A DNA stretch of 64,000 nt from Myxococcota bacterium (GCA_023150875.1 JAKLKC010000003.1:124001-188000), one strand, 5' to 3'; positions 1-64,000 are shown, counted from the stretch's first letter. Notes: generated by a model from the letters alone, not told the origin. Translations and numbers: made by a program.

Positions 1-1
1 C

Positions 2-202
2 CTCGAGTCCACCGTGGACGCCTACAACCGGGTCGCGGGCTCCCTGGAGTCCCGGGTCCTGCCCGCCGCCCGCCGCTTCCGCGACCTGGGCGCCGCGGGG
101 GGCGACGAGATCGGCCCCGTCGAAGCCACCGACCGGGCGCCCCGGCGGCTGGAGTCGGGAGAGGAGCGGGTGCCGGAGGAAGAAGAGGTGGGAGCGCCCT
201 GA
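2..202 (+). CDS. rmuC: RmuC-like DNA recombination protein, C-terminal end (partial)
   Basis: The window opens inside this gene. The visible 66 residues include YNRVAGSLESRVLPAARRF, which matches the conserved C-terminal helix of RmuC proteins, followed by a short acidic tail ending at TGA 200-202. RmuC proteins are predicted nucleases limiting DNA inversions; their catalytic core lies upstream of the window and cannot be checked. The stop sits inside a perfect 16-base palindrome (195-210) shared with the convergent neighbour, which may act as a bidirectional terminator. Assignment rests only on the tail motif. Confidence 0.75.
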   Translation, partial: LESTVDAYNRVAGSLESRVLPAARRFRDLGAAGGDEIGPVEATDRAPRRLESGEERVPEEEEVGAP

Positions 203-980
203 TCAGGGCGCCGCCCCCGCCGCCCCCCTCGCCCCGCACCAGCTCCCGCCACAGGATCCACGCCGCCATGAGCAGGACCAGAACACCGAACGCCCGCCTC
301 AGGGCCCCGGGGGAGATCCGTCCCGCCAGCAGGCTCCCCGCGAACGAGCCCGCCACCGCCGCTCCCGTCACCGTCCCGGTCAGGGTCCCGTCGATGTCCA
401 CGTGGCCGAGGTGGCCCAGCAGGCCGGCCCCCGAGTTCAGCGCGATGATCATCAGCGAGGTCCCGATGGCGTCCCGGGTGGGCATGCCCACCCCGAGGGC
501 CAGGGCGGGCACCGCCAGGAACCCGCCTCCCGCCCCCACCAGGCCCACGACCGCCCCCACCACCGCCCCGATCCCCAGCAGGAGCCCCACCCAGGCCCGC
601 CCCGGCAAGGCGGCCGCCGCCGGCCGCTTCCCGCGGGGCGCCAGCATCGCCAGGCCCGCCACCACCATCACGCCGGCGAAGACCAGCAGCAGCAGCCTCC
701 CCGGCAGGTGGGTGGCCAGGCGCCCCCCGCCGTAGGCCCCCAACGTCCCCGCCGCACCGAACGCCAGGCCGCCCCGGATCCGCACGTGACCGGCGCGGGC
801 GTGCTGGGCGGCGGCGACGGCGCTGGTCACGCCCACCGCGACCAGGGACGTGGGGATCGCCTCTTCGGGGGGTAGGCCGACCGCGTACACCAGCGCGGGG
901 ACCATGAGGATCGACCCGCCCCCTCCCAGGAGCCCCACGGTGACACCCACGATGAGCGAGAGCGCGGCGGCGAGCAGCAT
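203..980 (-). CDS. TauE/SafE family sulfite exporter / membrane permease
   Basis: The frame starts at ATG 980-978 (MLLAAALSLIVGVTVG) and reads through the two glycine-rich TauE/SafE half-motifs, GLLGGGGSILMVPAL near the N-terminus and VGLVGAGGGFLAVPAL in the middle, each followed by PT-x-x-AIPTS/AIGTS-type segments. About eight hydrophobic helices are visible. The family exports or imports small anions such as sulfite or sulfonates across the inner membrane; the substrate here is unknown. The recognisable protein is about 259 residues, the usual family length, ending near position 204. The literal frame has no stop and stays open to position 1 over rmuC. A minus-strand TGA at 205-203 lies in another frame just past a G-rich run (212-240), so a small indel or true readthrough must be resolved. 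I therefore give the homologous part as the extent. Confidence 0.75.
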
Positions 981-1017
981 CGGTATCGACCTTGCTCTAT
1001 GCTTCGGCTTCGGGAAG

Positions 1018-3189
1018 ATGCAGACCCCCCGCCCATCGCCGCCCTCCCTGCTCCTCGCCCTCGGCCTGCTCGCCGCAGCGCCCCTCCTGCCGGGCTGCGG
1101 AGAGGGCCGCACCCCCTGGACCCCGGCGGACCATCCCGCCGTGGACCTGGAGGCCCGGGTGGCGCGCTGGGTGGGGCACCCGAGCGCCGTCGCCGCCCGG
1201 GACGGCACGGTGCTGGGGAAGGTCCAGGTGGATCGCTGCCTGCCCGTCCCCCCCGGGGAGATCCCCCTCCACGTCCACGACGCCTTCCTGGCCGCCGAGG
1301 ACCCCGGCCCCTGCCTCCCCGGCGAGGACGGCACCGCCGCCCCGTTGCTGGACGCCCTGGACGACACCCCCGCCGTCCTGGAGGACCCCGACGCCCGCGC
1401 CGAGCGCTGCTCCGCCCTGCGCGCCCTCGCCTTCGGCGACGAGGCCGACTCCTGCCTCCCCTGGCTGCCCCTGCCGGAGGGAGGCTGGCTGCCCCGGAGC
1501 GATCCCGACGCGGTGCGGGCGGCGTGGATGAACCTCGCCGACCTGGGCCAGGGGGACTACGGGGTCGAGGCCGCCGCGCGGCGCTGGTTCGACCGGGGCG
1601 CCTCGGCGCTCACCCTCTCCCAGGCCGCCCTCCTGGCGGCGGCGGCGACCTCCCCGGAGGCCCGCTCCGACGAGAAGCTCCTCCGTCGTGCCCGGGACCG
1701 CGTGCTGAGGCGCATGGAGGAGCGGGGCGCCGCCACCCGGGCCCAGGTGGTGGCCGCCATGGCCGAGGACGTGCCCCTCCGCCGCCCCCACGTCGACCCC
1801 TCCCCGGACCTCGCCAGCTTCATGGAGGGGGTGCGCCGCGACCTGCGGGAGCACCTCGGGGGGAGCCTGCTGCTCCGCCGGGGCGGGACCGTCGTCACCA
1901 CCCTGGACGCCCCCCTCCAGGACGCGGCGAAGCGCGCGGTGGCCGAGGGGCAGGACCGCTGGGAGCGGAACCGGAAGACCGAGGCCAAGACCATCCGCAA
2001 GGTCCTGGACAAGCACGGCACCGATCCCGAGGCCCTCGCCCAGGCGAAGGTCCCCGACGGCGCCTACCTGGAGGTCCCCGAGGACCACCCCCAGGCGGCC
2101 GTCCTGGGCATGGAGCCCGACACCGGCCGCGTCGCGGTGCTCTTCGACGGCCGCCCCGAGCACGAGGTGGCACGGTTCGGAGCGATGCACCTGGAGCGCC
2201 AGGCGGGATCGTCCTTCAAGACCTTCGTGTACGCCACCGCCATCCACCAGGGCTACTCCGAGGCCGACGTCCTGACGGATCGCCGCTACGCCTTCGAGGT
2301 CCCCGACCGGGACGAGCCGTGGACCCCCAAGAACCACCTGGACAAGTACTACAACCAGGTCACCCTGCGCTTCGGTCTGGCCCAGTCCCTCAACAGCGTC
2401 GCCATCCAGCTCGCCGTGAAGGTGGGGCCATCCGCCGTGGTGGACCTGTGCCGCCGGCTGGGGATCTCCTCCCGCCTCCGGGCGGTGCCGGCCCTGGCCC
2501 TGGGCGCCTCCCCCGTCTCCCTCGCCGAGATGGTCGCCGCCTACGCCACCTTCCCGGCCGGGGGACGGCGCGTCGTGCCCCGCTTCGTGGACGCCTTCGA
2601 GGCCGCCACCGGGCGCTACGACTTCCCCCTCCCTCCCCCGGTCCAGGCGATCGACCCCGGGGTCGCCTACGTGATGGTGGACATGCTCCGGGCGGTGGTG
2701 CAGGGGGGCACGGGCACGGCGGCCAAGAAGCTCCCCTTCCCCGTCGGTGGCAAGACCGGGACCACCAACGAGAGCGCCGACACCTGGTTCGTGGGCTTCT
2801 CCTCCCGCCTGGCTCTGGGGGTGTGGTTCGGCTTCGACGACGGCCTCCCGCTGGGGGGCGACGAGACCGGAGGGTCCCTGGCGCTGCCGGTGTGGCGCGA
2901 GGTGATGGCCGCCTCCGCTGGGGATCCGCCTCCCCCGGACTTCCCCGTCCCCCCCGGGATCGCCTTCGAGGAGAGGAGCGTCTGGAACGGCGCCCCCATG
3001 AAGGAAGGGCGCCGCATGGCCTTCGTCGAGCCGGTCCGCGCCCGTTGGGTGGTGAAGCACCCCAAGGACTCCCGTCCCCTGGAGGACGGCGAGGTCGTCC
3101 TTCCCCCCGGGCCCCGTCTCCGCCTCGCCGGAGGCGAGCTGCGGGAGTACGAGGCGGACCCCGAGGAGCCGGAGCAGGCCAGCCCCTGA
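1018..3189 (+). CDS. Penicillin-binding protein, class-A-like transpeptidase lipoprotein with degenerate glycosyltransferase region
   Basis: The 723-residue product has a clear transpeptidase domain: S398-S-F-K401 (nucleophile motif), S457-L-N459 and K579-T-G-T-T. It would cross-link peptidoglycan in the periplasm. The N-terminus is a lipoprotein signal (LLPGC, Cys27) rather than the usual single anchor helix. The preceding region resembles a GT51 glycosyltransferase only in its last part (GDYGVEAAARRWF, then LTLSQAALLAAA). An early AAED survives, but I cannot find the EDxxFxxHxG or GxSTxxQQ catalytic motifs, so polymerase activity is doubtful. The ATG at 1018 begins the signal peptide; an in-frame start at 850 would add 56 residues without homology and run over the tauE start. 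PBP1C-like is an alternative name. Confidence 0.85.
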   Translation: MQTPRPSPPSLLLALGLLAAAPLLPGCGEGRTPWTPADHPAVDLEARVARWVGHPSAVAARDGTVLGKVQVDRCLPVPPGEIPLHVHDAFLAAEDPGPCLPGEDGTAAPLLDALDDTPAVLEDPDARAERCSALRALAFGDEADSCLPWLPLPEGGWLPRSDPDAVRAAWMNLADLGQGDYGVEAAARRWFDRGASALTLSQAALLAAAATSPEARSDEKLLRRARDRVLRRMEERGAATRAQVVAAMAEDVPLRRPHVDPSPDLASFMEGVRRDLREHLGGSLLLRRGGTVVTTLDAPLQDAAKRAVAEGQDRWERNRKTEAKTIRKVLDKHGTDPEALAQAKVPDGAYLEVPEDHPQAAVLGMEPDTGRVAVLFDGRPEHEVARFGAMHLERQAGSSFKTFVYATAIHQGYSEADVLTDRRYAFEVPDRDEPWTPKNHLDKYYNQVTLRFGLAQSLNSVAIQLAVKVGPSAVVDLCRRLGISSRLRAVPALALGASPVSLAEMVAAYATFPAGGRRVVPRFVDAFEAATGRYDFPLPPPVQAIDPGVAYVMVDMLRAVVQGGTGTAAKKLPFPVGGKTGTTNESADTWFVGFSSRLALGVWFGFDDGLPLGGDETGGSLALPVWREVMAASAGDPPPPDFPVPPGIAFEERSVWNGAPMKEGRRMAFVEPVRARWVVKHPKDSRPLEDGEVVLPPGPRLRLAGGELREYEADPEEPEQASP

Positions 3190-3301
3190 TCCCCCTCCCC
3201 CGCCACCCTCGCTGACGACTGTCAAGAAACTCGCGGACCCTCCGATAGGCCCACATGGGTGTTGGGGAGCGAGGAAGGCCGCCGCCGCGGGTCATGCTGC
3301 A

Positions 3302-4696
3302 ATGAACGAGGCCGAACGCCCGGAACGTACCGTCCTCGTGGTGGACGACAACCCCGAGATCCTGAGCGCGTGCGGGAGGCTCCTGGAGGGCCAGGGCTAC
3401 CGCGTGCGGGCCGCCGCCTCGGGCGAGGAGGCGGTGGAGCGGGTCCTCGCCGAACGGGTCCACGCGATCCTCCTGGACCAGCGCATGCCCGGCATGACCG
3501 GCGAGCAGGTGGTCGAGCGGATCCGCGAGATCGACCACAACGTCCAGATCGTCCTCCACACCGGGCACGGCGCGTCGCAGCCCGCCCTGGCGACATTGGA
3601 GCGCCTGGACATCCAGGGATGGGTCGGCAAGGACGAGGGCCCGGAGCGCCTGTTGGTGTGGATCAAGGCGGCCCTGAAGTCCTGGGATCGGCTTGCGACC
3701 ATCCAGCGCCACCGCCAGGGCCTCCGCCACATCCTGGACGCCTCGCCGGACCTCCAACAGCTCCAGCCCCTCCCGAACCTCCTCGACACCGTGCTCCAGC
3801 AGATGGTGACCCTGCTCTCCGGCAGCGGTGGGCTCATCGCCGCCATCAACCACGGGCTGCTCCTCACCCTCGAGGACAACGCCTCGGTGAAGCTCGCCGC
3901 GGGGGCGGGCCGTTACTCCGACGCCCTCCGCTTCGGCACCCTGCCGACGGGGACCGCCTCGTTCGTGCAGAGGGCCCTGGCGGCCACCGACATCGTCCGC
4001 GAGCCCGGCCGCCTCGCCCTCCCCCTGGAGCTGCGGGGCCAGCGGCTGGGAGCGATCTACGTCGAGACCGAGATGTGGCACCCCGACGGCAACGACCTGC
4101 TCATGGTGTACGCCCACCAGGTCGCCATCGCCCTCGAGAACGCCCGCCTCTACGAGATCGCCACCATCGACTCGCTGACGGGGCTCTACAGCCGCCGCCA
4201 CCTGTTCCAGCGCATGCGCGAGGTCATCAAGACCGCCGGCCGGCAGCAGGGCTCCCTGGGGCTGCTGGTCATGGACCTGGACCGGTTCAAGGCCATCAAC
4301 GACACCTGGGGGCACCCCGCTGGCGACCGGGTCCTGGCGTCGGTGGGGCGTTCCCTGCGTTCGGTGCTCCGGGAGTCCGACGTCGCCGCCCGCACCGGCG
4401 GCGAGGAGTTCGCGGTGCTCCTCACCGGCGTCGGCCCCAACGAGGTGTCCATCGTCGCCGAGCGCCTGCGGATGGCCATCGACGCCACCCCCATCGTCCA
4501 CGAGGACGTGGTGATCCGGGTCACCACCAGCATCGGCGCCGCCACCCTGGCCCCGCGGCCCTCCCTGGACGCCGACGCCGCCGACGCCCTGGGAAAGGAC
4601 CTGTACTCCACCGCCGACCAGGCGGTGTACGAGGCCAAGCGCGCCGGGGGCAACCGGGCGATGCTGGCCGCGGGGGCGGTGGGAAAGGCGGCCTGA
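3302..4696 (+). CDS. Response regulator with GAF and GGDEF domains (diguanylate cyclase)
   Basis: This 464-residue protein has a receiver domain (about 1-130, phospho-acceptor D59 in LLDQRMPG), a GAF-like middle (about 150-285) and a GGDEF domain (about 290-455). The active-site loop is G366-G-E-E-F370. An RxxD inhibitory site (R357-E-S-D360) lies exactly five residues upstream, so feedback inhibition by c-di-GMP is expected. The enzyme should make cyclic di-GMP from two GTP when phosphorylated or when the GAF domain binds a ligand. No output domain other than GGDEF and no partner histidine kinase is visible nearby. It stands alone between the PBP and aldolase genes. Confidence 0.9.
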   Translation: MNEAERPERTVLVVDDNPEILSACGRLLEGQGYRVRAAASGEEAVERVLAERVHAILLDQRMPGMTGEQVVERIREIDHNVQIVLHTGHGASQPALATLERLDIQGWVGKDEGPERLLVWIKAALKSWDRLATIQRHRQGLRHILDASPDLQQLQPLPNLLDTVLQQMVTLLSGSGGLIAAINHGLLLTLEDNASVKLAAGAGRYSDALRFGTLPTGTASFVQRALAATDIVREPGRLALPLELRGQRLGAIYVETEMWHPDGNDLLMVYAHQVAIALENARLYEIATIDSLTGLYSRRHLFQRMREVIKTAGRQQGSLGLLVMDLDRFKAINDTWGHPAGDRVLASVGRSLRSVLRESDVAARTGGEEFAVLLTGVGPNEVSIVAERLRMAIDATPIVHEDVVIRVTTSIGAATLAPRPSLDADAADALGKDLYSTADQAVYEAKRAGGNRAMLAAGAVGKAA

Positions 4697-4758
4697 CGCC
4701 GCCGGGGGATGGCGGCGTCCCTTCCCCGTCGCGCCTGGACGGGGCCGGGGGGCGGCGA

Positions 4759-4764
4759 TAGACT
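4759..4764 (+). promoter_or_regulatory. Candidate -10 element TAGACT upstream of the aldolase gene
   Basis: TAGACT followed by a C-rich stretch lies 49 bases before the chosen aldolase start. A TAGA(A/C)T-plus-C-run word recurs before rlpA (11946) and the ompA-like gene (45141). A matching -35 is not obvious. Assignment is by position and recurrence only. Confidence 0.3.
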
Positions 4765-4813
4765 TCCCCTCGGCCGGGGCGCGCGTCGCCGTCCGCGGCC
4801 CCGGGGATCCGCC

Positions 4814-5785
4814 TTGCCGAGGCTCGACCAGCTCAAGCGCGACGTCGTCCGCGTCTGCCACCGCCTGCACGAGAAGGACTTCGTCGCCGCCCTGGACGGC
4901 AACGTGTCGGTCCGCCTGGAGGAGGACCGGGTGCTGTGCACCCGCACCATGGTCCCCAAGGCGTTCGTGACCGAGGACGACCTCGTGGTCATCGACATGC
5001 GGGGGCGGAAGGTCTCGGGATCGGGGCAGCCGACCAGCGAGATGGCGATGCACCTCGCCGCCTACCGCTCCCGGCCCGACGTGAAGGCCGTGGTGCACGC
5101 CCACCCGCCCACCGCCGTCGCCTTCACCATCGCCGGGGTCAGCCTCGCCCGCTGCGTGCTGCCCGAGGTGGTGATGACGATGCACGCCATCCCCACGGTC
5201 CGCTACCAGACCACCGGCACCTACGAGCTGGCGGATGGGCTGACCGAGCCCCTGCGGCGCTACGACGCGGTGATGATGGACCGCCACGGCGCCGTCTGCG
5301 TGGGCCCGGACCTGTGGACCGCTTACTGGACCATGGAGAAGCTCGAACACGCCGCGTCCATCACCCTTAAGGCCCACCAGCTCGGCCGGGTGCAGGAGCT
5401 CCCCGGCGACGAGGTGGAGCGCCTCAAGCGGCTGGGAGAGAAGTACGGGGTCCCGGGCCTCAAGCCCGAGGACGCCGCCCGGCTCGCCGCCGACGAGGCG
5501 AGGCGGGAGGGGGAGGGGCTGCCCTCCTCGTGCGTCGGCTGCACCGGCTGCCAGAACCCGGCGCGCCACGGGATCGGCTCCCCCCTGGACATCCGCGTCG
5601 CCCGGGTGACGTCCCGGCGCATGGCGGTGGGCCACGGCGGCGTCCGGCTGGGCGCGGCGGAGGACGGCCCGGGGGCGGCGTCCGGGCCGGGCGGCCCCCG
5701 ATCCTGCGAGCCTCCCTTGCCGGCGGGCTCCGACGGCCTCATCCAGATCATCACCGAGGAGATCGCCCGGGCCCTCTCGGGGTGA
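4814..5785 (+). CDS. Class II aldolase (fuculose-phosphate-aldolase type) with C-terminal targeting-like peptide
   Basis: A 323-residue class II aldolase/adducin-fold protein. The zinc ligands are visible as H95-A-H97 and H158 (DRHGAVCVG), and E76 in PTSEMAMH is the likely catalytic acid. The family cleaves L-fuculose- or rhamnulose-phosphate-like substrates to dihydroxyacetone phosphate and an aldehyde. I chose the TTG start because it has a GGGGA ribosome site six bases upstream and the homology begins there; a longer in-frame ATG at 4709 adds 35 unrelated residues. After the core comes a Cys cluster C240-V-G-C243-T-G-C246, a disordered Gly/Pro/Ala-rich linker and an amphipathic terminal helix (DGLIQIITEEIARALSG). 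Linker plus helix is how aldolases are targeted to bacterial microcompartments, but no shell gene is in the window. Confidence 0.85.
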   Translation: MPRLDQLKRDVVRVCHRLHEKDFVAALDGNVSVRLEEDRVLCTRTMVPKAFVTEDDLVVIDMRGRKVSGSGQPTSEMAMHLAAYRSRPDVKAVVHAHPPTAVAFTIAGVSLARCVLPEVVMTMHAIPTVRYQTTGTYELADGLTEPLRRYDAVMMDRHGAVCVGPDLWTAYWTMEKLEHAASITLKAHQLGRVQELPGDEVERLKRLGEKYGVPGLKPEDAARLAADEARREGEGLPSSCVGCTGCQNPARHGIGSPLDIRVARVTSRRMAVGHGGVRLGAAEDGPGAASGPGGPRSCEPPLPAGSDGLIQIITEEIARALSG

Positions 5786-5808
5786 GGGGCGGGCGGCCGG
5801 GCGGACGA

Positions 5809-6126
5809 ATGGCCCACCCCGACGATCCCAGGCGCGACGAGGGCACCGAGACGCTGAAGCGCCCGGCGCTGAAGCGCCCCCCCATGTTCCGGGTGATCCT
5901 CCACAACGACGACTACACCACCATGGAATTCGTCGTCGACATCCTGGTCCGGTTCTTCCACCGGACCCAGACTGAGGCGACACGGATCATGCTCCACGTC
6001 CACACCAAGGGGCGGGGCGTCGCCGGGGTCTACACCCGGGACGTCGCCGAGACCAAGGTGGATCAGGTCACCGAGCACGCCCGCGAGAGCGGGATGCCCC
6101 TCCTGCTGACGATGGAGCCCGAGTAG
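5809..6126 (+). CDS. clpS: ATP-dependent Clp protease adaptor ClpS
   Basis: A 105-residue ClpS. The core reads FRVILHNDDYTTMEFVVDIL, then HxxG-type segments and TKVDQVTEHARESGMPLLLTME, all diagnostic of the N-degron adaptor that docks on the ClpA N-domain and delivers substrates with bulky N-terminal residues to ClpAP. The acidic binding residues of the HNDDYT loop are intact. It is followed 9 bases later by clpA, the classic operon. The chosen ATG gives a short 25-residue flexible leader typical of the family; upstream in-frame sequence overlaps the aldolase end. Confidence 0.95.
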   Translation: MAHPDDPRRDEGTETLKRPALKRPPMFRVILHNDDYTTMEFVVDILVRFFHRTQTEATRIMLHVHTKGRGVAGVYTRDVAETKVDQVTEHARESGMPLLLTMEPE

Positions 6127-6135
6127 GACCCGCCC

Positions 6136-8436
6136 ATGCCCACCCTCACCCGCGAGCTCCAGATCGCCCTCCAGGTCGCCCTGGCCGAGGCCGCCCGCCG
6201 CCGCCACGAGTACGCCGGGGTCGAGCACCTGCTCTACGCCCTGCTGCACGACGAGGAGACCGCCGAGGTCGTGCAGCACGCCGGGGGGGACGTGGAGGCC
6301 CTGAAGAAGAGGCTCGATCGCTTCCTCGCCGACGACGTCGACATCCTGCCCGAGGACGCCGCGGCGGAGCCCCAGCCCACCATGGGCTTCCGCCGGGCGG
6401 TGCAGAGGGCGGCCCTCCACGTCCAGGGCTCGGGCAAGCAGATGGTGGCGGGCTTCAACGTGCTGGTGGCGATCTACGCCGAGCAGGACTCCCACGCCGC
6501 CTTCTTCCTGGAGCAGGCGGGGGTCACCCGTCTGGACGTGATCAACTACGTGAGCCACGGGATCTCGAAGGACGGGGACGGCGAGGAGGAGCCGGTCTCT
6601 GCCGGGGACGACGGCGAGGCCGAGGAGGGGGGCGCCCCGAAGCGCGACCCGCTGGCCTCCTTCTGCGTCGACCTGAACGCCCAGGCCGCGGCCGGGGCCA
6701 TCGACCCCCTGATCGGCCGGGACGCCGAGGTGGAGAGGGCGGTCCAGGTCCTGTGCCGCCGCCGCAAGAACAACCCCCTCTTCGTCGGGGACTCCGGCGT
6801 GGGCAAGACCGCCCTGGCGGAGGGCCTGGCCCTGCGGATCGTCCGGGGCGAGGTGCCCGCGGTGCTGGCGGGCGCGACGATCTACAGCCTGGACCTGGGG
6901 GGGATGCTGGCGGGCACCCGCTACCGGGGGGACTTCGAGAGCCGGGTGAAGTCGGTGCTCAAGGCCCTGGAGGGCAAGCCCGGGGCGATCCTGTTCATCG
7001 ACGAGATCCACAACCTCGTGGGGGCCGGGGCGGCGAGCGGGGGGGCGATGGACGCGGGCAACCTGCTCAAGCCCGCCCTGGCCTCGGGGAAGCTCCGCTG
7101 CATCGGCTCCACCACCTTCGAGGAGTTCCGCAACCACCTCCAGCGGGACCGGGCCCTGACAAGGCGCTTCCAGACCATCGAGGTGGCGGAGCCCTCCCAG
7201 GACGACTCGGTGCGGATCCTGGCGGGGCTGAAGTCCCACTACGAGGAGTTCCACGGGGTCCGCTACACCCGCCCGGCGCTGCGGGCGGCGGTGGACCTCT
7301 CGGCCCGCTACATCCGCGACCGCCACCTGCCCGACAAGGCCATCGATGTCATCGACGAGGCCGGCGCCCGCCTGAAGCTCCTGCCGGGGCCGCGGCGCAA
7401 GACCGTGGTGGGGGTGGGCGAGGTGGAGGCGGTGGTGGCGGCCATGGCGCGGATGCCGCCCAAGCGGGTGTCCACCTCCGACCGCGACCGCCTCCGGACC
7501 CTGGAGGAGGACCTGGGCCGCAAGGTCTTCGGCCAGCGGGAGGCGGTGCGCCAGGTGGCCTCGTCCATCAAGCTCGCCCGGGCGGGGCTGCGGGACAAGG
7601 ACAAGCCCATCGCGTGCTTCCTGTTCACCGGCCCGACGGGGGTGGGCAAGACGGAGCTGGCCAAGCAGCTCGCCGCCCACCTGGACATCGGCTTCCTGCG
7701 CTTCGACATGTCGGAGTACATGGAGCGCCACACCGTCAGCCGCCTCATCGGCGCCCCCCCGGGCTACGTCGGCTTCGACCAGGGGGGCCTGCTGACGGAG
7801 GCGATGACCCGGACCCCCCACGCGGTCCTGCTCCTGGACGAGGTGGAGAAGGCCCACCCCGAGGTGTTCAACATCCTGCTCCAGGTGATGGACCACGGCA
7901 CCCTGACGGACAACAACGGCAAGAAGGCCGACTTCCGCCACGCCATCCTGATCATGACCTCCAACGTGGGGGCCCGGGACCTGGTCCGCAGCACCCTGGG
8001 CTTCGGCGCGAAGCCCGACTTCGCCGGGGAGGACAAGGCCTTCCGCGACACCTTCAGTCCCGAGTTCCGCAACCGCCTGGACGCCCGGGTCCGCTTCGAC
8101 CCCCTGGACCCCTCGGTGATGGAGAGCATCGTCCAGAAGTTCGTGGACGAGCTCCAGGGGGCCCTCCTGGAGCGCCGCGTGACCATCGAACTCGCCCCCG
8201 AGGCCCGGGCCTGGCTCGCCGAGAAGGGCTACGACCCCACCATGGGCGCCCGGCCCCTGGCGCGGCTCATCCAGGAGCAGGTCAAGAAGCCCCTGTCCGA
8301 GGAGCTGCTGTTTGGACAGTTGGAAAAGGGGGGCCACGTCCGGATCGCGGTGAAGGACGGCGCGCTGGCCTTCGAGTACGGGCCGAAGGGGCCGACGGTG
8401 GTGTTGGAGAAGGACGGGGACGAGGGACAGGACTAG
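6136..8436 (+). CDS. clpA: ClpA AAA+ unfoldase subunit of the ClpAP protease
   Basis: A 766-residue ClpA with an N-domain (about 1-140), an acidic linker, AAA module 1 (Walker A GDSGVGKT with K224, Walker B FIDEIHNLVGAG) and AAA module 2 (Walker A GPTGVGKT with K505, Walker B LLLDEVEKAHP, then GYVGFDQGG). It unfolds proteins and feeds them to ClpP; clpP is not in the window. No coiled-coil M-domain is seen between the modules, separating it from ClpB and ClpC. The partner adaptor clpS lies directly upstream. The C-terminal tail is charged and ends in an acidic stretch. Confidence 0.96.
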   Translation: MPTLTRELQIALQVALAEAARRRHEYAGVEHLLYALLHDEETAEVVQHAGGDVEALKKRLDRFLADDVDILPEDAAAEPQPTMGFRRAVQRAALHVQGSGKQMVAGFNVLVAIYAEQDSHAAFFLEQAGVTRLDVINYVSHGISKDGDGEEEPVSAGDDGEAEEGGAPKRDPLASFCVDLNAQAAAGAIDPLIGRDAEVERAVQVLCRRRKNNPLFVGDSGVGKTALAEGLALRIVRGEVPAVLAGATIYSLDLGGMLAGTRYRGDFESRVKSVLKALEGKPGAILFIDEIHNLVGAGAASGGAMDAGNLLKPALASGKLRCIGSTTFEEFRNHLQRDRALTRRFQTIEVAEPSQDDSVRILAGLKSHYEEFHGVRYTRPALRAAVDLSARYIRDRHLPDKAIDVIDEAGARLKLLPGPRRKTVVGVGEVEAVVAAMARMPPKRVSTSDRDRLRTLEEDLGRKVFGQREAVRQVASSIKLARAGLRDKDKPIACFLFTGPTGVGKTELAKQLAAHLDIGFLRFDMSEYMERHTVSRLIGAPPGYVGFDQGGLLTEAMTRTPHAVLLLDEVEKAHPEVFNILLQVMDHGTLTDNNGKKADFRHAILIMTSNVGARDLVRSTLGFGAKPDFAGEDKAFRDTFSPEFRNRLDARVRFDPLDPSVMESIVQKFVDELQGALLERRVTIELAPEARAWLAEKGYDPTMGARPLARLIQEQVKKPLSEELLFGQLEKGGHVRIAVKDGALAFEYGPKGPTVVLEKDGDEGQD

Positions 8437-8521
8437 TACGTCGCATCCCTATCCGGTTGCCACCCAGAACGGTTCATGACGACTGCCGGCGGTCGTGGAT
8501 GGCTCGCCGTCCTTGGCTCGC

Positions 8522-8570
8522 CCACAGAGGCACAGAGCGGCCCGTCCGGGGCCCACGGAGAACACGGAGG
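8522..8570. repeat. Possible dispersed repeat remnant (CACAGAGGCACAGAG ... CACGGAGAACACGGAGG)
   Basis: CCACAGAGGCACAGAG at 8522-8537 and CCCACGGAGAACACGGAGG at 8552-8570 are built from an alternating CACRGAG word. From memory this wording recurs as an intergenic repeat in many bacterial genomes, but I cannot verify that here. The 385-base stretch 8437-8821 between clpA and the ketoacyl synthase remnant holds this and the palindrome at 8702 and no gene I can support. Confidence 0.3.
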
Positions 8571-8701
8571 GAAGAGCGGGGAGGCCCGGAGCTTCGGGCG
8601 GCAAGCGGATGGGCAGCGTGCGTCGTTCCAGAGCGAGTTCCCCAGTTTCTGAGTCCGCCTTCCAGCTCATCGGCGTCGCGGTCCCGCGAACGGAAGGCCC
8701 C

Positions 8702-8761
8702 GTAGGGCGGGGGCTTGTCCCCCGCCGAAGCCCCGCGGCGGGGGACGAGCCCCCGCCCTAC
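8702..8761. repeat. REP-like imperfect palindrome (25-base arms)
   Basis: Arms at 8702-8726 and 8737-8761 are reverse complements with a single mismatch (A to G), separated by 10 bases. The RNA or cruciform stem would be very stable. The compact GC palindrome in an intergenic region is typical of REP/BIME-type or non-autonomous mobile elements. It could also act as a transcription terminator stem, although no T-run follows. Confidence 0.75.
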
Positions 8762-8821
8762 ATTCCGGATCGGGTGGGCCTGGGAACGGAGAAACTGGGG
8801 AGGAACCTTCGGAACGCGGTA

Positions 8822-9109
8822 CTAGGGCCCGGGCTGGAGCGACACCTGCACCGGCGCGAGGCCCACCCCGGTCCACGAGAAGACCAGGGCGACCGCGTTG
8901 GCGGCGTTGCCGATCCCGAACATCAGGACGCGGCCGCCCTCGGGGATCCGGCCGGCGTGGGCCCCGTAGAAGAGGCTGGTGGGCACCAGGACCGGGCCCG
9001 TGTTGGCGAAGGTCGTGTGGGTGTCGATGGAGCGCTCCTCGCCGATCCCGAGCAGCGAGGAGTAATTTCCAACCGTGGCAAGGGTCTCCGCCCCGATGGC
9101 GAGGCCCCG
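8822..9109 (-). pseudogene. Truncated 3-oxoacyl-ACP synthase III (FabH/OleA-like) remnant
   Basis: On the minus strand the frame ending at TAG 8824-8822 reads LAIGAETLATVGNYS, then a DTHTTFANTGPVLVP segment and GRVLMFGIGNAANAVALVF. The order Asn of FANTGP, then a glycine-rich hydrophobic strand, is the C-terminal third of ketoacyl-ACP synthase III enzymes. About 90 residues are recognisable. The Cys and His catalytic parts are absent, and upstream of about 9110 the frame dissolves into GC-rich sequence without a credible start. I read it as a decayed fragment left by a deletion; a recently truncated gene is the alternative. Confidence 0.6.
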
Positions 9110-9230
9110 CGGCGCCCGCGCCGGCCATGCGCGGAGGTGCGTGGAGGTGCGCGCGCAGCCCCCCGAGCGTGCGCGCGCATCGGGGGGACTCGGCGAGGTG
9201 GGCGGGGCGGCGGCCGCCCACCGGAGGGCC

Positions 9231-10805
9231 TCACGCCAGCCGGAGGCGCTCCAGGTCCGCCGCGGCGGGGCCGTTCAGGAGTCCGCCCCGGGCGTCGAAG
9301 CGGGAGCCGTGGCAGGGGCAGTCCCAGGACTTCTCGGCGGCGTTCCACTGGACGTGGCAGCCCAGGTGGGGGCAGGTGGCGGAGCAGGTGGACACGGCGC
9401 CGTCGGGGTCCCGGAAGGCCGCCACCCGCCTCCCCCCGACGTCCACCAGCCGCCCCTCCCCGGGGGGGACGTCCGCCAGGGCCGCGGCGTCGGCGGGGCG
9501 GAGGCGGTCCCCCACGAGGTGCAGGGGGAAGTCGAGGTTCTCCTGGACGTAGCGGGAGGCCCCCGCCAGGGGCTTGAAGCGGGAGGGGGAGTAGAGATCC
9601 GACCAGGGGTTGGACCGCCCCAGGATCCGGTCCGCGAGGACCATGGACGCGACGGTCCCGTAGGTCATGCCGTTCCCCGCGTAGCCGGTCCCGAAGAGCA
9701 CCCGCCCGTCCCGGTCGTAGGCGCCGATGTAGGGGATCCCCTCGTGGGGATCGTAGACCTGCCCCGACCATCGCCAGGCGACCTCGGCGACGGGGAACCG
9801 GGCGCGGCAGTATGTCTCGAGGCGCTCGTAGGCCCGCTCGGGATCCCCCTGGCCGGTCTTGTGGTCCTCTCCACCCACGATCAGCACCGGGCCGGAGTCG
9901 GTCTCCTCGAAGCGGGTGTAGTGGTAGGGGTCCGCGGTGTCGTAGAACAGCGCGTCCTCGACGCCGCCGTGCCCCCCCTCCAGGCGCAGCCCCAGGACGT
10001 AGGTGCGGTAGGCGGCGATCCGGGTGTGGATCAGGCCGCGGGTGGCCGCGGGGGAGTGGGTGGCCAGGACCACCCTCTCCGCCCTCACCGTGCCGCCGCT
10101 GGTCCGTAGCAGGCAGGGATCCCCGTCGTTCCACTGGAGGACCCGGGTCTGCTCGTAGATCCCCACCCCCTCCCGCTCCAGGGACTCGGCCAGGGGGACC
10201 AGGTAGCGCCGGGGGTTGAAGCGGGCCTGGCCCTCGATGCGGAGCCCGCCCCGGGTGGAGAAGGGCACGGGGATCGCCCGCACCCGCACGGCCTTCAGCC
10301 CGATCCGGCGGGCGGCCGCCAGCTCGGACTCCACCTGGGAGAGCTGCCGCCGGACCTCGGTGTAGAAGTACATCGGGACTCGCCGGAAGTGGCAGTCGAT
10401 CCCGAGCTCGTCCGCGATCCCCTCGATGAGCTCGATGGCCGCCCGGGTGGACGCCCGCACCCCCCGCGCCCCCTCGATCCCGTACCGCCGCAGGAGCCAG
10501 CCGTAGTGGTAGTCCACGAACTCGGTGAGGTGGGCCGTGGTGTGGCCGGTGTCGCGCATCGCCACCCGGGCCATGTCCAACACCGCCACCGACCGCCCCT
10601 CCCGCGCCAGCAGCCAGGCCGTGGTGAGCCCCGTGATCCCGCCCCCCACCACCGCCACGTCCACCCGCAGGTCCCCCTGGAGCGGGGCGCGAGGGACCGG
10701 GGGGACGTCGTCGATCCACAGGGAGACGTGGCGCTCCGCCCCCACCGGCGTGCGGCCCCGCCGGGGCCGGGGTCGGCGGACCTCTTCGCCGCGTTCCAAG
10801 TCCAT
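9231..10805 (-). CDS. FAD-dependent oxidoreductase with C-terminal Rieske [2Fe-2S] domain
   Basis: A 524-residue protein. A DAO-type FAD domain begins with VAVVGGGITGLTTAWLLA (about 50-70) and continues to an FGTGYAGNGMTYG segment. A Rieske domain closes the protein (about 425-524) with ligand pattern C-P-H-L-G-C and, further on, C-P-C-H. This architecture matches the YhfW/GlpA-like family of FAD/Rieske oxidoreductases, whose substrate is not known. The ATG at 10805 has a GGGAGG site five bases upstream. It lies 68 bases downstream of the SDR gene on the same strand; such pairs are common in stress-response clusters. Confidence 0.9.
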   Translation of the reverse strand: MDLERGEEVRRPRPRRGRTPVGAERHVSLWIDDVPPVPRAPLQGDLRVDVAVVGGGITGLTTAWLLAREGRSVAVLDMARVAMRDTGHTTAHLTEFVDYHYGWLLRRYGIEGARGVRASTRAAIELIEGIADELGIDCHFRRVPMYFYTEVRRQLSQVESELAAARRIGLKAVRVRAIPVPFSTRGGLRIEGQARFNPRRYLVPLAESLEREGVGIYEQTRVLQWNDGDPCLLRTSGGTVRAERVVLATHSPAATRGLIHTRIAAYRTYVLGLRLEGGHGGVEDALFYDTADPYHYTRFEETDSGPVLIVGGEDHKTGQGDPERAYERLETYCRARFPVAEVAWRWSGQVYDPHEGIPYIGAYDRDGRVLFGTGYAGNGMTYGTVASMVLADRILGRSNPWSDLYSPSRFKPLAGASRYVQENLDFPLHLVGDRLRPADAAALADVPPGEGRLVDVGGRRVAAFRDPDGAVSTCSATCPHLGCHVQWNAAEKSWDCPCHGSRFDARGGLLNGPAAADLERLRLA

Positions 10806-10873
10806 TTCGACCTCCCTGGGCCCGGGCGGGGCCTGGCCCGCGCCCCGGGCGATGGGCCGCCCGGGGGCGGCGC

Positions 10874-11740
10874 TCATCCGTTGATCACCACCCCGCCGTT
10901 GGGATGGAGCACCTGCCCCGCCATGTAGGACGAGTCGTCGCTCGCCAGGAAGACGTAGCAGGGGGCGACCTCGTCGGGCTGGCCCGGCCGGCGCATGGGC
11001 ACGCTGCCGCCGAACTCCGAGACCTCGTCTGCGGAGAAGCTCGCCGGGATCAGCGGGGTCCAGATGGGGCCGGGGGCCACCCCGTTCACGCGGATCCCCC
11101 GGTCCAGGACCATCTCGGCCAGGGAGCGGGTGAAGGCGACGATGGCGCCCTTGGTGGAGGCGTAGTCCAGGAGGTGGGCGCTCCCCCGGTAGGCGGTGAT
11201 GGACGTGGTGTTGATCACGGTGGAGCCCTCCTTCATGTGGGGGAGGGCCGCCTGGGTGACGTAGAAGTACGAGAAGATGTTGGTCCGGAACGTCCGCTCG
11301 AGCTGCTCGGGGCTGATGTCCTCGGGGCGGTCCGCCGGGTGCTGCTCGGCGGCGTTGTTCACCACGCAGTCGAGGCGCCCGAGCCCCAAGGTCTCTTCCA
11401 CCAGGCGGCGGCAGAAGGCGGGATCGCCCACGTCCCCCGCCAGGGTGACACATCGCCTGCCCTCGGACTCCACCAGGCGCCGGGTCTCCTGGGCGTCCTC
11501 CTCCTCCTCCAGGTACGAGATGGCGACGTCGGCCCCCTCCTTGGCGAAGAGCACCGCCACCGCGCGGCCGATCCCGCTGTCGCCCCCGGTGACGAGGGCC
11601 ACCTTGCCCTCCAGCTTGCCCGCGGCCCGGTAGCGCCGGCCCCGGGACTCCGGCCGAGGGGTCATCTCGTGCTCGCGCCCGGGCTGGCGGGGCTGGTGCT
11701 GGGGAGGGATCTGCTCAGGGGTCGGGAAGTCGGTGCCCAT
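10874..11740 (-). CDS. Short-chain dehydrogenase/reductase (YghA/general-stress type)
   Basis: A 288-residue SDR. It has the extended N-terminal leader of the YghA/YdaD group (Pro/Gln-rich, then MTPRPES), cofactor motif TGGDSGIG and catalytic TTSITAYRG Ser with YASTK (Tyr, Lys). It should reduce or oxidise small carbonyl/alcohol substrates with NAD(P)H. The start at 11740 is preferred over the in-frame ATG at 11815 because homology starts at MGTDFPTPEQ, with an AGGA site upstream. Probably cotranscribed with the FAD/Rieske gene. Confidence 0.9.
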   Translation of the reverse strand: MGTDFPTPEQIPPQHQPRQPGREHEMTPRPESRGRRYRAAGKLEGKVALVTGGDSGIGRAVAVLFAKEGADVAISYLEEEEDAQETRRLVESEGRRCVTLAGDVGDPAFCRRLVEETLGLGRLDCVVNNAAEQHPADRPEDISPEQLERTFRTNIFSYFYVTQAALPHMKEGSTVINTTSITAYRGSAHLLDYASTKGAIVAFTRSLAEMVLDRGIRVNGVAPGPIWTPLIPASFSADEVSEFGGSVPMRRPGQPDEVAPCYVFLASDDSSYMAGQVLHPNGGVVING

Positions 11741-11945
11741 GGTGTCCGTCCTGGAGGACCCGCCGGAGCGGTCCCGGAGATCGCGTGGGGGCGGGTCCCC
11801 GGGGGACTCCGCCACCGGCGGCCCGGCGCGCTCTCGCCCCGGTGCAGGGGGCGTGCCGCCCCCCTCCCGGGGTCTCCTGTCCCGTGCCCCGCCTTCGCCC
11901 GTGCACCGCAGACGTAATCGTCCGCAGCACGGGGGCGGGTTGTCC

Positions 11946-11951
11946 TAGACT
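11946..11951 (+). promoter_or_regulatory. Candidate -10 element TAGACT upstream of rlpA
   Basis: TCCTAGACTCCCCGG starts at 11943; the TAGACT word is 30 bases before the rlpA start. The same word with CCCCGG follows at 45141 before the ompA-like gene. No convincing -35 is seen. Confidence 0.35.
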
Positions 11952-11981
11952 CCCCGGGAGGGGCGGAGGTCGGAGGTGGCG

Positions 11982-12422
11982 ATGGGGCGGCGGACGGGGC
12001 GTCTGGCGGTGGCGGTCCTGGCGGCGGGCATCGCCGCGGGCGGCGGGTGCGCCCCTCGGGCGGTCCTGCTGGAGGAGGGCACCGCCTCGTGGTACGGGCC
12101 CGGCTTCGCGGGGAGGCGCACGGCCAGTGGCGAGCGGTTCTGCCCCGAGGGGCGCACCGCCGCCCACCGGACCCTTCCCTTCGGCACCCGGGTCCGGGTC
12201 ACCCGGGTCGAGACCGGCGCCCGGGTCACGGTGCGGATCAACGACCGGGGCCCGGCGCCACGGGACCGGGTGATCGACCTGTCGAAGGGGGCGGCCCGGG
12301 CGCTGGGGATGCTGCGGGCGGGGCTGGCGGAGGTGAAGATCGAGGTGCTGCGCCCCCGGCGAAGGGGCGAGGGCGAGCCGCCCCCCCCGGCGGGCGCCGA
12401 TGCCGGGGATCAGTCTCCGTAG
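11982..12422 (+). CDS. rlpA: RlpA-like septal ring lipoprotein (double-psi beta-barrel)
   Basis: A 146-residue lipoprotein: signal peptide with lipobox AGGGC, then a double-psi beta-barrel containing GTASWYGPGFAGRRTASGE, AAHRTLPFGTRVRVT and NDRGP, the RlpA signature. RlpA proteins cleave or bind denuded glycan strands and help daughter-cell separation. Unlike longer RlpA proteins there is no C-terminal SPOR domain, only a Pro-rich tail. The ATG at 11982 is chosen because GGAGG (11972-11976) lies five bases upstream; a GTG at 11976 overlaps that site. The 3' end overlaps the convergent sulfatase-like gene by 13 bases. Confidence 0.9.
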   Translation: MGRRTGRLAVAVLAAGIAAGGGCAPRAVLLEEGTASWYGPGFAGRRTASGERFCPEGRTAAHRTLPFGTRVRVTRVETGARVTVRINDRGPAPRDRVIDLSKGAARALGMLRAGLAEVKIEVLRPRRRGEGEPPPPAGADAGDQSP

Positions 12423-13822
12423 TAGGCGTCGACCCAGTCGTCCCAGCGGAAGATGCTCTCGTCCCGCATCCGCTCCAGGAGCTCCAGGACCTCGGCGTTC
12501 CCCGGCACGCTCGCCACGTTCAACGACTGCGACGGATCGGTCTCGGTGTGGTACAGGAACGTGACCTGCTGGCCCATGGCGAAGCTCCAGAGGTCGCCGT
12601 CCGGTCCGGTGGCGGTGATGGACCAGACCTTCAGGTCCTTCGTCGCCGGCAGGTAGTCCCAAGTGAACGCGCGGTAGGGCGGGATCCGGACGGGGTCGTC
12701 CATCAGGGGCACCAGGGAGCGGCCCTCCGCCTGGGGGGTGGGGGGCAGGCCCGCCAGGTCCAGCAGCGTCGGCACGATGTCCACCGTCGATGCCACGCCG
12801 GGGAGGACCATGCCCGGAGGCACGCCCGGACCGAAGAATGCCAGGGGGACGGCGATCTGTTCCCGGCCGACGCCGCTGTTGTGGCCCCAGCTCCCGTGTT
12901 CGTAGAACTCCTCGCCGTGGTCGGAGGTGACCACGAACAGGGTGTGCTCCATCAGGCCCCGGGCCTCCAGCCCCGCCACCAGGTCCGCGATCTGCAAGTC
13001 GGTGTACCGGGCCTCGTCGGCGTAGAGCCGCCGGGTGTGCTCCAGGACGTCGCTGTCGGTCTTGCACAACTGGGCGATGGTACCGTTGGAGCCGGTGGCG
13101 CAGTAGTCGACGCCGCCGTAGACGGTCTCCAGCGTCGTGTCCGGCGGGCAGTAGGGCTGGTGGGGCGCCACGAACTGGGTGTGCAGGAGCCAGCGGGACT
13201 CCGGCGAGATGCCGTGGGAGTCCAACAACGAGAGGCTGTCGGCCACCACCTCGGCGTCGATCTCGCTCCGCATGTAGCCGTCGATGACGTCGGTGTTGGC
13301 GTTGGCGTCGAAGCGGGGCGCGATCCCGCTGTCGGAGGCGTGGTTGTTCCCTGACTTCTGGAAGCTGACCCACCCCTCCTCCCGGACCATGTCCGGCAGC
13401 AGGTCCACGTCCTCGGCCACGAGGTCCCCCGGCTCCTCCAGGGTGTGGGTGCCGGGGTGGACGCCGCTGAGGATGGAGGCCGTACCTGGCGCCGTCCATG
13501 ACGCGACCGACGTGGCCGTTTGGAAACAGGAGCCCGACGCGATCCTCTCCTCCAGCCCAGGCATGAGCCCGACCGGTTCGCCGCAACCCAGGAGGTCCGC
13601 CCGGAAGGTGTCGATGACCAGGAGCACGATGGCCCGCACCTCGGGGGGAGGCGTCGTGTCGTCGTCCGGGGCGGTGTCGTCGTCCGGGGCGGTGTCGTCG
13701 TCCGGGGCGGTGTCGTCGTCGGGCGGCGCCGTGTCGTCGTCGGGGAGGGGATCGTCGCCGGCATCGGGGGAGCACCCGAGGAGGGCGGCGAGCAGGACCG
13801 TCGGGATCGCGGGGTGGCGCAT
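12410..13822 (-). CDS. Sulfatase/alkaline-phosphatase-superfamily lipoprotein
   Basis: A 470-residue protein with a lipoprotein signal (LLAALLGCS) and an acidic linker of five DDDTA/DDDTT units before the catalytic domain. Metal-binding elements of the superfamily are visible: VIDTFRAD near the start and TSDHGEEFYEHG later. The nucleophile region reads SWTAPGTASILSGVHPG. It lacks the C/S-x-P-S-R formylglycine signature, so Thr is the likelier nucleophile, as in phosphoglycerol-transferase-like members. A role in hydrolysing sulfate or phosphate esters or modifying surface polymers is inferred. It follows cusA on the same strand after 129 bases. Confidence 0.8.
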   Translation of the reverse strand: MRHPAIPTVLLAALLGCSPDAGDDPLPDDDTAPPDDDTAPDDDTAPDDDTAPDDDTTPPPEVRAIVLLVIDTFRADLLGCGEPVGLMPGLEERIASGSCFQTATSVASWTAPGTASILSGVHPGTHTLEEPGDLVAEDVDLLPDMVREEGWVSFQKSGNNHASDSGIAPRFDANANTDVIDGYMRSEIDAEVVADSLSLLDSHGISPESRWLLHTQFVAPHQPYCPPDTTLETVYGGVDYCATGSNGTIAQLCKTDSDVLEHTRRLYADEARYTDLQIADLVAGLEARGLMEHTLFVVTSDHGEEFYEHGSWGHNSGVGREQIAVPLAFFGPGVPPGMVLPGVASTVDIVPTLLDLAGLPPTPQAEGRSLVPLMDDPVRIPPYRAFTWDYLPATKDLKVWSITATGPDGDLWSFAMGQQVTFLYHTETDPSQSLNVASVPGNAEVLELLERMRDESIFRWDDWVDAYYGD

Positions 13823-13951
13823 GGGCTCTCGTGCTCCGTTCGCGGGTTCTCGGCGCCCGGAGTGGGGCGCATGGTCAAGAGGCCGCGGCGCGGCCGAAGG
13901 TTAGCTCCCCGAACGGGGGATCGCCAAACCTTTGCGCGGGAGCGTCGGACA

Positions 13952-16900
13952 TCAGGCGGTGTTGGCCGCGTCGGGGACGGCCGCGCCGGGCGCGGGGCCC
14001 AGCCCCCTTCCCTTCCACATGGCGAAGACCGCGGGGTAGACCGTCAGCTCCAGCAGGAAGGACGTCACCAGCCCCCCCACCATGGGCGCGGCGATGCGCT
14101 TCATCACGTCGGCGCCGGTCCCCGTGCTCCAGAGCACCGGCACCAGGCCGATCATCGTGGTCGCCACCGTCATCAGCTTGGGGCGGATCCGCCGGGCCGC
14201 CCCGGCGACGATGGCCTCCCGCAGGTCCCCCCGGTCCCGGAGCCTCCCCTCCCTCTCGGCCTCCCGGTGGGCCAGCGTGAGGTAGAGCAGCATCACCACC
14301 CCGGTCTCGGCGTCGAGGCCGGCGAGGGCGATGAGCCCCACCCAGACCGCCACGCTCATGTCGTAGTCCAGCAGGTAGAGCAGCCACACCGCCCCGATCA
14401 GCGAGAACGGCACGGCCAGGAGCACGATGCCGGTCTCCACCAGGGAACGGGTGTTCAGCCAGAGCAGCAGGGCGACCAGGGCGAGGGTGAGGGGCACGAC
14501 GAGGGCCAGCTTCTCCTGGGCGCGCTCCAGGTACTGGTACTGCCCCGCCCACTCGAGGCGCACCCCCTCGGGCAGGTCCACCCCCTCGGCGACCCGGGCC
14601 TTGGCGTCCCGCACGTAGTCGGCGATGGGGCGCCCGTCGACGTCCACGAAGACGAAGCCCACCAGGCGGCCGTCCTCGCTGCGCACCATGGGCGGCCCCG
14701 TGGTGAAGCGCAGCTCCGCCACCTGCCCGAGGGGGACCTGGGCCCCACCCGGGGTGGGGACCAGCACCCGGGACAGGAGCGAGGGATCGTCCCGGAACTC
14801 CCGGGCGTAGCGCACGTTCACCGGGTAGCGCTCCCGCCCCTCCACCGTCTGGGAGACGTCCATGCCCCCGATGGCGGTCATCACCGTCTGGTTGACGTCG
14901 TCCACGCTCAGCCCGTACCGCGCCGCCCGTTCCCGGTGGACGGTGAAGTCGCCGTAGAAGCCGCCGGTGGCCCTCTCGGCGAAGGCGTTGCGGGTGCCCG
15001 GGACGTCGGGCAGGGCCTTCTCGATGGCCGTCGCCGCCCGGTCGATCTCCTCCAGGTCGTCGCCGTAGACCTTCACGCCGAGCTGGCTGCGGACGCCGGT
15101 GGCCAGCATCTCGGTGCGGGTCTGGATGGGCATCCACCACAGGTTGGGCATGCCGGGGAACTGGAGGCGGGCGTCCATCTCGCGGACCAGGTCGTCCCAG
15201 GTCAGCCCGGGTCGCCAGCGGTCCCGGGGCTTCAGCAGGATCACCGTCTCCGCCATCGACAGGGGCGCGGGATCCGTCGGGGTCTCCGCCCGGCCCATCT
15301 TGCCGAAGACCCGCTCCACCTCGGGGACCTCCATCAGCCGGCGGTCCATGGACTGGAGCACCCGGGTCGCCTCGGCCACCGACATGCCCGGCGGCGCCGT
15401 GGGCATGTAGAGGATCGCCCCCTCGTTGAGGGGGGGCATGAACTCGCTGCCCAGGCGCAGGTACGCGGGCACGGTGAAGGCCATGGCCAGCAGCGCCAGG
15501 GCCACCACCGTCTTGCGGTAGCGGACCACGGCGCGCACCACCGGGGCGTAGGCGGCCACCAGCCAGCGGTTGAGGGGGTTCGCCTCCTCCTTGCGGACCT
15601 TCCCGCGGATGAAGATCGCCACCAGGGCGGGGGTGAGGGTGACGGCGAGGACCGCGGCGAAGCCCATGGACCAGGTCTTGGTGTAGGCGAGGGGCTTGAA
15701 CAGCCGGCCTTCGGCCCCCTCCAGGGTGAACACCGGCATGAACGAGACGGTGATCACCATCAGGCTGAAGAAGATGCTCGGTCCCACCTCCTGCATCGCC
15801 GCGGTCAGCACCGCGCCGCGGCTCCCCTGGCGCCCGCCCTCCTGCCACTCCTCCAGCCTCCGGTGGACGTTCTCGACGAGGATGATGGAGCCGTCCACCA
15901 TGGCACCGATGGCGACGGCGATCCCGCCCAGGCTCATGATGTTGACGGTGAGCCCCTGGTACAGCATGGGGACGAACGCCAGCAGCACCGCCAGGGGCAG
16001 GGTCAGCACCGGTACCAGGGCGCTTCGGGCGTGCATCAGGAACAGGAAGATCACCGCGGCGACGACGATCATCTCCTCGACGATGGTGTGCCGCAGGGTG
16101 TCCACCGACGCCTCGATGAGCCCCGAGCGGTCGTAGGTGGGCACCACCTTCACCCCCTCGGGGAGGGACCGGCCCACCTCCTCGAGCCTCTCCTTCACCG
16201 CCTCGATCACCTTCAGGGCGTTCTCGCCGTAGCGCATCACCACGATGCCCCCCACCACCTCCCCCTTGCCGTCCAGCTCGGCCACCCCCCGCCGCTCCGC
16301 GGGCCCGATGTCCACCTCGGCGACGTCCCGCAGGAAGACGGGCGCGCTCCCCCCCTGGCCCGGCCGGACCGGGACGGCCTCCAGGTCCGCCACGCCCCGC
16401 AAGTAGCCGCGGCCGCGGATCATCTGCTCGTGGCCGGCGACCTCCAGCACCTGCCCCCCCACGTCCTCGTTGGCCGCCCGCACGGCCCGGATCACCTCGG
16501 GGACGGAGATCCGGTAGGCGAGCAGCCGGTTGGGGTCGAGCTGGACCTGGTACTGCTTGACGAAGCCCCCCACCGAGGCGACCTCGGCGACCCCGGGGAC
16601 GCTCTCCAGGGCGAAGCGGAGGTTCCAGTCCTGGAGGGAGCGGAGCTGCGCCAGGTCGCGGCCCCCGGTCTCGTCCACCAGGGCGTACTCGAACACCCAG
16701 CCCACGCCGGTGGCGTCGGGGCCGAGGGTGGGCGTCACCCCCTCGGGGAGCCGCGCCCGGGCCTCGTCCATGTACTCCAGGACGCGGCTCCGGGCCCAGT
16801 AGATGTCGGTGCCCTCCTCGAAGATGGCGTACACGTAGGACTGGCCGAACATCGACTGGCCGCGGACGTACTCCACCCCCGGCGCCGCCAGGAGGGTGGT

Positions 16901-17143
16901 GGAGATCGGGTAGGTGACCTGGTCCTCCACCAGGTCCGGGCCCCGGCCCGGCCACTCGGTGAACACGATCACCTGCACGTCGGACAGGTCGGGGATGGCG
17001 TCCAGGGGGGCCTGGCGCAGGGCGTACCCCCCCCACACCGCCATCGCCGCGGCCAGGAGCACGGTGAGGAAGGGGTTGCGGGCGCACAGGGCGATCAGGC
17101 CGCCGACGATGCCGCCGCTCCCCTCCCGGGACCGCGCGCTCAC
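13952..17143 (-). CDS. cusA: CusA/CzcA-type heavy-metal RND efflux pump
   Basis: A 1063-residue inner-membrane RND transporter exporting monovalent metal ions through a CusCBA-type tripartite complex. Features: N-terminal helix, YPISTTLLAAPGVEYVRG, DFxxxxD-like segments, and two six-helix bundles. The methionines forming the copper/silver relay in E. coli CusA appear conserved: the Met in PPGMSVAEA, in RTEMLATG and in IGGMD. That favours Cu(I)/Ag(I) over divalent Zn/Co/Cd. The start is GTG at 17143, overlapping the cusB stop by 4 bases (GTGA), so translation is probably coupled. Confidence 0.93.
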   Translation of the reverse strand: MSARSREGSGGIVGGLIALCARNPFLTVLLAAAMAVWGGYALRQAPLDAIPDLSDVQVIVFTEWPGRGPDLVEDQVTYPISTTLLAAPGVEYVRGQSMFGQSYVYAIFEEGTDIYWARSRVLEYMDEARARLPEGVTPTLGPDATGVGWVFEYALVDETGGRDLAQLRSLQDWNLRFALESVPGVAEVASVGGFVKQYQVQLDPNRLLAYRISVPEVIRAVRAANEDVGGQVLEVAGHEQMIRGRGYLRGVADLEAVPVRPGQGGSAPVFLRDVAEVDIGPAERRGVAELDGKGEVVGGIVVMRYGENALKVIEAVKERLEEVGRSLPEGVKVVPTYDRSGLIEASVDTLRHTIVEEMIVVAAVIFLFLMHARSALVPVLTLPLAVLLAFVPMLYQGLTVNIMSLGGIAVAIGAMVDGSIILVENVHRRLEEWQEGGRQGSRGAVLTAAMQEVGPSIFFSLMVITVSFMPVFTLEGAEGRLFKPLAYTKTWSMGFAAVLAVTLTPALVAIFIRGKVRKEEANPLNRWLVAAYAPVVRAVVRYRKTVVALALLAMAFTVPAYLRLGSEFMPPLNEGAILYMPTAPPGMSVAEATRVLQSMDRRLMEVPEVERVFGKMGRAETPTDPAPLSMAETVILLKPRDRWRPGLTWDDLVREMDARLQFPGMPNLWWMPIQTRTEMLATGVRSQLGVKVYGDDLEEIDRAATAIEKALPDVPGTRNAFAERATGGFYGDFTVHRERAARYGLSVDDVNQTVMTAIGGMDVSQTVEGRERYPVNVRYAREFRDDPSLLSRVLVPTPGGAQVPLGQVAELRFTTGPPMVRSEDGRLVGFVFVDVDGRPIADYVRDAKARVAEGVDLPEGVRLEWAGQYQYLERAQEKLALVVPLTLALVALLLWLNTRSLVETGIVLLAVPFSLIGAVWLLYLLDYDMSVAVWVGLIALAGLDAETGVVMLLYLTLAHREAEREGRLRDRGDLREAIVAGAARRIRPKLMTVATTMIGLVPVLWSTGTGADVMKRIAAPMVGGLVTSFLLELTVYPAVFAMWKGRGLGPAPGAAVPDAANTA

Positions 17144-18438
17144 TGCCAGGCCTCCACCGCCGAGCGCAGGCGGCTCTCGGCGGCCACCAGGAAGTTGGCC
17201 GAGGTGACCACGACGTCCCCCTCCTCCAGGCCCGACAGGACCTCGTAGGCGTCGCCCACCTTGGGGCCGACCTCCACCTCCCGGGGCTGGAGCCGGCCGT
17301 CCCCGAGGTCCAGGAACACCAGGCGCCGGGGCCCCGCGTACACCACCGCCGAGTCGGGGACCACCAGGCGCTCCCCCCGGGGGACGCGGAGCGCCACGTC
17401 CACGAACATCTCGGGCTTCAGCTCCAGGCCGGGGTTGGGCAGCGAGATCCGCACCCGGGCGGTGCGGGTGGCGGGATCGAGGAAGGGACGGACCAGGCCC
17501 ACCTGCCCGGTGAGGCGACTCCCCGGGAGGTCGGGGAGGGTCACCGTCGCCTCCTGGCCCACCTTCACCAGGGGCAGGTCGCGTTCGTACACGTCGGCCT
17601 CCACCCAGATCCGGTCGAGGCGGACGATGCGGTAAAGGCGGGCGCCGGGCTCCACCGCCGCCCCCTCCACCACGTCCAGCTCCACGACGTGACCGGCGGC
17701 GGGGGCCACCACGGGGATCGCCTCGGCGGGCGGCCCCCCCTCGGCGAGGGCCTGGACGTGGGAGGCGGGCAGGTCCCACAGGCGCAGGCGGGTGCGGGCG
17801 GCCTCCACCAGCGCGTCCACCCTCCCCTCGGCGGAGGTGCCCACGGCGGCCCGCTGGCTGGCGAGGGCGGCGCTCAGCTCCCGCTGGGCGGCGTAGACCT
17901 CGGGGCTGTAGAGGGTGAAGAGGACCTGACCCGCGGACACCGCCTGCCCGACCTCGTTGACCCGGAGGTCCCGCACCCAGCCCCCCACCTTGGGGGAGAT
18001 CTCCACGATCCCGGCCCGGTCGTATGCGATCCGGCCCACTGCCCGCACGTCGATGGACGCCTCGCGCCGGCCCACCGCCTCGGTCCGCACCCCGATCTGC
18101 TGGCGGCGCTGGGCGTCGATGGACACCGTCCCGCTCGCCACGTCGGCCTCGTACACCGGCACCAGGTCCATGCCGCACAGGGGGCACTGGCCGGGGCCGT
18201 CCTGCCGCACCGAGGGGTGCATGGGGCAGGTGTAGTGGGAGATCTCGCCCTCGGCGTGGGCGTGCCCCGGCGCGCTGGCGGCGGGAGCGCCGGGGGATCC
18301 GGCGCCCTCCGCGCCCGCGCCGGTGAACCAGGCCACCAGGGCGTCCCGGAAGGCGATCCCCACCAGCAGGAGGACCAGGGCGATGGCCAGGGGGACGGCG
18401 GCGGCGGCGAGCCGGGGGGTGAGTGCGCGGGGGCTCAT
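17140..18438 (-). CDS. cusB: CusB-like periplasmic adaptor with YHYTCPMHPSV-type metal-binding domain
   Basis: A 432-residue membrane-fusion protein. After an N-terminal anchor helix (about 12-30) and a Gly/Ala/His linker comes a heavy-metal-binding domain (about 68-96, HYTCPMHPSV then CPLCGMDLVPVY), then lipoyl-like half-motifs (VGGWVRDLRVNEVGQAV), a helical hairpin and beta-barrel segments. It bridges CusA and the outer-membrane channel and probably hands metal to CusA. ATG overlaps the upstream cusC stop by 4 bases (ATGA). Confidence 0.93.
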   Translation of the reverse strand: MSPRALTPRLAAAAVPLAIALVLLLVGIAFRDALVAWFTGAGAEGAGSPGAPAASAPGHAHAEGEISHYTCPMHPSVRQDGPGQCPLCGMDLVPVYEADVASGTVSIDAQRRQQIGVRTEAVGRREASIDVRAVGRIAYDRAGIVEISPKVGGWVRDLRVNEVGQAVSAGQVLFTLYSPEVYAAQRELSAALASQRAAVGTSAEGRVDALVEAARTRLRLWDLPASHVQALAEGGPPAEAIPVVAPAAGHVVELDVVEGAAVEPGARLYRIVRLDRIWVEADVYERDLPLVKVGQEATVTLPDLPGSRLTGQVGLVRPFLDPATRTARVRISLPNPGLELKPEMFVDVALRVPRGERLVVPDSAVVYAGPRRLVFLDLGDGRLQPREVEVGPKVGDAYEVLSGLEEGDVVVTSANFLVAAESRLRSAVEAWQ

Positions 18439-19820
18439 GGGTGCTCCTCCCCCGGGGGGACGATCTCCCCGGGGATCCGGCCCACGGATCGGGCCAGCTC
18501 TGCGTGGCGGGTCGAGACCTCGGCCTGGGCCTCCGCCAGGGAGCGCTCGGCGGCGCGGAGGGCGCGCTCGGCCCCGACCAGGGCCTCGAAGTCGTTGCGG
18601 CCGGTCTCGAAGCCCGAGCGGGCCGCGGCCACCTGGTCCCGGGCGGCGGGGATCAGCCGGTCCCGGAACAGGACCTCCACGTGGCGGGCGGCGCGGAGGC
18701 GGGCGAGGGCCTGGTGCACGTCGGACCGCACCTCGTCCAGGACCCGCTCCGCCTCGCTCCGGGCGCCGGCCAGCCGGGCGCGGGCCTGCTCCAGCGCCGC
18801 CCGGCGCCGGGAGATCCCGAGGGGCAGGTTCAGCTCCACGCCCACCATCCAGCGGTGGACGTCGTGCATCGCCATGGTGTCATAGGAGGCCATGGCGCCG
18901 ACGTCGGGCAGCCACTCCCTCCGGGCCAGGGCCACGGCGGCCTCGGCGGCGGAGGCCCGGTCCCGGGCGGCCTGGACCTCGGGGCGGGAGGCCAGGGCGA
19001 GGGCCTCCAGCTCCTCCGGACCGGGCAGGGGGGCGGCGTCGGGCGAGGGGAGGTCCCGGGGGGGCTCCGGCAGGGGCGCCCCGGGAGCCCGGTGCAGCAG
19101 GGCGTTGAGCCGCGCCCGGAGCGCCTCCCGGCGGGCCGCCAGCGCCACGTCGTCGTGCTCGACGTGGGCGGCCTCGACCTCGGCCCGGAGGGGGTCCTGC
19201 ATGGACGCCTGGCCCGCGGCGAAACGAGCGGTGGCGACCGCCTGCAGGTCCGCGAGGAGGGCGCGGTGCTCGGCGTTGACCTCGATGCCCCGGGCGACGG
19301 CGTACAGCGCGTCCACCAGGGACGCCGCCTCGAGGGCCAGGTCCAGGCGGACGCCCTCCAGCTCGTCCCGGGCGGCCTCGGCCTCGCCGGCCGCCACGGC
19401 GCCCCCCAGCCTCAGCCGCCCCGGGGCGGGGAAGCGCTGGCGGACCTGGACGCGGTGCCCGAAGGGGGCGTCGTCGGAGCCGGCGGAGAGGGGGGCGAAC
19501 CCGTACTCCACGGTGGGATCGGGCAGGGATGTCGCCTGGGGGACCTGGGCCCGGGCGGCCTCCCAGGCGTGGAGGGCGGCCCGGGCGCCGGGGTTCCGGT
19601 CGAGGACGGCGCGGATCGCCGAGGCCCGGTCCAGGAACTCGGCCCCGGCGAAGGGATCGTCCCGCGCCCCGGCCGGGGCGGGCAGGAGGAGGCAGAGGGC
19701 GGCGAGGGCCGGGAGGAGCCCCGGGCCCCGGCGGCGGGCGCGGGGAGGGGCGCCCGCAGGGGGCGGGCTGTCGGGCGCGGGGATCGCCGCGACCCGGATC
19801 GGGTGTGGGTCGAGAGCCAT
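18435..19820 (-). CDS. cusC: CusC/TolC-family outer-membrane efflux protein
   Basis: A 461-residue TolC-family channel. An Arg-rich leader and signal peptide (LLPALAALCLLLPAPAGA) precede two outer-membrane efflux repeats rich in long Ala/Arg/Glu helices; the first carries FPAPGRLRLGG, typical of heavy-metal subfamily channels. It forms the exit duct of the CusCBA pump. First of the three overlapping pump genes. The start at 19820 gives a rather long n-region (about 35 residues) before the signal core, so the true start could be internal. Confidence 0.9.
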   Translation of the reverse strand: MALDPHPIRVAAIPAPDSPPPAGAPPRARRRGPGLLPALAALCLLLPAPAGARDDPFAGAEFLDRASAIRAVLDRNPGARAALHAWEAARAQVPQATSLPDPTVEYGFAPLSAGSDDAPFGHRVQVRQRFPAPGRLRLGGAVAAGEAEAARDELEGVRLDLALEAASLVDALYAVARGIEVNAEHRALLADLQAVATARFAAGQASMQDPLRAEVEAAHVEHDDVALAARREALRARLNALLHRAPGAPLPEPPRDLPSPDAAPLPGPEELEALALASRPEVQAARDRASAAEAAVALARREWLPDVGAMASYDTMAMHDVHRWMVGVELNLPLGISRRRAALEQARARLAGARSEAERVLDEVRSDVHQALARLRAARHVEVLFRDRLIPAARDQVAAARSGFETGRNDFEALVGAERALRAAERSLAEAQAEVSTRHAELARSVGRIPGEIVPPGEEHP

Positions 19821-19859
19821 GGGGACCGTCTCCGAGACGCCCCGGGGAGGGGCGGGCCG

Positions 19860-19879
19860 GGTGTGTGCAAGGACACACC
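19860..19879. promoter_or_regulatory. Inverted repeat in the leader between the Cys-rich gene and cusC
   Basis: GGTGTGT (19860-19866) and ACACACC (19873-19879) are perfect 7-base arms around a 6-base loop. The dyad lies in the 102-base gap upstream of cusC, so it may be an operator for a metal-responsive regulator or an mRNA hairpin adjusting expression. No regulator gene is adjacent. Confidence 0.4.
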
Positions 19880-19922
19880 GAGGGCGGAGCGGCGCGGGGC
19901 GCCGCGGTCGGAGGCGGTCAGG

Positions 19923-20327
19923 TCACCGGAGGAGGGAGCGGAACTTCAGCCAGAGGGGCCTGGGCGGAGGGGGGCCGATGGCGGGCCAGGCGGACGCCGC
20001 GATCCGGGCGGGCGTGGTGAACTCCGGGGGTTCGACGGTCGCCGCCGGGAGGGCCGGATCGGGAGCGGCGGGGGCCGCGGACCGGTCGTCGTGCACGGCG
20101 AGGGGAGCCGCGGCGGGATCCCCGCGCTGGATGGTGCAGCAGGCGGCGGCGGCGATCCGGGGGAGGTTCGATGCGTCGTCGGGGACGCCGATCCGGTCCG
20201 CCGGGTCGGGGCAGCAGGGCCGGGCGTGGAGGGTGCCGGTGCCCGCGCAGGCCCACGCCGCGCTCGCCAGCGGAGAGCCGGCGAGCACCACGGCCAGGAC
20301 CATGAGGAAGGGCAGCAGCCTTCGCAT
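19923..20327 (-). CDS. Small secreted Cys-containing protein leading the cus operon
   Basis: A 134-residue product with a signal peptide (MRRLLPFLMVLAVVLAG) and cysteine pairs in ARPCCPDP and AAACCTIQR. No family recognised. Small periplasmic proteins with CC pairs often precede CusCBA/Czc operons and are suspected metal binders, so a periplasmic copper/silver role is inferred. The ATG at 20327 is chosen over the in-frame start at 20363 because it begins the signal peptide. Same strand as cusC, 102 bases upstream. Confidence 0.65.
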   Translation of the reverse strand: MRRLLPFLMVLAVVLAGSPLASAAWACAGTGTLHARPCCPDPADRIGVPDDASNLPRIAAAACCTIQRGDPAAAPLAVHDDRSAAPAAPDPALPAATVEPPEFTTPARIAASAWPAIGPPPPRPLWLKFRSLLR

Positions 20328-20378
20328 GGGCCTCAGGGTATGTCCGCGGGGCGGGTTCCGCAACGGTAGGCGATCACG

Positions 20379-20620
20379 GGCACGAGGCAGGAGCGCGAGC
20401 GCGAGGCGGGAGCGCGAGCACGAGCACGAGCGCGAGCACGAGCGCGAGCACGATCACGAGCGCGAGCGCGATCACGTCTGCGCGAACGCCCTCGTGTCCG
20501 TGCCCCGTGTTCGTGCTCCGTGCCCTGTGTTCGTGCCCCGTGCTCGTGCCTCGTGCTCCTGCCTCGTGCTCGTGCTCCGTGCTCGTGCTCCGTGCTCGTG
20601 CTCCCTGCCTCATCCCTCGC
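20379..20620. repeat. Hexanucleotide low-complexity array with opposite-strand second half
   Basis: From about 20390 to 20475 the sequence is a run of GAGCGC/GAGCAC hexamers with occasional GATCAC. From about 20485 to 20615 it is the complementary word, CGTGCTC/CGTGCC. The two halves can pair as a large imperfect inverted repeat centred near 20480. It occupies most of the 337-base gap 20328-20664. Short open frames across it encode only Arg/Glu/His or Val/Leu/Ala repeats and are not supported as genes. Confidence 0.8.
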
Positions 20621-20664
20621 CCCGGGCGCCAGGGCTCACCCCAGCGCCCGGGAACCAGGCGCCA

Positions 20665-21168
20665 CTAGTCCCGATCCCAGCCCCCGCGTCCACCTCGACC
20701 GCCTCGTCCACCCCAACCGTCCCGTCCGCCCCAGCCATCTCGCCCGCCCCAGCCGTCTCGCCCCCGCCAGCCGTCTCGTCCGCCCCAGCCCCAGCCAGGG
20801 CCCCAGTCCCAGCCCGAGCGCCAGTGGGGCTTGCGCCAGTGCGGCGTCCGCCAGTACGGCGTCCGCCAGTACGGCGTCCGCCAGTACGGCGTCCGCCAGT
20901 ACTTCTTGTGGCCCCAGCCCCACCCGGGGTGGCCGCCCCACCTGCCGCCGTGGCGCCACTGCCCGCCGCGCCCCCACCGGCCGCGCCACCCGTCGTTCAC
21001 GTCGACCACCCGTACTCCGTCGAGTCCGTCGGCGACGGCCGGCACGAGGGCGGAGTCGATGTCCGCCGCTTCCGCGGGCGCGGGTTGGAGGAGCAGGCTC
21101 GCGGCGAGGGCGGCCGCGAACGCGGCCCCCCCGAGGGCACTCCGCCCCTTCTTCCACAGGATCTCCAT
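20665..21168 (-). CDS. Secreted Trp/Arg/Gly-rich repeat protein
   Basis: A 167-residue protein with a signal peptide (about 1-34, ending in EAADI) and a short conserved-looking segment around SALVPAVADGLDGVRVVDV. Next come tandem pentapeptides of the form (Y/H)WR(T/K)P, six in all, and then GGRDGWGGRDGW-type repeats ending in WDRD. Cationic, aromatic and Gly-rich, it is likely disordered and surface-active; no family recognised. The 5-residue unit is a near-perfect 15-base DNA repeat. AGGAGG lies two bases before the ATG, closer than usual. Confidence 0.75.
   Translation of the reverse strand: MEILWKKGRSALGGAAFAAALAASLLLQPAPAEAADIDSALVPAVADGLDGVRVVDVNDGWRGRWGRGGQWRHGGRWGGHPGWGWGHKKYWRTPYWRTPYWRTPYWRTPHWRKPHWRSGWDWGPGWGWGGRDGWRGRDGWGGRDGWGGRDGWGGRGGRGGRGGWDRD
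20821..20910 (-). repeat. 15-base tandem repeat encoding (Y/H)WR(T/K)P units
   Basis: The plus-strand unit CCAGTACGGCGTCCG occurs three times perfectly at 20851-20895, with degenerate copies at 20821-20835, 20836-20850 and 20896-20910. The perfect copies suggest recent slippage expansion; copy number may vary between strains. Confidence 0.85.
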
Positions 21169-21277
21169 GACCTCCTGTCCTTCCCGGGCCCATCCTCGGG
21201 CCCCGCGGACCGTCGCCTCCGTGGGGGGTCCGCGGCCGCTGGCGGTAGCACACCCCGTACCGCCGCCCCCCGCGGGG

Positions 21278-21883
21278 TCAGGAGGGGCCCGAAGGGCGCT
21301 CCCCGAGGTAGGTGGCCGAGGGCGGCGCCCCTCCCCTCCCCAGGCGCTCGCGGGGCACGTCGAGGGCGATCTCGGACTCCCCGAGGTCCCCGATCCACTC
21401 CGCCGCCACGGTCAGCTCGCCCTCGGCGAGTCCCGCCGCCCGCACCACGGTGATGACCTCCGCCCCGTGCTGGGTGTCCACGGCGGTGAGGTGCCCGACG
21501 TGGCCGTCGGCGGTGACCACCCGGGTGTCGGGGCCATACTCCCGGGCGTCGTCCGGGATCCCCAGGGCCTCCTCCAGCTCCTGCCTGCGCTCCGGCGGCG
21601 GCACCTGGGACGTGTCGACCTTCGCCCGCACCGACTCCCCCGAGCGACCCTCGTAGTAGCGGGGCAGGTCGGTCAGTTCCTCGCCGGGGACCTGGAGCTG
21701 GAGGCGGTCGCCCACGTCCCCCTCGATCATGTGGAGGGGGACCAGGACCTCCTCGGAGATCCTGGGGGTGCGGACCACGGCGTGGAGCACCTCGCGGCGC
21801 TGGGGGTCCACGATGACGAGGTCCAGGGACCCCGCCTCCTCGCCGTCGCTGTCGGCGACGGGCATGCCGAACGTGAATCGCAT
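21278..21883 (-). CDS. PRC-barrel-like / DUF2171-type stress protein
   Basis: A 201-residue cytoplasmic-looking protein with two small beta-barrel-like halves: SLDLVIVDPQRREVLHAVVR with EEVLVPLHMI, and TRVVTADGHVGHLTAVD followed by TVAAEWIGDLGESEIALDV. The pattern (metabolic adaptor-like strand, then VP-x-x-xI) fits PRC-barrel proteins, whose roles vary from RNA processing to envelope stress. The ATG at 21883 has GGAGGA seven bases upstream; an in-frame start at 22033 lacks support. Lies downstream of the sigma/anti-sigma operon on the same strand after 106 bases and may be a read-through member. Confidence 0.65.
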   Translation of the reverse strand: MRFTFGMPVADSDGEEAGSLDLVIVDPQRREVLHAVVRTPRISEEVLVPLHMIEGDVGDRLQLQVPGEELTDLPRYYEGRSGESVRAKVDTSQVPPPERRQELEEALGIPDDAREYGPDTRVVTADGHVGHLTAVDTQHGAEVITVVRAAGLAEGELTVAAEWIGDLGESEIALDVPRERLGRGGAPPSATYLGERPSGPS

Positions 21884-21989
21884 GGCCGAGTCCTCCCCGC
21901 GCACGAGGGAGCAAGACCCGGTCCCCCGGGGGGGCGCCGCCACCCGATCCTCCACCCGGGGAATCCCCCGGGTCCCGGCCCCGGCCGTA

Positions 21990-22916
21990 TCATCCCCCCG
22001 AAGCGCCCGGAGAGCCGTCCTGCCCCGGCGCATCGCCGGAGCGGCCAGGGGATCCGTCGCGCCCGGGGGCGTCCTCGGAGCGGCCCCTCTCCCCGTTCCG
22101 GTGGGAGCCGCCGGGGCCGTCGTCCACCCAGTCCCGGGGGGCCGCCCCCCGGTCGCCCCCCAGGCGCATCCAGTCCATCCAGATCTCCCCGGGGGTCATG
22201 CCCGCCCGGACCCCCAGGAGCACCACGCGCGCGGCGCGCTCGGGCACCAGGCCGGCGCCGGCCACCAGCTCGTCCACCAGCCCCGGCGCCTCCCGCATCT
22301 CGCCGGGGAGCCACGCCTCGCCCAACGTCGCCGCGGCGACCTCCCCCGCGAGGGCCGAGGGGGTGCCCCGGGCCTCCAGCTCGGCGGCCAGCACCAGCGC
22401 GCCCACCCGGGACGAGGTGGGGGCGCGGGGATCCGCGGCGAGCACGACCCGCGTCGCCTCCCGGGAGATCCCCAGGGCGAGGGCCTCCATCACGTCGTCC
22501 CAGAGCGCGGGCGCGGCCTCGGTCCCCGCGCCCAGCTCCGACAGCAGCCGGCCGGCGCGGGCCAGGTCCTCCGCCAGCGCCTCCAACACCGGCGCTATCC
22601 GCGCGGCGGGGATCCCCTTGGCGGTCCCCTCGTGGACCTTGTCCATCAGCCGCCACGGCGGGAGGCCCCGTCCGGCGGCGTCGCGGAGGACGTCCAGGAT
22701 GCGCCGCTCGTGGGGATCGAGCACGCCGTCCCGCAGGAGCAGGTCCACCAGCTCCCGGGCCTGCCCGGCGTCCACCCCGGCGTCCGCCAGGATCAGCACC
22801 TCGGCGGAGGCGGCCCCGGCAGCGGCCCGCTCCGGCCGTCCCAGCCCGCAGGCCACCACCAGGGCGGCCACCGCCACCCTGGGGGGCCGCCATCGGGCTC
22901 CGCCGGTCCGCCGCAT
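21990..22916 (-). CDS. Secreted helical protein of unknown function (end of sigma/glycogen-binding operon)
   Basis: A 308-residue protein with an N-terminal signal sequence (VAVAALVVACGLG, possible lipobox VVAC), a long Ala/Leu/Glu-rich helical body (about 40-250) and a disordered Gly/Asp/Arg/Ser tail with repeated DGSPG units. No family recognised. The ATG at 22916 is chosen because AGGAGG lies four bases upstream, within the codons following an alternative ATG at 22934. It lies 40 bases after the glycogen-binding lipoprotein gene on the same strand, so is probably cotranscribed with the sigma operon. Confidence 0.7.
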   Translation of the reverse strand: MRRTGGARWRPPRVAVAALVVACGLGRPERAAAGAASAEVLILADAGVDAGQARELVDLLLRDGVLDPHERRILDVLRDAAGRGLPPWRLMDKVHEGTAKGIPAARIAPVLEALAEDLARAGRLLSELGAGTEAAPALWDDVMEALALGISREATRVVLAADPRAPTSSRVGALVLAAELEARGTPSALAGEVAAATLGEAWLPGEMREAPGLVDELVAGAGLVPERAARVVLLGVRAGMTPGEIWMDWMRLGGDRGAAPRDWVDDGPGGSHRNGERGRSEDAPGRDGSPGRSGDAPGQDGSPGASGG

Positions 22917-22956
22917 CGCGCCTCCTGTGTTCATGGACGTACCACCCCCGCGCCCG

Positions 22957-23319
22957 TCACCGCCGCCCGCCGGCGGGGACCTCGACCCGGGCGTTCTCGC
23001 CGCCCCACCCGTCGGGGACCACCCTCGCCCCCGCGCCCCGGGGGGCGAGCCAGCGGTCGATCCCCGCCCGCACCGCGCAGCGGTGGATCCCCGGGGGCAC
23101 TTCCAGGTCCAGGCGATACACGCCGGGCCGCACGGCCGCCATGGGGTGGGCCGCCCAGCCGTCCCAGGAGCCGGAGACCGCGGGGCCCCGCGCCTCGGCG
23201 TCCCTCAGCACGAACCGGAGCCTCCCCGCCCCCACCTTCACCGTCGCCCCGGGACCGGCGCACGCCGCCCCCAGGAGGGCCAGGCCCAGCAGCGCCGCCG
23301 CCGCGCCCCGCGGCCTCAC
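22957..23319 (-). CDS. Glycogen-binding-type (AMPK-beta/CBM48) lipoprotein
   Basis: A 120-residue lipoprotein (lipobox LLGAAC, Cys20) whose whole mature part is one AMPK-beta glycogen-binding/CBM48-like domain. Motifs: AVSGSWDGW, GVYRLDLEVPPG, HRCAVRAGIDRW and DGWGGENARVEV. The AMPK family consensus has GxFNxW, GxYxYxFxVDG and NSxxxV at these places. Start is GTG at 23319, overlapping the outer-membrane gene stop by 4 bases. Predicted role: envelope-anchored alpha-glucan binding. Two of the usual aromatic ligand-binding positions are present (the Trp residues of SWDGW); binding itself is unproven. Confidence 0.75.
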   Translation of the reverse strand: MRPRGAAAALLGLALLGAACAGPGATVKVGAGRLRFVLRDAEARGPAVSGSWDGWAAHPMAAVRPGVYRLDLEVPPGIHRCAVRAGIDRWLAPRGAGARVVPDGWGGENARVEVPAGGRR

Positions 23320-24242
23320 CTCGCCCTCCTCGCCGGCCGGCCGACCACCGCCGACGGCGACTCCACGCCGAGACTCAAATACCCGTAAAAGGAGCGGAAT
23401 CCGGGAGTTTCGTTCACGGGGGCGGCGACGTAGGCCCCACCGCCGAGCCCCGCCTGGAGCCTCCGCCCGACGCGCCGCCGGACCTCCCCCTCCGCCCGAA
23501 GCACCGGCCCCAGGCCGTTCCCGGGATCTCCCTCCATGCCTCCCCGGAGGCGCGCCCACCCTCCCCAGCCCCCCGCCGACGGCGAGACCAGCTCCACCCC
23601 CAGCAGGTGGGCGACGAACGAGAGGGGGGCCACCCCCGTGTCCGCCAGCTCCAGGGCATACACCGGGGCGATCCGTCCCCCACCCACCGGGACGCCGAGC
23701 CCCAGGGTGCCCAGGACCTCCCGGACCGAGGTGACGCCCCCCGCCATCCACCCCATGCGCGCCGTGCCCGAGACCTCCAGCCGGGGGGCCGACGGCGCGC
23801 CCACCTCCACCTCGCCCCGGACGAGGCCCCGGAGGCCCGGCCCCAGCGTCCGGGGCCACTCCACCGCCTCCTCCCCCCCGATCCCCGTCCAGGCGTCCAG
23901 CCCACCCCAAAGCCCGACGGACACCCGCGCCGCGGGCCGCAGGGTCATGCCCACCCGCATCGCCCCCGCGCCCGCCGCCCGCCGCCTCAGCACCAACCAC
24001 TGGGCCTCCCCGCCGATCCGGCCGTCGAGGCGGATCCCCAGCGCGGGGAAGGTCGCCGCCGCCACCCAGCCTCCACCCCGGACGCGCACCTCGGGGGAGT
24101 CCCCGTCCCCTCCCTCCAGGTTCGAGTCCACGTCGACCTGCGCGGCGCCCCCCGCCTGCACCCGCGGGACCGCCCCCGCCGCCCCGGGGGCGACCGCGAT
24201 CCCGGCCAGGAGCCAGGCCGCGGCCCGCCGGGGCCGCCTCAC
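23316..24242 (-). CDS. Predicted outer-membrane beta-barrel protein
   Basis: A 308-residue protein beginning with an Arg-rich signal peptide (MRRPRRAAAWLLAGIAVAPG, GTG start). The mature part is made of alternating-pattern strands rich in Gly, Val, Arg and Trp (VGMTLRPAARVSVGLWGGL, RLEVSGTARMGWM) and ends in a strand with FYGYLSLGVE. This fits a small barrel of about 12-14 strands, though no Pfam family is recognised. GTGA overlap with the anti-sigma-like gene upstream and with the lipoprotein gene downstream argues for a co-translated complex. It could be the outer-membrane sensor or channel of the system. Confidence 0.65.
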   Translation of the reverse strand: MRRPRRAAAWLLAGIAVAPGAAGAVPRVQAGGAAQVDVDSNLEGGDGDSPEVRVRGGGWVAAATFPALGIRLDGRIGGEAQWLVLRRRAAGAGAMRVGMTLRPAARVSVGLWGGLDAWTGIGGEEAVEWPRTLGPGLRGLVRGEVEVGAPSAPRLEVSGTARMGWMAGGVTSVREVLGTLGLGVPVGGGRIAPVYALELADTGVAPLSFVAHLLGVELVSPSAGGWGGWARLRGGMEGDPGNGLGPVLRAEGEVRRRVGRRLQAGLGGGAYVAAPVNETPGFRSFYGYLSLGVESPSAVVGRPARRAR

Positions 24243-24982
24243 GGGACGACGAGGACGGAGTTCTCGCGTCCCCAGCCATCGGGCACCACGTCCGCCGCCG
24301 CGGGATCGGGCTCCCACCGGGCGCCGTCGAAGACCAGGGAGTACTCGTACCTTCCGGAGGGCACCCGCAACTCCCCTCTCCACGAGCCGTCCGCGCCCCT
24401 CTCCAGCGGCGCGGAGTCGGGGTCCCAGTGGTTGAACGTGCCCGCCACGCCCACCGACCGGGCCCCGGGGGCCTCGACGCGGATGGGCACGCGCCGGAGC
24501 GCCTCCACCCCCGCGCCGGGAGGGGCCGCTTCGACGGGGAGAACCGCCGTCGCCGCCCGCTCCGGCGCCGCCGCCGGGGCGGGGACGCCGTCCCGGGCGA
24601 CCTCGGGGGCAGGGGCGGGAGCCGGATCCCGGCCTCCCACCAGGAAGGCCAGCAGCGCCGCCGCCGCCAGCAGTCCGGCCGCCAGGGCGAAGGGCCTGCC
24701 TCCTCCACCCATCCCTGGGCGTGCCGGCACCGCCCCCAGAGGGAGCCCGCCCGCCCTCCCCGCGGCGACGGCGTCGAGCACGCGGCCGACGGCGCCCACC
24801 GGGGGCTCGGGCGCGGTCCCGAGGGCTCCGTCCAGGCGGAGGAGCCGGCGCCGGTCCCGGGCGAGCTCCGGATCCTCCCGCAGCAGCCCCTCCAGCCGCG
24901 CCCGGCCGGCCTCGTCCAGCTCCCCGTCCCGCTCGGCCCAGAGCAGGCGCAAGCCCTCCCGCCGGTCCGGGGGATCCCTCAT
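24239..24982 (-). CDS. Transmembrane anti-sigma-like protein with extracytoplasmic AMPK-beta/CBM48 domain
   Basis: A 247-residue protein in three parts. Residues 1-75 form a charged helical cytoplasmic region with LWAERDGELDEAGRARL, like the N-terminal helices of anti-sigma factors but without an HxxxCxxC zinc motif. A single membrane helix spans about 98-117. After a Pro/Ala linker, residues 165-247 are a glycogen-binding domain (GTFNHWDPDS, SGRYEYSLVFDG, DGWGRENSVLVV). The aromatic and charged positions match the family consensus well. Translation is coupled to the sigma gene by an ATGA overlap. Inferred role: ligand capture outside the cytoplasm modulates release of the sigma factor. Confidence 0.75.
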   Translation of the reverse strand: MRDPPDRREGLRLLWAERDGELDEAGRARLEGLLREDPELARDRRRLLRLDGALGTAPEPPVGAVGRVLDAVAAGRAGGLPLGAVPARPGMGGGGRPFALAAGLLAAAALLAFLVGGRDPAPAPAPEVARDGVPAPAAAPERAATAVLPVEAAPPGAGVEALRRVPIRVEAPGARSVGVAGTFNHWDPDSAPLERGADGSWRGELRVPSGRYEYSLVFDGARWEPDPAAADVVPDGWGRENSVLVVP

Positions 24983-25572
24983 CCGCCGTCCTCCTCCGCC
25001 AGGCGCCGGAGCAGGCACTCCCGGGCCCGGCACACCCTCATCCGCACCGCCCCCTCCCGCAGCGACAGCACCGCCGCGATCTCGGCGTACTCCAGGTTCC
25101 CCTCGTGGCGGAGCAGGAACGGCTCCCGCAGCGCCTTGGGGAGCTCCCCGATCAGCCTGTGCACCAGCTCGTCCCGCTGGCGGGCGACCAGCCGGAGGTC
25201 CGGCGTGGGCTCGGGCATGGGCAGGGCGAGGGCGGCCTCGATGGGGCGCAGGAGTCGCCGCAGGCGCCGGGCCGCGGAGCGCCACTCGTCCTGGCAGCGG
25301 TGTATGGCGATCCGCGCGATCCAGGCCCCCAGGGAACACTCCCCCTGGAAGCCCGGGAGGCCGCAGTGGACCCTCAGGAACACCTCCTGGGTGAGCTCCA
25401 TCGCCCGCTCCGGGTCATCGACCCTCCGGTGGCAGATCCCGTACACCATCCGGTGGTAGCGCTCGACGATCCCCCGGAACGCCGCCGCGTCCCCGGCCGC
25501 CGCGTCCCGGGCGAGCCGGACGTCGTCGAAGGGGTCCTGAACGGGCCGTCGCCTGGGGAGACCGCTGGCCAT
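24979..25572 (-). CDS. ECF-family RNA polymerase sigma factor
   Basis: A 197-residue ECF sigma-70 factor. Region 2 reads FRGIVERYHRMVYGICHRRV, then AMELTQEVFLRVH and WIARIAIHRCQDEWR. Region 4 reads LPKALREPFLLRHEGNLEYAEIAAVLSLREGAVRMRVCRARECL. The usual D-x-A-Q-E-V-F is L-T-Q-E-V-F here. The ATG at 25572 fits family length; a GTG at 25608 is in frame but collides with its AGGAGG. Upstream minus-strand sequence has GTGAC and CGTC words at spacing roughly like ECF -35/-10 elements, hinting at autoregulation. First gene of the sigma/anti-sigma operon. Confidence 0.93.
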   Translation of the reverse strand: MASGLPRRRPVQDPFDDVRLARDAAAGDAAAFRGIVERYHRMVYGICHRRVDDPERAMELTQEVFLRVHCGLPGFQGECSLGAWIARIAIHRCQDEWRSAARRLRRLLRPIEAALALPMPEPTPDLRLVARQRDELVHRLIGELPKALREPFLLRHEGNLEYAEIAAVLSLREGAVRMRVCRARECLLRRLAEEDGG

Positions 25573-25662
25573 CGGACACAGTGTGACGCATATCTGGCGC
25601 GCCGTCACCTCCTTGACACGAGGCGAGGGATGTGAATGCCCGCGGGGGCGCGGAGCAGCCCC

Positions 25663-28600
25663 TCAGTACGTCGTCTCGACCACCACCGTGAGGTCCGCGG
25701 TCCCACCGACGGCGAGGGAGCCGACGGACCAGGTGACCACCCCCGTGCCGGCATCGTGGACGCCTCCGAGGTCGGCGCTGACGAAGCGGGTGCCGGCGGG
25801 CAGCGGATCGGTCACCACCACCCCCGACGCCGCGGCGTTGCCCCCGTTGTCCACGTGGACCTGGAAGGTCAGGCGGGTGGACACCGCCACCGTGGCGGAG
25901 GCGGGGGCCGAGGACCGGGGAGCGGTCTCATTGGAAACCACCGTGGCGACATTGGAAATCGACACGTCCACCGCCTCGGTCGCCACAAGCGCCTTGGTGA
26001 TGGCCAGGTCGGGCTGGGCGGTCACGTCCACCGTCTCGCTGTCGGCGGCGGATCCCGCGTCGGGGGAGGCCAGGACGACCTGGTTGAGCACCGAGGTGGT
26101 GCCCGCCGGGAAGGCGCCCGGAGACTTGAGGACGACGGAGTAGGTCACCAGCCCTCCCGCCCCCGGCGCCACGTCGCCCAGGTCCCAGGTCACCACGTCG
26201 CCGTCGTAGGTCCCGCCCACCAGGTCGGTGACCGCGGAGATCCAGGTCTCGTCCGGGTCGTCGGCGAGGGTCGCGGCGGTGGCGGTGGCGTTCCCCGGGT
26301 TGGAGTAGGACACCCCGTAGGTGAGGGTGTCCCCCGGGCTCGGCACGCCGTCCAGGTCCGCGTCCAGGAGGCCGGTCAGGGCCTTGGAGACCTGGAGGGA
26401 GGCCGAGGCGGTGACGGTCACCGTCGCCGAGGACTCCGCGGGGAGGGCCACCGGCGAGGAGGCCGAGGCGGTGTTGGAGACCGCCGTGGTGCCGTCGGCG
26501 AAGGCCCCGGGACCGGCGAGGAAGACGTCGTAGGACAGGGAGACGGTGGCACCCGGGGCCAGGTCTCCGAGGCCCCAGGAGATGACGTCGCCGTCGTAGG
26601 TCCCCCCGTGGGAGATCGCGTCCACCGTCGCCACGAACGCCTCGTCGGGGTCGTCGGCGACGGTGACGGCGGTGGCGGTGGCGTTGCCCGCGCTCCCCAC
26701 GTCGACGCGGTAGGAGACGCGGTCGCCGGGGCTGAGCAGGCCGTCGAGATCGAGGTCCGCGAAGCCGGTGGCGACCTTCACCACGGACAGGGTCGCCGCG
26801 GCCTCGACGTCCACCGACGCCGTGGCGCCCACCGGGGCCAGCTCCGCCGAGCTCAGGGTCGCCACGTTGACCACCGGGGTGAGGCCGTCGGGGAAGGTCC
26901 CGGCGTCGGCGAGGACGACGGTGTAGGCGAAGGACCCGGCGGCCCCCGGCGCCACGTCGCCCAGGGTCCAGAGGATGAGGTCGCCGTCGTAGAGCCCTCC
27001 GCCGGTGATCCCGACCACCGCGGCCACCCACGCCTCGTCGGGGTCGTCCGCCAGCTCCACGGCGGTCGCCGCGGCGTTGCCGGCGTTGGCGTAGTCCACG
27101 CGGTAGTCGACGGTGTCGCCGGGACCCAGCAGGCCGTCCAGGTCCAGGTCGGCCCAGCCGGTGGACGCCTTGGACAGGGTGAGGGCCGCCGCCGAGGAGA
27201 CGGGCACGTCGCTGGAGGCGGGGACGTCGCCCCCCTCGGTGGAGCGCAGGGTCGCGCGGTTGGTCACCACCACGGTGCCGTGGGTGAAGGCGCCGGGCCC
27301 GGCGAGCTGGACGGTGTAGGAGAGGGAGCCCGAGGCGCCGGGGGCGAGGTCGGGGAGGCTCCAGGCGATCCGGTCGCCGTCGTAGGTCCCGCCGCCGGTG
27401 ATCCCGGTGACGGCCACCACGTAGGTCTCGTCCGGGTCGTCGGTCAGGGTGACGGAGGTCGCCGTGGCGTTCCCGGTGTTGGAGTAGTCCAGGCGGTAGC
27501 CCAGGCGGTCGCCGGGGCTGGCCACCCCGTCGCCGTCGAGGTCCTCGAGGGTGGTGAGGGCCTTGGAAAGGGTGACGGCGGCGGCGGCGGAGACTTCCAC
27601 CGTCTCGGCGTCGGAGGCCGGGGCGCCGCCGGGGGAGGCGAGGACGGCGGAGTTGGAGACCGCCGTGAGGCCGTGGGGGAAGGTGCCGGCCGGGGCGAGG
27701 ACCACGTCGTAGGAGACGGAGCCCGAGGCGCCGGGGGCCAGGTCGCCCAGGGACCAGGTGAGGACGTCCCCGTCCCAGGCGCCCAGGTCGGAGATCGGGC
27801 CCACCGAGGCGATCCACGACTGGTCGGGATCGTCCGTGAGGGTGGTGGAAGAGGCCGTGGCGTTGCCGTCGTTCCTCCAGTCCACCCGGTACGAGACGGT
27901 GTCCCCGGGGCTCAGCAGGCCGTCGCCGTCGGCGTCCACCGTGCCGGAGACGGCCTTGGTGGCGGCCAGGGCGACGGCGGCGGTCACGTCCACCGCGGCG
28001 CTGGCGACGATGGGGAGGGACTCCGCGGTCTCTAGGGTCGCGGTGTTGGCCACGGCGGTGGTGCCCGCGGGGAAGACGCCGGGGGAGGCGAGGGTGGCGG
28101 TGTAGGTGACCGATCCCGAAGCGCCCGGGGCGAGGTCGCCGAGGGTCCAGACCACGGTGGAGCCGTTCCAGAGCCCGCCAGCGGAGATCCCGGTCACCGC
28201 CGAGACGTAGGCCTCGTCGGGATCGTCCACCAGGATGGCGTCGTGGGCGGTGGAGTTCCCGTCGTTGGCGTAGTCCACCCGGTAGGTGACCTGGTCGCCC
28301 GGCGAGACGAGGCCGTCCAGATCGACGTCCACGGTGCCGGTGACGACCTTCGAGAGGGCCAGGGCCACGGACGCGCCGACGTCGACGGCCTCCTCGTCGG
28401 TGGTGGGGCCGGTGTCGGCGGAGTCGATGGTGGCGGTGTTGGGGACCGAGGTGCTTCCGGCGGGGAAGGTGCCGGGGCCCTCGAGGGTCGCGGAGTAGGT
28501 CAGGACGCCGGAGCCGCCGGGGGCGACGGTGTCCAGGTCCCAGGTGATGGAGAAGCCGTCGTACACGCCGCCGCTGGCGGTGGCGTCCACGGAGGCGACG

Positions 28601-31600
28601 TAGTCGTCGGCGATGTCGTCCGCCAGCACCACGTCCGTCGCCGGGGCGTCGCCGGTGTTGGAGTACTCCAGGGCGTAGTGGACGACGTCGCCGGGGCTGA
28701 CGACCCCGTCCAGGTCGACGTCGGTGAAGCCGGTGGAGGTCTTGACGAGGGCCAGGGCGGGGGTCCCGGTCACCGTCACGTCGGTGGAGGTGGACTCGGG
28801 CTCGGTCTCGCCGGAGTCGATGACCGCCGTGTTGCCGACGGTGGTGGAGCCCGCCGCGAAGGCGCCCGCGCCCGCCAGGGTCGCGGTGTAGGTCAGGGTC
28901 CCCGAGGCCCCCGGAGCCACCGTGCCCAGGCTCCAGGAGATCCGGTCGCCGTCGTACACCCCGCCGCCGCTGATCGCCGAGATCGAGGCGACGAACGCCT
29001 CGTCGGGGTCGTCGGAGACGGTGGCGCCGGTGGCGGAGGCGTTCCCGGAGTTGGCGTAGGCGACGGCGTAGTGGACCGAGTCGCCGGGGCTGAGCACCCC
29101 GTTGCCGTCGGCGTCGGTGTAGCCCGTGGAGGTCTTGCTCGCCGAGAGGTCCGCCGCCGCCCCCACGTCCACCCCGGCGCTCGCCGTCACCGGATCGGTG
29201 TCGGCGGAGTCGATGGTGGCGGTGTTGCCGACGGTGGTGGACCCGTGGGCGAAGGTCCCGGCGCCCGTCAGGGTCGCGCTGTAGGTCAGGATCCCCCCGG
29301 CGCCCGGGGCCACGTCCCCCAGGCTCCACGAGATCCGGTCGCCGTCGTACAGGCCGCCCGCGGAGATCCCCGAGATCGACGCCACGAAGGCCTCGTCGGG
29401 GTCGTCCACCACCGTCGCGCCGGTCGCCGGGGCGTTCCCGGAGTTGGAGTAGGTGACGGCGTAGTGGACGACGTCGCCGGGGCTGAGCACCCCGTTGCCG
29501 TCGGCGTCGGTGGTGCCGGTGGACGCCTTGGCGAGGGTGAGGCTCGCCGCCGCCGTCACCTCGACGGTGGCGGTGGTGGTGGTGGGGGGAGTCTCGCCGG
29601 AGGAGATGGTGGCGACGTTCCCCACGGGGGTGGTCCCCGCCGCGAAGGCGCCCGGGCCCGCCAGGGTCGCGGTGTAGGTCAGGGTCCCCGAGGCCCCCGG
29701 AGCCACCGTGCCCAGGCTCCAGGAGATCCGGTCGCCGTCATACAGCCCGCCGCCGGAGATCGCCGAGATCGAGGCGACGAACGCCTCGTCGGGGTCGTCG
29801 GTGACGGTGACGCCGGTGGCGGGGGCGTTTCCGGTGCCCGCGTAGGAGACGGCGTAGTGGACGGCGTCGCCCGGGCTCGGGACCCCGTCGCCGTCGGCGT
29901 CGGTGTAGCCCGTCCACGCCTTGCTCACCGTCAGCGCGGCGGCGGCGGTCACGTCGACGGTGACGGTGGCCTGGGTGGCGTCCACACCCTGGGACTGGAG
30001 GACGGCGACGTTGGTCACCGGGGTGACGCCGGAGGCGAAGGTCCCCGGTCCAGCCAGTACGGCGCCGTAGGTGAAGGAGCCGGACTGGCCCGCGGCCAGG
30101 GTGCCGACGCTCCAGGTGATGGTGCTGCCGTCGTACACGCCGCCCCCGGTGATCCCGGTCACGGCCGCCACGAACGCCTCGTCGGGATCGTCCACCACGG
30201 CGATCCCCAGGGCGTCGGCGTTGCCGTCGTTGGCGAAGTCGACGCGGTAATACACGGTGTCCCCCGGGCTCAGGGAGCCGTCGGAGTCGGCGTCGTCGTA
30301 GCCCGTGCTCACCTTCGCCACCCCGAGGGCGACGTCGGCGGAGACGTCCACGGTGGCGACGGCGCTGACCGGCGCGACCTCGGCGGAGCCGAAGAAGGCC
30401 ACGTTGGCGACCTCGGTCGTCCCCTCCGGGAAGGCGCCCGCGGCGAGGGTGGCGCCGTAGAGCAGGGTGCCTCCCGCGCCGGGCGCGACGGTGCCGAGGT
30501 CCCAGCGCACCAGGTCGCCGTCGTACACCCCCGCTCCCGAGATGTCGGAGACGGCGGAGACGTAGGTCTCGTCGGGATCGTCGCTGACGAAGGCCGAGGT
30601 CGCGCTGGCGTTCCCGGTGTTGGACCATGCGACCTGGTATTGGACGACGTCGCCGGGGCTCAGAAGGCCGTCCAAATCCACGTCTTCGAAACCCAGCACC
30701 GTCTTGGAGACCGCCAGGACCACCTGGGCCGAGACGTCCACCGTCGCAGTGGCGGTCACGGGGCCGACCTCGGCAGAGTCGGCGATGGCGAGGTTCTGGA
30801 CCGAGGTGACGCCGTGGGGGAAGGCTCCGGGGCCGGACAGGGTCGCCTCGTAGGTGACCGAGCCGGCGCCGCCCGCAGGCAGCGTGCCCAGGCTCCACGT
30901 GACCAGGTCGCCGTCGTAGGCGCCCCCGTCGGAGATCGCCCCGATGGCGGAGATGTGGGTCTCGGGGGGATCGTCGTCGATGACCGCGGCGGTCGCGTCG
31001 GCGTTGCCGGGGTTGGCCCAGTCGATCCGGTACTGCACGCGGTCGCCGGGGCTGAGCACGCCGTCCCCGTCGACGTCGGTGAAGCCGGTGGCGACCTTGG
31101 ACAGGGTCAGCCCGGCGGCGGCGGCGACGCTCACCGTCTCCAAGTCCCAGATGGGGCTCGGCAGGGTCGACGACGAGAGGGTGGCCACGTTGTCCACGGC
31201 GGTGGTGCCCGCGGGGAAGACCCCGAGCCCGCCGAGCTGCGTCGAATACGTGAACGTGCCGGTCGCGCCGGGCGCGAGGTCGCCCAGGGCCCACGAGACG
31301 GTGTCCCCGTCGTACACGCCACCCCCCGAGATCGCCGTCACGCCGTCGATCCAGGCCTCGTCGGGATCGTCGGTGAGGGTGGCCGAAACGAGGATGACGT
31401 TGCCGGTGTTGGTCCAGGTCACCTGGTAGTGGACCAGGTCGCCGGGGCCGAGCTGCCCGTCCAGGTCCAGGTCGTCGAACCCGACGGCGGACTTGTCCAC
31501 CGAGGCGGTGGGGACCACGTCGGTCACGGGATACGAGCAGCTCTCGGCCGCCGAGGCGGTGACGCTGTAGGTGTCCTTGATCGCCGACACCGCGTCCGCC

Positions 31601-33006
31601 GTCACCCCGACGTTGGTGGCGATGGAGCCGCCGCCGTCCGCGGCCCCCGCCGCGGCCCTCACGGTGACGGTGCGGGCGACGCACGCGCCGGTGGCGAGGT
31701 CGCCGATGAGCCAGGTCACCTCCCCCGGAACGGCGTCGTAGGTCCCGCCGTCGCTCGCCGAGACGAAAGTCACCCGGGGATCGGCGGGCAGGGTGTCGAC
31801 GAGGACGGTGTCGGCGGCGTCGCCCTTGCCCGTGTTGCAGAGCTCCAGCGTGTGGGTGAGGTCCTGGCTCTCCCCCTCGAGGACCTGGGTCACCGAAGCG
31901 TCGCAGGTCTTGGTCACCACCAGTTCGGGGGGATTGACCACCGCGTCGGGCTCGGAGAGCCAGCCGGGGTAGCCGGTATCGACCTTCCAGGTGCCCCGGT
32001 CCCGGTTCACCTGAGACTGGAAGTAGGGGATGAACCGGCTGCTGCCGGGTCCCACCACGGTGAAGCAGTACTCGCCGACGTAGTGATCGCCACTGGACTG
32101 GGTGCCGGGGAGGTCGGAGACCTGGAGGTACGCCTGGTCGTGGTAGCTCACGGACGGCGGGGTGCCGGGGGCGTCGACGCCGGGGATCCCGACGAGGATC
32201 GAGCCGGGATCCGCGCCGTTGGTGTCGTAGTAGTAGAAGTCGAAGCGGTCCAGGCGGACGACGTCGGCCCAGTAGTAGATCTGGGCGACGAGCTGCTCCG
32301 CCGACTGCTGGCTCTGCCAGCGATACTTGGTACGGAAGCAGAAGGACTCGCCGACCTCCGCCTCCACCGACTCCGGCTCGGTGTCGAGCCAGCGCAGGTC
32401 GTTCTGGCTGATGGAGGCCGACTTCTCCATGGCCACCACCTGGCTGGCGGTGGCCACGAGCAGGCCCGACGAGAGCAGCTCGTAGCTGTACCTCTCGTGG
32501 TCGGTGGTGACGGAGAGGCCGGCGCAGCCCAGCAGCTCGTCCTGATCGTATCCGACCTTCTCGATGTTGAAGTAGAGGGCGTAGTCCCCCGGAGCGAGCT
32601 GCCCGTCGATCACGCCGTCCAGGTAGTCCAGGTCCCGGATCCCCGAGCCCACGGTCACGCCGTTCACGGCCGAGAACTCGTCCATGTAGAGGTCGTCGAC
32701 GGAGTCCGTCGTCCAGGGCCCCACCGGCGAGTCGTCGTCGATGACCCGGATCTCGGGGTCCACGAGGGTCGACGTCACCGAGATGTGGACCTCGTTGACG
32801 GCCTCCTCGGGGTCGGCGTTGCTGTTGACGGGAGGGCAGCCGTCCTTGTCGCCGGGACTCCCCGAACTGGGCTCCAGGACGGCCGGCGTCGAGATCACGG
32901 AGATCGACGCCGCGCGGGCCGGCTGGGCCAGGGCGACCGCGAGGACGGGGAGGGAGGCGAGGGGGAGGGAGCGGCGGAGGGAGGGGCGGCGCGACGGCGT
33001 GGACAT
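25663..33006 (-). CDS. Giant secreted protein with tandem DUF11-type calcium-loop repeats
   Basis: A 2447-residue protein: signal peptide (LPLASLPVLAVALAQPARA), a unique N-terminal region of about 380 residues with several Cys and many Tyr (ligand-binding candidate), one DUF11-type domain, 14 tandem repeats of about 131 residues, and a final divergent DUF11 domain ending VVVETTY. Each repeat opens with a calcium-loop motif (DVDGDGVLSPGD), then YANTGN-type and DDPDEAFVASISGISGG-type segments, then APGASGTLTYTATL. It has no LPXTG, membrane anchor or MYXO-CTERM, so release or non-covalent attachment is expected. Probably a surface stalk or adhesin. The ATG at 33006 is preceded by a GAAGGGGAA site. 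Confidence 0.9.
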   Translation of the reverse strand: MSTPSRRPSLRRSLPLASLPVLAVALAQPARAASISVISTPAVLEPSSGSPGDKDGCPPVNSNADPEEAVNEVHISVTSTLVDPEIRVIDDDSPVGPWTTDSVDDLYMDEFSAVNGVTVGSGIRDLDYLDGVIDGQLAPGDYALYFNIEKVGYDQDELLGCAGLSVTTDHERYSYELLSSGLLVATASQVVAMEKSASISQNDLRWLDTEPESVEAEVGESFCFRTKYRWQSQQSAEQLVAQIYYWADVVRLDRFDFYYYDTNGADPGSILVGIPGVDAPGTPPSVSYHDQAYLQVSDLPGTQSSGDHYVGEYCFTVVGPGSSRFIPYFQSQVNRDRGTWKVDTGYPGWLSEPDAVVNPPELVVTKTCDASVTQVLEGESQDLTHTLELCNTGKGDAADTVLVDTLPADPRVTFVSASDGGTYDAVPGEVTWLIGDLATGACVARTVTVRAAAGAADGGGSIATNVGVTADAVSAIKDTYSVTASAAESCSYPVTDVVPTASVDKSAVGFDDLDLDGQLGPGDLVHYQVTWTNTGNVILVSATLTDDPDEAWIDGVTAISGGGVYDGDTVSWALGDLAPGATGTFTYSTQLGGLGVFPAGTTAVDNVATLSSSTLPSPIWDLETVSVAAAAGLTLSKVATGFTDVDGDGVLSPGDRVQYRIDWANPGNADATAAVIDDDPPETHISAIGAISDGGAYDGDLVTWSLGTLPAGGAGSVTYEATLSGPGAFPHGVTSVQNLAIADSAEVGPVTATATVDVSAQVVLAVSKTVLGFEDVDLDGLLSPGDVVQYQVAWSNTGNASATSAFVSDDPDETYVSAVSDISGAGVYDGDLVRWDLGTVAPGAGGTLLYGATLAAGAFPEGTTEVANVAFFGSAEVAPVSAVATVDVSADVALGVAKVSTGYDDADSDGSLSPGDTVYYRVDFANDGNADALGIAVVDDPDEAFVAAVTGITGGGVYDGSTITWSVGTLAAGQSGSFTYGAVLAGPGTFASGVTPVTNVAVLQSQGVDATQATVTVDVTAAAALTVSKAWTGYTDADGDGVPSPGDAVHYAVSYAGTGNAPATGVTVTDDPDEAFVASISAISGGGLYDGDRISWSLGTVAPGASGTLTYTATLAGPGAFAAGTTPVGNVATISSGETPPTTTTATVEVTAAASLTLAKASTGTTDADGNGVLSPGDVVHYAVTYSNSGNAPATGATVVDDPDEAFVASISGISAGGLYDGDRISWSLGDVAPGAGGILTYSATLTGAGTFAHGSTTVGNTATIDSADTDPVTASAGVDVGAAADLSASKTSTGYTDADGNGVLSPGDSVHYAVAYANSGNASATGATVSDDPDEAFVASISAISGGGVYDGDRISWSLGTVAPGASGTLTYTATLAGAGAFAAGSTTVGNTAVIDSGETEPESTSTDVTVTGTPALALVKTSTGFTDVDLDGVVSPGDVVHYALEYSNTGDAPATDVVLADDIADDYVASVDATASGGVYDGFSITWDLDTVAPGGSGVLTYSATLEGPGTFPAGSTSVPNTATIDSADTGPTTDEEAVDVGASVALALSKVVTGTVDVDLDGLVSPGDQVTYRVDYANDGNSTAHDAILVDDPDEAYVSAVTGISAGGLWNGSTVVWTLGDLAPGASGSVTYTATLASPGVFPAGTTAVANTATLETAESLPIVASAAVDVTAAVALAATKAVSGTVDADGDGLLSPGDTVSYRVDWRNDGNATASSTTLTDDPDQSWIASVGPISDLGAWDGDVLTWSLGDLAPGASGSVSYDVVLAPAGTFPHGLTAVSNSAVLASPGGAPASDAETVEVSAAAAVTLSKALTTLEDLDGDGVASPGDRLGYRLDYSNTGNATATSVTLTDDPDETYVVAVTGITGGGTYDGDRIAWSLPDLAPGASGSLSYTVQLAGPGAFTHGTVVVTNRATLRSTEGGDVPASSDVPVSSAAALTLSKASTGWADLDLDGLLGPGDTVDYRVDYANAGNAAATAVELADDPDEAWVAAVVGITGGGLYDGDLILWTLGDVAPGAAGSFAYTVVLADAGTFPDGLTPVVNVATLSSAELAPVGATASVDVEAAATLSVVKVATGFADLDLDGLLSPGDRVSYRVDVGSAGNATATAVTVADDPDEAFVATVDAISHGGTYDGDVISWGLGDLAPGATVSLSYDVFLAGPGAFADGTTAVSNTASASSPVALPAESSATVTVTASASLQVSKALTGLLDADLDGVPSPGDTLTYGVSYSNPGNATATAATLADDPDETWISAVTDLVGGTYDGDVVTWDLGDVAPGAGGLVTYSVVLKSPGAFPAGTTSVLNQVVLASPDAGSAADSETVDVTAQPDLAITKALVATEAVDVSISNVATVVSNETAPRSSAPASATVAVSTRLTFQVHVDNGGNAAASGVVVTDPLPAGTRFVSADLGGVHDAGTGVVTWSVGSLAVGGTADLTVVVETTY
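26010..31515 (-). repeat. Fourteen tandem ~393-base repeats within the giant surface protein gene
   Basis: Fourteen consecutive units were counted from their DxDxDG-x-x-SPGD openings; the span divided by 14 gives about 393 bases. Units around 28700-29900 are nearly identical over long stretches (compare 28951-29030 with 29739-29818), suggesting recent duplication or gene conversion. Boundaries are approximate. Confidence 0.85.
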
Positions 33007-33092
33007 GGGTTCCCCTTCGCCGGACGAGGAGGCGCCCGGCAACGGACTCGCGGCCGGTCGGCCCTCTGGGGGGACGCGCCCGACTTGCCAGG

Positions 33093-33122
33093 GGAGTACC
33101 GCGAAGCCGGCGCCGATGTCAA
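33093..33122 (-). promoter_or_regulatory. Candidate promoter of the giant repeat protein gene
   Basis: On the minus strand a perfect TTGACA (33122-33117) is followed after 17 bases by GTACTC, a weak -10 match. About 20 bases upstream lies an A-rich segment (AAAAGGGAAAAACCC, near 33158-33144) that could serve as an UP element. The whole 33007-33327 gap holds no gene I can support. Confidence 0.45.
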
Positions 33123-33327
33123 CGCGCTCGCGCGGGCCGCGATGGGTTTTTCCCTTTTGCGGCAAAGAGAACGGGAATCCGCACGGATCGACGCCGGGAC
33201 CCGTGACGCGGGAGGGCTCGCGACGTCTAGGGATGGTTTGGACGCCGAGTCGCCGGCTCGTGCGTGACAGAAAAACGCGAGGAGAGTGTGACAACGGGCG
33301 GGCCGGATCGTCGCCCCCCGCTCCGGG

Positions 33328-34053
33328 CTACGCCCGGCCCCCCTCGACCTTCCGGGAGGCGGGACCGAACACGGTGCGCCACTGGCGGGCGGCGAGGACG
33401 AAGGCGCCCACCAGGGTGGGGCGGTAGACGTCCTCCTCCTCGTCGTACTGGAGGATCCCCGATTCGACGTGGTCCTGGCAGACGCGACGGATCACCTCCG
33501 CGGTCTCCCGGCCGGCCTCCCGGGGCTCGACCTCGCGCAGGGCCTCCGTCCCCCCGGCCTCCTCGATGGCGTCGCGGTGGGCCGCCAGCAGGGCCGAGGG
33601 GGAGGTGCCGGGCGCGAGCTGGAGCACCCGGAGGTGGGCCGCCTCGGGCAGGGTCCGGGGCAGGGAGGAGTCGGTGGTCATCAGCGTCACCCCGTCCCGG
33701 GTGGTGGAGGTCAGCTCGACGAGGCGGAAGGTCTGGTCCTCCACCCGCATGAGGCTCAGGGAGGCGGCCACCCGCAGGGACCGGTGGACCACCTTGCGCG
33801 CGGCGCTCAGGGCGTCGTCGTGGACGAAGTACTGGAAGTCCCCCGCGGCGGTGAAGCCCAGGCGGGCGAACTCCCCCGTCGCCGCCCCGAGCCACTCCGC
33901 GTCCACCCACGGCCGGGTGTCCAGGTCGATCCCCTGCCACTTCAGGGTGCCGGGGAGCCGGGTGCGGGCGTAGACCATCGGCACCGTCAGCAGCAGGGGC
34001 AGGCCGACGACGATGAGGATCGCGGTGATCAGGGTCGACGCGGGATCGCTCAT
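33328..34053 (-). CDS. Membrane-anchored protein of unknown function, coupled to asnB
   Basis: A 241-residue protein with one N-terminal membrane helix (STLITAILIVVGLPLLLTVP) and a soluble domain containing GFTAAGDFQYFVHDDAL, VRVEDQTFRLVELTSTT and ILQYDEEEDVYRPTLVGAF. No family recognised. Its ATG overlaps the asnB stop by four bases (ATGA), so it is probably made with the asparagine synthetase. The two might act together in an amidation step at the membrane, but that is only context. Confidence 0.75.
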   Translation of the reverse strand: MSDPASTLITAILIVVGLPLLLTVPMVYARTRLPGTLKWQGIDLDTRPWVDAEWLGAATGEFARLGFTAAGDFQYFVHDDALSAARKVVHRSLRVAASLSLMRVEDQTFRLVELTSTTRDGVTLMTTDSSLPRTLPEAAHLRVLQLAPGTSPSALLAAHRDAIEEAGGTEALREVEPREAGRETAEVIRRVCQDHVESGILQYDEEEDVYRPTLVGAFVLAARQWRTVFGPASRKVEGGRA

Positions 34054-36017
34054 GCCGCCACCCCCTGGGAGCCACCCCCCGCGCCCCGGGCCGCGGGGCC
34101 GTGGGGACCATCGTGCCAGAGCTGGAACACCAGCAGGCTCCAAAGGTGGCGGCGGCGGTCCGCCCTCCCCCCCTGGTGCTCGTCCCACAGGCGCCCGACG
34201 GCCCCGGGATCGAAGAGGCCCGCCCGCCGCACCGCCGAGGGCGACAGGAGGTCGCCGGCGATCTCCCGCAGCGGCCCCCGCAGCCAGGGGCCCACGGGGA
34301 GCCCGAACCCCTTCTTGGGGCGGTCCAGCACGGCGGCGGGCAGGAGATCCCGCACGGCCTCCTTCAGGATCCACTTGCCCGAGCGCCCCCGGAGCTTCAG
34401 CCCGGGGGGCATGCGGCAGGCCCGCTCCACCAGGCGGTGGTCCAGCAGGGGCACCCGCACCTCCAGGCTTACCGCCATCGAGGCCCGGTCCACCTTCACC
34501 AGGATGTCGTCCCCCATGTACATCCGCATGTCCAGGTACTGGGCCCTCTCCACCTCGTCCCCGGCGTCGCAGTCCAGCACGTGGGCGCGGGCCTCGGCGA
34601 AGGGGTCGGCGCCCCCCGGGTCGGCGGGGCCGCCCGCGAGGATCCCCCGGGCCTCCTCGGGGAGGAAGGCCCCCAGCCACAGGTTGTTCCGCTCGGGGAG
34701 GGGCCGGGCGGCGGCCTCCAGGAAGCGGCGGAGCTTGTACTCGAAGGTGACGTTCTCGTACCGGGCGGGCAGCCACCCCGCGGCCCTGGCCAGCGCCCGG
34801 ATCGCCGGCGCGGGCAGGAGACCCAGGGGCCGGGCCAGGCGGTGGGCGAGGTAGGTGGGGTAGCCGGCGAAGACCTCGTCCCCGCCGTCCCCCGAGAGCA
34901 CCACCGTCACGCCGTTCTCCTTCACCAGCCGCGACAGGAACCAGGTGGGCACCAGGGAGCCGTCCCCCAGGGGCTCGTCCAGGAAGGACCCGATCCGCTC
35001 CAGCGCCCCGGGCACCTCGGCGGCGCGCACGCGGCCCTCGGTGTGGCGGGTCCCGAGGTGCCGCGCCACCTTCCGGGACCACGAGGACTCGTCGAAGCTG
35101 GCCTCGTCGAAGGCGATGGAAAAGGTGCGGAGATCCGGGACCTTACGGGCCATGACGGCGGTGACCGCGGAGCTGTCGAGCCCCCCCGAGAGCAGGCAGC
35201 CGATGGGGACCTCGCTGACCAGGCGGCAGTCCACGGCGGCCTCCAGGTCCGCCCGCACCGCCGCCGCCCAGCCCCGGGCGTCCCCCGCCGGGGGGAGCGG
35301 CGACCCCTTCCAACCCTGCCCGTCCTTGCGGAAGGTGGGACGCCACCACTCCCGCACCTCCACGTGGCCGTCCCGGGCCACCAGGTAGTGCCCCGGCGAG
35401 AGCTTGTGGACGCCCCGGTAGATGCAGCCCGGGGAGGGCACGTACTCGAACAGCAGGTAGCGCAGCAGGGCCCCGGGATCGACCTCCCGCGGGCAGGCGG
35501 GGTGGGCGAGCAGGGCCTTGAGCTCGGAGCCGAAGAGCAGGTGGCCCCCGGCCTGGGTCCAGTACAGGGGCTTGATGCCCAGGCGGTCCCGGGCGAGGTA
35601 GAGGGCCCCGTCCCGGGCGTCGTGGAGGGCGAAGGCGAACATGCCCACCAGCCGCTCCAGGCACCCCTCGATCCCGAACTCCTCGAAGAGGTGGGGCAGG
35701 GTCTCGGTGTCCCCCTCGGTCCGCAGGACGTGGCCCCGGGAGACCAGCTCGGCCCGGAGGTCCCGGTAGTTGTAGACCTCGCCGTTGTAAACGACCCGGG
35801 TGCGACCCGACGGGCCGGCCTGGGGCTGCTGGCTGCCGGCGACGTCGATGATGGAGAGCCTGCGGCTCCCGAGCCCCACCCCGGGGGCGAGCCACTCGCC
35901 GCCCTCGTCGGGCCCCCGGGGCACGAGGCTGTCCCGCATCGCCCGGAGCGCCGCCCTCGCCTCCGCCTCGGGGAGGGGCGCGGCCTGGAGGGTCAGGAAG
36001 CCCGCGATCCCGCACAT
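34050..36017 (-). CDS. asnB: Asparagine synthetase (glutamine-hydrolysing) family protein
   Basis: A 655-residue class B asparagine synthetase. The N-terminal amidotransferase starts MCGIAGF (Cys2 nucleophile), with RRLSIIDVAGSQQP and YNGEVYNYRDLR. The synthetase domain has the PP-loop LSGGLDSSAV (about residue 275) and LSGDGGDEVFAGYPTYL. It makes asparagine from aspartate, glutamine and ATP. In high-GC bacteria such paralogues with extra neighbours often amidate exported peptides or polysaccharide sugars (eps-associated), so the substrate is not certain. Coupled to the downstream membrane protein gene. Confidence 0.93.
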   Translation of the reverse strand: MCGIAGFLTLQAAPLPEAEARAALRAMRDSLVPRGPDEGGEWLAPGVGLGSRRLSIIDVAGSQQPQAGPSGRTRVVYNGEVYNYRDLRAELVSRGHVLRTEGDTETLPHLFEEFGIEGCLERLVGMFAFALHDARDGALYLARDRLGIKPLYWTQAGGHLLFGSELKALLAHPACPREVDPGALLRYLLFEYVPSPGCIYRGVHKLSPGHYLVARDGHVEVREWWRPTFRKDGQGWKGSPLPPAGDARGWAAAVRADLEAAVDCRLVSEVPIGCLLSGGLDSSAVTAVMARKVPDLRTFSIAFDEASFDESSWSRKVARHLGTRHTEGRVRAAEVPGALERIGSFLDEPLGDGSLVPTWFLSRLVKENGVTVVLSGDGGDEVFAGYPTYLAHRLARPLGLLPAPAIRALARAAGWLPARYENVTFEYKLRRFLEAAARPLPERNNLWLGAFLPEEARGILAGGPADPGGADPFAEARAHVLDCDAGDEVERAQYLDMRMYMGDDILVKVDRASMAVSLEVRVPLLDHRLVERACRMPPGLKLRGRSGKWILKEAVRDLLPAAVLDRPKKGFGLPVGPWLRGPLREIAGDLLSPSAVRRAGLFDPGAVGRLWDEHQGGRADRRRHLWSLLVFQLWHDGPHGPAARGAGGGSQGVAA

Positions 36018-36155
36018 TCGGGGGTCCGCCTGGGGGGGGTTGCGGCAGTGGCGATCACCGGTCCACGGTAGACCCCCGACGCGGGGCGTTCAAGGGCGGC
36101 GACCGCGGTCCGGGAGCCGCCGGGCACCAGGGATCCCGGGCGCGACCGGACGCCG

Positions 36156-36701
36156 TCAACCCGCCCCGAGGGACGCTCGCAGCTCCGCGAGGTGGGCGAG
36201 GTACGCCGCGACGCGGCCCGGATCGGCGATCCGGCCCTGCCGGTAGGGCGTCCGGGCGTCCAGCGCGTCGAGCCGGGCGCGGTCCATGGGGAAGTCGGCC
36301 AGGATCCGGCGCGCGTGGTCCCGGTCCGCCGACTCCCAGCGCTCCACCTTGGCGACCAGCACGTCGTGGGGATGGGGGACCACCAGCCGCACACCCGGGA
36401 CGTCGGGGTCGGTGAGCACGAGGGCTCGGGAACGCCAATCCGAGGGGGCGGCGAAGGTCTCGGCCGCCCAGACCTCCACGTAGGCACCGTGGCGGTCGTG
36501 GTACCACGAGAGCTCGCCCATCAGCGCCTCGACGAGGTCGCCCCGCTCGCGGGGGTCGCACCACACGTCGACGTCGCGGGTCGCGGGCGCGTCGGCCAGG
36601 CGGAACGCCAGCGCGGCGCTCCCGAAGACGACGATCTCGCCTTCGCGGATCAGGCGGGCGGCGTCGAGGAGGATGCGCCGGATGTCGGGGGGGTCAACCA
36701 T
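36156..36701 (-). CDS. Nucleotidyltransferase-like protein (DUF6036/AbiEii-like)
   Basis: A 181-residue protein with the minimal nucleotidyltransferase pattern: VVFGSAALAFRLADAPATRDVDVW, where GS and the DVDVW acidic pair are the catalytic features, then HDVLVAKVERWESADRDHARRIL. This matches the DUF6036 group of the AbiEii/MNT superfamily, often seen as toxin or antitoxin halves. It sits 130 bases downstream of a 108-residue gene on the same strand, a possible partner. Function as a toxin-antitoxin module is inference. Confidence 0.75.
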   Translation of the reverse strand: MVDPPDIRRILLDAARLIREGEIVVFGSAALAFRLADAPATRDVDVWCDPRERGDLVEALMGELSWYHDRHGAYVEVWAAETFAAPSDWRSRALVLTDPDVPGVRLVVPHPHDVLVAKVERWESADRDHARRILADFPMDRARLDALDARTPYRQGRIADPGRVAAYLAHLAELRASLGAG

Positions 36702-36831
36702 GCGTGCCTATCCGGGTGCCCCACTGCTTCTCGGGATTCGAGCCCGTGCCATGCGGCACGGCACCCCCGGCCCGACGGATCGGGCGCGGGCCTTCGGCCC
36801 TGGCACGGGCTCGGGCACGGGCACGGGACCG

Positions 36832-37158
36832 CTAGGGCGACGTGCGTGGATCAGGCGGGCAGGCATGCAGCCATGGATGGAAGCCGGTGAAGGGATGGGA
36901 GCTGACGAGCTGGCGTGCCGAGGGGCCCCGGGCGAAGTCGCTCGGGAGCGCGTCGAAGGGGTCTTCTCCCTCGAGCCAGGCGGCGAGGGGGTGCGGGCCC
37001 TCGAGGACCTCGGCCCAGCAGGCGTCCAGCGCATCGCCGGTCGACCTGAGCCGGCTCGCCAGCGAGGACCGGGCGTCCGGCGCCAGGGCGCGGAACGCCG
37101 CCCGGCACAGGGTCGCCTGGCGTGCGAGGCGGGCGCGGGGGTCGCGTCGGGGGTCCAT
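36832..37158 (-). CDS. Small protein of unknown function upstream of the nucleotidyltransferase-like gene
   Basis: A 108-residue protein, Arg/Ala-rich N-terminal helix then WLEGEDPFDALPSDFARGP and SSHPFTGFHPWLHACPP. No family recognised and no HEPN RxxxxH motif. The amino-acid pattern (aromatics, few low-complexity runs) looks coding. It may be the partner of the nucleotidyltransferase-like gene. The 130-base spacer between them carries a GGCACGG/GGCTCGG low-complexity run at about 36797-36830. Confidence 0.5.
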   Translation of the reverse strand: MDPRRDPRARLARQATLCRAAFRALAPDARSSLASRLRSTGDALDACWAEVLEGPHPLAAWLEGEDPFDALPSDFARGPSARQLVSSHPFTGFHPWLHACPPDPRTSP

Positions 37159-37351
37159 GGGGTCATGGTAGCCAGGGACGGGGCCAGGCGCCACGGGCAG
37201 CGGGGGGACGGCGGCGCGCGGCCGACCTGGCGCTCCCACCGGCCCGGCCAGCGCCGGCCCCCGCGCGGGACTTCCCCCCGGGTGGAGGCGAGCGCATGGC
37301 AGGAGCGGCGCCGGGCGGCCGGGGGCCTGGGGGCCCTCCGGAGGGAGCTGG

Positions 37352-38473
37352 GTGGACCTCCCGCGGGGCCGGCGCCCGATCCCGGTGCGCGTCCTTGGGC
37401 TGCTGCCGCTGTTCGGGTGGGCGGTGGCGCTGGTCCTGTTTCTCGCCTTCACCTCCGCCTTCGAGCTGGTCCTCCTGGGCGTCGTGGCGTCGTCCGCCGT
37501 CGCGGCGCTGCTGGCGCCCATCTCCCGCCGCCTCCCCGGTCCCCGGGCGTTCCGCGGCCCCCTCGCCGCCGTGCTCTTCTTCGCGCTCCTCGGGGGAGCG
37601 ATGGCGGTGCTGGCCCACCAGCTCTGGAGCCCGCTCCGCCGGCAACTGCGGCACCTGGAGCGGCTGGGTGCGCGGGTGGACGAGGCCCTGGCCGCCCTGA
37701 GCGAGTGGATGGGGCTCCCGGACCCCGTCACCCTGGACGAGGCGGGGGACGCGATCCTCCGGCTGCTCACCGGGGGGACGGTGGGACAGGCGGTGGGCAG
37801 CACCGTCCAGGCCCTTTTCGGCCTCGGCCTGGGCGTCGTCCTGGTCACCTTCGGCTCCCTCTACCTGCTGGGCCAGGACCCGGACCGGCTCGTGGAGCCC
37901 GGGGTGCGCCTGCTGCCCCCCCACCGGCGCGCCCAGGCGCGGGACTTCGTCCGGGGGGTCGAGCCGAGGCTCCGCTGGTGGCTCCTGGGCACCCTGGCCA
38001 GCATGACCATCGTCTTCCTGGCGGCGTGGGGTGCGTTCACCCTGGTGGGGATCGACCTCGCTCTGCCCCTCGCCCTGCTCTGGGGCCTCGCCGAGATCGT
38101 GCCCAACCTCGGGCCCGCCTTCGGCGGCCTGGTCGGCCTGGTCCTGGCGATCCCCCAGGGGGGCGACCAGGTCTTCTGGACCGCCGTCGCCTGGCTGGCG
38201 ATCCAGACCCTGGAGGGGTACGTGATCCTCCCGCTGGTGATGCGGGGGGCGGTCCACGTCCCGCCCGTCGTGAGCCTGTTCACGGTGGTCTTCTGGGGCC
38301 GGATCTTCGGCCTCCCGGGCGTGTTCCTGGCGATCCCCCTGGACCTCGTCATCTGGACCGCCATCGAGCGCTTCGTGCTGGGGCGCGGCGAGGGCGGCGA
38401 GGGGGCCGGGGACGTCCCGAGTCCCCCTTCCCCACGCTCGGCGCCCTCCCCGGAGCCGCGCCGTTCGGAGTAG
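37352..38473 (+). CDS. AI-2E family transporter / PerM-like permease
   Basis: A 373-residue integral membrane protein of the AI-2E/YdiK/PerM family: paired N-terminal helices, a soluble helical insert (about 95-160), then helices with FGSLYLLGQDPDR, ALLWGLAEIVPNLGPAFGGL and NxxEGYVILPLVM-like signature (QTLEGYVILPLVMRG). Family members export small molecules or act as antiporters; the substrate is unknown. GTG start with GGAGG seven bases upstream. A Ser/Pro-rich tail ends 32 bases before the kinase gene, so the two may share a transcript. Confidence 0.88.
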   Translation: MDLPRGRRPIPVRVLGLLPLFGWAVALVLFLAFTSAFELVLLGVVASSAVAALLAPISRRLPGPRAFRGPLAAVLFFALLGGAMAVLAHQLWSPLRRQLRHLERLGARVDEALAALSEWMGLPDPVTLDEAGDAILRLLTGGTVGQAVGSTVQALFGLGLGVVLVTFGSLYLLGQDPDRLVEPGVRLLPPHRRAQARDFVRGVEPRLRWWLLGTLASMTIVFLAAWGAFTLVGIDLALPLALLWGLAEIVPNLGPAFGGLVGLVLAIPQGGDQVFWTAVAWLAIQTLEGYVILPLVMRGAVHVPPVVSLFTVVFWGRIFGLPGVFLAIPLDLVIWTAIERFVLGRGEGGEGAGDVPSPPSPRSAPSPEPRRSE

Positions 38474-38505
38474 GATGCTCCGCGCCCGAGCGGACAGGAG
38501 TCACC

Positions 38506-41500
38506 ATGCTGGAGGGACGGGTCGTCGACGGCCGGTTCGCCCTCGACGCGCTGCTGGGCAAGGGCGGCGTCGGGACCGTCTACCGTGCCCGCGATCTGCA
38601 CGACGCGGGACGACCGGTGGCGGTCAAGTTCCTGACCATCCCCTCACCCCGCCACGTCGCCCGCCTCCACCGGGAGTTCAGGGCCATCGCCTCGTTGCGG
38701 CACCCCCACGTCGTGGCGGCGCTGGCGTTCGGGCAGAGCGAACAGGGACCGTACCTCGCCATGGAGCTGGTGGACGGCCTGCCCTTCGACGACGCCCTAC
38801 GGGTGGGCGGAGCGCGCGACGGCCCCGTCCACCCGGACGCCCAGCCCGTGCCCTGGCTCGCGTGCCGGCGAGCCCTGCTCCAGCTCTTCGGCACCCTGGC
38901 CGACCTCCACGACCGCGGCTTCATCCACCGGGACCTCAAGCCGGGCAACGTCCTCATCGACGGCCGCGGCGACGTACGGATCCTCGACTTCGGCCTCGTC
39001 CGGTCCCGGGACGAGTCGGTGGAGCTGACCAGCACCGGCGACGTCGTGGGGACCGTCCGGTACATGGCGCCGGAGCAGCTCGATGGTCGTCGCGTCGACC
39101 ATCGCGTCGACCTCTTCTCGGCGGGGGTGATGGCCTGGCAGGTCCTCACCGGCAGTCACCCGTTCCGGGCCCCCGGGATCTCCTCGCTGGTGGCGCAGCA
39201 CCGGAGCGGTCCCCGGCGCCGCCCGAGGGCTCTGGCGCCGGGGATCCCCCTCTCCCTCGAGGAGGTCCTGCTGCGCCTGGTGGCCGGGGACCCCGGAGAT
39301 CGCTTCGCCTCCGCAGCCGAGGTCCTGAGGGCCCTCCGGGAGGCCGGACTCCTGGAGGGAGAGGACCTGCGCCGGGTCCGTCCTCCCGCCGACCGGGCCC
39401 TCCCCCTCCTGCCCCCCGTCGAACGCCCCGAGGCCGAGGCGGTCCTGGCCGAGGCCGCGGAACACGTCCTCGCGGGGCGGGCGCGGGTGGTGCTGGTCCA
39501 CGGCGAGGCGGGGGTCGGCAAGTCCTGGGTCCTGGACCGGTCCCTGTCCCGCCTGCGCCGGATGGGATTCCTGACCGCGGGACAGCCCGGGGCGTGCCCC
39601 CTCCCCGGCCCGGGGGGAGCCTTCGGCCCGGTGGTGAACCGCATGCTGGCCGCCCTGGCGGGGCCGGACCCCAAGGAATTCGGCGAGCTGGTCGCTTCAC
39701 TGGGGCCTCGACCCGGGAGCCGCTCCAGCTCGGGCTCGGGGGGACCCGAGCCGCGCCGGAACCCGGCGCCAACGCCCGCCGACCCCCGCTCCCGCCGCAT
39801 CGCCGCGTTCGAGGGCTTCCTGCGCATGGTGCGCGAAGCGGCCCGGGTGCGGGGTCCGCTGGCCATCGTGCTGGACGAGCTGCACCGGGCCGATCGCGCA
39901 TCGCTGGAGCTGGCGGACTACCTGGCGAGGGCCTGCCTGGACGACGAAGGCGGCCCCCCCGCGGTCCTCCTCCTGGTGGGGGCGAGGGAGGCGTCGGCGG
40001 GCCAGCCCTCCCTCCGTCCGGGGCGTGCGGGGCTCGCCCGCGTCGCCCTCTCCCCCTTCGGAGCCCGCGAGCTGGAGGAGATCCTGACCCGGGAGCCCGC
40101 GCTCCCCCAGGAGCGGCAGGGGGCGGCGCGACTGCTGATGAGGGCGAGCGACGGCCTGCCGGGGATCCTGGCGGAGGTGGTGGAGGAGTGGGTCCGACGG
40201 GGCTGGGTGCTGAGGACGGCGCGGGGCCTGGAGCTGACGCGGCGCTACCACCAGGAGGCGATCTGGGCGCGGGAGGAGGCCGGGGACGGGAGCCAGACGG
40301 GGGGCTCCGCCACCACTTCCTGGAGCCGGGCGCTCCGGGACGCCCTCGACTCCCTGCCCTCCGACGTGCGCCGGATCGCGAGCAGGATCGCGGTGTTGGG
40401 CCCCAGCGTGGAGTTCGACCTGATGGCGGTCGCGGCCGGGGTGTCGGACTGGGAGCTGCTGGACGCCGTGACGGCGCTGGTGGACGGGGGCATCTTGGAC
40501 GAGGAGGCGGTCTCGGGTTCGACCCGCTACCGCTTCCGGGTGGCGCGGCAGGCCGAGTTCCTCGCCGAGGAGGTGGACGACGACGAGGGGACGCGCCTCC
40601 ACCGCGAGGCCGCCCGGTGGCTCGCCGGGGAGGGGAGGCCCGGGTACGCCGATCCCGGGCGCGTGGCCCGGCATCTGGCGGCGGCGGGGCTCCTGACGGA
40701 GGCGGCGCGGTGGTCCCTGCGGGAGGCGAGGGCGGCCCGGGCGTGTCAGGACCGTCACGGCGCCCTCCGCGCCTTCGAGGCGGCGGCGGTGACGGCCCGG
40801 GAGGTGGGGGACGCCGCGACGCGGATCGAGGCGCTGCGCGGGATCTGTGAGGAGTGCCGGGCCCTGGCCATGACCGAGAAGGGGGTGCGGGCCGCCGTCG
40901 AGATGCGCGAGGTGGCCGCCTGGTACGGACGCCCCGAGGACTCCTGGGACGCCGAGCTGCTGGAGGCGGAGATCCGGCTGGCCGCGGGGGCCGACGCCCT
41001 CGCCGAGTCCAAGCTCCGCCGCCTGGTGGCGGACATGAGCTCCCTCGGCCGCACCGAAGCCGAGGCCCTGCTGGGTCTCGGGCGCGCCTTGGCCCAGCGG
41101 GGCGAGCTCGCCGAGGCTGCGACGCTGTTCGACCGGGCCGCCGCCGCTTGGGCCAGTTCGGGGCGGGAGGCGGAGCGGGTGCGCGCCCTGGTGAACCGGG
41201 CCCACGTCGCGTACCTGCAGGGGGACTTCCGCGAGGCGCTGCGCCGGTTCGACGAGGTTCAGGACTTCCGGGGAGACGTCCGGGTCCGGGCGACCATGCT
41301 GACCAACCGGGCGGTGGTGGAGGGCCTCGCTGGGGATCCCTCCGCCACGACGGCGATGCTGGACGAGGCCATCGACCTCTACCGGGGGGCCGGTGAGCAG
41401 GCGCTCCTCGCCAACGCCATCGCCGCGCGGCTCTGGACCCTGCCCGAGGTCGACTCCGGGATGCGGGATGCGATCAAGGAGGCCGTGGCCTTCTGCCGCC

Positions 41501-41961
41501 GGGCGGGCCTGGCCCCGGTGCTGGGCAACCTGTACTGGGGTCTGGCCCGGGCGGGCGGAGAGGACGGGAGCGTGCGGTCGGTCCAGTCCCTCGCCCGGCG
41601 CGCCTACCGCCAGTATTCCCGGGCGAGGATGCGGGTGCAGATGTGCGCGATCCGCCTGTTCCTGGCGCGGGTGCTGGCCGTGGACGATCCCCCGAGGGCC
41701 CTCCGCCACGCCGAGAGGGCCCTCGCGGACCTGCCCGCGGACCTGGCGGCGACCCTCAGGTGGCAGGTCTCCGCAACCCAGGCGCTGGTGCGGGAGGCGG
41801 CGGGCCGGGAGGAGGAGGCGGCGGATTGGATGGCGAGGGCACGGGAGGAGCTGACCGCGGTGCTGAGGAGCTACGTCGCGGAGGGGGCGACCCCCGAGGA
41901 GCGGGCGGTCCAGTGGAGTCGCCCCCGGGACCTGGTGCGGATCGACGAGGTGCTGGCCTGA
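38506..41961 (+). CDS. Ser/Thr protein kinase fused to AAA ATPase and TPR-like regulatory module
   Basis: A 1151-residue signalling protein. Kinase domain: GKGGVG loop (18-23), K41, H141-R-D-L-K145 and D161-F-G163, with VGTVRYMAPEQLDG as activation segment. Next is an AAA/NB-ARC-like ATPase: Walker A GEAGVGKS (333-340) and LDELHRAD (456-463). The C-terminal 500 residues are Ala/Leu/Arg-rich helical repeats like TPRs. This is the PknK-like layout of myxobacterial and actinobacterial stress kinases. No C-terminal output domain such as GGDEF or PAS-HK is seen. ATG with AGGAG five bases upstream. Confidence 0.92.
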   Translation: MLEGRVVDGRFALDALLGKGGVGTVYRARDLHDAGRPVAVKFLTIPSPRHVARLHREFRAIASLRHPHVVAALAFGQSEQGPYLAMELVDGLPFDDALRVGGARDGPVHPDAQPVPWLACRRALLQLFGTLADLHDRGFIHRDLKPGNVLIDGRGDVRILDFGLVRSRDESVELTSTGDVVGTVRYMAPEQLDGRRVDHRVDLFSAGVMAWQVLTGSHPFRAPGISSLVAQHRSGPRRRPRALAPGIPLSLEEVLLRLVAGDPGDRFASAAEVLRALREAGLLEGEDLRRVRPPADRALPLLPPVERPEAEAVLAEAAEHVLAGRARVVLVHGEAGVGKSWVLDRSLSRLRRMGFLTAGQPGACPLPGPGGAFGPVVNRMLAALAGPDPKEFGELVASLGPRPGSRSSSGSGGPEPRRNPAPTPADPRSRRIAAFEGFLRMVREAARVRGPLAIVLDELHRADRASLELADYLARACLDDEGGPPAVLLLVGAREASAGQPSLRPGRAGLARVALSPFGARELEEILTREPALPQERQGAARLLMRASDGLPGILAEVVEEWVRRGWVLRTARGLELTRRYHQEAIWAREEAGDGSQTGGSATTSWSRALRDALDSLPSDVRRIASRIAVLGPSVEFDLMAVAAGVSDWELLDAVTALVDGGILDEEAVSGSTRYRFRVARQAEFLAEEVDDDEGTRLHREAARWLAGEGRPGYADPGRVARHLAAAGLLTEAARWSLREARAARACQDRHGALRAFEAAAVTAREVGDAATRIEALRGICEECRALAMTEKGVRAAVEMREVAAWYGRPEDSWDAELLEAEIRLAAGADALAESKLRRLVADMSSLGRTEAEALLGLGRALAQRGELAEAATLFDRAAAAWASSGREAERVRALVNRAHVAYLQGDFREALRRFDEVQDFRGDVRVRATMLTNRAVVEGLAGDPSATTAMLDEAIDLYRGAGEQALLANAIAARLWTLPEVDSGMRDAIKEAVAFCRRAGLAPVLGNLYWGLARAGGEDGSVRSVQSLARRAYRQYSRARMRVQMCAIRLFLARVLAVDDPPRALRHAERALADLPADLAATLRWQVSATQALVREAAGREEEAADWMARAREELTAVLRSYVAEGATPEERAVQWSRPRDLVRIDEVLA

Positions 41962-42025
41962 CCGCGGGCCCGGTGGGGCGGGGGCGGCGAGCCCTGGGGC
42001 CCACCACCCTCGCCCCCATGAAGGT

Positions 42026-42496
42026 TCAGAAGTTCTCGAAGTCGCAGGGCTTGAACCAGGTCCGGACGAGGGTGGCCCCGCTCGGGATCTCGCCCTGGCC
42101 GGTCTGGTAGCTCTCCCAGTCGTCGGCGATCTCCTCCGCCTGCGCCTTCCGCGCCGCGCTGGTGCCCGCGCTCACCTGGGAGGGGACCCCCGAGCCCTGG
42201 GGAGTCCAGGTGACGAGCTTGAAGTAGTTGGGGTGGCTCGATCCCATCTCCACCGCCAGGGCCCGCGGCGGTCGTCCCTCGGTCGCGCTCGCGTTCACCG
42301 TCACCAGCCACTCCTCCAGTTGCCAGGGGGTGCTGCCGGTGTCCCTCCAACCCAGGAGGAGTCCGCGCAAGGTGGGGCTCCCCGAGGAGTTGTGCTCCCA
42401 GATCTCCCAGTTGCCTTGCAGCACCTCGCCGGGTCCCGCGCGGTCCGGGCGAAGCCCGGTGGCGGTCGCGGCGGGGGATCCTACGTCCTTGCCCAT
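42026..42496 (-). CDS. Protein of unknown function divergent from the transglutaminase-like gene
   Basis: A 156-residue protein without signal peptide or membrane helix. Visible elements: NWEIWEHNSSGSPTLRGLLL, PWQLEEWLVTVNASA, NYFKLVTWTP, and TWFKPCDFENF at the end. Trp and aromatic content suggests a compact beta-rich fold. No family recognised. The ATG at 42496 is more plausible than the in-frame start at 42574, which runs into the intergenic palindrome. Read divergently from the transglutaminase-like gene and perhaps regulated with it. Confidence 0.65.
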   Translation of the reverse strand: MGKDVGSPAATATGLRPDRAGPGEVLQGNWEIWEHNSSGSPTLRGLLLGWRDTGSTPWQLEEWLVTVNASATEGRPPRALAVEMGSSHPNYFKLVTWTPQGSGVPSQVSAGTSAARKAQAEEIADDWESYQTGQGEIPSGATLVRTWFKPCDFENF

Positions 42497-42549
42497 GGTT
42501 CCGCTCTCCCCTCGTCCTGGACGCGGGGCGGGATGCCCCCTTTCCCTCC

Positions 42550-42588
42550 GGGACGGCATCGGCGATGCTAGCATCGATGCTCCGTCCC
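42550..42588. promoter_or_regulatory. 39-base interrupted palindrome, probable operator between divergent genes
   Basis: Outer arms GGGACGG (42550-42556) and CCGTCCC (42582-42588) flank a perfect central palindrome GATGCTAGCATC (42564-42575). All lie in the 119-base gap between divergently read genes. Symmetry at two levels suggests a dimeric or tetrameric regulator site; an attenuator hairpin for one gene is the alternative. Confidence 0.6.
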
Positions 42589-42615
42589 GTGGGGGCTGGA
42601 GCGGGGAGGAACGTG

Positions 42616-44016
42616 ATGTCCGGAGTTCCCTCTCGAAGCGCCCGGGACCAGCTCGCCCTCCTCCACGGAGCCCTGGCGGGGAGACCCGACTTCGAACGGT
42701 GGAGCCGGGAACACGGCGTTGCCGGTTGGAGGGAGCTCCCCCCCGCGCCCGGCCGCTTTCCCGTGATCAGCGTCTGGAACGCGGCGGCCACCTCCTTCTT
42801 CACCGCGGAGTTCGTTCCGGCGGATCCCGGCGTCCCGGACCCGGACCTCGAGTCCACCCCTTGGACGCGCGCGACGTCCTACCCGAACGTCCGGGTCGTG
42901 GAGCGGAGCCCCTCCACGCCGGACGACGCGCTGGAACGGACGGGGGCACTCCTCCCTTCGGGGGGAGGATTGCGCCGCGTCCTGCCCCGGGTGGACGGCA
43001 GTCCCTCGGGACCGGAGGACCCGGACCTGGAGGGCCTCGCACCCCCTCCCGCCTCGTGGGACGTGTACCAGCCTTCCCGGGAGGGGTGGGTGCGCCTCGG
43101 ATTCGAGCACGAGGACCTCGTCGAGACGGAGGGCATCGGGGGCGTGCTCCTGCCGGAGATGCCGAGCTGCGAGCAACTCTCGGCGCGCTGCAAGCACCCC
43201 GACGACCCGAGGGTCTGGCTCGGAGGCGACGCCCTGGTCCACCCGGACGCCTTGCGGGAGAGGGCCAGGACCATGTTGGCGGCCGTGCAGTCGCCCCCTC
43301 CGCCCGGTCCTCCCGAGGCTCTGAAGAAGATGGTCGAGGCGCTGGTCCGGCTGTTCCACGAGCCCGGCGGACCTTACCGACTCTGCGCCCTCTCCATCGA
43401 CGCGGAGCTGGCCCGGGACGCGACTCCCCTCGGCAAACTCAGCGGGATGGCGGACGGCCCCACCATGCGGAATTACACGTTCTGCGACCTGCTGACCCTG
43501 GAGTGGAGGCAGGGGACCTGCGACGAGTTCGCCATCGTGCTGGTGGGCCTGCTGCGGGCCCTCGGCGTCCCGGCGCGCCTGGTGTTCGCGGAGTACGAGT
43601 GCCGGGGGATCCAGACGTCCCACGCCTTCGCCGAGTACCACGACGGGGAGCGATGGGTCCACGCCGACCCCATCCTGAACCGGGTCGACCGGGCCGGCGA
43701 TTACGCCCACCCGTCCCTGGGGGACGGCGCGTGGAGGGGGACCATGGTGTACCGCCCCTACTGCGCCCGGGACCCCGAGCGGCGCGGGGCGGTCGAACCC
43801 TGGGTAGACATCGGGTTCGTGCCCACCGAGCCCCGGGAGGAGACGGCCTACTCCGGTGGGACCCGCGAGCGCGGCGGGACAGGGGTCACCTCCCCTCGGA
43901 CCCGCCGTCCGCCTCGGGCTCGCCCCCGTCGGCCAGGGCGAGGGCGGCCGCGCCCCGGGCCCGTGGGGCGCGGACCGGGACCCCGGGGGGGAGGTCGGCG
44001 ACGGCGGTGGCGCTGA
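42616..44016 (+). CDS. Transglutaminase-like cysteine-protease-fold protein
   Basis: A 466-residue protein. The transglutaminase-like core near residues 295-355 shows the catalytic order: Cys in QGTCDEFAIVLVGLLRALGVPARLV, His in SHAFAEYHDG and Asp in WVHADPILN. The N-terminal 270 residues are unrecognised. It could cleave or cross-link peptides; no signal peptide is visible, so action may be cytoplasmic. The ATG at 42616 has GGAGGA about five bases upstream; in-frame ATGs at 42565 and 42577 lie in the palindrome. The last 45 residues are Arg/Pro/Gly-rich and overlap the convergent glycosyltransferase gene by 131 bases, so the true end may be earlier in a corrected frame. Confidence 0.75.
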   Translation: MSGVPSRSARDQLALLHGALAGRPDFERWSREHGVAGWRELPPAPGRFPVISVWNAAATSFFTAEFVPADPGVPDPDLESTPWTRATSYPNVRVVERSPSTPDDALERTGALLPSGGGLRRVLPRVDGSPSGPEDPDLEGLAPPPASWDVYQPSREGWVRLGFEHEDLVETEGIGGVLLPEMPSCEQLSARCKHPDDPRVWLGGDALVHPDALRERARTMLAAVQSPPPPGPPEALKKMVEALVRLFHEPGGPYRLCALSIDAELARDATPLGKLSGMADGPTMRNYTFCDLLTLEWRQGTCDEFAIVLVGLLRALGVPARLVFAEYECRGIQTSHAFAEYHDGERWVHADPILNRVDRAGDYAHPSLGDGAWRGTMVYRPYCARDPERRGAVEPWVDIGFVPTEPREETAYSGGTRERGGTGVTSPRTRRPPRARPRRPGRGRPRPGPVGRGPGPRGGGRRRRWR

Positions 44017-44959
44017 CCACGGACCGGATCCGGTAGGGCTGCTTGCCCTGGATCTCGAAGCTCATCCGGATCATCACCTCGGCGATGAGGCCGAAGAAGA
44101 AGCTGTTGAACCCCAGCAACACCAGCACCCCCGCCAGCACCACGAGCGGGTTCTTGTGCATCCAGGTGCCGTACGCGGCCTTCATCCACAGCGCGCCGCC
44201 GGCGGCGACGAAGCCCGCGAAGATGCTGGCGAACCCGGCGTAGCCGAAGAAGTAGATGGGGTTGACGTAGAAGTCGCGGATGAACTTGACGGTGAGCAGG
44301 TCCAGCAGCACCCGGAAGACCCGCCCCAGGCCGTACTTGCTGGTGCCGCGGGTGCGGGGGTGGTGGCGCACCGGCACCTCCACCAGGCGGGCCCCGGCCC
44401 AGGTCACGTAGATGGGGATGAACCGGTGCATCTGCCCGTACAGGGGGATGTCCTGGAGGAACTCCCGCCGGTAGACCTTGAGGGTGCAGCCGTAGTCGTG
44501 GAGCGGCACCTTCGAGACCCGGGAGATCAGCCGGTTCGCCAGGATCGACGGCAGCTTCCTGTCGAGGAAGCGGTCCTGGCGGCTCCTGCGCCAGCCGCAC
44601 ACCAGGTCGTAGCCGTCGTCGAGCTTGCCCAGCATCATGGGGATGTCGGCGGGGTCGTTCTGGAGGTCGGCGTCGATGCTGACCAGCACGTCATGGCGGG
44701 CCAGGCGGAAGCCGGCGCTCATCGCCGCGGTCTGCCCGTAGTTCCGGACGAAGTGGACGACCCGCACCCGGGGGTCCAGGGCGGCGAGGCGGTCCGCCTC
44801 CTCCCCCGATCCGTCGGCGGATCCGTCGTCGATCAGGAGCAGCTCGAAGGGGACCCCCGCGAGCTCCATCGCGTCGGCGATCGCCCGGTGGAGGTGGGGC
44901 AGGTTCTCCACCTCGTCGTACACCGGCACCACGATCGAGATCGCCGGCTTCGCGGCCAA
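43886..44959 (-). CDS. Family 2 glycosyltransferase (dolichol-phosphate-mannose-synthase/GtrB-like)
   Basis: A 357-residue GT2 enzyme: ISIVVPVYDEVENLPHL, IDDGSADGSGEEAD, SIDADLQNDPADIP, then KVYRREFLQ and RTRGTSKYG, the hallmarks of polyprenyl-phosphate glycosyltransferases. Two C-terminal helices follow (PIYFFGYAGFASIFAGFVA and VVLAGVLVLLGFNSFFFGL). It loads a sugar on undecaprenyl phosphate for surface glycan or glycolipid modification. I chose TTG 44959 because GAGGAGG lies eight bases upstream and homology starts right there. An in-frame ATG at 45019 adds 20 residues. Confidence 0.92.
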   Translation of the reverse strand: MAAKPAISIVVPVYDEVENLPHLHRAIADAMELAGVPFELLLIDDGSADGSGEEADRLAALDPRVRVVHFVRNYGQTAAMSAGFRLARHDVLVSIDADLQNDPADIPMMLGKLDDGYDLVCGWRRSRQDRFLDRKLPSILANRLISRVSKVPLHDYGCTLKVYRREFLQDIPLYGQMHRFIPIYVTWAGARLVEVPVRHHPRTRGTSKYGLGRVFRVLLDLLTVKFIRDFYVNPIYFFGYAGFASIFAGFVAAGGALWMKAAYGTWMHKNPLVVLAGVLVLLGFNSFFFGLIAEVMIRMSFEIQGKQPYRIRSVVSATAVADLPPGVPVRAPRARGAAALALADGGEPEADGGSEGR

Positions 44960-45140
44960 TGGGGGTCCTCCTCGCCACTCGGGCGTCCCGGGGGCGCCCT
45001 CGCCGGCAGCATAGCCCATCGCGCCCGACCCCGACAGGAACGGCCTCCGTGGCGGCGGGAGGCGCCCGCCCGCCAGGAAGTTCACCAGAACGATACCGAT
45101 CCGGACGCCGCGCGGGGTGCGCGGAGGGGGCCGGGCGGTC

Positions 45141-45146
45141 TAGAAT
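45141..45146 (+). promoter_or_regulatory. Candidate -10 element TAGAAT upstream of the ompA-like gene
   Basis: GTCTAGAATCCCCGG starts at 45138; TAGAAT matches the sigma-70 -10 consensus at four of six positions and lies 23 bases before the start codon. The same C-rich extension follows the rlpA element at 11946. No clear -35. Confidence 0.4.
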
Positions 45147-45169
45147 CCCCGGACCTCGTGGAGCCGACG

Positions 45170-46231
45170 ATGCACCTGCCGCCCGTCCGCCTCCCTCCCC
45201 TCGCCCTGGCGCTCGGCGCCGCGGTGGGCCTGCTGTCCGCGCCGGCCGCGGTCCGCGCGGGGGGAGGCGCCTTCCTCACCATCCAGTCCGACACCGTCAC
45301 CCTCCCGGGGGAGCAGCCCGTCCTGGTGATGGTGCCCGAGGACGACGTCGCCCGGGTCGAGGTGCGCCTCGTGCGCGGCGACGGGGTGGTCAAGACCCTC
45401 ACCGCCCAGAACATCCCCGGGGGGAGCGAGAAGTCCTTCACCTGGGCGCAGCCCGAGGGGCGCTTCGAGTACGCGGTGACCGCCAAGGCCACCTTCCGCG
45501 ACCGGACGACCTGGGAGGGGGAGGACTCCTACACCATCACCGCCGCCACCCTGCTCAAGGGGGACATCCCCGTCGAGACCGTGGACCCCTCCGCCCGCTC
45601 CTTCGAGATCCGCACGTCCCGGCCGGCGAGCCGGGTGGACGTGTCGGTGGTGGGCGAGGACCTCTCCGAGGTCGCCAAGGCCACCGTGCCCCTTCCGGGG
45701 CAGAAGGGCACGCCCCAGACCGTCACCTGGCCCGAGACGGAAGCCCGGGTGTTCAAGGTGATTGCCCGCGCCTACGACGAGTGGGGCTTCTGGACCGAGG
45801 CGGAGATCAACCTCTGGAGCCTGGAGATCCCCCACGAGGAGGTCGTCTTCCCGACGAACTCCTACCAGGTCCTGGCAGACGAGGCGCCCAAGCTGGACCG
45901 CGCCTACCGGCTCATCGACGAGGCCGTGGTCAAGTACGGCGACCTGGTGCAGGTCCGCCTGTTCATCGCCGGCTACACCGACACCGTCGGGGATCCCGGC
46001 AGCAACCAGGGCCTCAGCGAGAACCGCGCCCGGTCCATCGCCTCGTACTTCCGGACCAAGGGGTTCAAGTTCCCCATCTTCTTCCAGGGCTTCGGGGAGA
46101 GCGTGCTGGCTGTGCCCACGGACGACGGCGTCGACATGCACGCGAACCGCCGCGCCCTCTACGTGCTCGCCGCCTCGTTCCCCGGACGCACCAAGGACCT
46201 GCCCCGGGCGAACTGGAAGCGGCTGCCTTGA
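45170..46231 (+). CDS. OmpA-family peptidoglycan-associated protein
   Basis: A 353-residue secreted protein: signal peptide (ALALGAAVGLLSAPAAVRA), two or more beta-sandwich-like regions, and a C-terminal OmpA domain (about 225-335) with VRLFIAGYTDTVGDPGSNQGLS and ENRARSIASYF. The Asp and Arg that bind diaminopimelate in OmpA domains lie in these segments. It should tether the outer membrane or a periplasmic complex to peptidoglycan. The stop overlaps the start of the thioredoxin-like gene (TTGA), implying a functional pair. Confidence 0.9.
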   Translation: MHLPPVRLPPLALALGAAVGLLSAPAAVRAGGGAFLTIQSDTVTLPGEQPVLVMVPEDDVARVEVRLVRGDGVVKTLTAQNIPGGSEKSFTWAQPEGRFEYAVTAKATFRDRTTWEGEDSYTITAATLLKGDIPVETVDPSARSFEIRTSRPASRVDVSVVGEDLSEVAKATVPLPGQKGTPQTVTWPETEARVFKVIARAYDEWGFWTEAEINLWSLEIPHEEVVFPTNSYQVLADEAPKLDRAYRLIDEAVVKYGDLVQVRLFIAGYTDTVGDPGSNQGLSENRARSIASYFRTKGFKFPIFFQGFGESVLAVPTDDGVDMHANRRALYVLAASFPGRTKDLPRANWKRLP

Positions 46232-46806
46232 GGGAGTCCCCCGATGGGGCGGGGGGGCCGATCCGCAGCCCCGCGCTCCCGGACCGGGACCGGGGCCGGA
46301 GGCTCTCCCGCCTGTCCTGGCTGTGGGTGGCGGTCGCGGCGGCGCTGGCCTTCTGGATCGGTGGGCCGGAGCCCCCCCTCCTGGAGACGGCCGAGTCGGT
46401 GCCCGCCCCCAAGCTGGAGGCGAGGGTCCTGGGGGAGGGCCACCTGTCCCTGGAGGACCTCCGGGGGAAGGTGGTGGTGGTGAACTTCTGGGCGACCTGG
46501 TGCCCCCCCTGCCGGAAGGAGGTCCCGGAGCTGGCCGCCTTCGCCACCTCCCACCCCGACGTGCCCCTGCTGGGGGTGGCGGTCAGCAGCGGGGACGACG
46601 GCAAGGTCAAGGCGACCGCCCGGGCCCTCGGCATCAACTACCGGGTGCTCATGGGCACCCGCGCCGTCTCCGACGCCTGGCGGGTCTCCTCGATCCCCGT
46701 CACTTACGTGGTGGACCCCCGGGGCCGCGTCGTGCAGGGGTGGCAGGGCCCGGTGACCGCCGACGACCTCGCCCGGGCGGTGGCGCGGGTGCGGGAACGG
46801 GGTTGA
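46228..46806 (+). CDS. TlpA/ResA-like membrane-anchored thiol-disulfide oxidoreductase
   Basis: A 192-residue protein: short Arg-rich cytoplasmic leader, one membrane helix (WLWVAVAAALAFWIGG), then a thioredoxin fold with W91-C-P-P-C95, LLGVAVSSGD and the cis-proline SSIPVTYVVDPRG. Such proteins keep periplasmic cysteines reduced for cytochrome c maturation or other envelope assembly. Start is TTG at 46228, overlapping the ompA-like stop (TTGA), which strongly supports translational coupling; its partner may have few cysteines, so its substrate is probably elsewhere. Confidence 0.9.
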   Translation: MRESPDGAGGPIRSPALPDRDRGRRLSRLSWLWVAVAAALAFWIGGPEPPLLETAESVPAPKLEARVLGEGHLSLEDLRGKVVVVNFWATWCPPCRKEVPELAAFATSHPDVPLLGVAVSSGDDGKVKATARALGINYRVLMGTRAVSDAWRVSSIPVTYVVDPRGRVVQGWQGPVTADDLARAVARVRERG

Positions 46807-46850
46807 CCCGGGCCGAGCGCCCTTCCGCCCCACCGGGCCGCTCCTCGCCC

Positions 46851-47240
46851 CTACTTCCCATCATCCGTGGCCGTCGGGACTCCACGGACCCGCCCCCGGG
46901 CCAGCGCGTCCGCCACCCCCTCCCGCCGGGCCCGCGCCGTCGCCGCGATCTGGAGGCGGCCGACCAGGTGGATCCAGTCGGGGACCTCGTCCCGCGGGAG
47001 GAGGGGCACCACCCCCAGGAAGACCCGCGCCAGGGCCGACAGGTCCTCGGCGTCCAGCCGGCGGCCCCGCTGGAGACGGTTGCGGAGCCGGGTGGCGTCC
47101 TCCATCCCGGCCACCGCCGCCTGCCCGTCGGGGCGCCCCACCGCCTCCCCGACCTCGCCGACGGTCACCCCCCGCAGCAGCGCCCAGGCGTGTTCGAGGC
47201 GCGCCAGGGTCTCGTCGCGGCTGGGCGGGGCGGTGGGCAC
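46851..47240 (-). CDS. Small helical protein of unknown function
   Basis: A 129-residue, charged, helical protein (TLARLEHAWALLRGVTVGEV, DATRLRNRLQRGRRLDAEDL, RVFLGVVPLLPRDEVPDWI). No family recognised. GTG start at 47240. Its 5' side faces the inverted repeat at 47271-47298 and is read divergently from the Uma2 gene. Coding is supported by frame composition only; an overlapping frame from 47424 is much more Arg/Pro-rich and rejected. Confidence 0.55.
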   Translation of the reverse strand: MPTAPPSRDETLARLEHAWALLRGVTVGEVGEAVGRPDGQAAVAGMEDATRLRNRLQRGRRLDAEDLSALARVFLGVVPLLPRDEVPDWIHLVGRLQIAATARARREGVADALARGRVRGVPTATDDGK

Positions 47241-47270
47241 GGCGGATCCCGGTGGGGTCGAGCGGGCTCG

Positions 47271-47298
47271 TCCGTATGTATCTCGTTCGCCATACGGA
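47271..47298. promoter_or_regulatory. Dyad TCCGTATG-N12-CATACGGA, probable operator
   Basis: Perfect 8-base arms at 47271-47278 and 47291-47298 sit in an unusually AT-richer patch (TATGTATCTCG) between divergent genes. On the minus strand it covers the -31 to -58 region of the 129-residue gene. Size and spacing suit a dimeric helix-turn-helix repressor. Confidence 0.6.
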
Positions 47299-47444
47299 TG
47301 TCAACCACTCCCGGGGGCGACCCCCTGGATTCGCACCCCGCGCGCCGCGCCTCCGCGGGGTCCGGGTGGCCGGGGAGAGCGCGGAGGTGCGATATTGATC
47401 CGGTGCGCCGCGGCCCGCCCCCACGCCGGCCGCCAGGATCCCCG

Positions 47445-48026
47445 ATGTCCGTCGCCCGCAAGACCCGCTTCACCGAGGCCGAGTACCTGGCCCTCGCCGG
47501 CGCGAGCGAGGAGAAGCTGGAGTTCGTGGGTGGCGAGGTGTTCTCGATGGCGGGGGGGACGCCCCGGCACAACCAGATCGCCACCAACGTGGCGGGGGCC
47601 CTCTGGGGGGCGCTGCGGCGCGGCCCCTGCGTCCCCTACAACTCCGACCAGCGCGTGCACGTCGTCGAGACGGGGCTCTGGGCCTACCCCGACGTCACGT
47701 TGGTGTGCGGAGCGCCCCGCCCGAGCCCGGTCCACGCCGACTCCGTCGTCAACCCGACGCTGATCATCGAGGTGCTGAGTCCCGGCACCGAGCACTACGA
47801 CCGGCACGAGAAGGCCGCCCACTACCGCCGGATCCCCGAGCTGCGGGACTACGTCCTGGTCGCCCAGGACCGCCGCCGCGTCGAGCACTTCCACCGCATC
47901 GACGCCGAGCGCTGGGAGTTCCGGGAGTACGAGGGCTCCGGGATCGTCCCCCTGACCGCCGTCGGCGCCTCGCTGCCCCTGGACGACGTCTACGACCGGG
48001 TCGACCTGGCGGCACCGGCGAGGTAG
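47445..48026 (+). CDS. Uma2-family (DUF820) PD-(D/E)XK endonuclease-like protein
   Basis: A 193-residue Uma2 protein. Family features: RFTEAEYLALAG, EKLEFVGGEVFSMAG, YPDVTLVCG, LIIEVLSPGTEHYDR and KAAHYRRIPELRDYVLV. The PD-(D/E)XK residues fall at the Asp of YPDV, the Glu of IIEV and the Lys of EKAAHY. The family is abundant in cyanobacteria and other genome-plastic bacteria, but its cellular role is unclear. ATG with AGGA seven bases upstream. Stand-alone gene; a possible link to the divergent dyad is only positional. Confidence 0.92.
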   Translation: MSVARKTRFTEAEYLALAGASEEKLEFVGGEVFSMAGGTPRHNQIATNVAGALWGALRRGPCVPYNSDQRVHVVETGLWAYPDVTLVCGAPRPSPVHADSVVNPTLIIEVLSPGTEHYDRHEKAAHYRRIPELRDYVLVAQDRRRVEHFHRIDAERWEFREYEGSGIVPLTAVGASLPLDDVYDRVDLAAPAR

Positions 48027-48082
48027 CTCCGGCGGGAGCGCCGACCCCCGGGCCATCCCGAGGGCCGGCACCCACCGCGCCC

Positions 48083-50155
48083 CTACCGCTTCCCGAGGAT
48101 CACGGTCTGGATGGGCTCGTCGGGATCCTCCACGTCGGCGGCGACGACGCCCCTCTCGGCGACGGCGTACAGCACGTCCTCGATGAACACCGTGCGGCGG
48201 ATCCGCTCGTCGACGGCCGACGACCGGCCGCCACGATCCCGCCGCTCGCGCTTCGACAGGACGGCCCCGGCGTCGAGCCTCCCGGCCAGGGACAGGCCCC
48301 GCCGGACGTCCACGTCGTACACGTGCAGCCCGTTGAACGCCTCGCCGTCGACCCCGTGGGAGATCACCGGGACCGCCAGCACCCCCTCGGGGGCCCAGTA
48401 GGCGAAGGCGTGGTGCTCGTAGAGGGCCTCGCTCATCCCCTCCCCCGCCTCGATCATCGTCCGGTCCACCAGCTCGGGCCGGTCGATGTCCGACACGTCG
48501 AAGAGGGAGATCTGCATGCCCTCGGTGCGGTTGGAGGCGGGGTCCACCTCCATGCCCACCGCCAGCAGGTGGTCGTCGCCGACGGGGTGCAGGTAGGTGG
48601 AGTAGCCCGTCACCTTCAGCTCGCCGCCCACCCGGGGGTCCCGCGGGTCCGAGAGGTCCAGGGCGAAGAGGGGGTCGACCCGCTCGAAGGTGACCACGTA
48701 GCCCCTCGGGCCCATGAAGCGAACGGCGTACAGCGCCTCCCCGGGGGCGATGTCCTGGATGGCGCCCAGGGTCCGAAGCCGGTCCCCGCTGGGGCGCAGC
48801 ACCGTCACCCGGCTGGTGAGCTTGCCCCCCCGAGTGGTCAGGTCGGTGGTGGCGACCCGCAGGTCCCCCTCCCACTCCCCGAGGGAGAACGAGTCCACCA
48901 GGCGGCCGGGCACCCGCCCGCTGGCGACGTAGGCCGGGCCCAGCTCGGGGTCCAGGTCCGCCACCTGGAAGGCGTGGAGGTCCGTCGCCGGGGACGCGGC
49001 GGGCGCGATCCGGAGGTCCGGCGCGTCGGGCCTCCCCCGGCGACCGGGGCGGGCCAGGGGGACGGGGACCGCCTCCAGGGGCGCCGCCCCCGCCAGCACC
49101 AGGGAGTCGGTGGAGGCGTAGACGGTGTCCACCTGGGCCCAGAGTCCCTGCACCAGGGGCTCGGCCTCGGGATCCCCGAGGTCCACGGCGACGACCAGCG
49201 TCAGCGGCGGCGCCGGGGCCGACTCGGGCAGGTTCACGTCGCGCCAGACGGCGTCGCACTCCACCGCGGGACCGACCTCCACCCGCCCCCCCTCGTCCTC
49301 CAGGGACAGGGTGGGCATCCAGTCCACGAACGACGACATCATCACGCGGAATCGGTGCTGGATCTCGGGGTCCAGCCGGGAGAGGTCCCGGGTGATCTCC
49401 GGGTCCAGGGCGGGCGGCGACACCTGCCAGCGGGACGCCAGCACCAGGGTGTCCCCCACCAGGCGGGAGTCGACGAAGTCACCGCCGATGGCGATCCGGC
49501 GCTGGAAGCGGGGCTCGTCCTCCCCCCGCAGCGCGTAGAGGTCCAGGGCGATCCCCTGCCGGGAGGGCTCCACCCCTCGCCCGCCGTGGCCCCGCGCCCC
49601 GGCGCCGGGCGGCTCCGCCACGCGGCTCAGCACCGCCGCCTCGTCCCCGCGCACGTACAGCCCGATGGGATCCCCCGGCAGGTCCACCCGGGCGACCTCC
49701 TCCATCCGCTCGGGGGGCCAGGCCCGGACCAGCACCAGCTCGTTCCCGCTGAGCACGTACAGGATCTCCCCGTCGTTCTCCACCACGTCGGGCTCGTCCA
49801 CCCCCTCCTCCTGGACGTTGGTCTCCGAGGCGCGGGCGGCCCCGGAGCCGGCGCCGTCGGCGGCGGCCTCGGCGGCCAACCCGGTGGCCGGCCCTCCCCG
49901 CAGGACCAGCGGGCCGGGCCCCCCGCGCCACGACGGCTCCCTCAGGGCCGCGCCCCGGAAGGCGGCCTCCATCGCCCGGCAGTCCCGGAACCGCTCCAGC
50001 CGGGGCCCGTCGTCCCGGCGCCGCTCCTCCCTCGCCGCCGGCCTCTCCCTCTCCCCCCGATCCCGCACTCCGCGGGCGTCGGCGGGGCCCGGCGGGGCCA
50101 CGATCCCGATGGCGGCCACCCACGCGAGCCACCCCACCCTCGACCTTCCGTCCAT
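48083..50155 (-). CDS. Secreted beta-propeller domain protein (Beta_propel, PF09826-like)
   Basis: A 690-residue protein with an N-terminal signal-like helix (WLAWVAAIGIVAPPGPADA). The propeller region contains TNVQEEGVDEPDVVENDGEI, a strong signature of the archaeal/bacterial secreted beta-propeller family, then GRLVDSFSLGEWEGDLRVAT, VTFERVDPLFALDLSDP and HPVGDDHLLAVGMEVD. Roles in this family are mostly unknown. The ATG at 50155 has GGAGG five bases upstream. It precedes no other gene in an obvious operon; a TolB-like gene lies 97 bases upstream on the same strand. Confidence 0.9.
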   Translation of the reverse strand: MDGRSRVGWLAWVAAIGIVAPPGPADARGVRDRGERERPAAREERRRDDGPRLERFRDCRAMEAAFRGAALREPSWRGGPGPLVLRGGPATGLAAEAAADGAGSGAARASETNVQEEGVDEPDVVENDGEILYVLSGNELVLVRAWPPERMEEVARVDLPGDPIGLYVRGDEAAVLSRVAEPPGAGARGHGGRGVEPSRQGIALDLYALRGEDEPRFQRRIAIGGDFVDSRLVGDTLVLASRWQVSPPALDPEITRDLSRLDPEIQHRFRVMMSSFVDWMPTLSLEDEGGRVEVGPAVECDAVWRDVNLPESAPAPPLTLVVAVDLGDPEAEPLVQGLWAQVDTVYASTDSLVLAGAAPLEAVPVPLARPGRRGRPDAPDLRIAPAASPATDLHAFQVADLDPELGPAYVASGRVPGRLVDSFSLGEWEGDLRVATTDLTTRGGKLTSRVTVLRPSGDRLRTLGAIQDIAPGEALYAVRFMGPRGYVVTFERVDPLFALDLSDPRDPRVGGELKVTGYSTYLHPVGDDHLLAVGMEVDPASNRTEGMQISLFDVSDIDRPELVDRTMIEAGEGMSEALYEHHAFAYWAPEGVLAVPVISHGVDGEAFNGLHVYDVDVRRGLSLAGRLDAGAVLSKRERRDRGGRSSAVDERIRRTVFIEDVLYAVAERGVVAADVEDPDEPIQTVILGKR

Positions 50156-50252
50156 GGAAACCTCCCGGCAGTCCTTGCCATGGGGGAGGCGGGGCGGATC
50201 CCTCCCCGCCCGCGCTCCCCTGCCCGGTCCCCGCAGCAAGGGGCGTACCTCG

Positions 50253-51851
50253 TCAGGAGTCGCTCTGCATCCACACGGGGATGTGGTTGCCGCTGGTCGT
50301 GTCCTGCCCCGGGAGGTGCAGGGCCGGGTAGGAGGTGACCCCGCCCGCGGCGTCCACCACCAGGGGGGCGATCCACACCTGGGGGACGCCGTACTCCCGG
50401 GTGGACGAGAAGGTCAGCAGGTACCACCGGTCGGTGTCCAGGTCCTGCCAGCCCGGCGCCCACTTGGGGATGGAGTTCTGCACCCCGGGGCTGACCTGCC
50501 CGAGCTCCGGGGCGGGATCGTTGGCCCCCAGGCGGAGGGCGGCTCCCCCCGCGGCGGGCACCAGCCAGACCTCGGCGGTGGGGGCGCCGTGGGGGGCGTC
50601 CGAGGCGCGGTTGAAGGCCAGCCACCGCCCGTCCGGCGCGTACTGGGGGAAGGTCTCGTACCACCCCGACTCCGACGCGCCCGCCAGGGGGGAGGCCGCG
50701 CCCCCGTACCCGTCGGCGTAGGGGACGGTCCAGATGTCGCACACGACGCCGTAGGCGAGGCTCGACGCCGCGTACTCCGTCGACACGTAGGCCACGCTCT
50801 GCCCGTCGGGGGACCAGGCGGGCTCGGCCTGGTACAGGGAGTCGCCGGAGGCGGCGACGTCGGTGATCACGCCGCTGAGGAGTCCCACCGACTTCAGGTG
50901 CCCGTCGCGGTAGACCACGAGGCGAGGGTCCGCCTCCGTCCAGAAGGCGGGGCTGATGGCGGGCCAGCCGGCGTCGGGGGTGCCGAAGAGGGACGCGGCG
51001 GCGCTGCTCATCCCCCCCATGGGGAGCAGGTCCGCGGTGTCCACCACGTCGACCCCGTAGCCCTCGGCCCCACAGCAGTTCTGCCACGCCTGGGTGGCGA
51101 GCCACCGGCCGTCGGGGCTGCCGACGTGGCACCCCACGCACCGCCCGCCGTTGGTGCTCGGCCCATAGAGGTAGCTCGGCGCCGTCTCGCCCAGGCGGAC
51201 CGAGATCAGGGCGCCGTCGTAGGACGTGGTCCAGTAGACGATCCGCCCCGGGGCGCCGAAGGAGAGGACCACGAAGGTCCGGGGCGCCGAGGAGGTCCAG
51301 GGCCCCGACACCAGGGTCCCACCCGCGGCGTCCACCACCGCCCCCGTCACCCGCAGCGTGGCGGGCAGCCCCGGCGCCACCATGCCCAGGACGTCCCACG
51401 TCGCGGGATCGGGGGTCCACGAGGTCTCGGTCGTCACCACCCGCAACGGGCACTCCTCGTTGGGTACCTCCACCTCCACCAGGAAGGCCGTGGCGCCCCC
51501 GCCTCCGGCCAGCCAGGACCAGCGGGGCGCGGGCCAGTTGCCGGGGTAGCGGGTCTCGTCCTGGGGATAGACGGGCGCCGGGGCGAGGGAGTCGTCCGGG
51601 GACGGCGAGGCCATGAGGGCCGCCCACGCCGCCTGCGCCTCCCCGGCGACGACGGGGTCGCCGCAGAAGTGGTCGTACAGGGGGGGTGGAGCGGAGTCGT
51701 CGTCGCCGGTCCCCGTCCCGTCGTCGTCGCCCCCGGGCGCCCCGTCGTCGTCCACCGGGGGATCCCCCGTGTCGAAGCCCGGCCCGCAGCCCGCCGCCAG
51801 GCCCAGCAGCGCCGCGAGCACCCTTCCCCCGATCCCGAGCCCGCCGTCCAT
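50253..51851 (-). CDS. TolB-like beta-propeller lipoprotein with a CxxCH motif
   Basis: A 532-residue lipoprotein (lipobox LAAGC) with an acidic Asp/Gly linker (DDDG and DDDSAPPP units), a fibronectin-like segment and a WD40/TolB-type propeller (QAEPAWSPDGQSVAYVST, YAPDGRWLAFNRAS). One CVGCH motif sits in GGRCVGCHVGSPDGRWLATQ at the first propeller blade. CxxCH is a c-type heme site, but in this family the motif usually heads a PD40-like repeat and heme is not assured. Probably outer-membrane or periplasmic. Start ATG 51851. Confidence 0.82.
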   Translation of the reverse strand: MDGGLGIGGRVLAALLGLAAGCGPGFDTGDPPVDDDGAPGGDDDGTGTGDDDSAPPPLYDHFCGDPVVAGEAQAAWAALMASPSPDDSLAPAPVYPQDETRYPGNWPAPRWSWLAGGGGATAFLVEVEVPNEECPLRVVTTETSWTPDPATWDVLGMVAPGLPATLRVTGAVVDAAGGTLVSGPWTSSAPRTFVVLSFGAPGRIVYWTTSYDGALISVRLGETAPSYLYGPSTNGGRCVGCHVGSPDGRWLATQAWQNCCGAEGYGVDVVDTADLLPMGGMSSAAASLFGTPDAGWPAISPAFWTEADPRLVVYRDGHLKSVGLLSGVITDVAASGDSLYQAEPAWSPDGQSVAYVSTEYAASSLAYGVVCDIWTVPYADGYGGAASPLAGASESGWYETFPQYAPDGRWLAFNRASDAPHGAPTAEVWLVPAAGGAALRLGANDPAPELGQVSPGVQNSIPKWAPGWQDLDTDRWYLLTFSSTREYGVPQVWIAPLVVDAAGGVTSYPALHLPGQDTTSGNHIPVWMQSDS

Positions 51852-51939
51852 CGGATCCGCTCCCGGCCGTTCGCCTGCCCGGAGTGTACCCCGGCGACCC
51901 CCCGGCGCGCGCCGCGGGACCGCGAACGCCGGCTTCCGT

Positions 51940-51959
51940 CCGGGCGAAACCTCGCCCGG
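51940..51959. promoter_or_regulatory. Perfect 8-base inverted repeat in the divergent gap
   Basis: CCGGGCGA (51940-51947) and TCGCCCGG (51952-51959) flank AACC in the 246-base gap between the TolB-like lipoprotein and the zinc-finger gene. It could be an operator or an RNA hairpin in one leader. No other structure is obvious in the gap. Confidence 0.4.
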
Positions 51960-52097
51960 CGGGCAGGAACGCGGCCTGCTGAAGAGCTCGCCGAACACCG
52001 GGACGCCGCGACGACGCCGCGGGCCACGCCCCCGCGCGTCCGGGCCCCTCCGGGGCCTCCCGTCGCGGCGGGAGCGCCCGAGACGCGGAGGCACGGG

Positions 52098-52802
52098 ATG
52101 AAGCGCTACTATTGCCCCCACTGCGGCGAGCGCAGGCTCTCGCTGGAGATCGACCCGCGCCTGGGGGTGGACCCCGCCGTCCTGGCCTGCCTCGTCTGCG
52201 GCTTCCGCCTCTACGGCGAGGAGGCGGTCCGGGACCTGGTGGCCCGCCAGGACGACGGGATCGTCAGCTTCCCCTCCCAGCCGCCGGACGTCTCCACGCC
52301 TCCCGCGGTGGAGCCTGCCCCGCGGCGCCCCGACGCCTCCGCCCCGGCGGAGGTGGCGCACGCCCGGCGGCGGGGCGGCCGGGCCGTGCCCTGTTCCCTG
52401 TGCGGGGCACCGGTCTGGCGGCGTCCGTGGGACGTCCGCGCCAGCGGATCGGGGCACTTCTTCTGCTGCCGCGAGCACTTGTACGAGCACCGCCGCCGGA
52501 CGTTCGGCGGCAGGAGCGCCTCCGGCGTCGCCCACCTGGAGCCGGTGGTCCCCGAGAACGAGCGGGTGGGACGGGTCCGCCCCCCCAAGCGGGCCCACCG
52601 CCGGGACGACCGGCGGGGCGCCCAGGCGGTCACCTGCGCCCTGTGCGGGCAGAGGGTGTGGCGCCGTCCGTGGGACGTCCGGGACTCCAAGTCGGGGCTG
52701 TTCTTCTGCAGCCGCGAGCACCGGACCCGCTTCGGCCGCCGCGGGCGCCCGGAGACCCGCACCAAGCCCGCCCCCACCCTTCCCCACAAGCAGGCGAGCT
52801 GA
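52098..52802 (+). CDS. Three-zinc-finger protein with duplicated WRRPWDVR finger
   Basis: A 234-residue cytoplasmic protein. The N-terminus is a zinc ribbon (YYCPHCGERR ... LACLVCGFRLYG). Two later fingers are near copies: CSLCGAPVWRRPWDVRASGS with HFFCCREH, and CALCGQRVWRRPWDVRDSKS with LFFCSREH. Each gives a C-x2-C ... C-x3-H set. The pattern resembles the small CxxC...FCSxxC fingers attached to HNH nucleases and phage proteins, but no nuclease motif follows. Basic linkers suggest nucleic-acid binding. Function unknown. Confidence 0.75.
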   Translation: MKRYYCPHCGERRLSLEIDPRLGVDPAVLACLVCGFRLYGEEAVRDLVARQDDGIVSFPSQPPDVSTPPAVEPAPRRPDASAPAEVAHARRRGGRAVPCSLCGAPVWRRPWDVRASGSGHFFCCREHLYEHRRRTFGGRSASGVAHLEPVVPENERVGRVRPPKRAHRRDDRRGAQAVTCALCGQRVWRRPWDVRDSKSGLFFCSREHRTRFGRRGRPETRTKPAPTLPHKQAS

Positions 52803-52868
52803 TCCCGACAGCGGGGCGCGCGTCCCCCGCGGATTGCGCCCCCGTGGCGGGGGCACTACCCTTGGGGC

Positions 52869-53582
52869 ATGGTGGGCCTCGTCGGCGCATTCTTCGACTT
52901 CGACCGGACCCTGATCGCCGAGAACAGCGCCGCGTCGTGGGTGCGGCGGGAGGTCCGGGAGGGTCGCCTCGGACGCCGGCAGGCCGCCCAGGCGGGCCTG
53001 TGGTTCGCCGCGTACCACCTGGGGTTCGCCGACCTGCACTCGGCGTTCGCCAAGGGGGCCTCGTCCATCCGCGGGCAGGCGGAGTCCGACATGGCGGGGC
53101 GCACCCGGAGGTGGTTCGAGGAGGAGATCCGCGCCACCCTGCTGCCCGACGCCGTGGACGCGGTGGAGGAGCACCGGCGGCGGGGCCATCACCTGGTGCT
53201 GCTGACCTCGTCCTCCCCCTACGTGGCCGAGCCGGCGGCGGAGCTGCTGGGCCTGGACGGCTACCTGTGCACCCGCTTCGCCGTGGACGGCGACGGTCTC
53301 TTCACGGGCGAGCTGGTCCTGCCCATCTGCTACCACGAGGGGAAGGTCACCCACGCCCGGGAGTACGCCTCCGCCCGGGGCGTCGACCTGGAGCGGTCCT
53401 ACTTCTACACCGACTCCTTCAGCGACCTGCCGATGCTCCTGGCGGTGGGGGTCCCCCGGGTGGTCAACCCCGATCCCCGCCTGCGGCGGGAGGCGCGGCG
53501 GCGGGGGTGGGAGGTGCTGACCTGGGCACCCGGGGCGCGGGCCGGCGGCGAGTCGGAGCGCGGCGCGCGGGCCGGGAGCTGA
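52869..53582 (+). CDS. HAD-IB family hydrolase (SerB/CicA-like)
   Basis: A 237-residue HAD phosphatase: FFDFDRTLIAEN (nucleophile DxD), LVLLTSSSPYVAE (motif II Ser), HEGKVTHAREYA (motif III Lys) and FYTDSFSDLPML (motif IV Asp pair). The subfamily includes phosphoserine phosphatase-like and CicA-type enzymes acting on small or lipid phosphates. The start ATG follows closely the candidate leader CTACCCTTGGGGC. The final 20 residues are Gly/Arg/Ala-rich and probably disordered. Confidence 0.92.
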   Translation: MVGLVGAFFDFDRTLIAENSAASWVRREVREGRLGRRQAAQAGLWFAAYHLGFADLHSAFAKGASSIRGQAESDMAGRTRRWFEEEIRATLLPDAVDAVEEHRRRGHHLVLLTSSSPYVAEPAAELLGLDGYLCTRFAVDGDGLFTGELVLPICYHEGKVTHAREYASARGVDLERSYFYTDSFSDLPMLLAVGVPRVVNPDPRLRREARRRGWEVLTWAPGARAGGESERGARAGS

Positions 53583-53597
53583 GGCCTCCGGGGCCGC

Positions 53598-54044
53598 CTA
53601 CCTGGACTTCCGGCGGTGGACGATGGTCCACCCCGCCGGGATCGCCAGGAGGGCGATGGCGGTGGAGGCCACCAGCCAGGGCGTGTCCTGCACCAGGTGG
53701 CGGACGGGGGCCTTCAGGGGGCACGCCCGGTCCCAGTGGACGTCGAAGCGGTCGCGGTACTGCCGGATGTGGAGGCCCCGCCCGTCGGGCAGGGTGAAGC
53801 GCCAGTCCGCCTCCTGGCCGTACCAGAGCCCGCGGTGCCGCACGAAGCCCGCCTCGCCGGGTTCGGGGACCGACCCCCGCGGGACGCGGTGGGGCACGTG
53901 GGCGAGGGCCGCCAGGGCCTGGTGGCAGATGGCGTGCCAGGCGTCGTGGAGGCCGTGCAGCACGGCCTGGGCGGCGACGGGCAGGGGCGTGCCGATGACT
54001 TCCTCGATGGCGGTGGTGATGCCGGCTTCGGTAGGGGCGCTCAC
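53598..54044 (-). CDS. Tail-anchored membrane protein of unknown function
   Basis: A 148-residue protein. The soluble part has IGTPLPVAAQAVLHGLHDAW, HAICHQALAALAHV, WYGQEADWRFTLPDGRGLH and YRDRFDVHWDRACPL. A single C-terminal helix follows (PWLVASTAIALLAIPAGWTI), then VHRRKSR, so it is tail-anchored with the bulk on one membrane face. No family recognised. GTG at 54044 with GGGAGG close upstream. Divergent from the XRE regulator, which may control it. Confidence 0.7.
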   Translation of the reverse strand: MSAPTEAGITTAIEEVIGTPLPVAAQAVLHGLHDAWHAICHQALAALAHVPHRVPRGSVPEPGEAGFVRHRGLWYGQEADWRFTLPDGRGLHIRQYRDRFDVHWDRACPLKAPVRHLVQDTPWLVASTAIALLAIPAGWTIVHRRKSR

Positions 54045-54081
54045 GGGGACCTCCCGCTGCGGTGACGCGCCAATCGCGAGT

Positions 54082-54132
54082 GCTCATTCATTATTGCATT
54101 GCTTTTCGGTCCCGACTAGCCAAACTATCGAA
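54082..54132. promoter_or_regulatory. AT-rich divergent promoter region
   Basis: An AT-rich island between the tail-anchored gene and the XRE gene. For the rightward gene, TTGCAT (54094-54099) and TAGCCA (54117-54122) are 17 bases apart. Repeated GCATTGC/ATTCATTATTGC words may be binding sites for the XRE regulator itself. Confidence 0.45.
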
Positions 54133-54176
54133 TGCGGCGAAAGAAACCGGCCCGGGCTCGGGCCGCGGGAGCGTGG

Positions 54177-54659
54177 ATGAGCGAGGTGTTCACCGGTGCC
54201 GGGATCGGTCACGGAGACTCGGAGGCCGGCGGGGCGCCGGAGGCCCCGGAGGGGCTCCTCCCCATCGAGCCCGAGGCCCTCCTGGTCCTGGCGGGCGCGG
54301 TCGTCTCGTCGCTCCGGGAGGAGAGGGGCTGGTCCCAGCAGGGGCTGGCCGAGAGGGCGGGCATGTCCCAGGCGGCGGTGTCCCGCGTCGAGAGGGGTCT
54401 GTCGCCCCTGGGCCTCGCGGACCTCACCCGCCTCGCCGCCACCTTCGGCCTTAAGGGGAGCGACCTGGTGGCCCGCATCGAGCAGGCCCGGGCGGAAGCG
54501 GAGCGCCTGGCCTTCGGGAGCGCCCCCAAGGTGAGCGCCGCCCGGGGCTGGTGGGCGGGCCTCAAGGCCACGGCGGGTGCGGCGGGAGTGGCCGGGGCCG
54601 TCGCCCTCGCCGCCTCCCTCGCCGTCCGCAAGGCGGCCTCCCGCGGCTCGCGGCGCTGA
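54177..54659 (+). CDS. XRE-family helix-turn-helix regulator with C-terminal membrane helix
   Basis: A 160-residue protein. The HTH domain is LREERGWSQQGLAERAGMSQ then AAVSRVERGLSPLGLADLTRL. The C-terminus has a hydrophobic stretch (AGAAGVAGAVALAASLAVRK), so it may be membrane-tethered. ATG 54177 has GGGAG about six bases upstream; an in-frame ATG at 54132 adds a basic leader and lies in the promoter. It probably regulates itself and the divergent tail-anchored protein. Confidence 0.82.
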   Translation: MSEVFTGAGIGHGDSEAGGAPEAPEGLLPIEPEALLVLAGAVVSSLREERGWSQQGLAERAGMSQAAVSRVERGLSPLGLADLTRLAATFGLKGSDLVARIEQARAEAERLAFGSAPKVSAARGWWAGLKATAGAAGVAGAVALAASLAVRKAASRGSRR

Positions 54660-54701
54660 TCCCGCGGGCCCCTCCCGCTCCGGCTCCCCGCCGATCGCCC
54701 C

Positions 54702-54716
54702 TGGCATCGGTGTTGC
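54702..54716 (+). promoter_or_regulatory. Candidate sigma-54 (-24/-12) promoter of the rhodanese-like gene
   Basis: TGGCATCGGTGTTGC has the GG and GC dinucleotides exactly ten bases apart and matches the TGGCAC/TTGC blocks with one or two changes. It lies 51 bases before the start codon at 54768, giving a leader of about 40 bases. No activator site was recognised upstream. Confidence 0.4.
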
Positions 54717-54767
54717 CCCTCCCTGCCGGACGGGGGCGAGGAGGCTCCCGAGGGAGGCGGTCCGACG

Positions 54768-55034
54768 ATGGACGAGCGAAGCACCGGTGCGGACGGGGTC
54801 CAGTCCCGGGAGCAGGTGGTGGACGTGCGGCCCCCCGAGGGCCACGCCGACGGGCACCCCCCCGGGGCCCGGGGGATCCCCCTCCCTCGCCTCGCCGCCC
54901 TGGCGGACCGCCTGGACCGCGACCGACCGGTGCGGATCTGGGCGGGCACGGGGCGGAGCGCCCGCTTCGCGTGGAAGGCGGTGAAGGTCTTGCGGGACCT
55001 GGGCTTCAGGGACGTGGAGCCCCTGGGGGGCTAG
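54768..55034 (+). CDS. Single-domain rhodanese-like protein lacking the catalytic cysteine
   Basis: An 88-residue protein with rhodanese features: VVDVRPPEGHADGHPPGARG, then IPLPRLAAL, and the active-site loop region VRIWAGTGRSA followed by a Gly-rich C-terminal helix and strand. In active rhodanese the loop starts with Cys; here W58 or A59 occupies that place, so persulfide transfer is impossible by the usual route. It may bind a partner or ligand instead. GGAGG lies eleven bases upstream. Followed by the convergent MopE-like gene. Confidence 0.78.
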   Translation: MDERSTGADGVQSREQVVDVRPPEGHADGHPPGARGIPLPRLAALADRLDRDRPVRIWAGTGRSARFAWKAVKVLRDLGFRDVEPLGG

Positions 55035-55043
55035 AGGCGGGGA

Positions 55044-57938
<2,895 letters not shown>

Positions 57939-58057
57939 GGTCTCTCCGGGCCGTGTGCGGGGGGGCCACGGACGTGGCGGGATCCCTACGGCATGGGCCA
58001 GGATAGCGGTGGTCGGAGCGCGGGCGCAAGCGCGAACGTCGCCGCCGCGCGGATCGG

Positions 58058-59665
58058 GTGAAGTCGTTGAGGATCCTGCTGCTCCAGTGCGAGCTCGAAC
58101 ACCCCCACCAGCCCCCCCACCTGGCGATGGCCCTGTACGCCCCGGACCTGGAGGCGGACGGGCACGCCGTGGAGGCGCTGCTGGTCCACCCGACGGCGAT
58201 GGGGGCCCTGGAGGAGCGGCTGCGCCGGGACCCGCCCGACCTGGTGGCCCTGGACGCGGTCTTCCCCCTGGACCTGGTCGCGCGGATCCGAGGGGCCGCT
58301 CCCGGGGCCCTGCTGGTGGTGGGGGGGCACGCCGCCGCCCAGCACGCCCTCCGGGGCCGGGTCGACGTGGCCATCGTCGGCGACGGCCGGGCCGCCCTGC
58401 GCCGGCTCGCCGCCGACCCGTCGCGCGCGGGGGAGGTCCCCGGCGCCCTGTTCCGGGACGCCTCGGGGAGGCTCGACGCCGGCCCCCCGCCGGATCCCGC
58501 CCGGGACCCCATGGCGGACCTCTTCCCCTTCCGGCCCCGGCTCCGCTGGGGGCACCTGGGCCCGGCCCGGGGTCCCGACGACCACCTGAACGCCCCGTCC
58601 ATCGTCGCGGAGTCGGGCTGCCCTTGGGAGGCCCCCCTCGCCCGGGAGCCCTCGTGGCGCGACGTGCCGCCGCGACTGCCGGACGCCGACCTGTCCCCCG
58701 CGGCGGCCCGCCTGATCGCCGAGGCCCTGGTGGGGAACGCCCGGGGCTGCACCTTCTGCTCGTTCCGCTACCAGCCCTATCGCCGTCGTGCCGTCGCCGC
58801 GGCGCTCCCCGCCCTGGTGGAGCAGGCGAGGTGGATGGTGCGGCAGGAGGGGGCCCGCTCCCTCTCCCTCCAGACCGAGTCCCCCTTCCCCTACGTCGTG
58901 CCGCTGCTGGACGCCCTGGAGGCGGACGGGATCCGCCTCGCCGAGCTGCGGATCCGGGGGTTCCCCCGGGGGATCCTCGGCGCGGAGGGGGAGCTGCGGG
59001 AGGCCGTTCCCCGGGCGCGGCGCTCGGGCACGCGGTTGACGCTCCACCAGGTGGGTTTCGAGTCCTTCGCCGAGGCGGACCTCGCCCTCTTCCACAAGGG
59101 GATCGGCGCCGCCGACAACCGGCGCTGCGCGCGGCTGCTGGCCTCGCTGGAGGCGGAGCACGGCCCGGACGTCTTCACCGGGACCCGGGGCCACGGCCTC
59201 GTCCCGTTCCACCCCTGGGCCACCCTCGACACCCTCCGGGACAACTTCGAGGCGGTGATGTCGGACGCGCCCTTCCTCCGGAGCCGCCTCTCGCCCTTCC
59301 AGCGCCTGGAGCTGTACGGCGAGTGGATCCCGGTCTTCTGGAGGGCCCGGGACGAGGGCCTGGCGGTGCCGGTGGACGGCGCGTTCGGCTGGGACTGGCG
59401 CTTCCGGGACCCGGCGGTGGCGGACCTGGACCGGGCGCTGCGCGGGGCGTGGGCCCGCCTGGACGCCCTGACGGCTCCCCCCCCGGGGGCCGCGTCCTCG
59501 CTGCGGGCGGCGTGGGAGGCCCGCCGTCGCACCGTCCTCGCCGCCGAGCGCCCCCGCCTCTTCCGGGACTCCCTCGCCGCGGCCCGGGAGGGCGGCGACG
59601 ACCCCCGGGAGAGGGCCCGGGGCTTGCGCGCCGTCGCCGAGGCGATGGAGGGGCGCCTGGGGTGA
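58058..59665 (+). CDS. Radical-SAM-like/B12-binding-like protein with incomplete cluster motif
   Basis: A 535-residue protein. The N-terminal region resembles a B12-binding Rossmann half ([20 protein letters not shown], then [14 protein letters not shown] and [14 protein letters not shown]), like B12-dependent radical SAM enzymes. The SAM region reads ESGCPW, then about 60 residues later [17 protein letters not shown] and [11 protein letters not shown]. Only CxxC of the normal CxxxCxxC is visible, with Asn where the first Cys should be; the ESGC Cys may supply it or the protein may be degenerate. Substrate unknown. Stand-alone gene. Confidence 0.65.
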
Positions 59666-59779
59666 GGGTGGAAAGCCGCTCCCGGGCCGCCACCGCGCTC
59701 GGCGTTCATCCTCGAACCCTCACCCGGGTGCTGAACCGAGGAGCGGGGCGGCCCGGAGCCCCCGCCGCGCCACCGGATC

Positions 59780-59806
59780 GGACAGATCTGTCCGACAGAA
59801 CTGTCC
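59780..59806. promoter_or_regulatory. Tandem palindromic activator sites upstream of a sigma-54-like promoter
   Basis: GGACAGATCTGTCC (59780-59793) is a perfect 14-base palindrome. It is followed at once by GACAGAACTGTCC (59794-59806), a second copy sharing the GACAG/CTGTC arms. The pair lies 65-90 bases upstream of the -24/-12 element at 59870, the usual place for an enhancer-binding protein. Confidence 0.6.
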
Positions 59807-59869
59807 ACCAGGACCGATCAGTCCACGCAGACGTGAACGCAACCCATTGAAACTACGAGACTTCCGCCT

Positions 59870-59885
59870 TGGTACACCCAGTGCA
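59870..59885 (+). promoter_or_regulatory. Candidate sigma-54 (-24/-12) promoter of the 141-residue gene
   Basis: TGGTACACCCAGTGCA keeps the GG (59871-59872) and GC (59883-59884) dinucleotides ten bases apart with the TGG-N-AC and TGCA flanks. The predicted start of transcription is about 45 bases before the ATG at 59941. The adjacent tandem palindromes support the call. Confidence 0.5.
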
Positions 59886-59940
59886 GACCGCTGGCACCCG
59901 AGCGGCCGGCCCGGAGAGCCGGCCCGGAGGACCACGCGCC

Positions 59941-60366
59941 ATGATGTACCGACACACGACCCACCTTCGCGCCCTGTGGGTGAGCCTCCCCAACGGGGGC
60001 AAGGCCAGCTACGCCTTCCGCATCCCGGTCCCCCTGGGCGAGATGGTGCGCAACCTGCGGATCTGGGTGTTCATCTACTCCCGGAGCGCCTTGTGCTCCA
60101 TCTCCGTGGACGTCAACCACTCCGGGGACTCCCAGGCGAAGACCTACGCCGCCCACACGGTGAACGTCGTCAGCGAGGCCGAGGCCGGGACGGGGATCAC
60201 CCCACTGACCGGTCAGATCGCGCTGACGCCGAGCGGGACCCAGGGAGCCCTCGGGGGGATGCTGGGGTCGTTCGTGGAGATCGTGCTGCACGTGGAGGGA
60301 GACACTTCGGGGGCCGAACAGGGTGGCTTCGACGGCTACGTGATGTCCGAGGGGAACCCCTACTGA
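59941..60366 (+). CDS. Protein of unknown function under a sigma-54-like promoter
   Basis: A 141-residue protein without a clear signal peptide. Visible elements are ALWVSLPNGGKASYAFRIPV, LRIWVFIYSRSALCSISVDV, TVNVVSEAEAGTG and GSFVEIVLHVEGD, a beta-rich pattern like a small jelly-roll or structural protein. No family recognised. The start codon is the first of two ATGs (MMYRH), with GGAGG about nine bases upstream. The FG-GAP lipoprotein gene follows 68 bases later on the same strand and may be cotranscribed. Confidence 0.7.
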   Translation: MMYRHTTHLRALWVSLPNGGKASYAFRIPVPLGEMVRNLRIWVFIYSRSALCSISVDVNHSGDSQAKTYAAHTVNVVSEAEAGTGITPLTGQIALTPSGTQGALGGMLGSFVEIVLHVEGDTSGAEQGGFDGYVMSEGNPY

Positions 60367-60434
60367 CCGGCGCCGACCGCGGGGTGTCCAGGCCACCGTG
60401 GGCCCGGGCGCCCCGCGGGGCGAGGGGGTGTGTG

Positions 60435-62234
60435 ATGCGCGCCAGGGCTCGCTTCGGTGCCGCCTGGGGGGCTCTCCTTCTGGTCCCCTTCCTGACCTGG
60501 GCCGGCTGCGGGGGAGCCGGCGAGACGGTGGACGACGACGCGACCGCGGACGACGACACGACCCCCGACGACGACACCTCCCCCGACGACGACACCTCCC
60601 CCGTGGATGCCGACGGCGACGGTGCCTACCCCCCGGACGACTGCGACGACACCGATCCCGCGGTCCATCCGGGCGCCGACGAGACCTGCGACGGAGTCGA
60701 CCAGGACTGCGACGGCCTGGTCGACGACGAACCCCAGGACGGCCAGGTCGGCCACCCCGACGCCGACGCCGACGGCTTCGGCGACGCCGAGACGACGGTC
60801 GTCGCCTGCAGCCTCCCCCCGGACCTCATCCCCGACGGCTCCGACTGCGACGACGCCGATCCCGAGATCCACCCCGGCGTGGTGGACGCCTCCTGCGACG
60901 GCACCGACCAGAACTGCGACGGCTTCGACTTCTGCTCCCTGGAGGGGGAGATCCGGGTGGACCAGGCGGACGCGGTGGTGACGTCCCGGCTGGATGCGGG
61001 GGCGGTCGAGTGGTTCGGTGCCGGCGGGGACTTCGACGGCGACGGCACGGATGACCTCGTCATCGCCACCACCCACCGCGTCGTGGTCGTCCAGGGTCCG
61101 CTCGAGGGTCTCATGGATCTGGACGACCCCTCGACGCGCATGTTCTCCGTCGACGGGCTCTCCAACTGCATCGACGGGGACTGGTACGAGACCGGGTATG
61201 TGGGTGACCTGGACGGTGATGGCTACGACGACCTGGTCGTGGGGAGCCCGGACTGGAACTCCTGCGAAGGGATGGACTGCACGGGCTCCGTCGCGGTCTT
61301 CCGGGGCCCGCTCTCCGGCGACCACGGGTACTGGGAGGCGGACGGCTACCTCGTCTGCTCAGGGGCGAACTCCGTGGCGGGGCTCGGCGACGTCAACGGG
61401 GACGGGCTGGCGGACTTCGCCGTCAGCCAGGAGGGGGGAACGTCGGTGTTCCTGGGGCCGGGACCGACGGGGGGGGTGAACATCGAATCCGAGGACGCGC
61501 GGAGTGCGGTCATCTCGGAGTTCGAGCCCGCCTTCGGCTTCGGCGATCCTAACGGAGACGGCGCTGGCGACCTCCTGGCCGGACGGTTCACGCATCCCGT
61601 CACTCTCTGGAACGGACCGTTCCTCGAAGACAGAGGCTCGGGGGACTATCAGCTCCGAGTCTCTTACTGTGGCCATCAGGATGGGGGCTTCCGCATCGGC
61701 GGGGACTTGCTCGACCTCGGTGTCGGCACCGTCATTATCGGCGAACCCGACCCCGTGAACCCGGAGCATGACACACGGGGCGTCGTGCGCGTGTTCGCGG
61801 CTGATCGGTGGGGCGACTCTTGGTGCGAGGATGCCGACGTGACACTCGTCGGTGCGGAGGTGGATGATTTCGCTGGGGCATCAGTTGCCGCGAGAAACGA
61901 CGTTGACGGTGATGGCCATGCAGATACGTGGGTGGGTGCCCCCTTGAACGCGGGATATGGCTCGGTCTACCTGATCTATGGCCCCCTCGCCAGCGACGCC
62001 GCCGTCCTCCCAATGGAGTTCGATCTTTCCGGTTCTCACGCACGATTTCGCGGCTTCGAGGGTGCTGCTGGCGATACTGCCTACTCAGTTGGGGCCAGTC
62101 TCGGAGCAGGTGACTTCAATGCGGATGGCCTTGGGGACGTCGTAATCCATGCGGGTGCGGATCTGGACGGATCGGGCGATGTCCGCGCATTCTTCGTCTT
62201 TACCGGACGCGCACGCGCAATGTCGCCGCCTTGA
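60435..62234 (+). CDS. FG-GAP/integrin-alpha-like lipoprotein with MopE repeats
   Basis: A 599-residue lipoprotein (lipobox LTWAGC). An acidic linker of DDDTT/DDDTS units leads into two MopE-type metal-binding repeats ([20 protein letters not shown] ... and SDCDDADPEIHPG). The rest is an FG-GAP beta-propeller with GDFDGDGTDDLVI, GDLDGDGYDDLVVGSP, GDVNGDGLADFAVS and later variants, each a calcium-binding blade. Surface display and adhesion are likely. From about 61.5 kb the composition becomes less GC-rich (about 62% in 61801-61920). The last blade ends in a tail that is partly repeated downstream. Confidence 0.9.
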   Translation: MRARARFGAAWGALLLVPFLTWAGCGGAGETVDDDATADDDTTPDDDTSPDDDTSPVDADGDGAYPPDDCDDTDPAVHPGADETCDGVDQDCDGLVDDEPQDGQVGHPDADADGFGDAETTVVACSLPPDLIPDGSDCDDADPEIHPGVVDASCDGTDQNCDGFDFCSLEGEIRVDQADAVVTSRLDAGAVEWFGAGGDFDGDGTDDLVIATTHRVVVVQGPLEGLMDLDDPSTRMFSVDGLSNCIDGDWYETGYVGDLDGDGYDDLVVGSPDWNSCEGMDCTGSVAVFRGPLSGDHGYWEADGYLVCSGANSVAGLGDVNGDGLADFAVSQEGGTSVFLGPGPTGGVNIESEDARSAVISEFEPAFGFGDPNGDGAGDLLAGRFTHPVTLWNGPFLEDRGSGDYQLRVSYCGHQDGGFRIGGDLLDLGVGTVIIGEPDPVNPEHDTRGVVRVFAADRWGDSWCEDADVTLVGAEVDDFAGASVAARNDVDGDGHADTWVGAPLNAGYGSVYLIYGPLASDAAVLPMEFDLSGSHARFRGFEGAAGDTAYSVGASLGAGDFNADGLGDVVIHAGADLDGSGDVRAFFVFTGRARAMSPP

Positions 62235-62266
62235 CGCATGTTGTGACGACGCCGTAGACCAGCCAC

Positions 62267-62443
62267 ATGAACAGCGGCAGCGGGGACTTCGACGGTCATG
62301 GCACTGGCGACGCGATCATCCAAGGAAGCGCGGCGCCGGACGGGGCAGGCTGGGTTCGAGCTCTATCCGTGTTCCATGTTCGTCCCAGGACGCCCCCCCT
62401 CCCTGATCTTGCCCGCTCACATCGGCATGGAGCCTCCCGATGA
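62267..62443 (+). pseudogene. Duplicated, decayed FG-GAP blade fragment
   Basis: A 58-residue frame whose first 40 residues (SGSGDFDGHGTGDAIIQG, then DGAGWVRALSVFHVRPR) align with the last blade and tail of the FG-GAP gene just upstream. Identity is scattered over the whole length, so this looks like an old tandem duplication of the gene 3' end. It ends at TGA 62441-62443, overlapping the ATG of the next frame by four bases. A short functional peptide is possible but less likely. Confidence 0.5.
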
Positions 62444-64000
62444 ACACTGAAAACAAGCATTCCAGGCGCGGTGAGGATTGTGCCGACACCACTACGCGCC
62501 AGTGCAGCCGGCGGGACGACGTGGCGAATGCGATCTGGCCGGGCCGAGCACACAAGGGTGCAAACCACTTCGCGCAGCACACGAGGCGCGAAAGGGACCG
62601 CTCGGTTCCGGACCCACGCCGAGGAATGCGGTCACCGCCCGAGGCACTCGCGATGTTGGCCGGCTTGAAGGGTTGGCCGACGCCCCATCCAATTCAGACC
62701 GCGCCCGCGGCGCTCCGAGATCTCGGGACCTTCTCCAACGCGCTTCCCATGCCGATCCGCACATGGTTTTCCTGCCCCGAGGCGGGTGCTCCGGGGCCTT
62801 GGGTGACCTCCCTGGACTGCCCGGCGCTCTCCCGGGAGCCTGAGCCCGCGTCGGCGTGTTCTGAGGTCGGACCGTGGACACCATCGCCGGGGTCTTCCAT
62901 GGGCCGGGCCCTCGCCGCCGTTTTCGGGGACCGGGCCGCTCTTTGGGTGGAGACGGGCCTTCGCCTGGTGCAGCATGGGGGTGGCACTTCGCAGGCGGGG
63001 TGGAGCATCGGGCGCCCGCCAACGGGACCACTCCACCCCACGTCGCTCAGTCCCGCGGTCGACCAACAACGTCACCCACCGGGGGCACCCTGTCGCATGA
63101 GGGTGACCGAGGGGGTGGCCCCGACAGGGCCCGCGGACCGCTCCGGTCGTGTGTGCGATCACCTCGCCTCCACCGCAGACCACGGGCTGCTCACTCCCTC
63201 CCTTACGGGGGCCGTCCCGATCACCAGCGGCGCCGGATGCTCCGACCGTCCTGGCCTGACGGGCGCCACCACCAGACCTCGCTCGGCATGCGCCACCCTC
63301 TCCCGCGACGTGGAAGCGGGCCGGTCGGGCATCAGCTACCTTCGCCTCGACTTCATCCGATCCCCGGGCAAGACCGCGGCCGACTTCGAAAGGGACCTGA
63401 CTTCCCACGGGACGCCGACCCAGATCCTGTCCGACTCGGAGCAGCTCGGCCTGACGTGGATCCGGCAGCTCGAGGCGGCCGACCTCCAGTTCAACAAGAC
63501 CTGGGTCGGGCAGCTTTCCTGGCTGGGATTGCACGCACACAGCGAGACCCCTCCGCACGACCGGGCAGCTCAGAATGCTTGGATGGGCACGGAGGATATC
63601 GCCGGTCCTCCATCAGGCGGATGGGCCTGCTCTCCTTCGTCCCTCTACGACCCGACCTGGCTCATCTCGTGGGACCCCGGGCCGTCGTTTGGGACCGCGG
63701 GCGCGATCCCGGCGCCTACCACCGCTGTCAGCTTGAAGGTCGGAGTTCCGTATCCGCCCAGCCCGGTGGTGGACGTCTGCGTGCTCCCCTCGGCCTCCGG
63801 CAGCGGTGACTCCCCCCCCGTCTACCTCGACCCTTACGCCTCCTTGGCCGCCGAGGCCTGGTCCCGGACCCTGGCCACCCTGCCCGTCCTCCTCGGCAAG
63901 TCGGACCGGGACCCGAAGACCGGGGACGGGTTCAGCTACTTCGACTTCCAGTGGGTCGACGCCACCGGTGCCTACCACGACGTCATCACCGGCACCGGCG
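62440..64000 (+). CDS. Long protein of unknown function, open at the window end (partial)
   Basis: Starting at ATG 62440 (GGAG about seven bases upstream) this frame stays open for at least 520 codons to the window edge, with mostly G or C at third positions in several 20-codon samples. Segments such as LRLDFIRSPGKTAADFERDL, LEAADLQFNKTWVGQLSWLG, SLYDPTWLISWDPGPSFGT and GDGFSYFDFQWVDATGAY read like a genuine mixed alpha/beta protein. No signal peptide and no family recognised. The first 60 residues are charged and less convincing, so translation may begin later, for example at 62626 or 62653. Opposite-strand and other frames here are Arg/Gly/Pro-rich shadows. Confidence 0.6.
   Translation, partial: MNTENKHSRRGEDCADTTTRQCSRRDDVANAIWPGRAHKGANHFAQHTRRERDRSVPDPRRGMRSPPEALAMLAGLKGWPTPHPIQTAPAALRDLGTFSNALPMPIRTWFSCPEAGAPGPWVTSLDCPALSREPEPASACSEVGPWTPSPGSSMGRALAAVFGDRAALWVETGLRLVQHGGGTSQAGWSIGRPPTGPLHPTSLSPAVDQQRHPPGAPCRMRVTEGVAPTGPADRSGRVCDHLASTADHGLLTPSLTGAVPITSGAGCSDRPGLTGATTRPRSACATLSRDVEAGRSGISYLRLDFIRSPGKTAADFERDLTSHGTPTQILSDSEQLGLTWIRQLEAADLQFNKTWVGQLSWLGLHAHSETPPHDRAAQNAWMGTEDIAGPPSGGWACSPSSLYDPTWLISWDPGPSFGTAGAIPAPTTAVSLKVGVPYPPSPVVDVCVLPSASGSGDSPPVYLDPYASLAAEAWSRTLATLPVLLGKSDRDPKTGDGFSYFDFQWVDATGAYHDVITGTG

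Follow-up and report, generated by a model that had tools for sequence, protein, structure and literature searches.

The five genes lying on the minus strand between positions 25572 and 21990 of the window, as we call the whole stretch of 64,000 nucleotides analysed, are a divergent copy of a signalling system that is spread over several phyla. It is highly probable that they form a sigma/anti-sigma signalling unit with a barrel, a second CBM48 and a helical protein as partners. The best explanation, which we hold to be reasonably likely, is that of an ECF sigma/anti-sigma envelope signalling system reading a periplasmic cue by means of its CBM48 domains. A signalling system with a CBM48-bearing anti-sigma factor is apparently undescribed; the literature searched contained no publication that links an anti-sigma factor to CBM48 or AMPK1_CBM, a bare listing in the 2021 ECF re-classification being possible. 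In order, the genes encode the sigma factor, the anti-sigma factor, a protein rich in beta strands, a lipoprotein with CBM48 and a helical protein. The features, with their basis in brackets, are the following:

25584..25609, minus strand: candidate ECF promoter GGTGAC-N15-CGTCA, ahead of the sigma gene (position as in other lineages)
24979..25572, minus strand: ECF sigma factor, sigma2 and sigma4, 197 aa (Pfam)
24239..24982, minus strand: anti-sigma factor of 247 aa, membrane-anchored, its CBM48 in the periplasm (CBM_48, NCBIfam antisigma, family profile)
24758..24961, minus strand: anti-sigma domain, approximate, aa 8-75, without zinc cysteines (family alignment, PDB profile match)
24635..24691, minus strand: transmembrane helix, aa 98-116 of the anti-sigma factor (hydropathy 2.43 over 19 residues)
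24242..24496, minus strand: CBM48/AMPK-beta-type domain, aa 163-247 of the anti-sigma factor (Pfam, alignment)
23316..24242, minus strand: secreted protein of 308 aa, beta-rich and probably an outer-membrane barrel (amphipathic strands, position)
22957..23319, minus strand: lipoprotein of 120 aa that carries the second CBM48 (lipobox, match to a relative)
21990..22934, minus strand: secreted all-helical protein with a disordered C-terminal tail, 314 aa (family profile, alignment, AlphaFold)

Successive ATGA, GTGA and GTGA overlaps had been described in a sequence-only reading of this DNA, and all three were found where it had placed them. Each is of 4 bp, the ATGA joining the sigma and anti-sigma genes (24979-24982), the first GTGA the anti-sigma and beta-rich genes (24239-24242) and the second GTGA the beta-rich and lipoprotein genes (23316-23319). 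A gap of 22 bp separates the lipoprotein gene from that of the secreted helical protein, which is also present as had been noted (21990-22934).

The window sigma factor has sigma2 and sigma4 domains only (Sigma70_r2, 1.2e-15; Sigma70_r4_2, 1.1e-13; Pfam), and its best relatives are members of homologous operons (6e-27). It sits on a very long branch of a sigma tree, which does not place it.

The product of the second gene had been called anti-sigma-like, and an anti-sigma domain does form its N-terminus. When 17 full-length family members, that of the window among them, were combined in a profile, this matched the anti-sigma domains solved for RsiW (5.4e-8, positions 5-76) and RseA (4.7e-3), and zf-HC2 was matched in Pfam by 3 of the 17 members, at best with 6.8e-8. 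At its opposite end the profile matched a pullulanase with 2e-17 and the glycogen-binding domains of AMPK-beta with about 1e-10, and AMPK1_CBM and CBM_48 were matched in Pfam by all 17 members. Taken alone, the window protein matched NCBIfam antisigma with 6.3e-6, under the 100-bit cut-off of that model, and CBM_48 in Pfam with 1.7e-5 over residues 163-217 (25.5 bits against a cut-off of 22.4). Zinc cysteines are missing from the window copy, as they are from many class I anti-sigma domains (PMC7406223). Considering the position of the transmembrane helix at residues 98-116, the CBM48 of the anti-sigma factor is on the outer side of the membrane, that is, in the periplasm, in agreement with the topology previously proposed for it. 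As far as their sequences tell, the window sigma and anti-sigma factors display the traits of a class I/ECF pair, namely the domains, the adjacent gene and the membrane anchor. In same-class relatives the N-terminus of the anti-sigma factor is much shorter, with only about 30-50 residues ahead of the transmembrane helix, so the contact with sigma may differ in those relatives.

A neighbourhood search for sigma genes accompanied by a membrane protein with CBM48, which had been suggested as a check, was run. The scan covered 84,980 species genomes and gave 220 relatives, and the best 80 loci were kept. By gene calls, an ECF sigma gene was located at most 2 genes upstream on the same strand in 68 of these best 80 loci, and a six-frame check added 3 more sigma neighbours (L089, L106 and L133); sigma thus adjoins in 71 of the 80, in several phyla, some of the remaining loci ending at a contig edge. 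Taking into account that the window genome, of 6.9 Mb, has only 23 sigma region-4 matches, this adjacency goes beyond chance. The helical protein was found in 59 of the 68 sigma-bearing loci and a second CBM48 nearby in 40 of them, often fused to a predicted beta-barrel. The hosts belong to Gemmatimonadota, Nitrospira and other Nitrospirota, Acidobacteria (Acidobacteriota), Krumholzibacteria and Verrucomicrobia/PVC, as well as Atribacteria, Deferrisomatales, deltaproteobacteria and the class of the window. The full-length protein was present in 16 of 39 Nitrospira genomes. Within the window's class, some profile match was obtained in 26 of 71 genomes, about a dozen of these being of the short-anti-sigma type, most of which have a second CBM48 about 1 kb away. 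When 58 related genomes were searched with the anti-sigma protein, 6 had a pair of CBM48 genes separated by about 1 kb, in loci with the order sigma, helical protein, short transmembrane protein with CBM48 and a protein of about 350 aa, the first 270 aa of which are beta-rich and the C-terminus of which is the second CBM48.

It could be argued that the gene order in the window is accidental and corresponds to no functional unit, since the window barrel is an orphan and its sigma factor is very divergent. Nevertheless, the translational overlaps and the recurrence of this set of parts in 71 of the 80 loci, which come from different phyla, make this extremely improbable, and the conservation of the neighbourhood already contradicts it.

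By amphipathic-strand statistics and position, the beta-rich protein is probably an outer-membrane barrel. The protein is secreted and its strands gave a z of 3.1 against its own shuffles (2.7 for a PF13557 outer-membrane control), a value that counts as supporting evidence only, as the score is home-made and is low for some fused relatives. The barrel that had been announced for this position is thus favoured by these properties and by the predicted barrel that relatives have in the equivalent place, while against it the window protein itself is without homologues in the 58 related genomes, in the related loci and by profile comparison. Neither this protein nor the helical one had a match in Pfam. 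In Nitrospira a PF13557 barrel (3.5e-13) lies immediately upstream of sigma, and a Krumholzibacteria fusion (L108) matched both OMP_b-brl (2.1e-5) and AMPK1_CBM (6e-11). The AlphaFold model of a Gemmatimonadota fusion (L060, pLDDT 81) shows 14 strands followed by CBM48, its best Foldseek matches being OmpG (OmpG-like porins) and the AMPK-beta CBM. The barrels of different lineages are mostly not alignable. Barrel and CBM48, which are separate neighbouring genes in the window, are thus fused into one protein in these relatives. The even strand number and the C-terminal CBM48 of the fused barrels would situate this second CBM48 in the periplasm, following the topology of outer-membrane proteins, and in such a model it is not expected to contact extracellular glycan directly.

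The lipoprotein had been read as a second domain of the same type. Pfam alone is weak on this point (AMPK1_CBM 0.15, 12.7 bits against a cut-off of 26.8); the match at 3e-13 to the Acidobacteria lipoprotein-CBM48 of a homologous system (L111), together with the lipobox, bears the reading out. Regarding the helical protein, its family (n=45) shares a GLPxxxLxxKxxEGxxKG-like motif in which P92, G103 and K106 are invariant, and the AlphaFold model of the window member has 13 helices and a disordered tail (mean pLDDT 83.5). Foldseek returned mostly designed helical repeats for it (best E 0.02, low TM-scores), which gave no hint of function, and the comparison of its sequence profile with the PDB was likewise uninformative.

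A key aspect is whether the CBM48 domains would bind sugar. With sugar-site residues numbered as in AMPK-beta1, none of the 69 anti-sigma CBM48s, that of the window included, departs from W100, W133 and N150; N150 lies inside one of the two search patterns and both tryptophans outside them. K126 is absent from every one of the 69, its place being taken by L, S, G or, mostly, by M, A or Q, while 21 of 22 control CBM48s on long ORFs of related genomes keep it. The aromatic platform is therefore retained and one sugar contact is systematically swapped. Judging from these residues, carbohydrate binding by the anti-sigma CBM48 is plausible. Among the second CBM48s, W100 is kept in 41/41, W133 in 35/41 and N150 in 22/41. 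No glucan- or glycan-metabolism genes recur beside the homologous loci, and neighbours beyond the core genes reflect lineage synteny. That the cue is a glycan bound by CBM48 is, in our opinion, almost evenly balanced, leaning slightly to the negative side. As for the trans-envelope alpha-glucan sensing put forward by the sequence-only reading, signalling by a sigma factor across the envelope is well supported by the periplasmic CBM48, the cross-phylum neighbourhood and the barrel as a regular partner; alpha-glucan may be the ligand, as W100, W133 and N150 would allow, but the loss of K126 and the lack of recurrent glucan genes count against it.

These same observations sustain the main rival, a contact relay without sugar, in which a CBM48 on the outer-membrane side (that of the lipoprotein or the barrel domain) would touch and protect the anti-sigma CBM48, and loss of the contact, for example upon envelope damage or failed barrel assembly, would free sigma. 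Such a relay would agree with the missing K126, with the keeping of N150 in little more than half of the second CBM48s, with the predicted periplasmic location of the fused ones and with the lack of glycan genes nearby. It also has a parallel in an analogous system, where the signalling domain of FoxA shields FoxR from proteolysis (PMC11637429). On the other hand, the invariance of the two tryptophans and N150 goes beyond the needs of a mere binding surface, and the CBM48-CBM48 contact it invokes is itself drawn by analogy. We give this relay a real but minor chance.

ECF-type promoters were conserved in three other lineages, both before sigma and before a second target. In group 1 of Gemmatimonadota, CGTGAC-N17-GGTC precedes sigma in 16/21 and also, in 16/21, a gene that adjoins the helical one and codes for a secreted, K/A-rich product of about 70 aa. 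In group 2, GTTACC-N17-CTCTTTA was found before sigma in 15/18 and GTTACC-N17-ATCTTTA in divergent orientation in 9/18; among the genes on the divergent side are those of the barrel-CBM48, of a mini-protein with sigma2 alone (in 10 of 17 loci) and of a low-complexity protein that is small and secreted. In Nitrospira, sigma is preceded by GTT(T/G)AC-N16-CGTCTA at 8 of 9 loci, and four loci have a second site further upstream, near a lipoprotein gene or one that we take to be DUF5666-like. Shuffled loci used as a control gave 2, 0 and 0 sites. The window candidate, GGTGAC-N15-CGTCA (25609-25584), is placed before sigma as in the other lineages and is 1 of the 11 matches that a loose pattern has in the 64 kb. 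Another promoter-like site, at 22936 before the helical gene, shares bases with the stop codon of the lipoprotein gene and lies directly against the start codon, and it was taken as chance. In the three lineages, low-complexity proteins that are small and secreted are frequent as second targets.

In Gemmatimonadota the barrel-CBM48 is found apart, in a divergent operon that a matching promoter precedes, and one group is often without a nearby second CBM48. Both facts would fit with a real sigma/anti-sigma pair for which barrel, lipoprotein and helical protein are regulon outputs and not parts of the sensor. We consider this unlikely: the presence of the same rare domain at both membranes favours a shared ligand or contact, and in the 2 Nitrospira genomes and 1 Acidobacteria genome checked every profile match at or below 1e-10 sits in the operon.

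According to the mechanism that we propose for the signalling system, the N-terminal domain of the anti-sigma factor would hold sigma at the membrane, and its CBM48 and the barrel-linked CBM48, perhaps with the helical protein, would read the periplasmic cue. The cue would most likely be a carbohydrate entering through the barrel or retained by it, or a changed contact between the two CBM48s. Sigma would then be released, probably by proteolysis if RseA and RsiW are taken as models, and the freed sigma would transcribe its own operon, the barrel-CBM48 and genes for secreted low-complexity proteins. Counted against this explanation are the loss of K126, the absence of recurrent glycan genes, the orphan barrel of the window and the mostly unalignable barrels, and also the long branch of the window sigma, the loose promoter pattern of the window and the short N-terminus in same-class relatives. 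A more specific version is tentative and rather doubtful: a TonB-independent Gram-negative sugar-sensing sigma pathway present in many phyla, where an OmpG-like porin would pass an oligosaccharide in or out, the CBM48s at both membranes would bind the sugar, or each other around it, and sigma would switch on secreted low-complexity proteins of a coat or matrix.

By comparison with known systems, ours is best read as a new form of ECF trans-envelope signalling that works like RsgI and FecIRA and is a member of neither. The closest functional analogue is SigI/RsgI. In Clostridium thermocellum, RsgI is a transmembrane anti-sigma factor with a carbohydrate-binding module outside, encoded beside its sigma gene in an autoregulated pair (PMC4711584), and a module of this kind outside the membrane on the anti-sigma factor (here CBM_48) is common to both systems. 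SigI/RsgI is, however, Gram-positive, has another sigma class and N-terminal domain, carries CBM3, PA14 or GH10 modules instead of CBM48, and is without an outer-membrane barrel, second CBM or helical partner; no RsgI N-terminal domain or SigI-type sigma was among the Pfam and NCBIfam matches of the window. With FecIRA/FoxIRA the window system shares the ECF sigma, the transmembrane anti-sigma factor and the outer-membrane protein with a periplasmic domain, in a three-layer relay (PMC11637429). Unlike them, it has no TonB-dependent receptor, plug or FecR/STN domain, its barrel is small (in the relative that was modelled, like OmpG and with about 14 strands) and its two modules in the periplasm are CBM48s. 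The FecR domain is absent from the anti-sigma factor, for which Pfam gave CBM-type families only, apart from zf-HC2 in the three members mentioned, and the partner barrels are not TonB-dependent receptors, that of the window having 308 aa without a Pfam match and those of relatives being PF13557, OMP_b-brl or 14-stranded. SigW/RsiW and SigE/RseA, of class I (PMC7406223), resemble it in the type of sigma-binding domain and in the membrane anchoring, but here the periplasmic part is CBM48, the partner genes are others and the window copy lacks the zinc motif. Finally, the AMPK-beta glycogen-binding domain/CBM48 (PDB 1z0m, 1z0n, 4yef) has the same fold and the equivalents of W100, W133 and N150, whereas the anti-sigma copies have K126 swapped in every case, are periplasmic and stand on a sigma regulator.

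What makes the system interesting is how widely it occurs, which partners it has and the evidence from the promoters. If the proposed explanation is true, it would represent a recurrent cross-phylum class of ECF signalling in which the sensor is a glycogen-binding-type module and the outer-membrane partner is a small barrel instead of a TonB transducer. The system is found in many Nitrospira and Gemmatimonadota genomes, and, given the lineage-specific promoters, its regulon can be computed genome by genome, which makes the questions of ligand and output directly testable.

In the same-class relatives L035-L041, the stretch of the anti-sigma protein that precedes the transmembrane helix is only about 30-50 aa long, and most of the anti-sigma domain is absent from it.

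In one Gemmatimonadota group, mini-proteins of about 110-190 aa carrying only the sigma2 domain adjoin the sigma gene in divergent orientation, and no sigma4 match was found in them at the 10 listed loci. They are possibly decoys or co-regulators. Their location was:

L060, L063, L066, L067, L074, L086, L088, L091, L109 and L117, minus strand, immediately upstream of sigma

The PVC and Deferrisomatales loci carry, also divergently and upstream of sigma, secreted proteins of 84-98 aa with the motif RLRDGSC or RLKDGTC (coordinates here and below count within each homologous locus unless the window is named):

L099 4741-4995
L113 4704-4967
L100 4641-4937

DUF4382 proteins adjoin the system at two loci, and proteins of similar appearance occur at L124 and L127:

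L119 3820-4926, match 1.6e-21
L082 7580-8230, match 5e-20

Small secreted low-complexity proteins, K/A-rich or with TPATPATP or RPDRPER stretches, recur in the relatives downstream of a copy of the promoter that precedes the sigma gene, or beside that gene:

L068 7049-7261
L131 6995-7210
L060 4379-4744
L111 1857-2174

Two further reading frames lie near the operon of the window:

25663-33006, strand of the sigma gene, immediately upstream of sigma, 2447-aa secreted protein with many similar repeats, which are DUF11-like by eye
20665-21168, possible ORF of 167 aa for a secreted low-complexity protein that contains WRTPY and GRDGW repeats, located two genes downstream of the operon

The 167-aa ORF might be the counterpart of the small secreted targets of the relatives.
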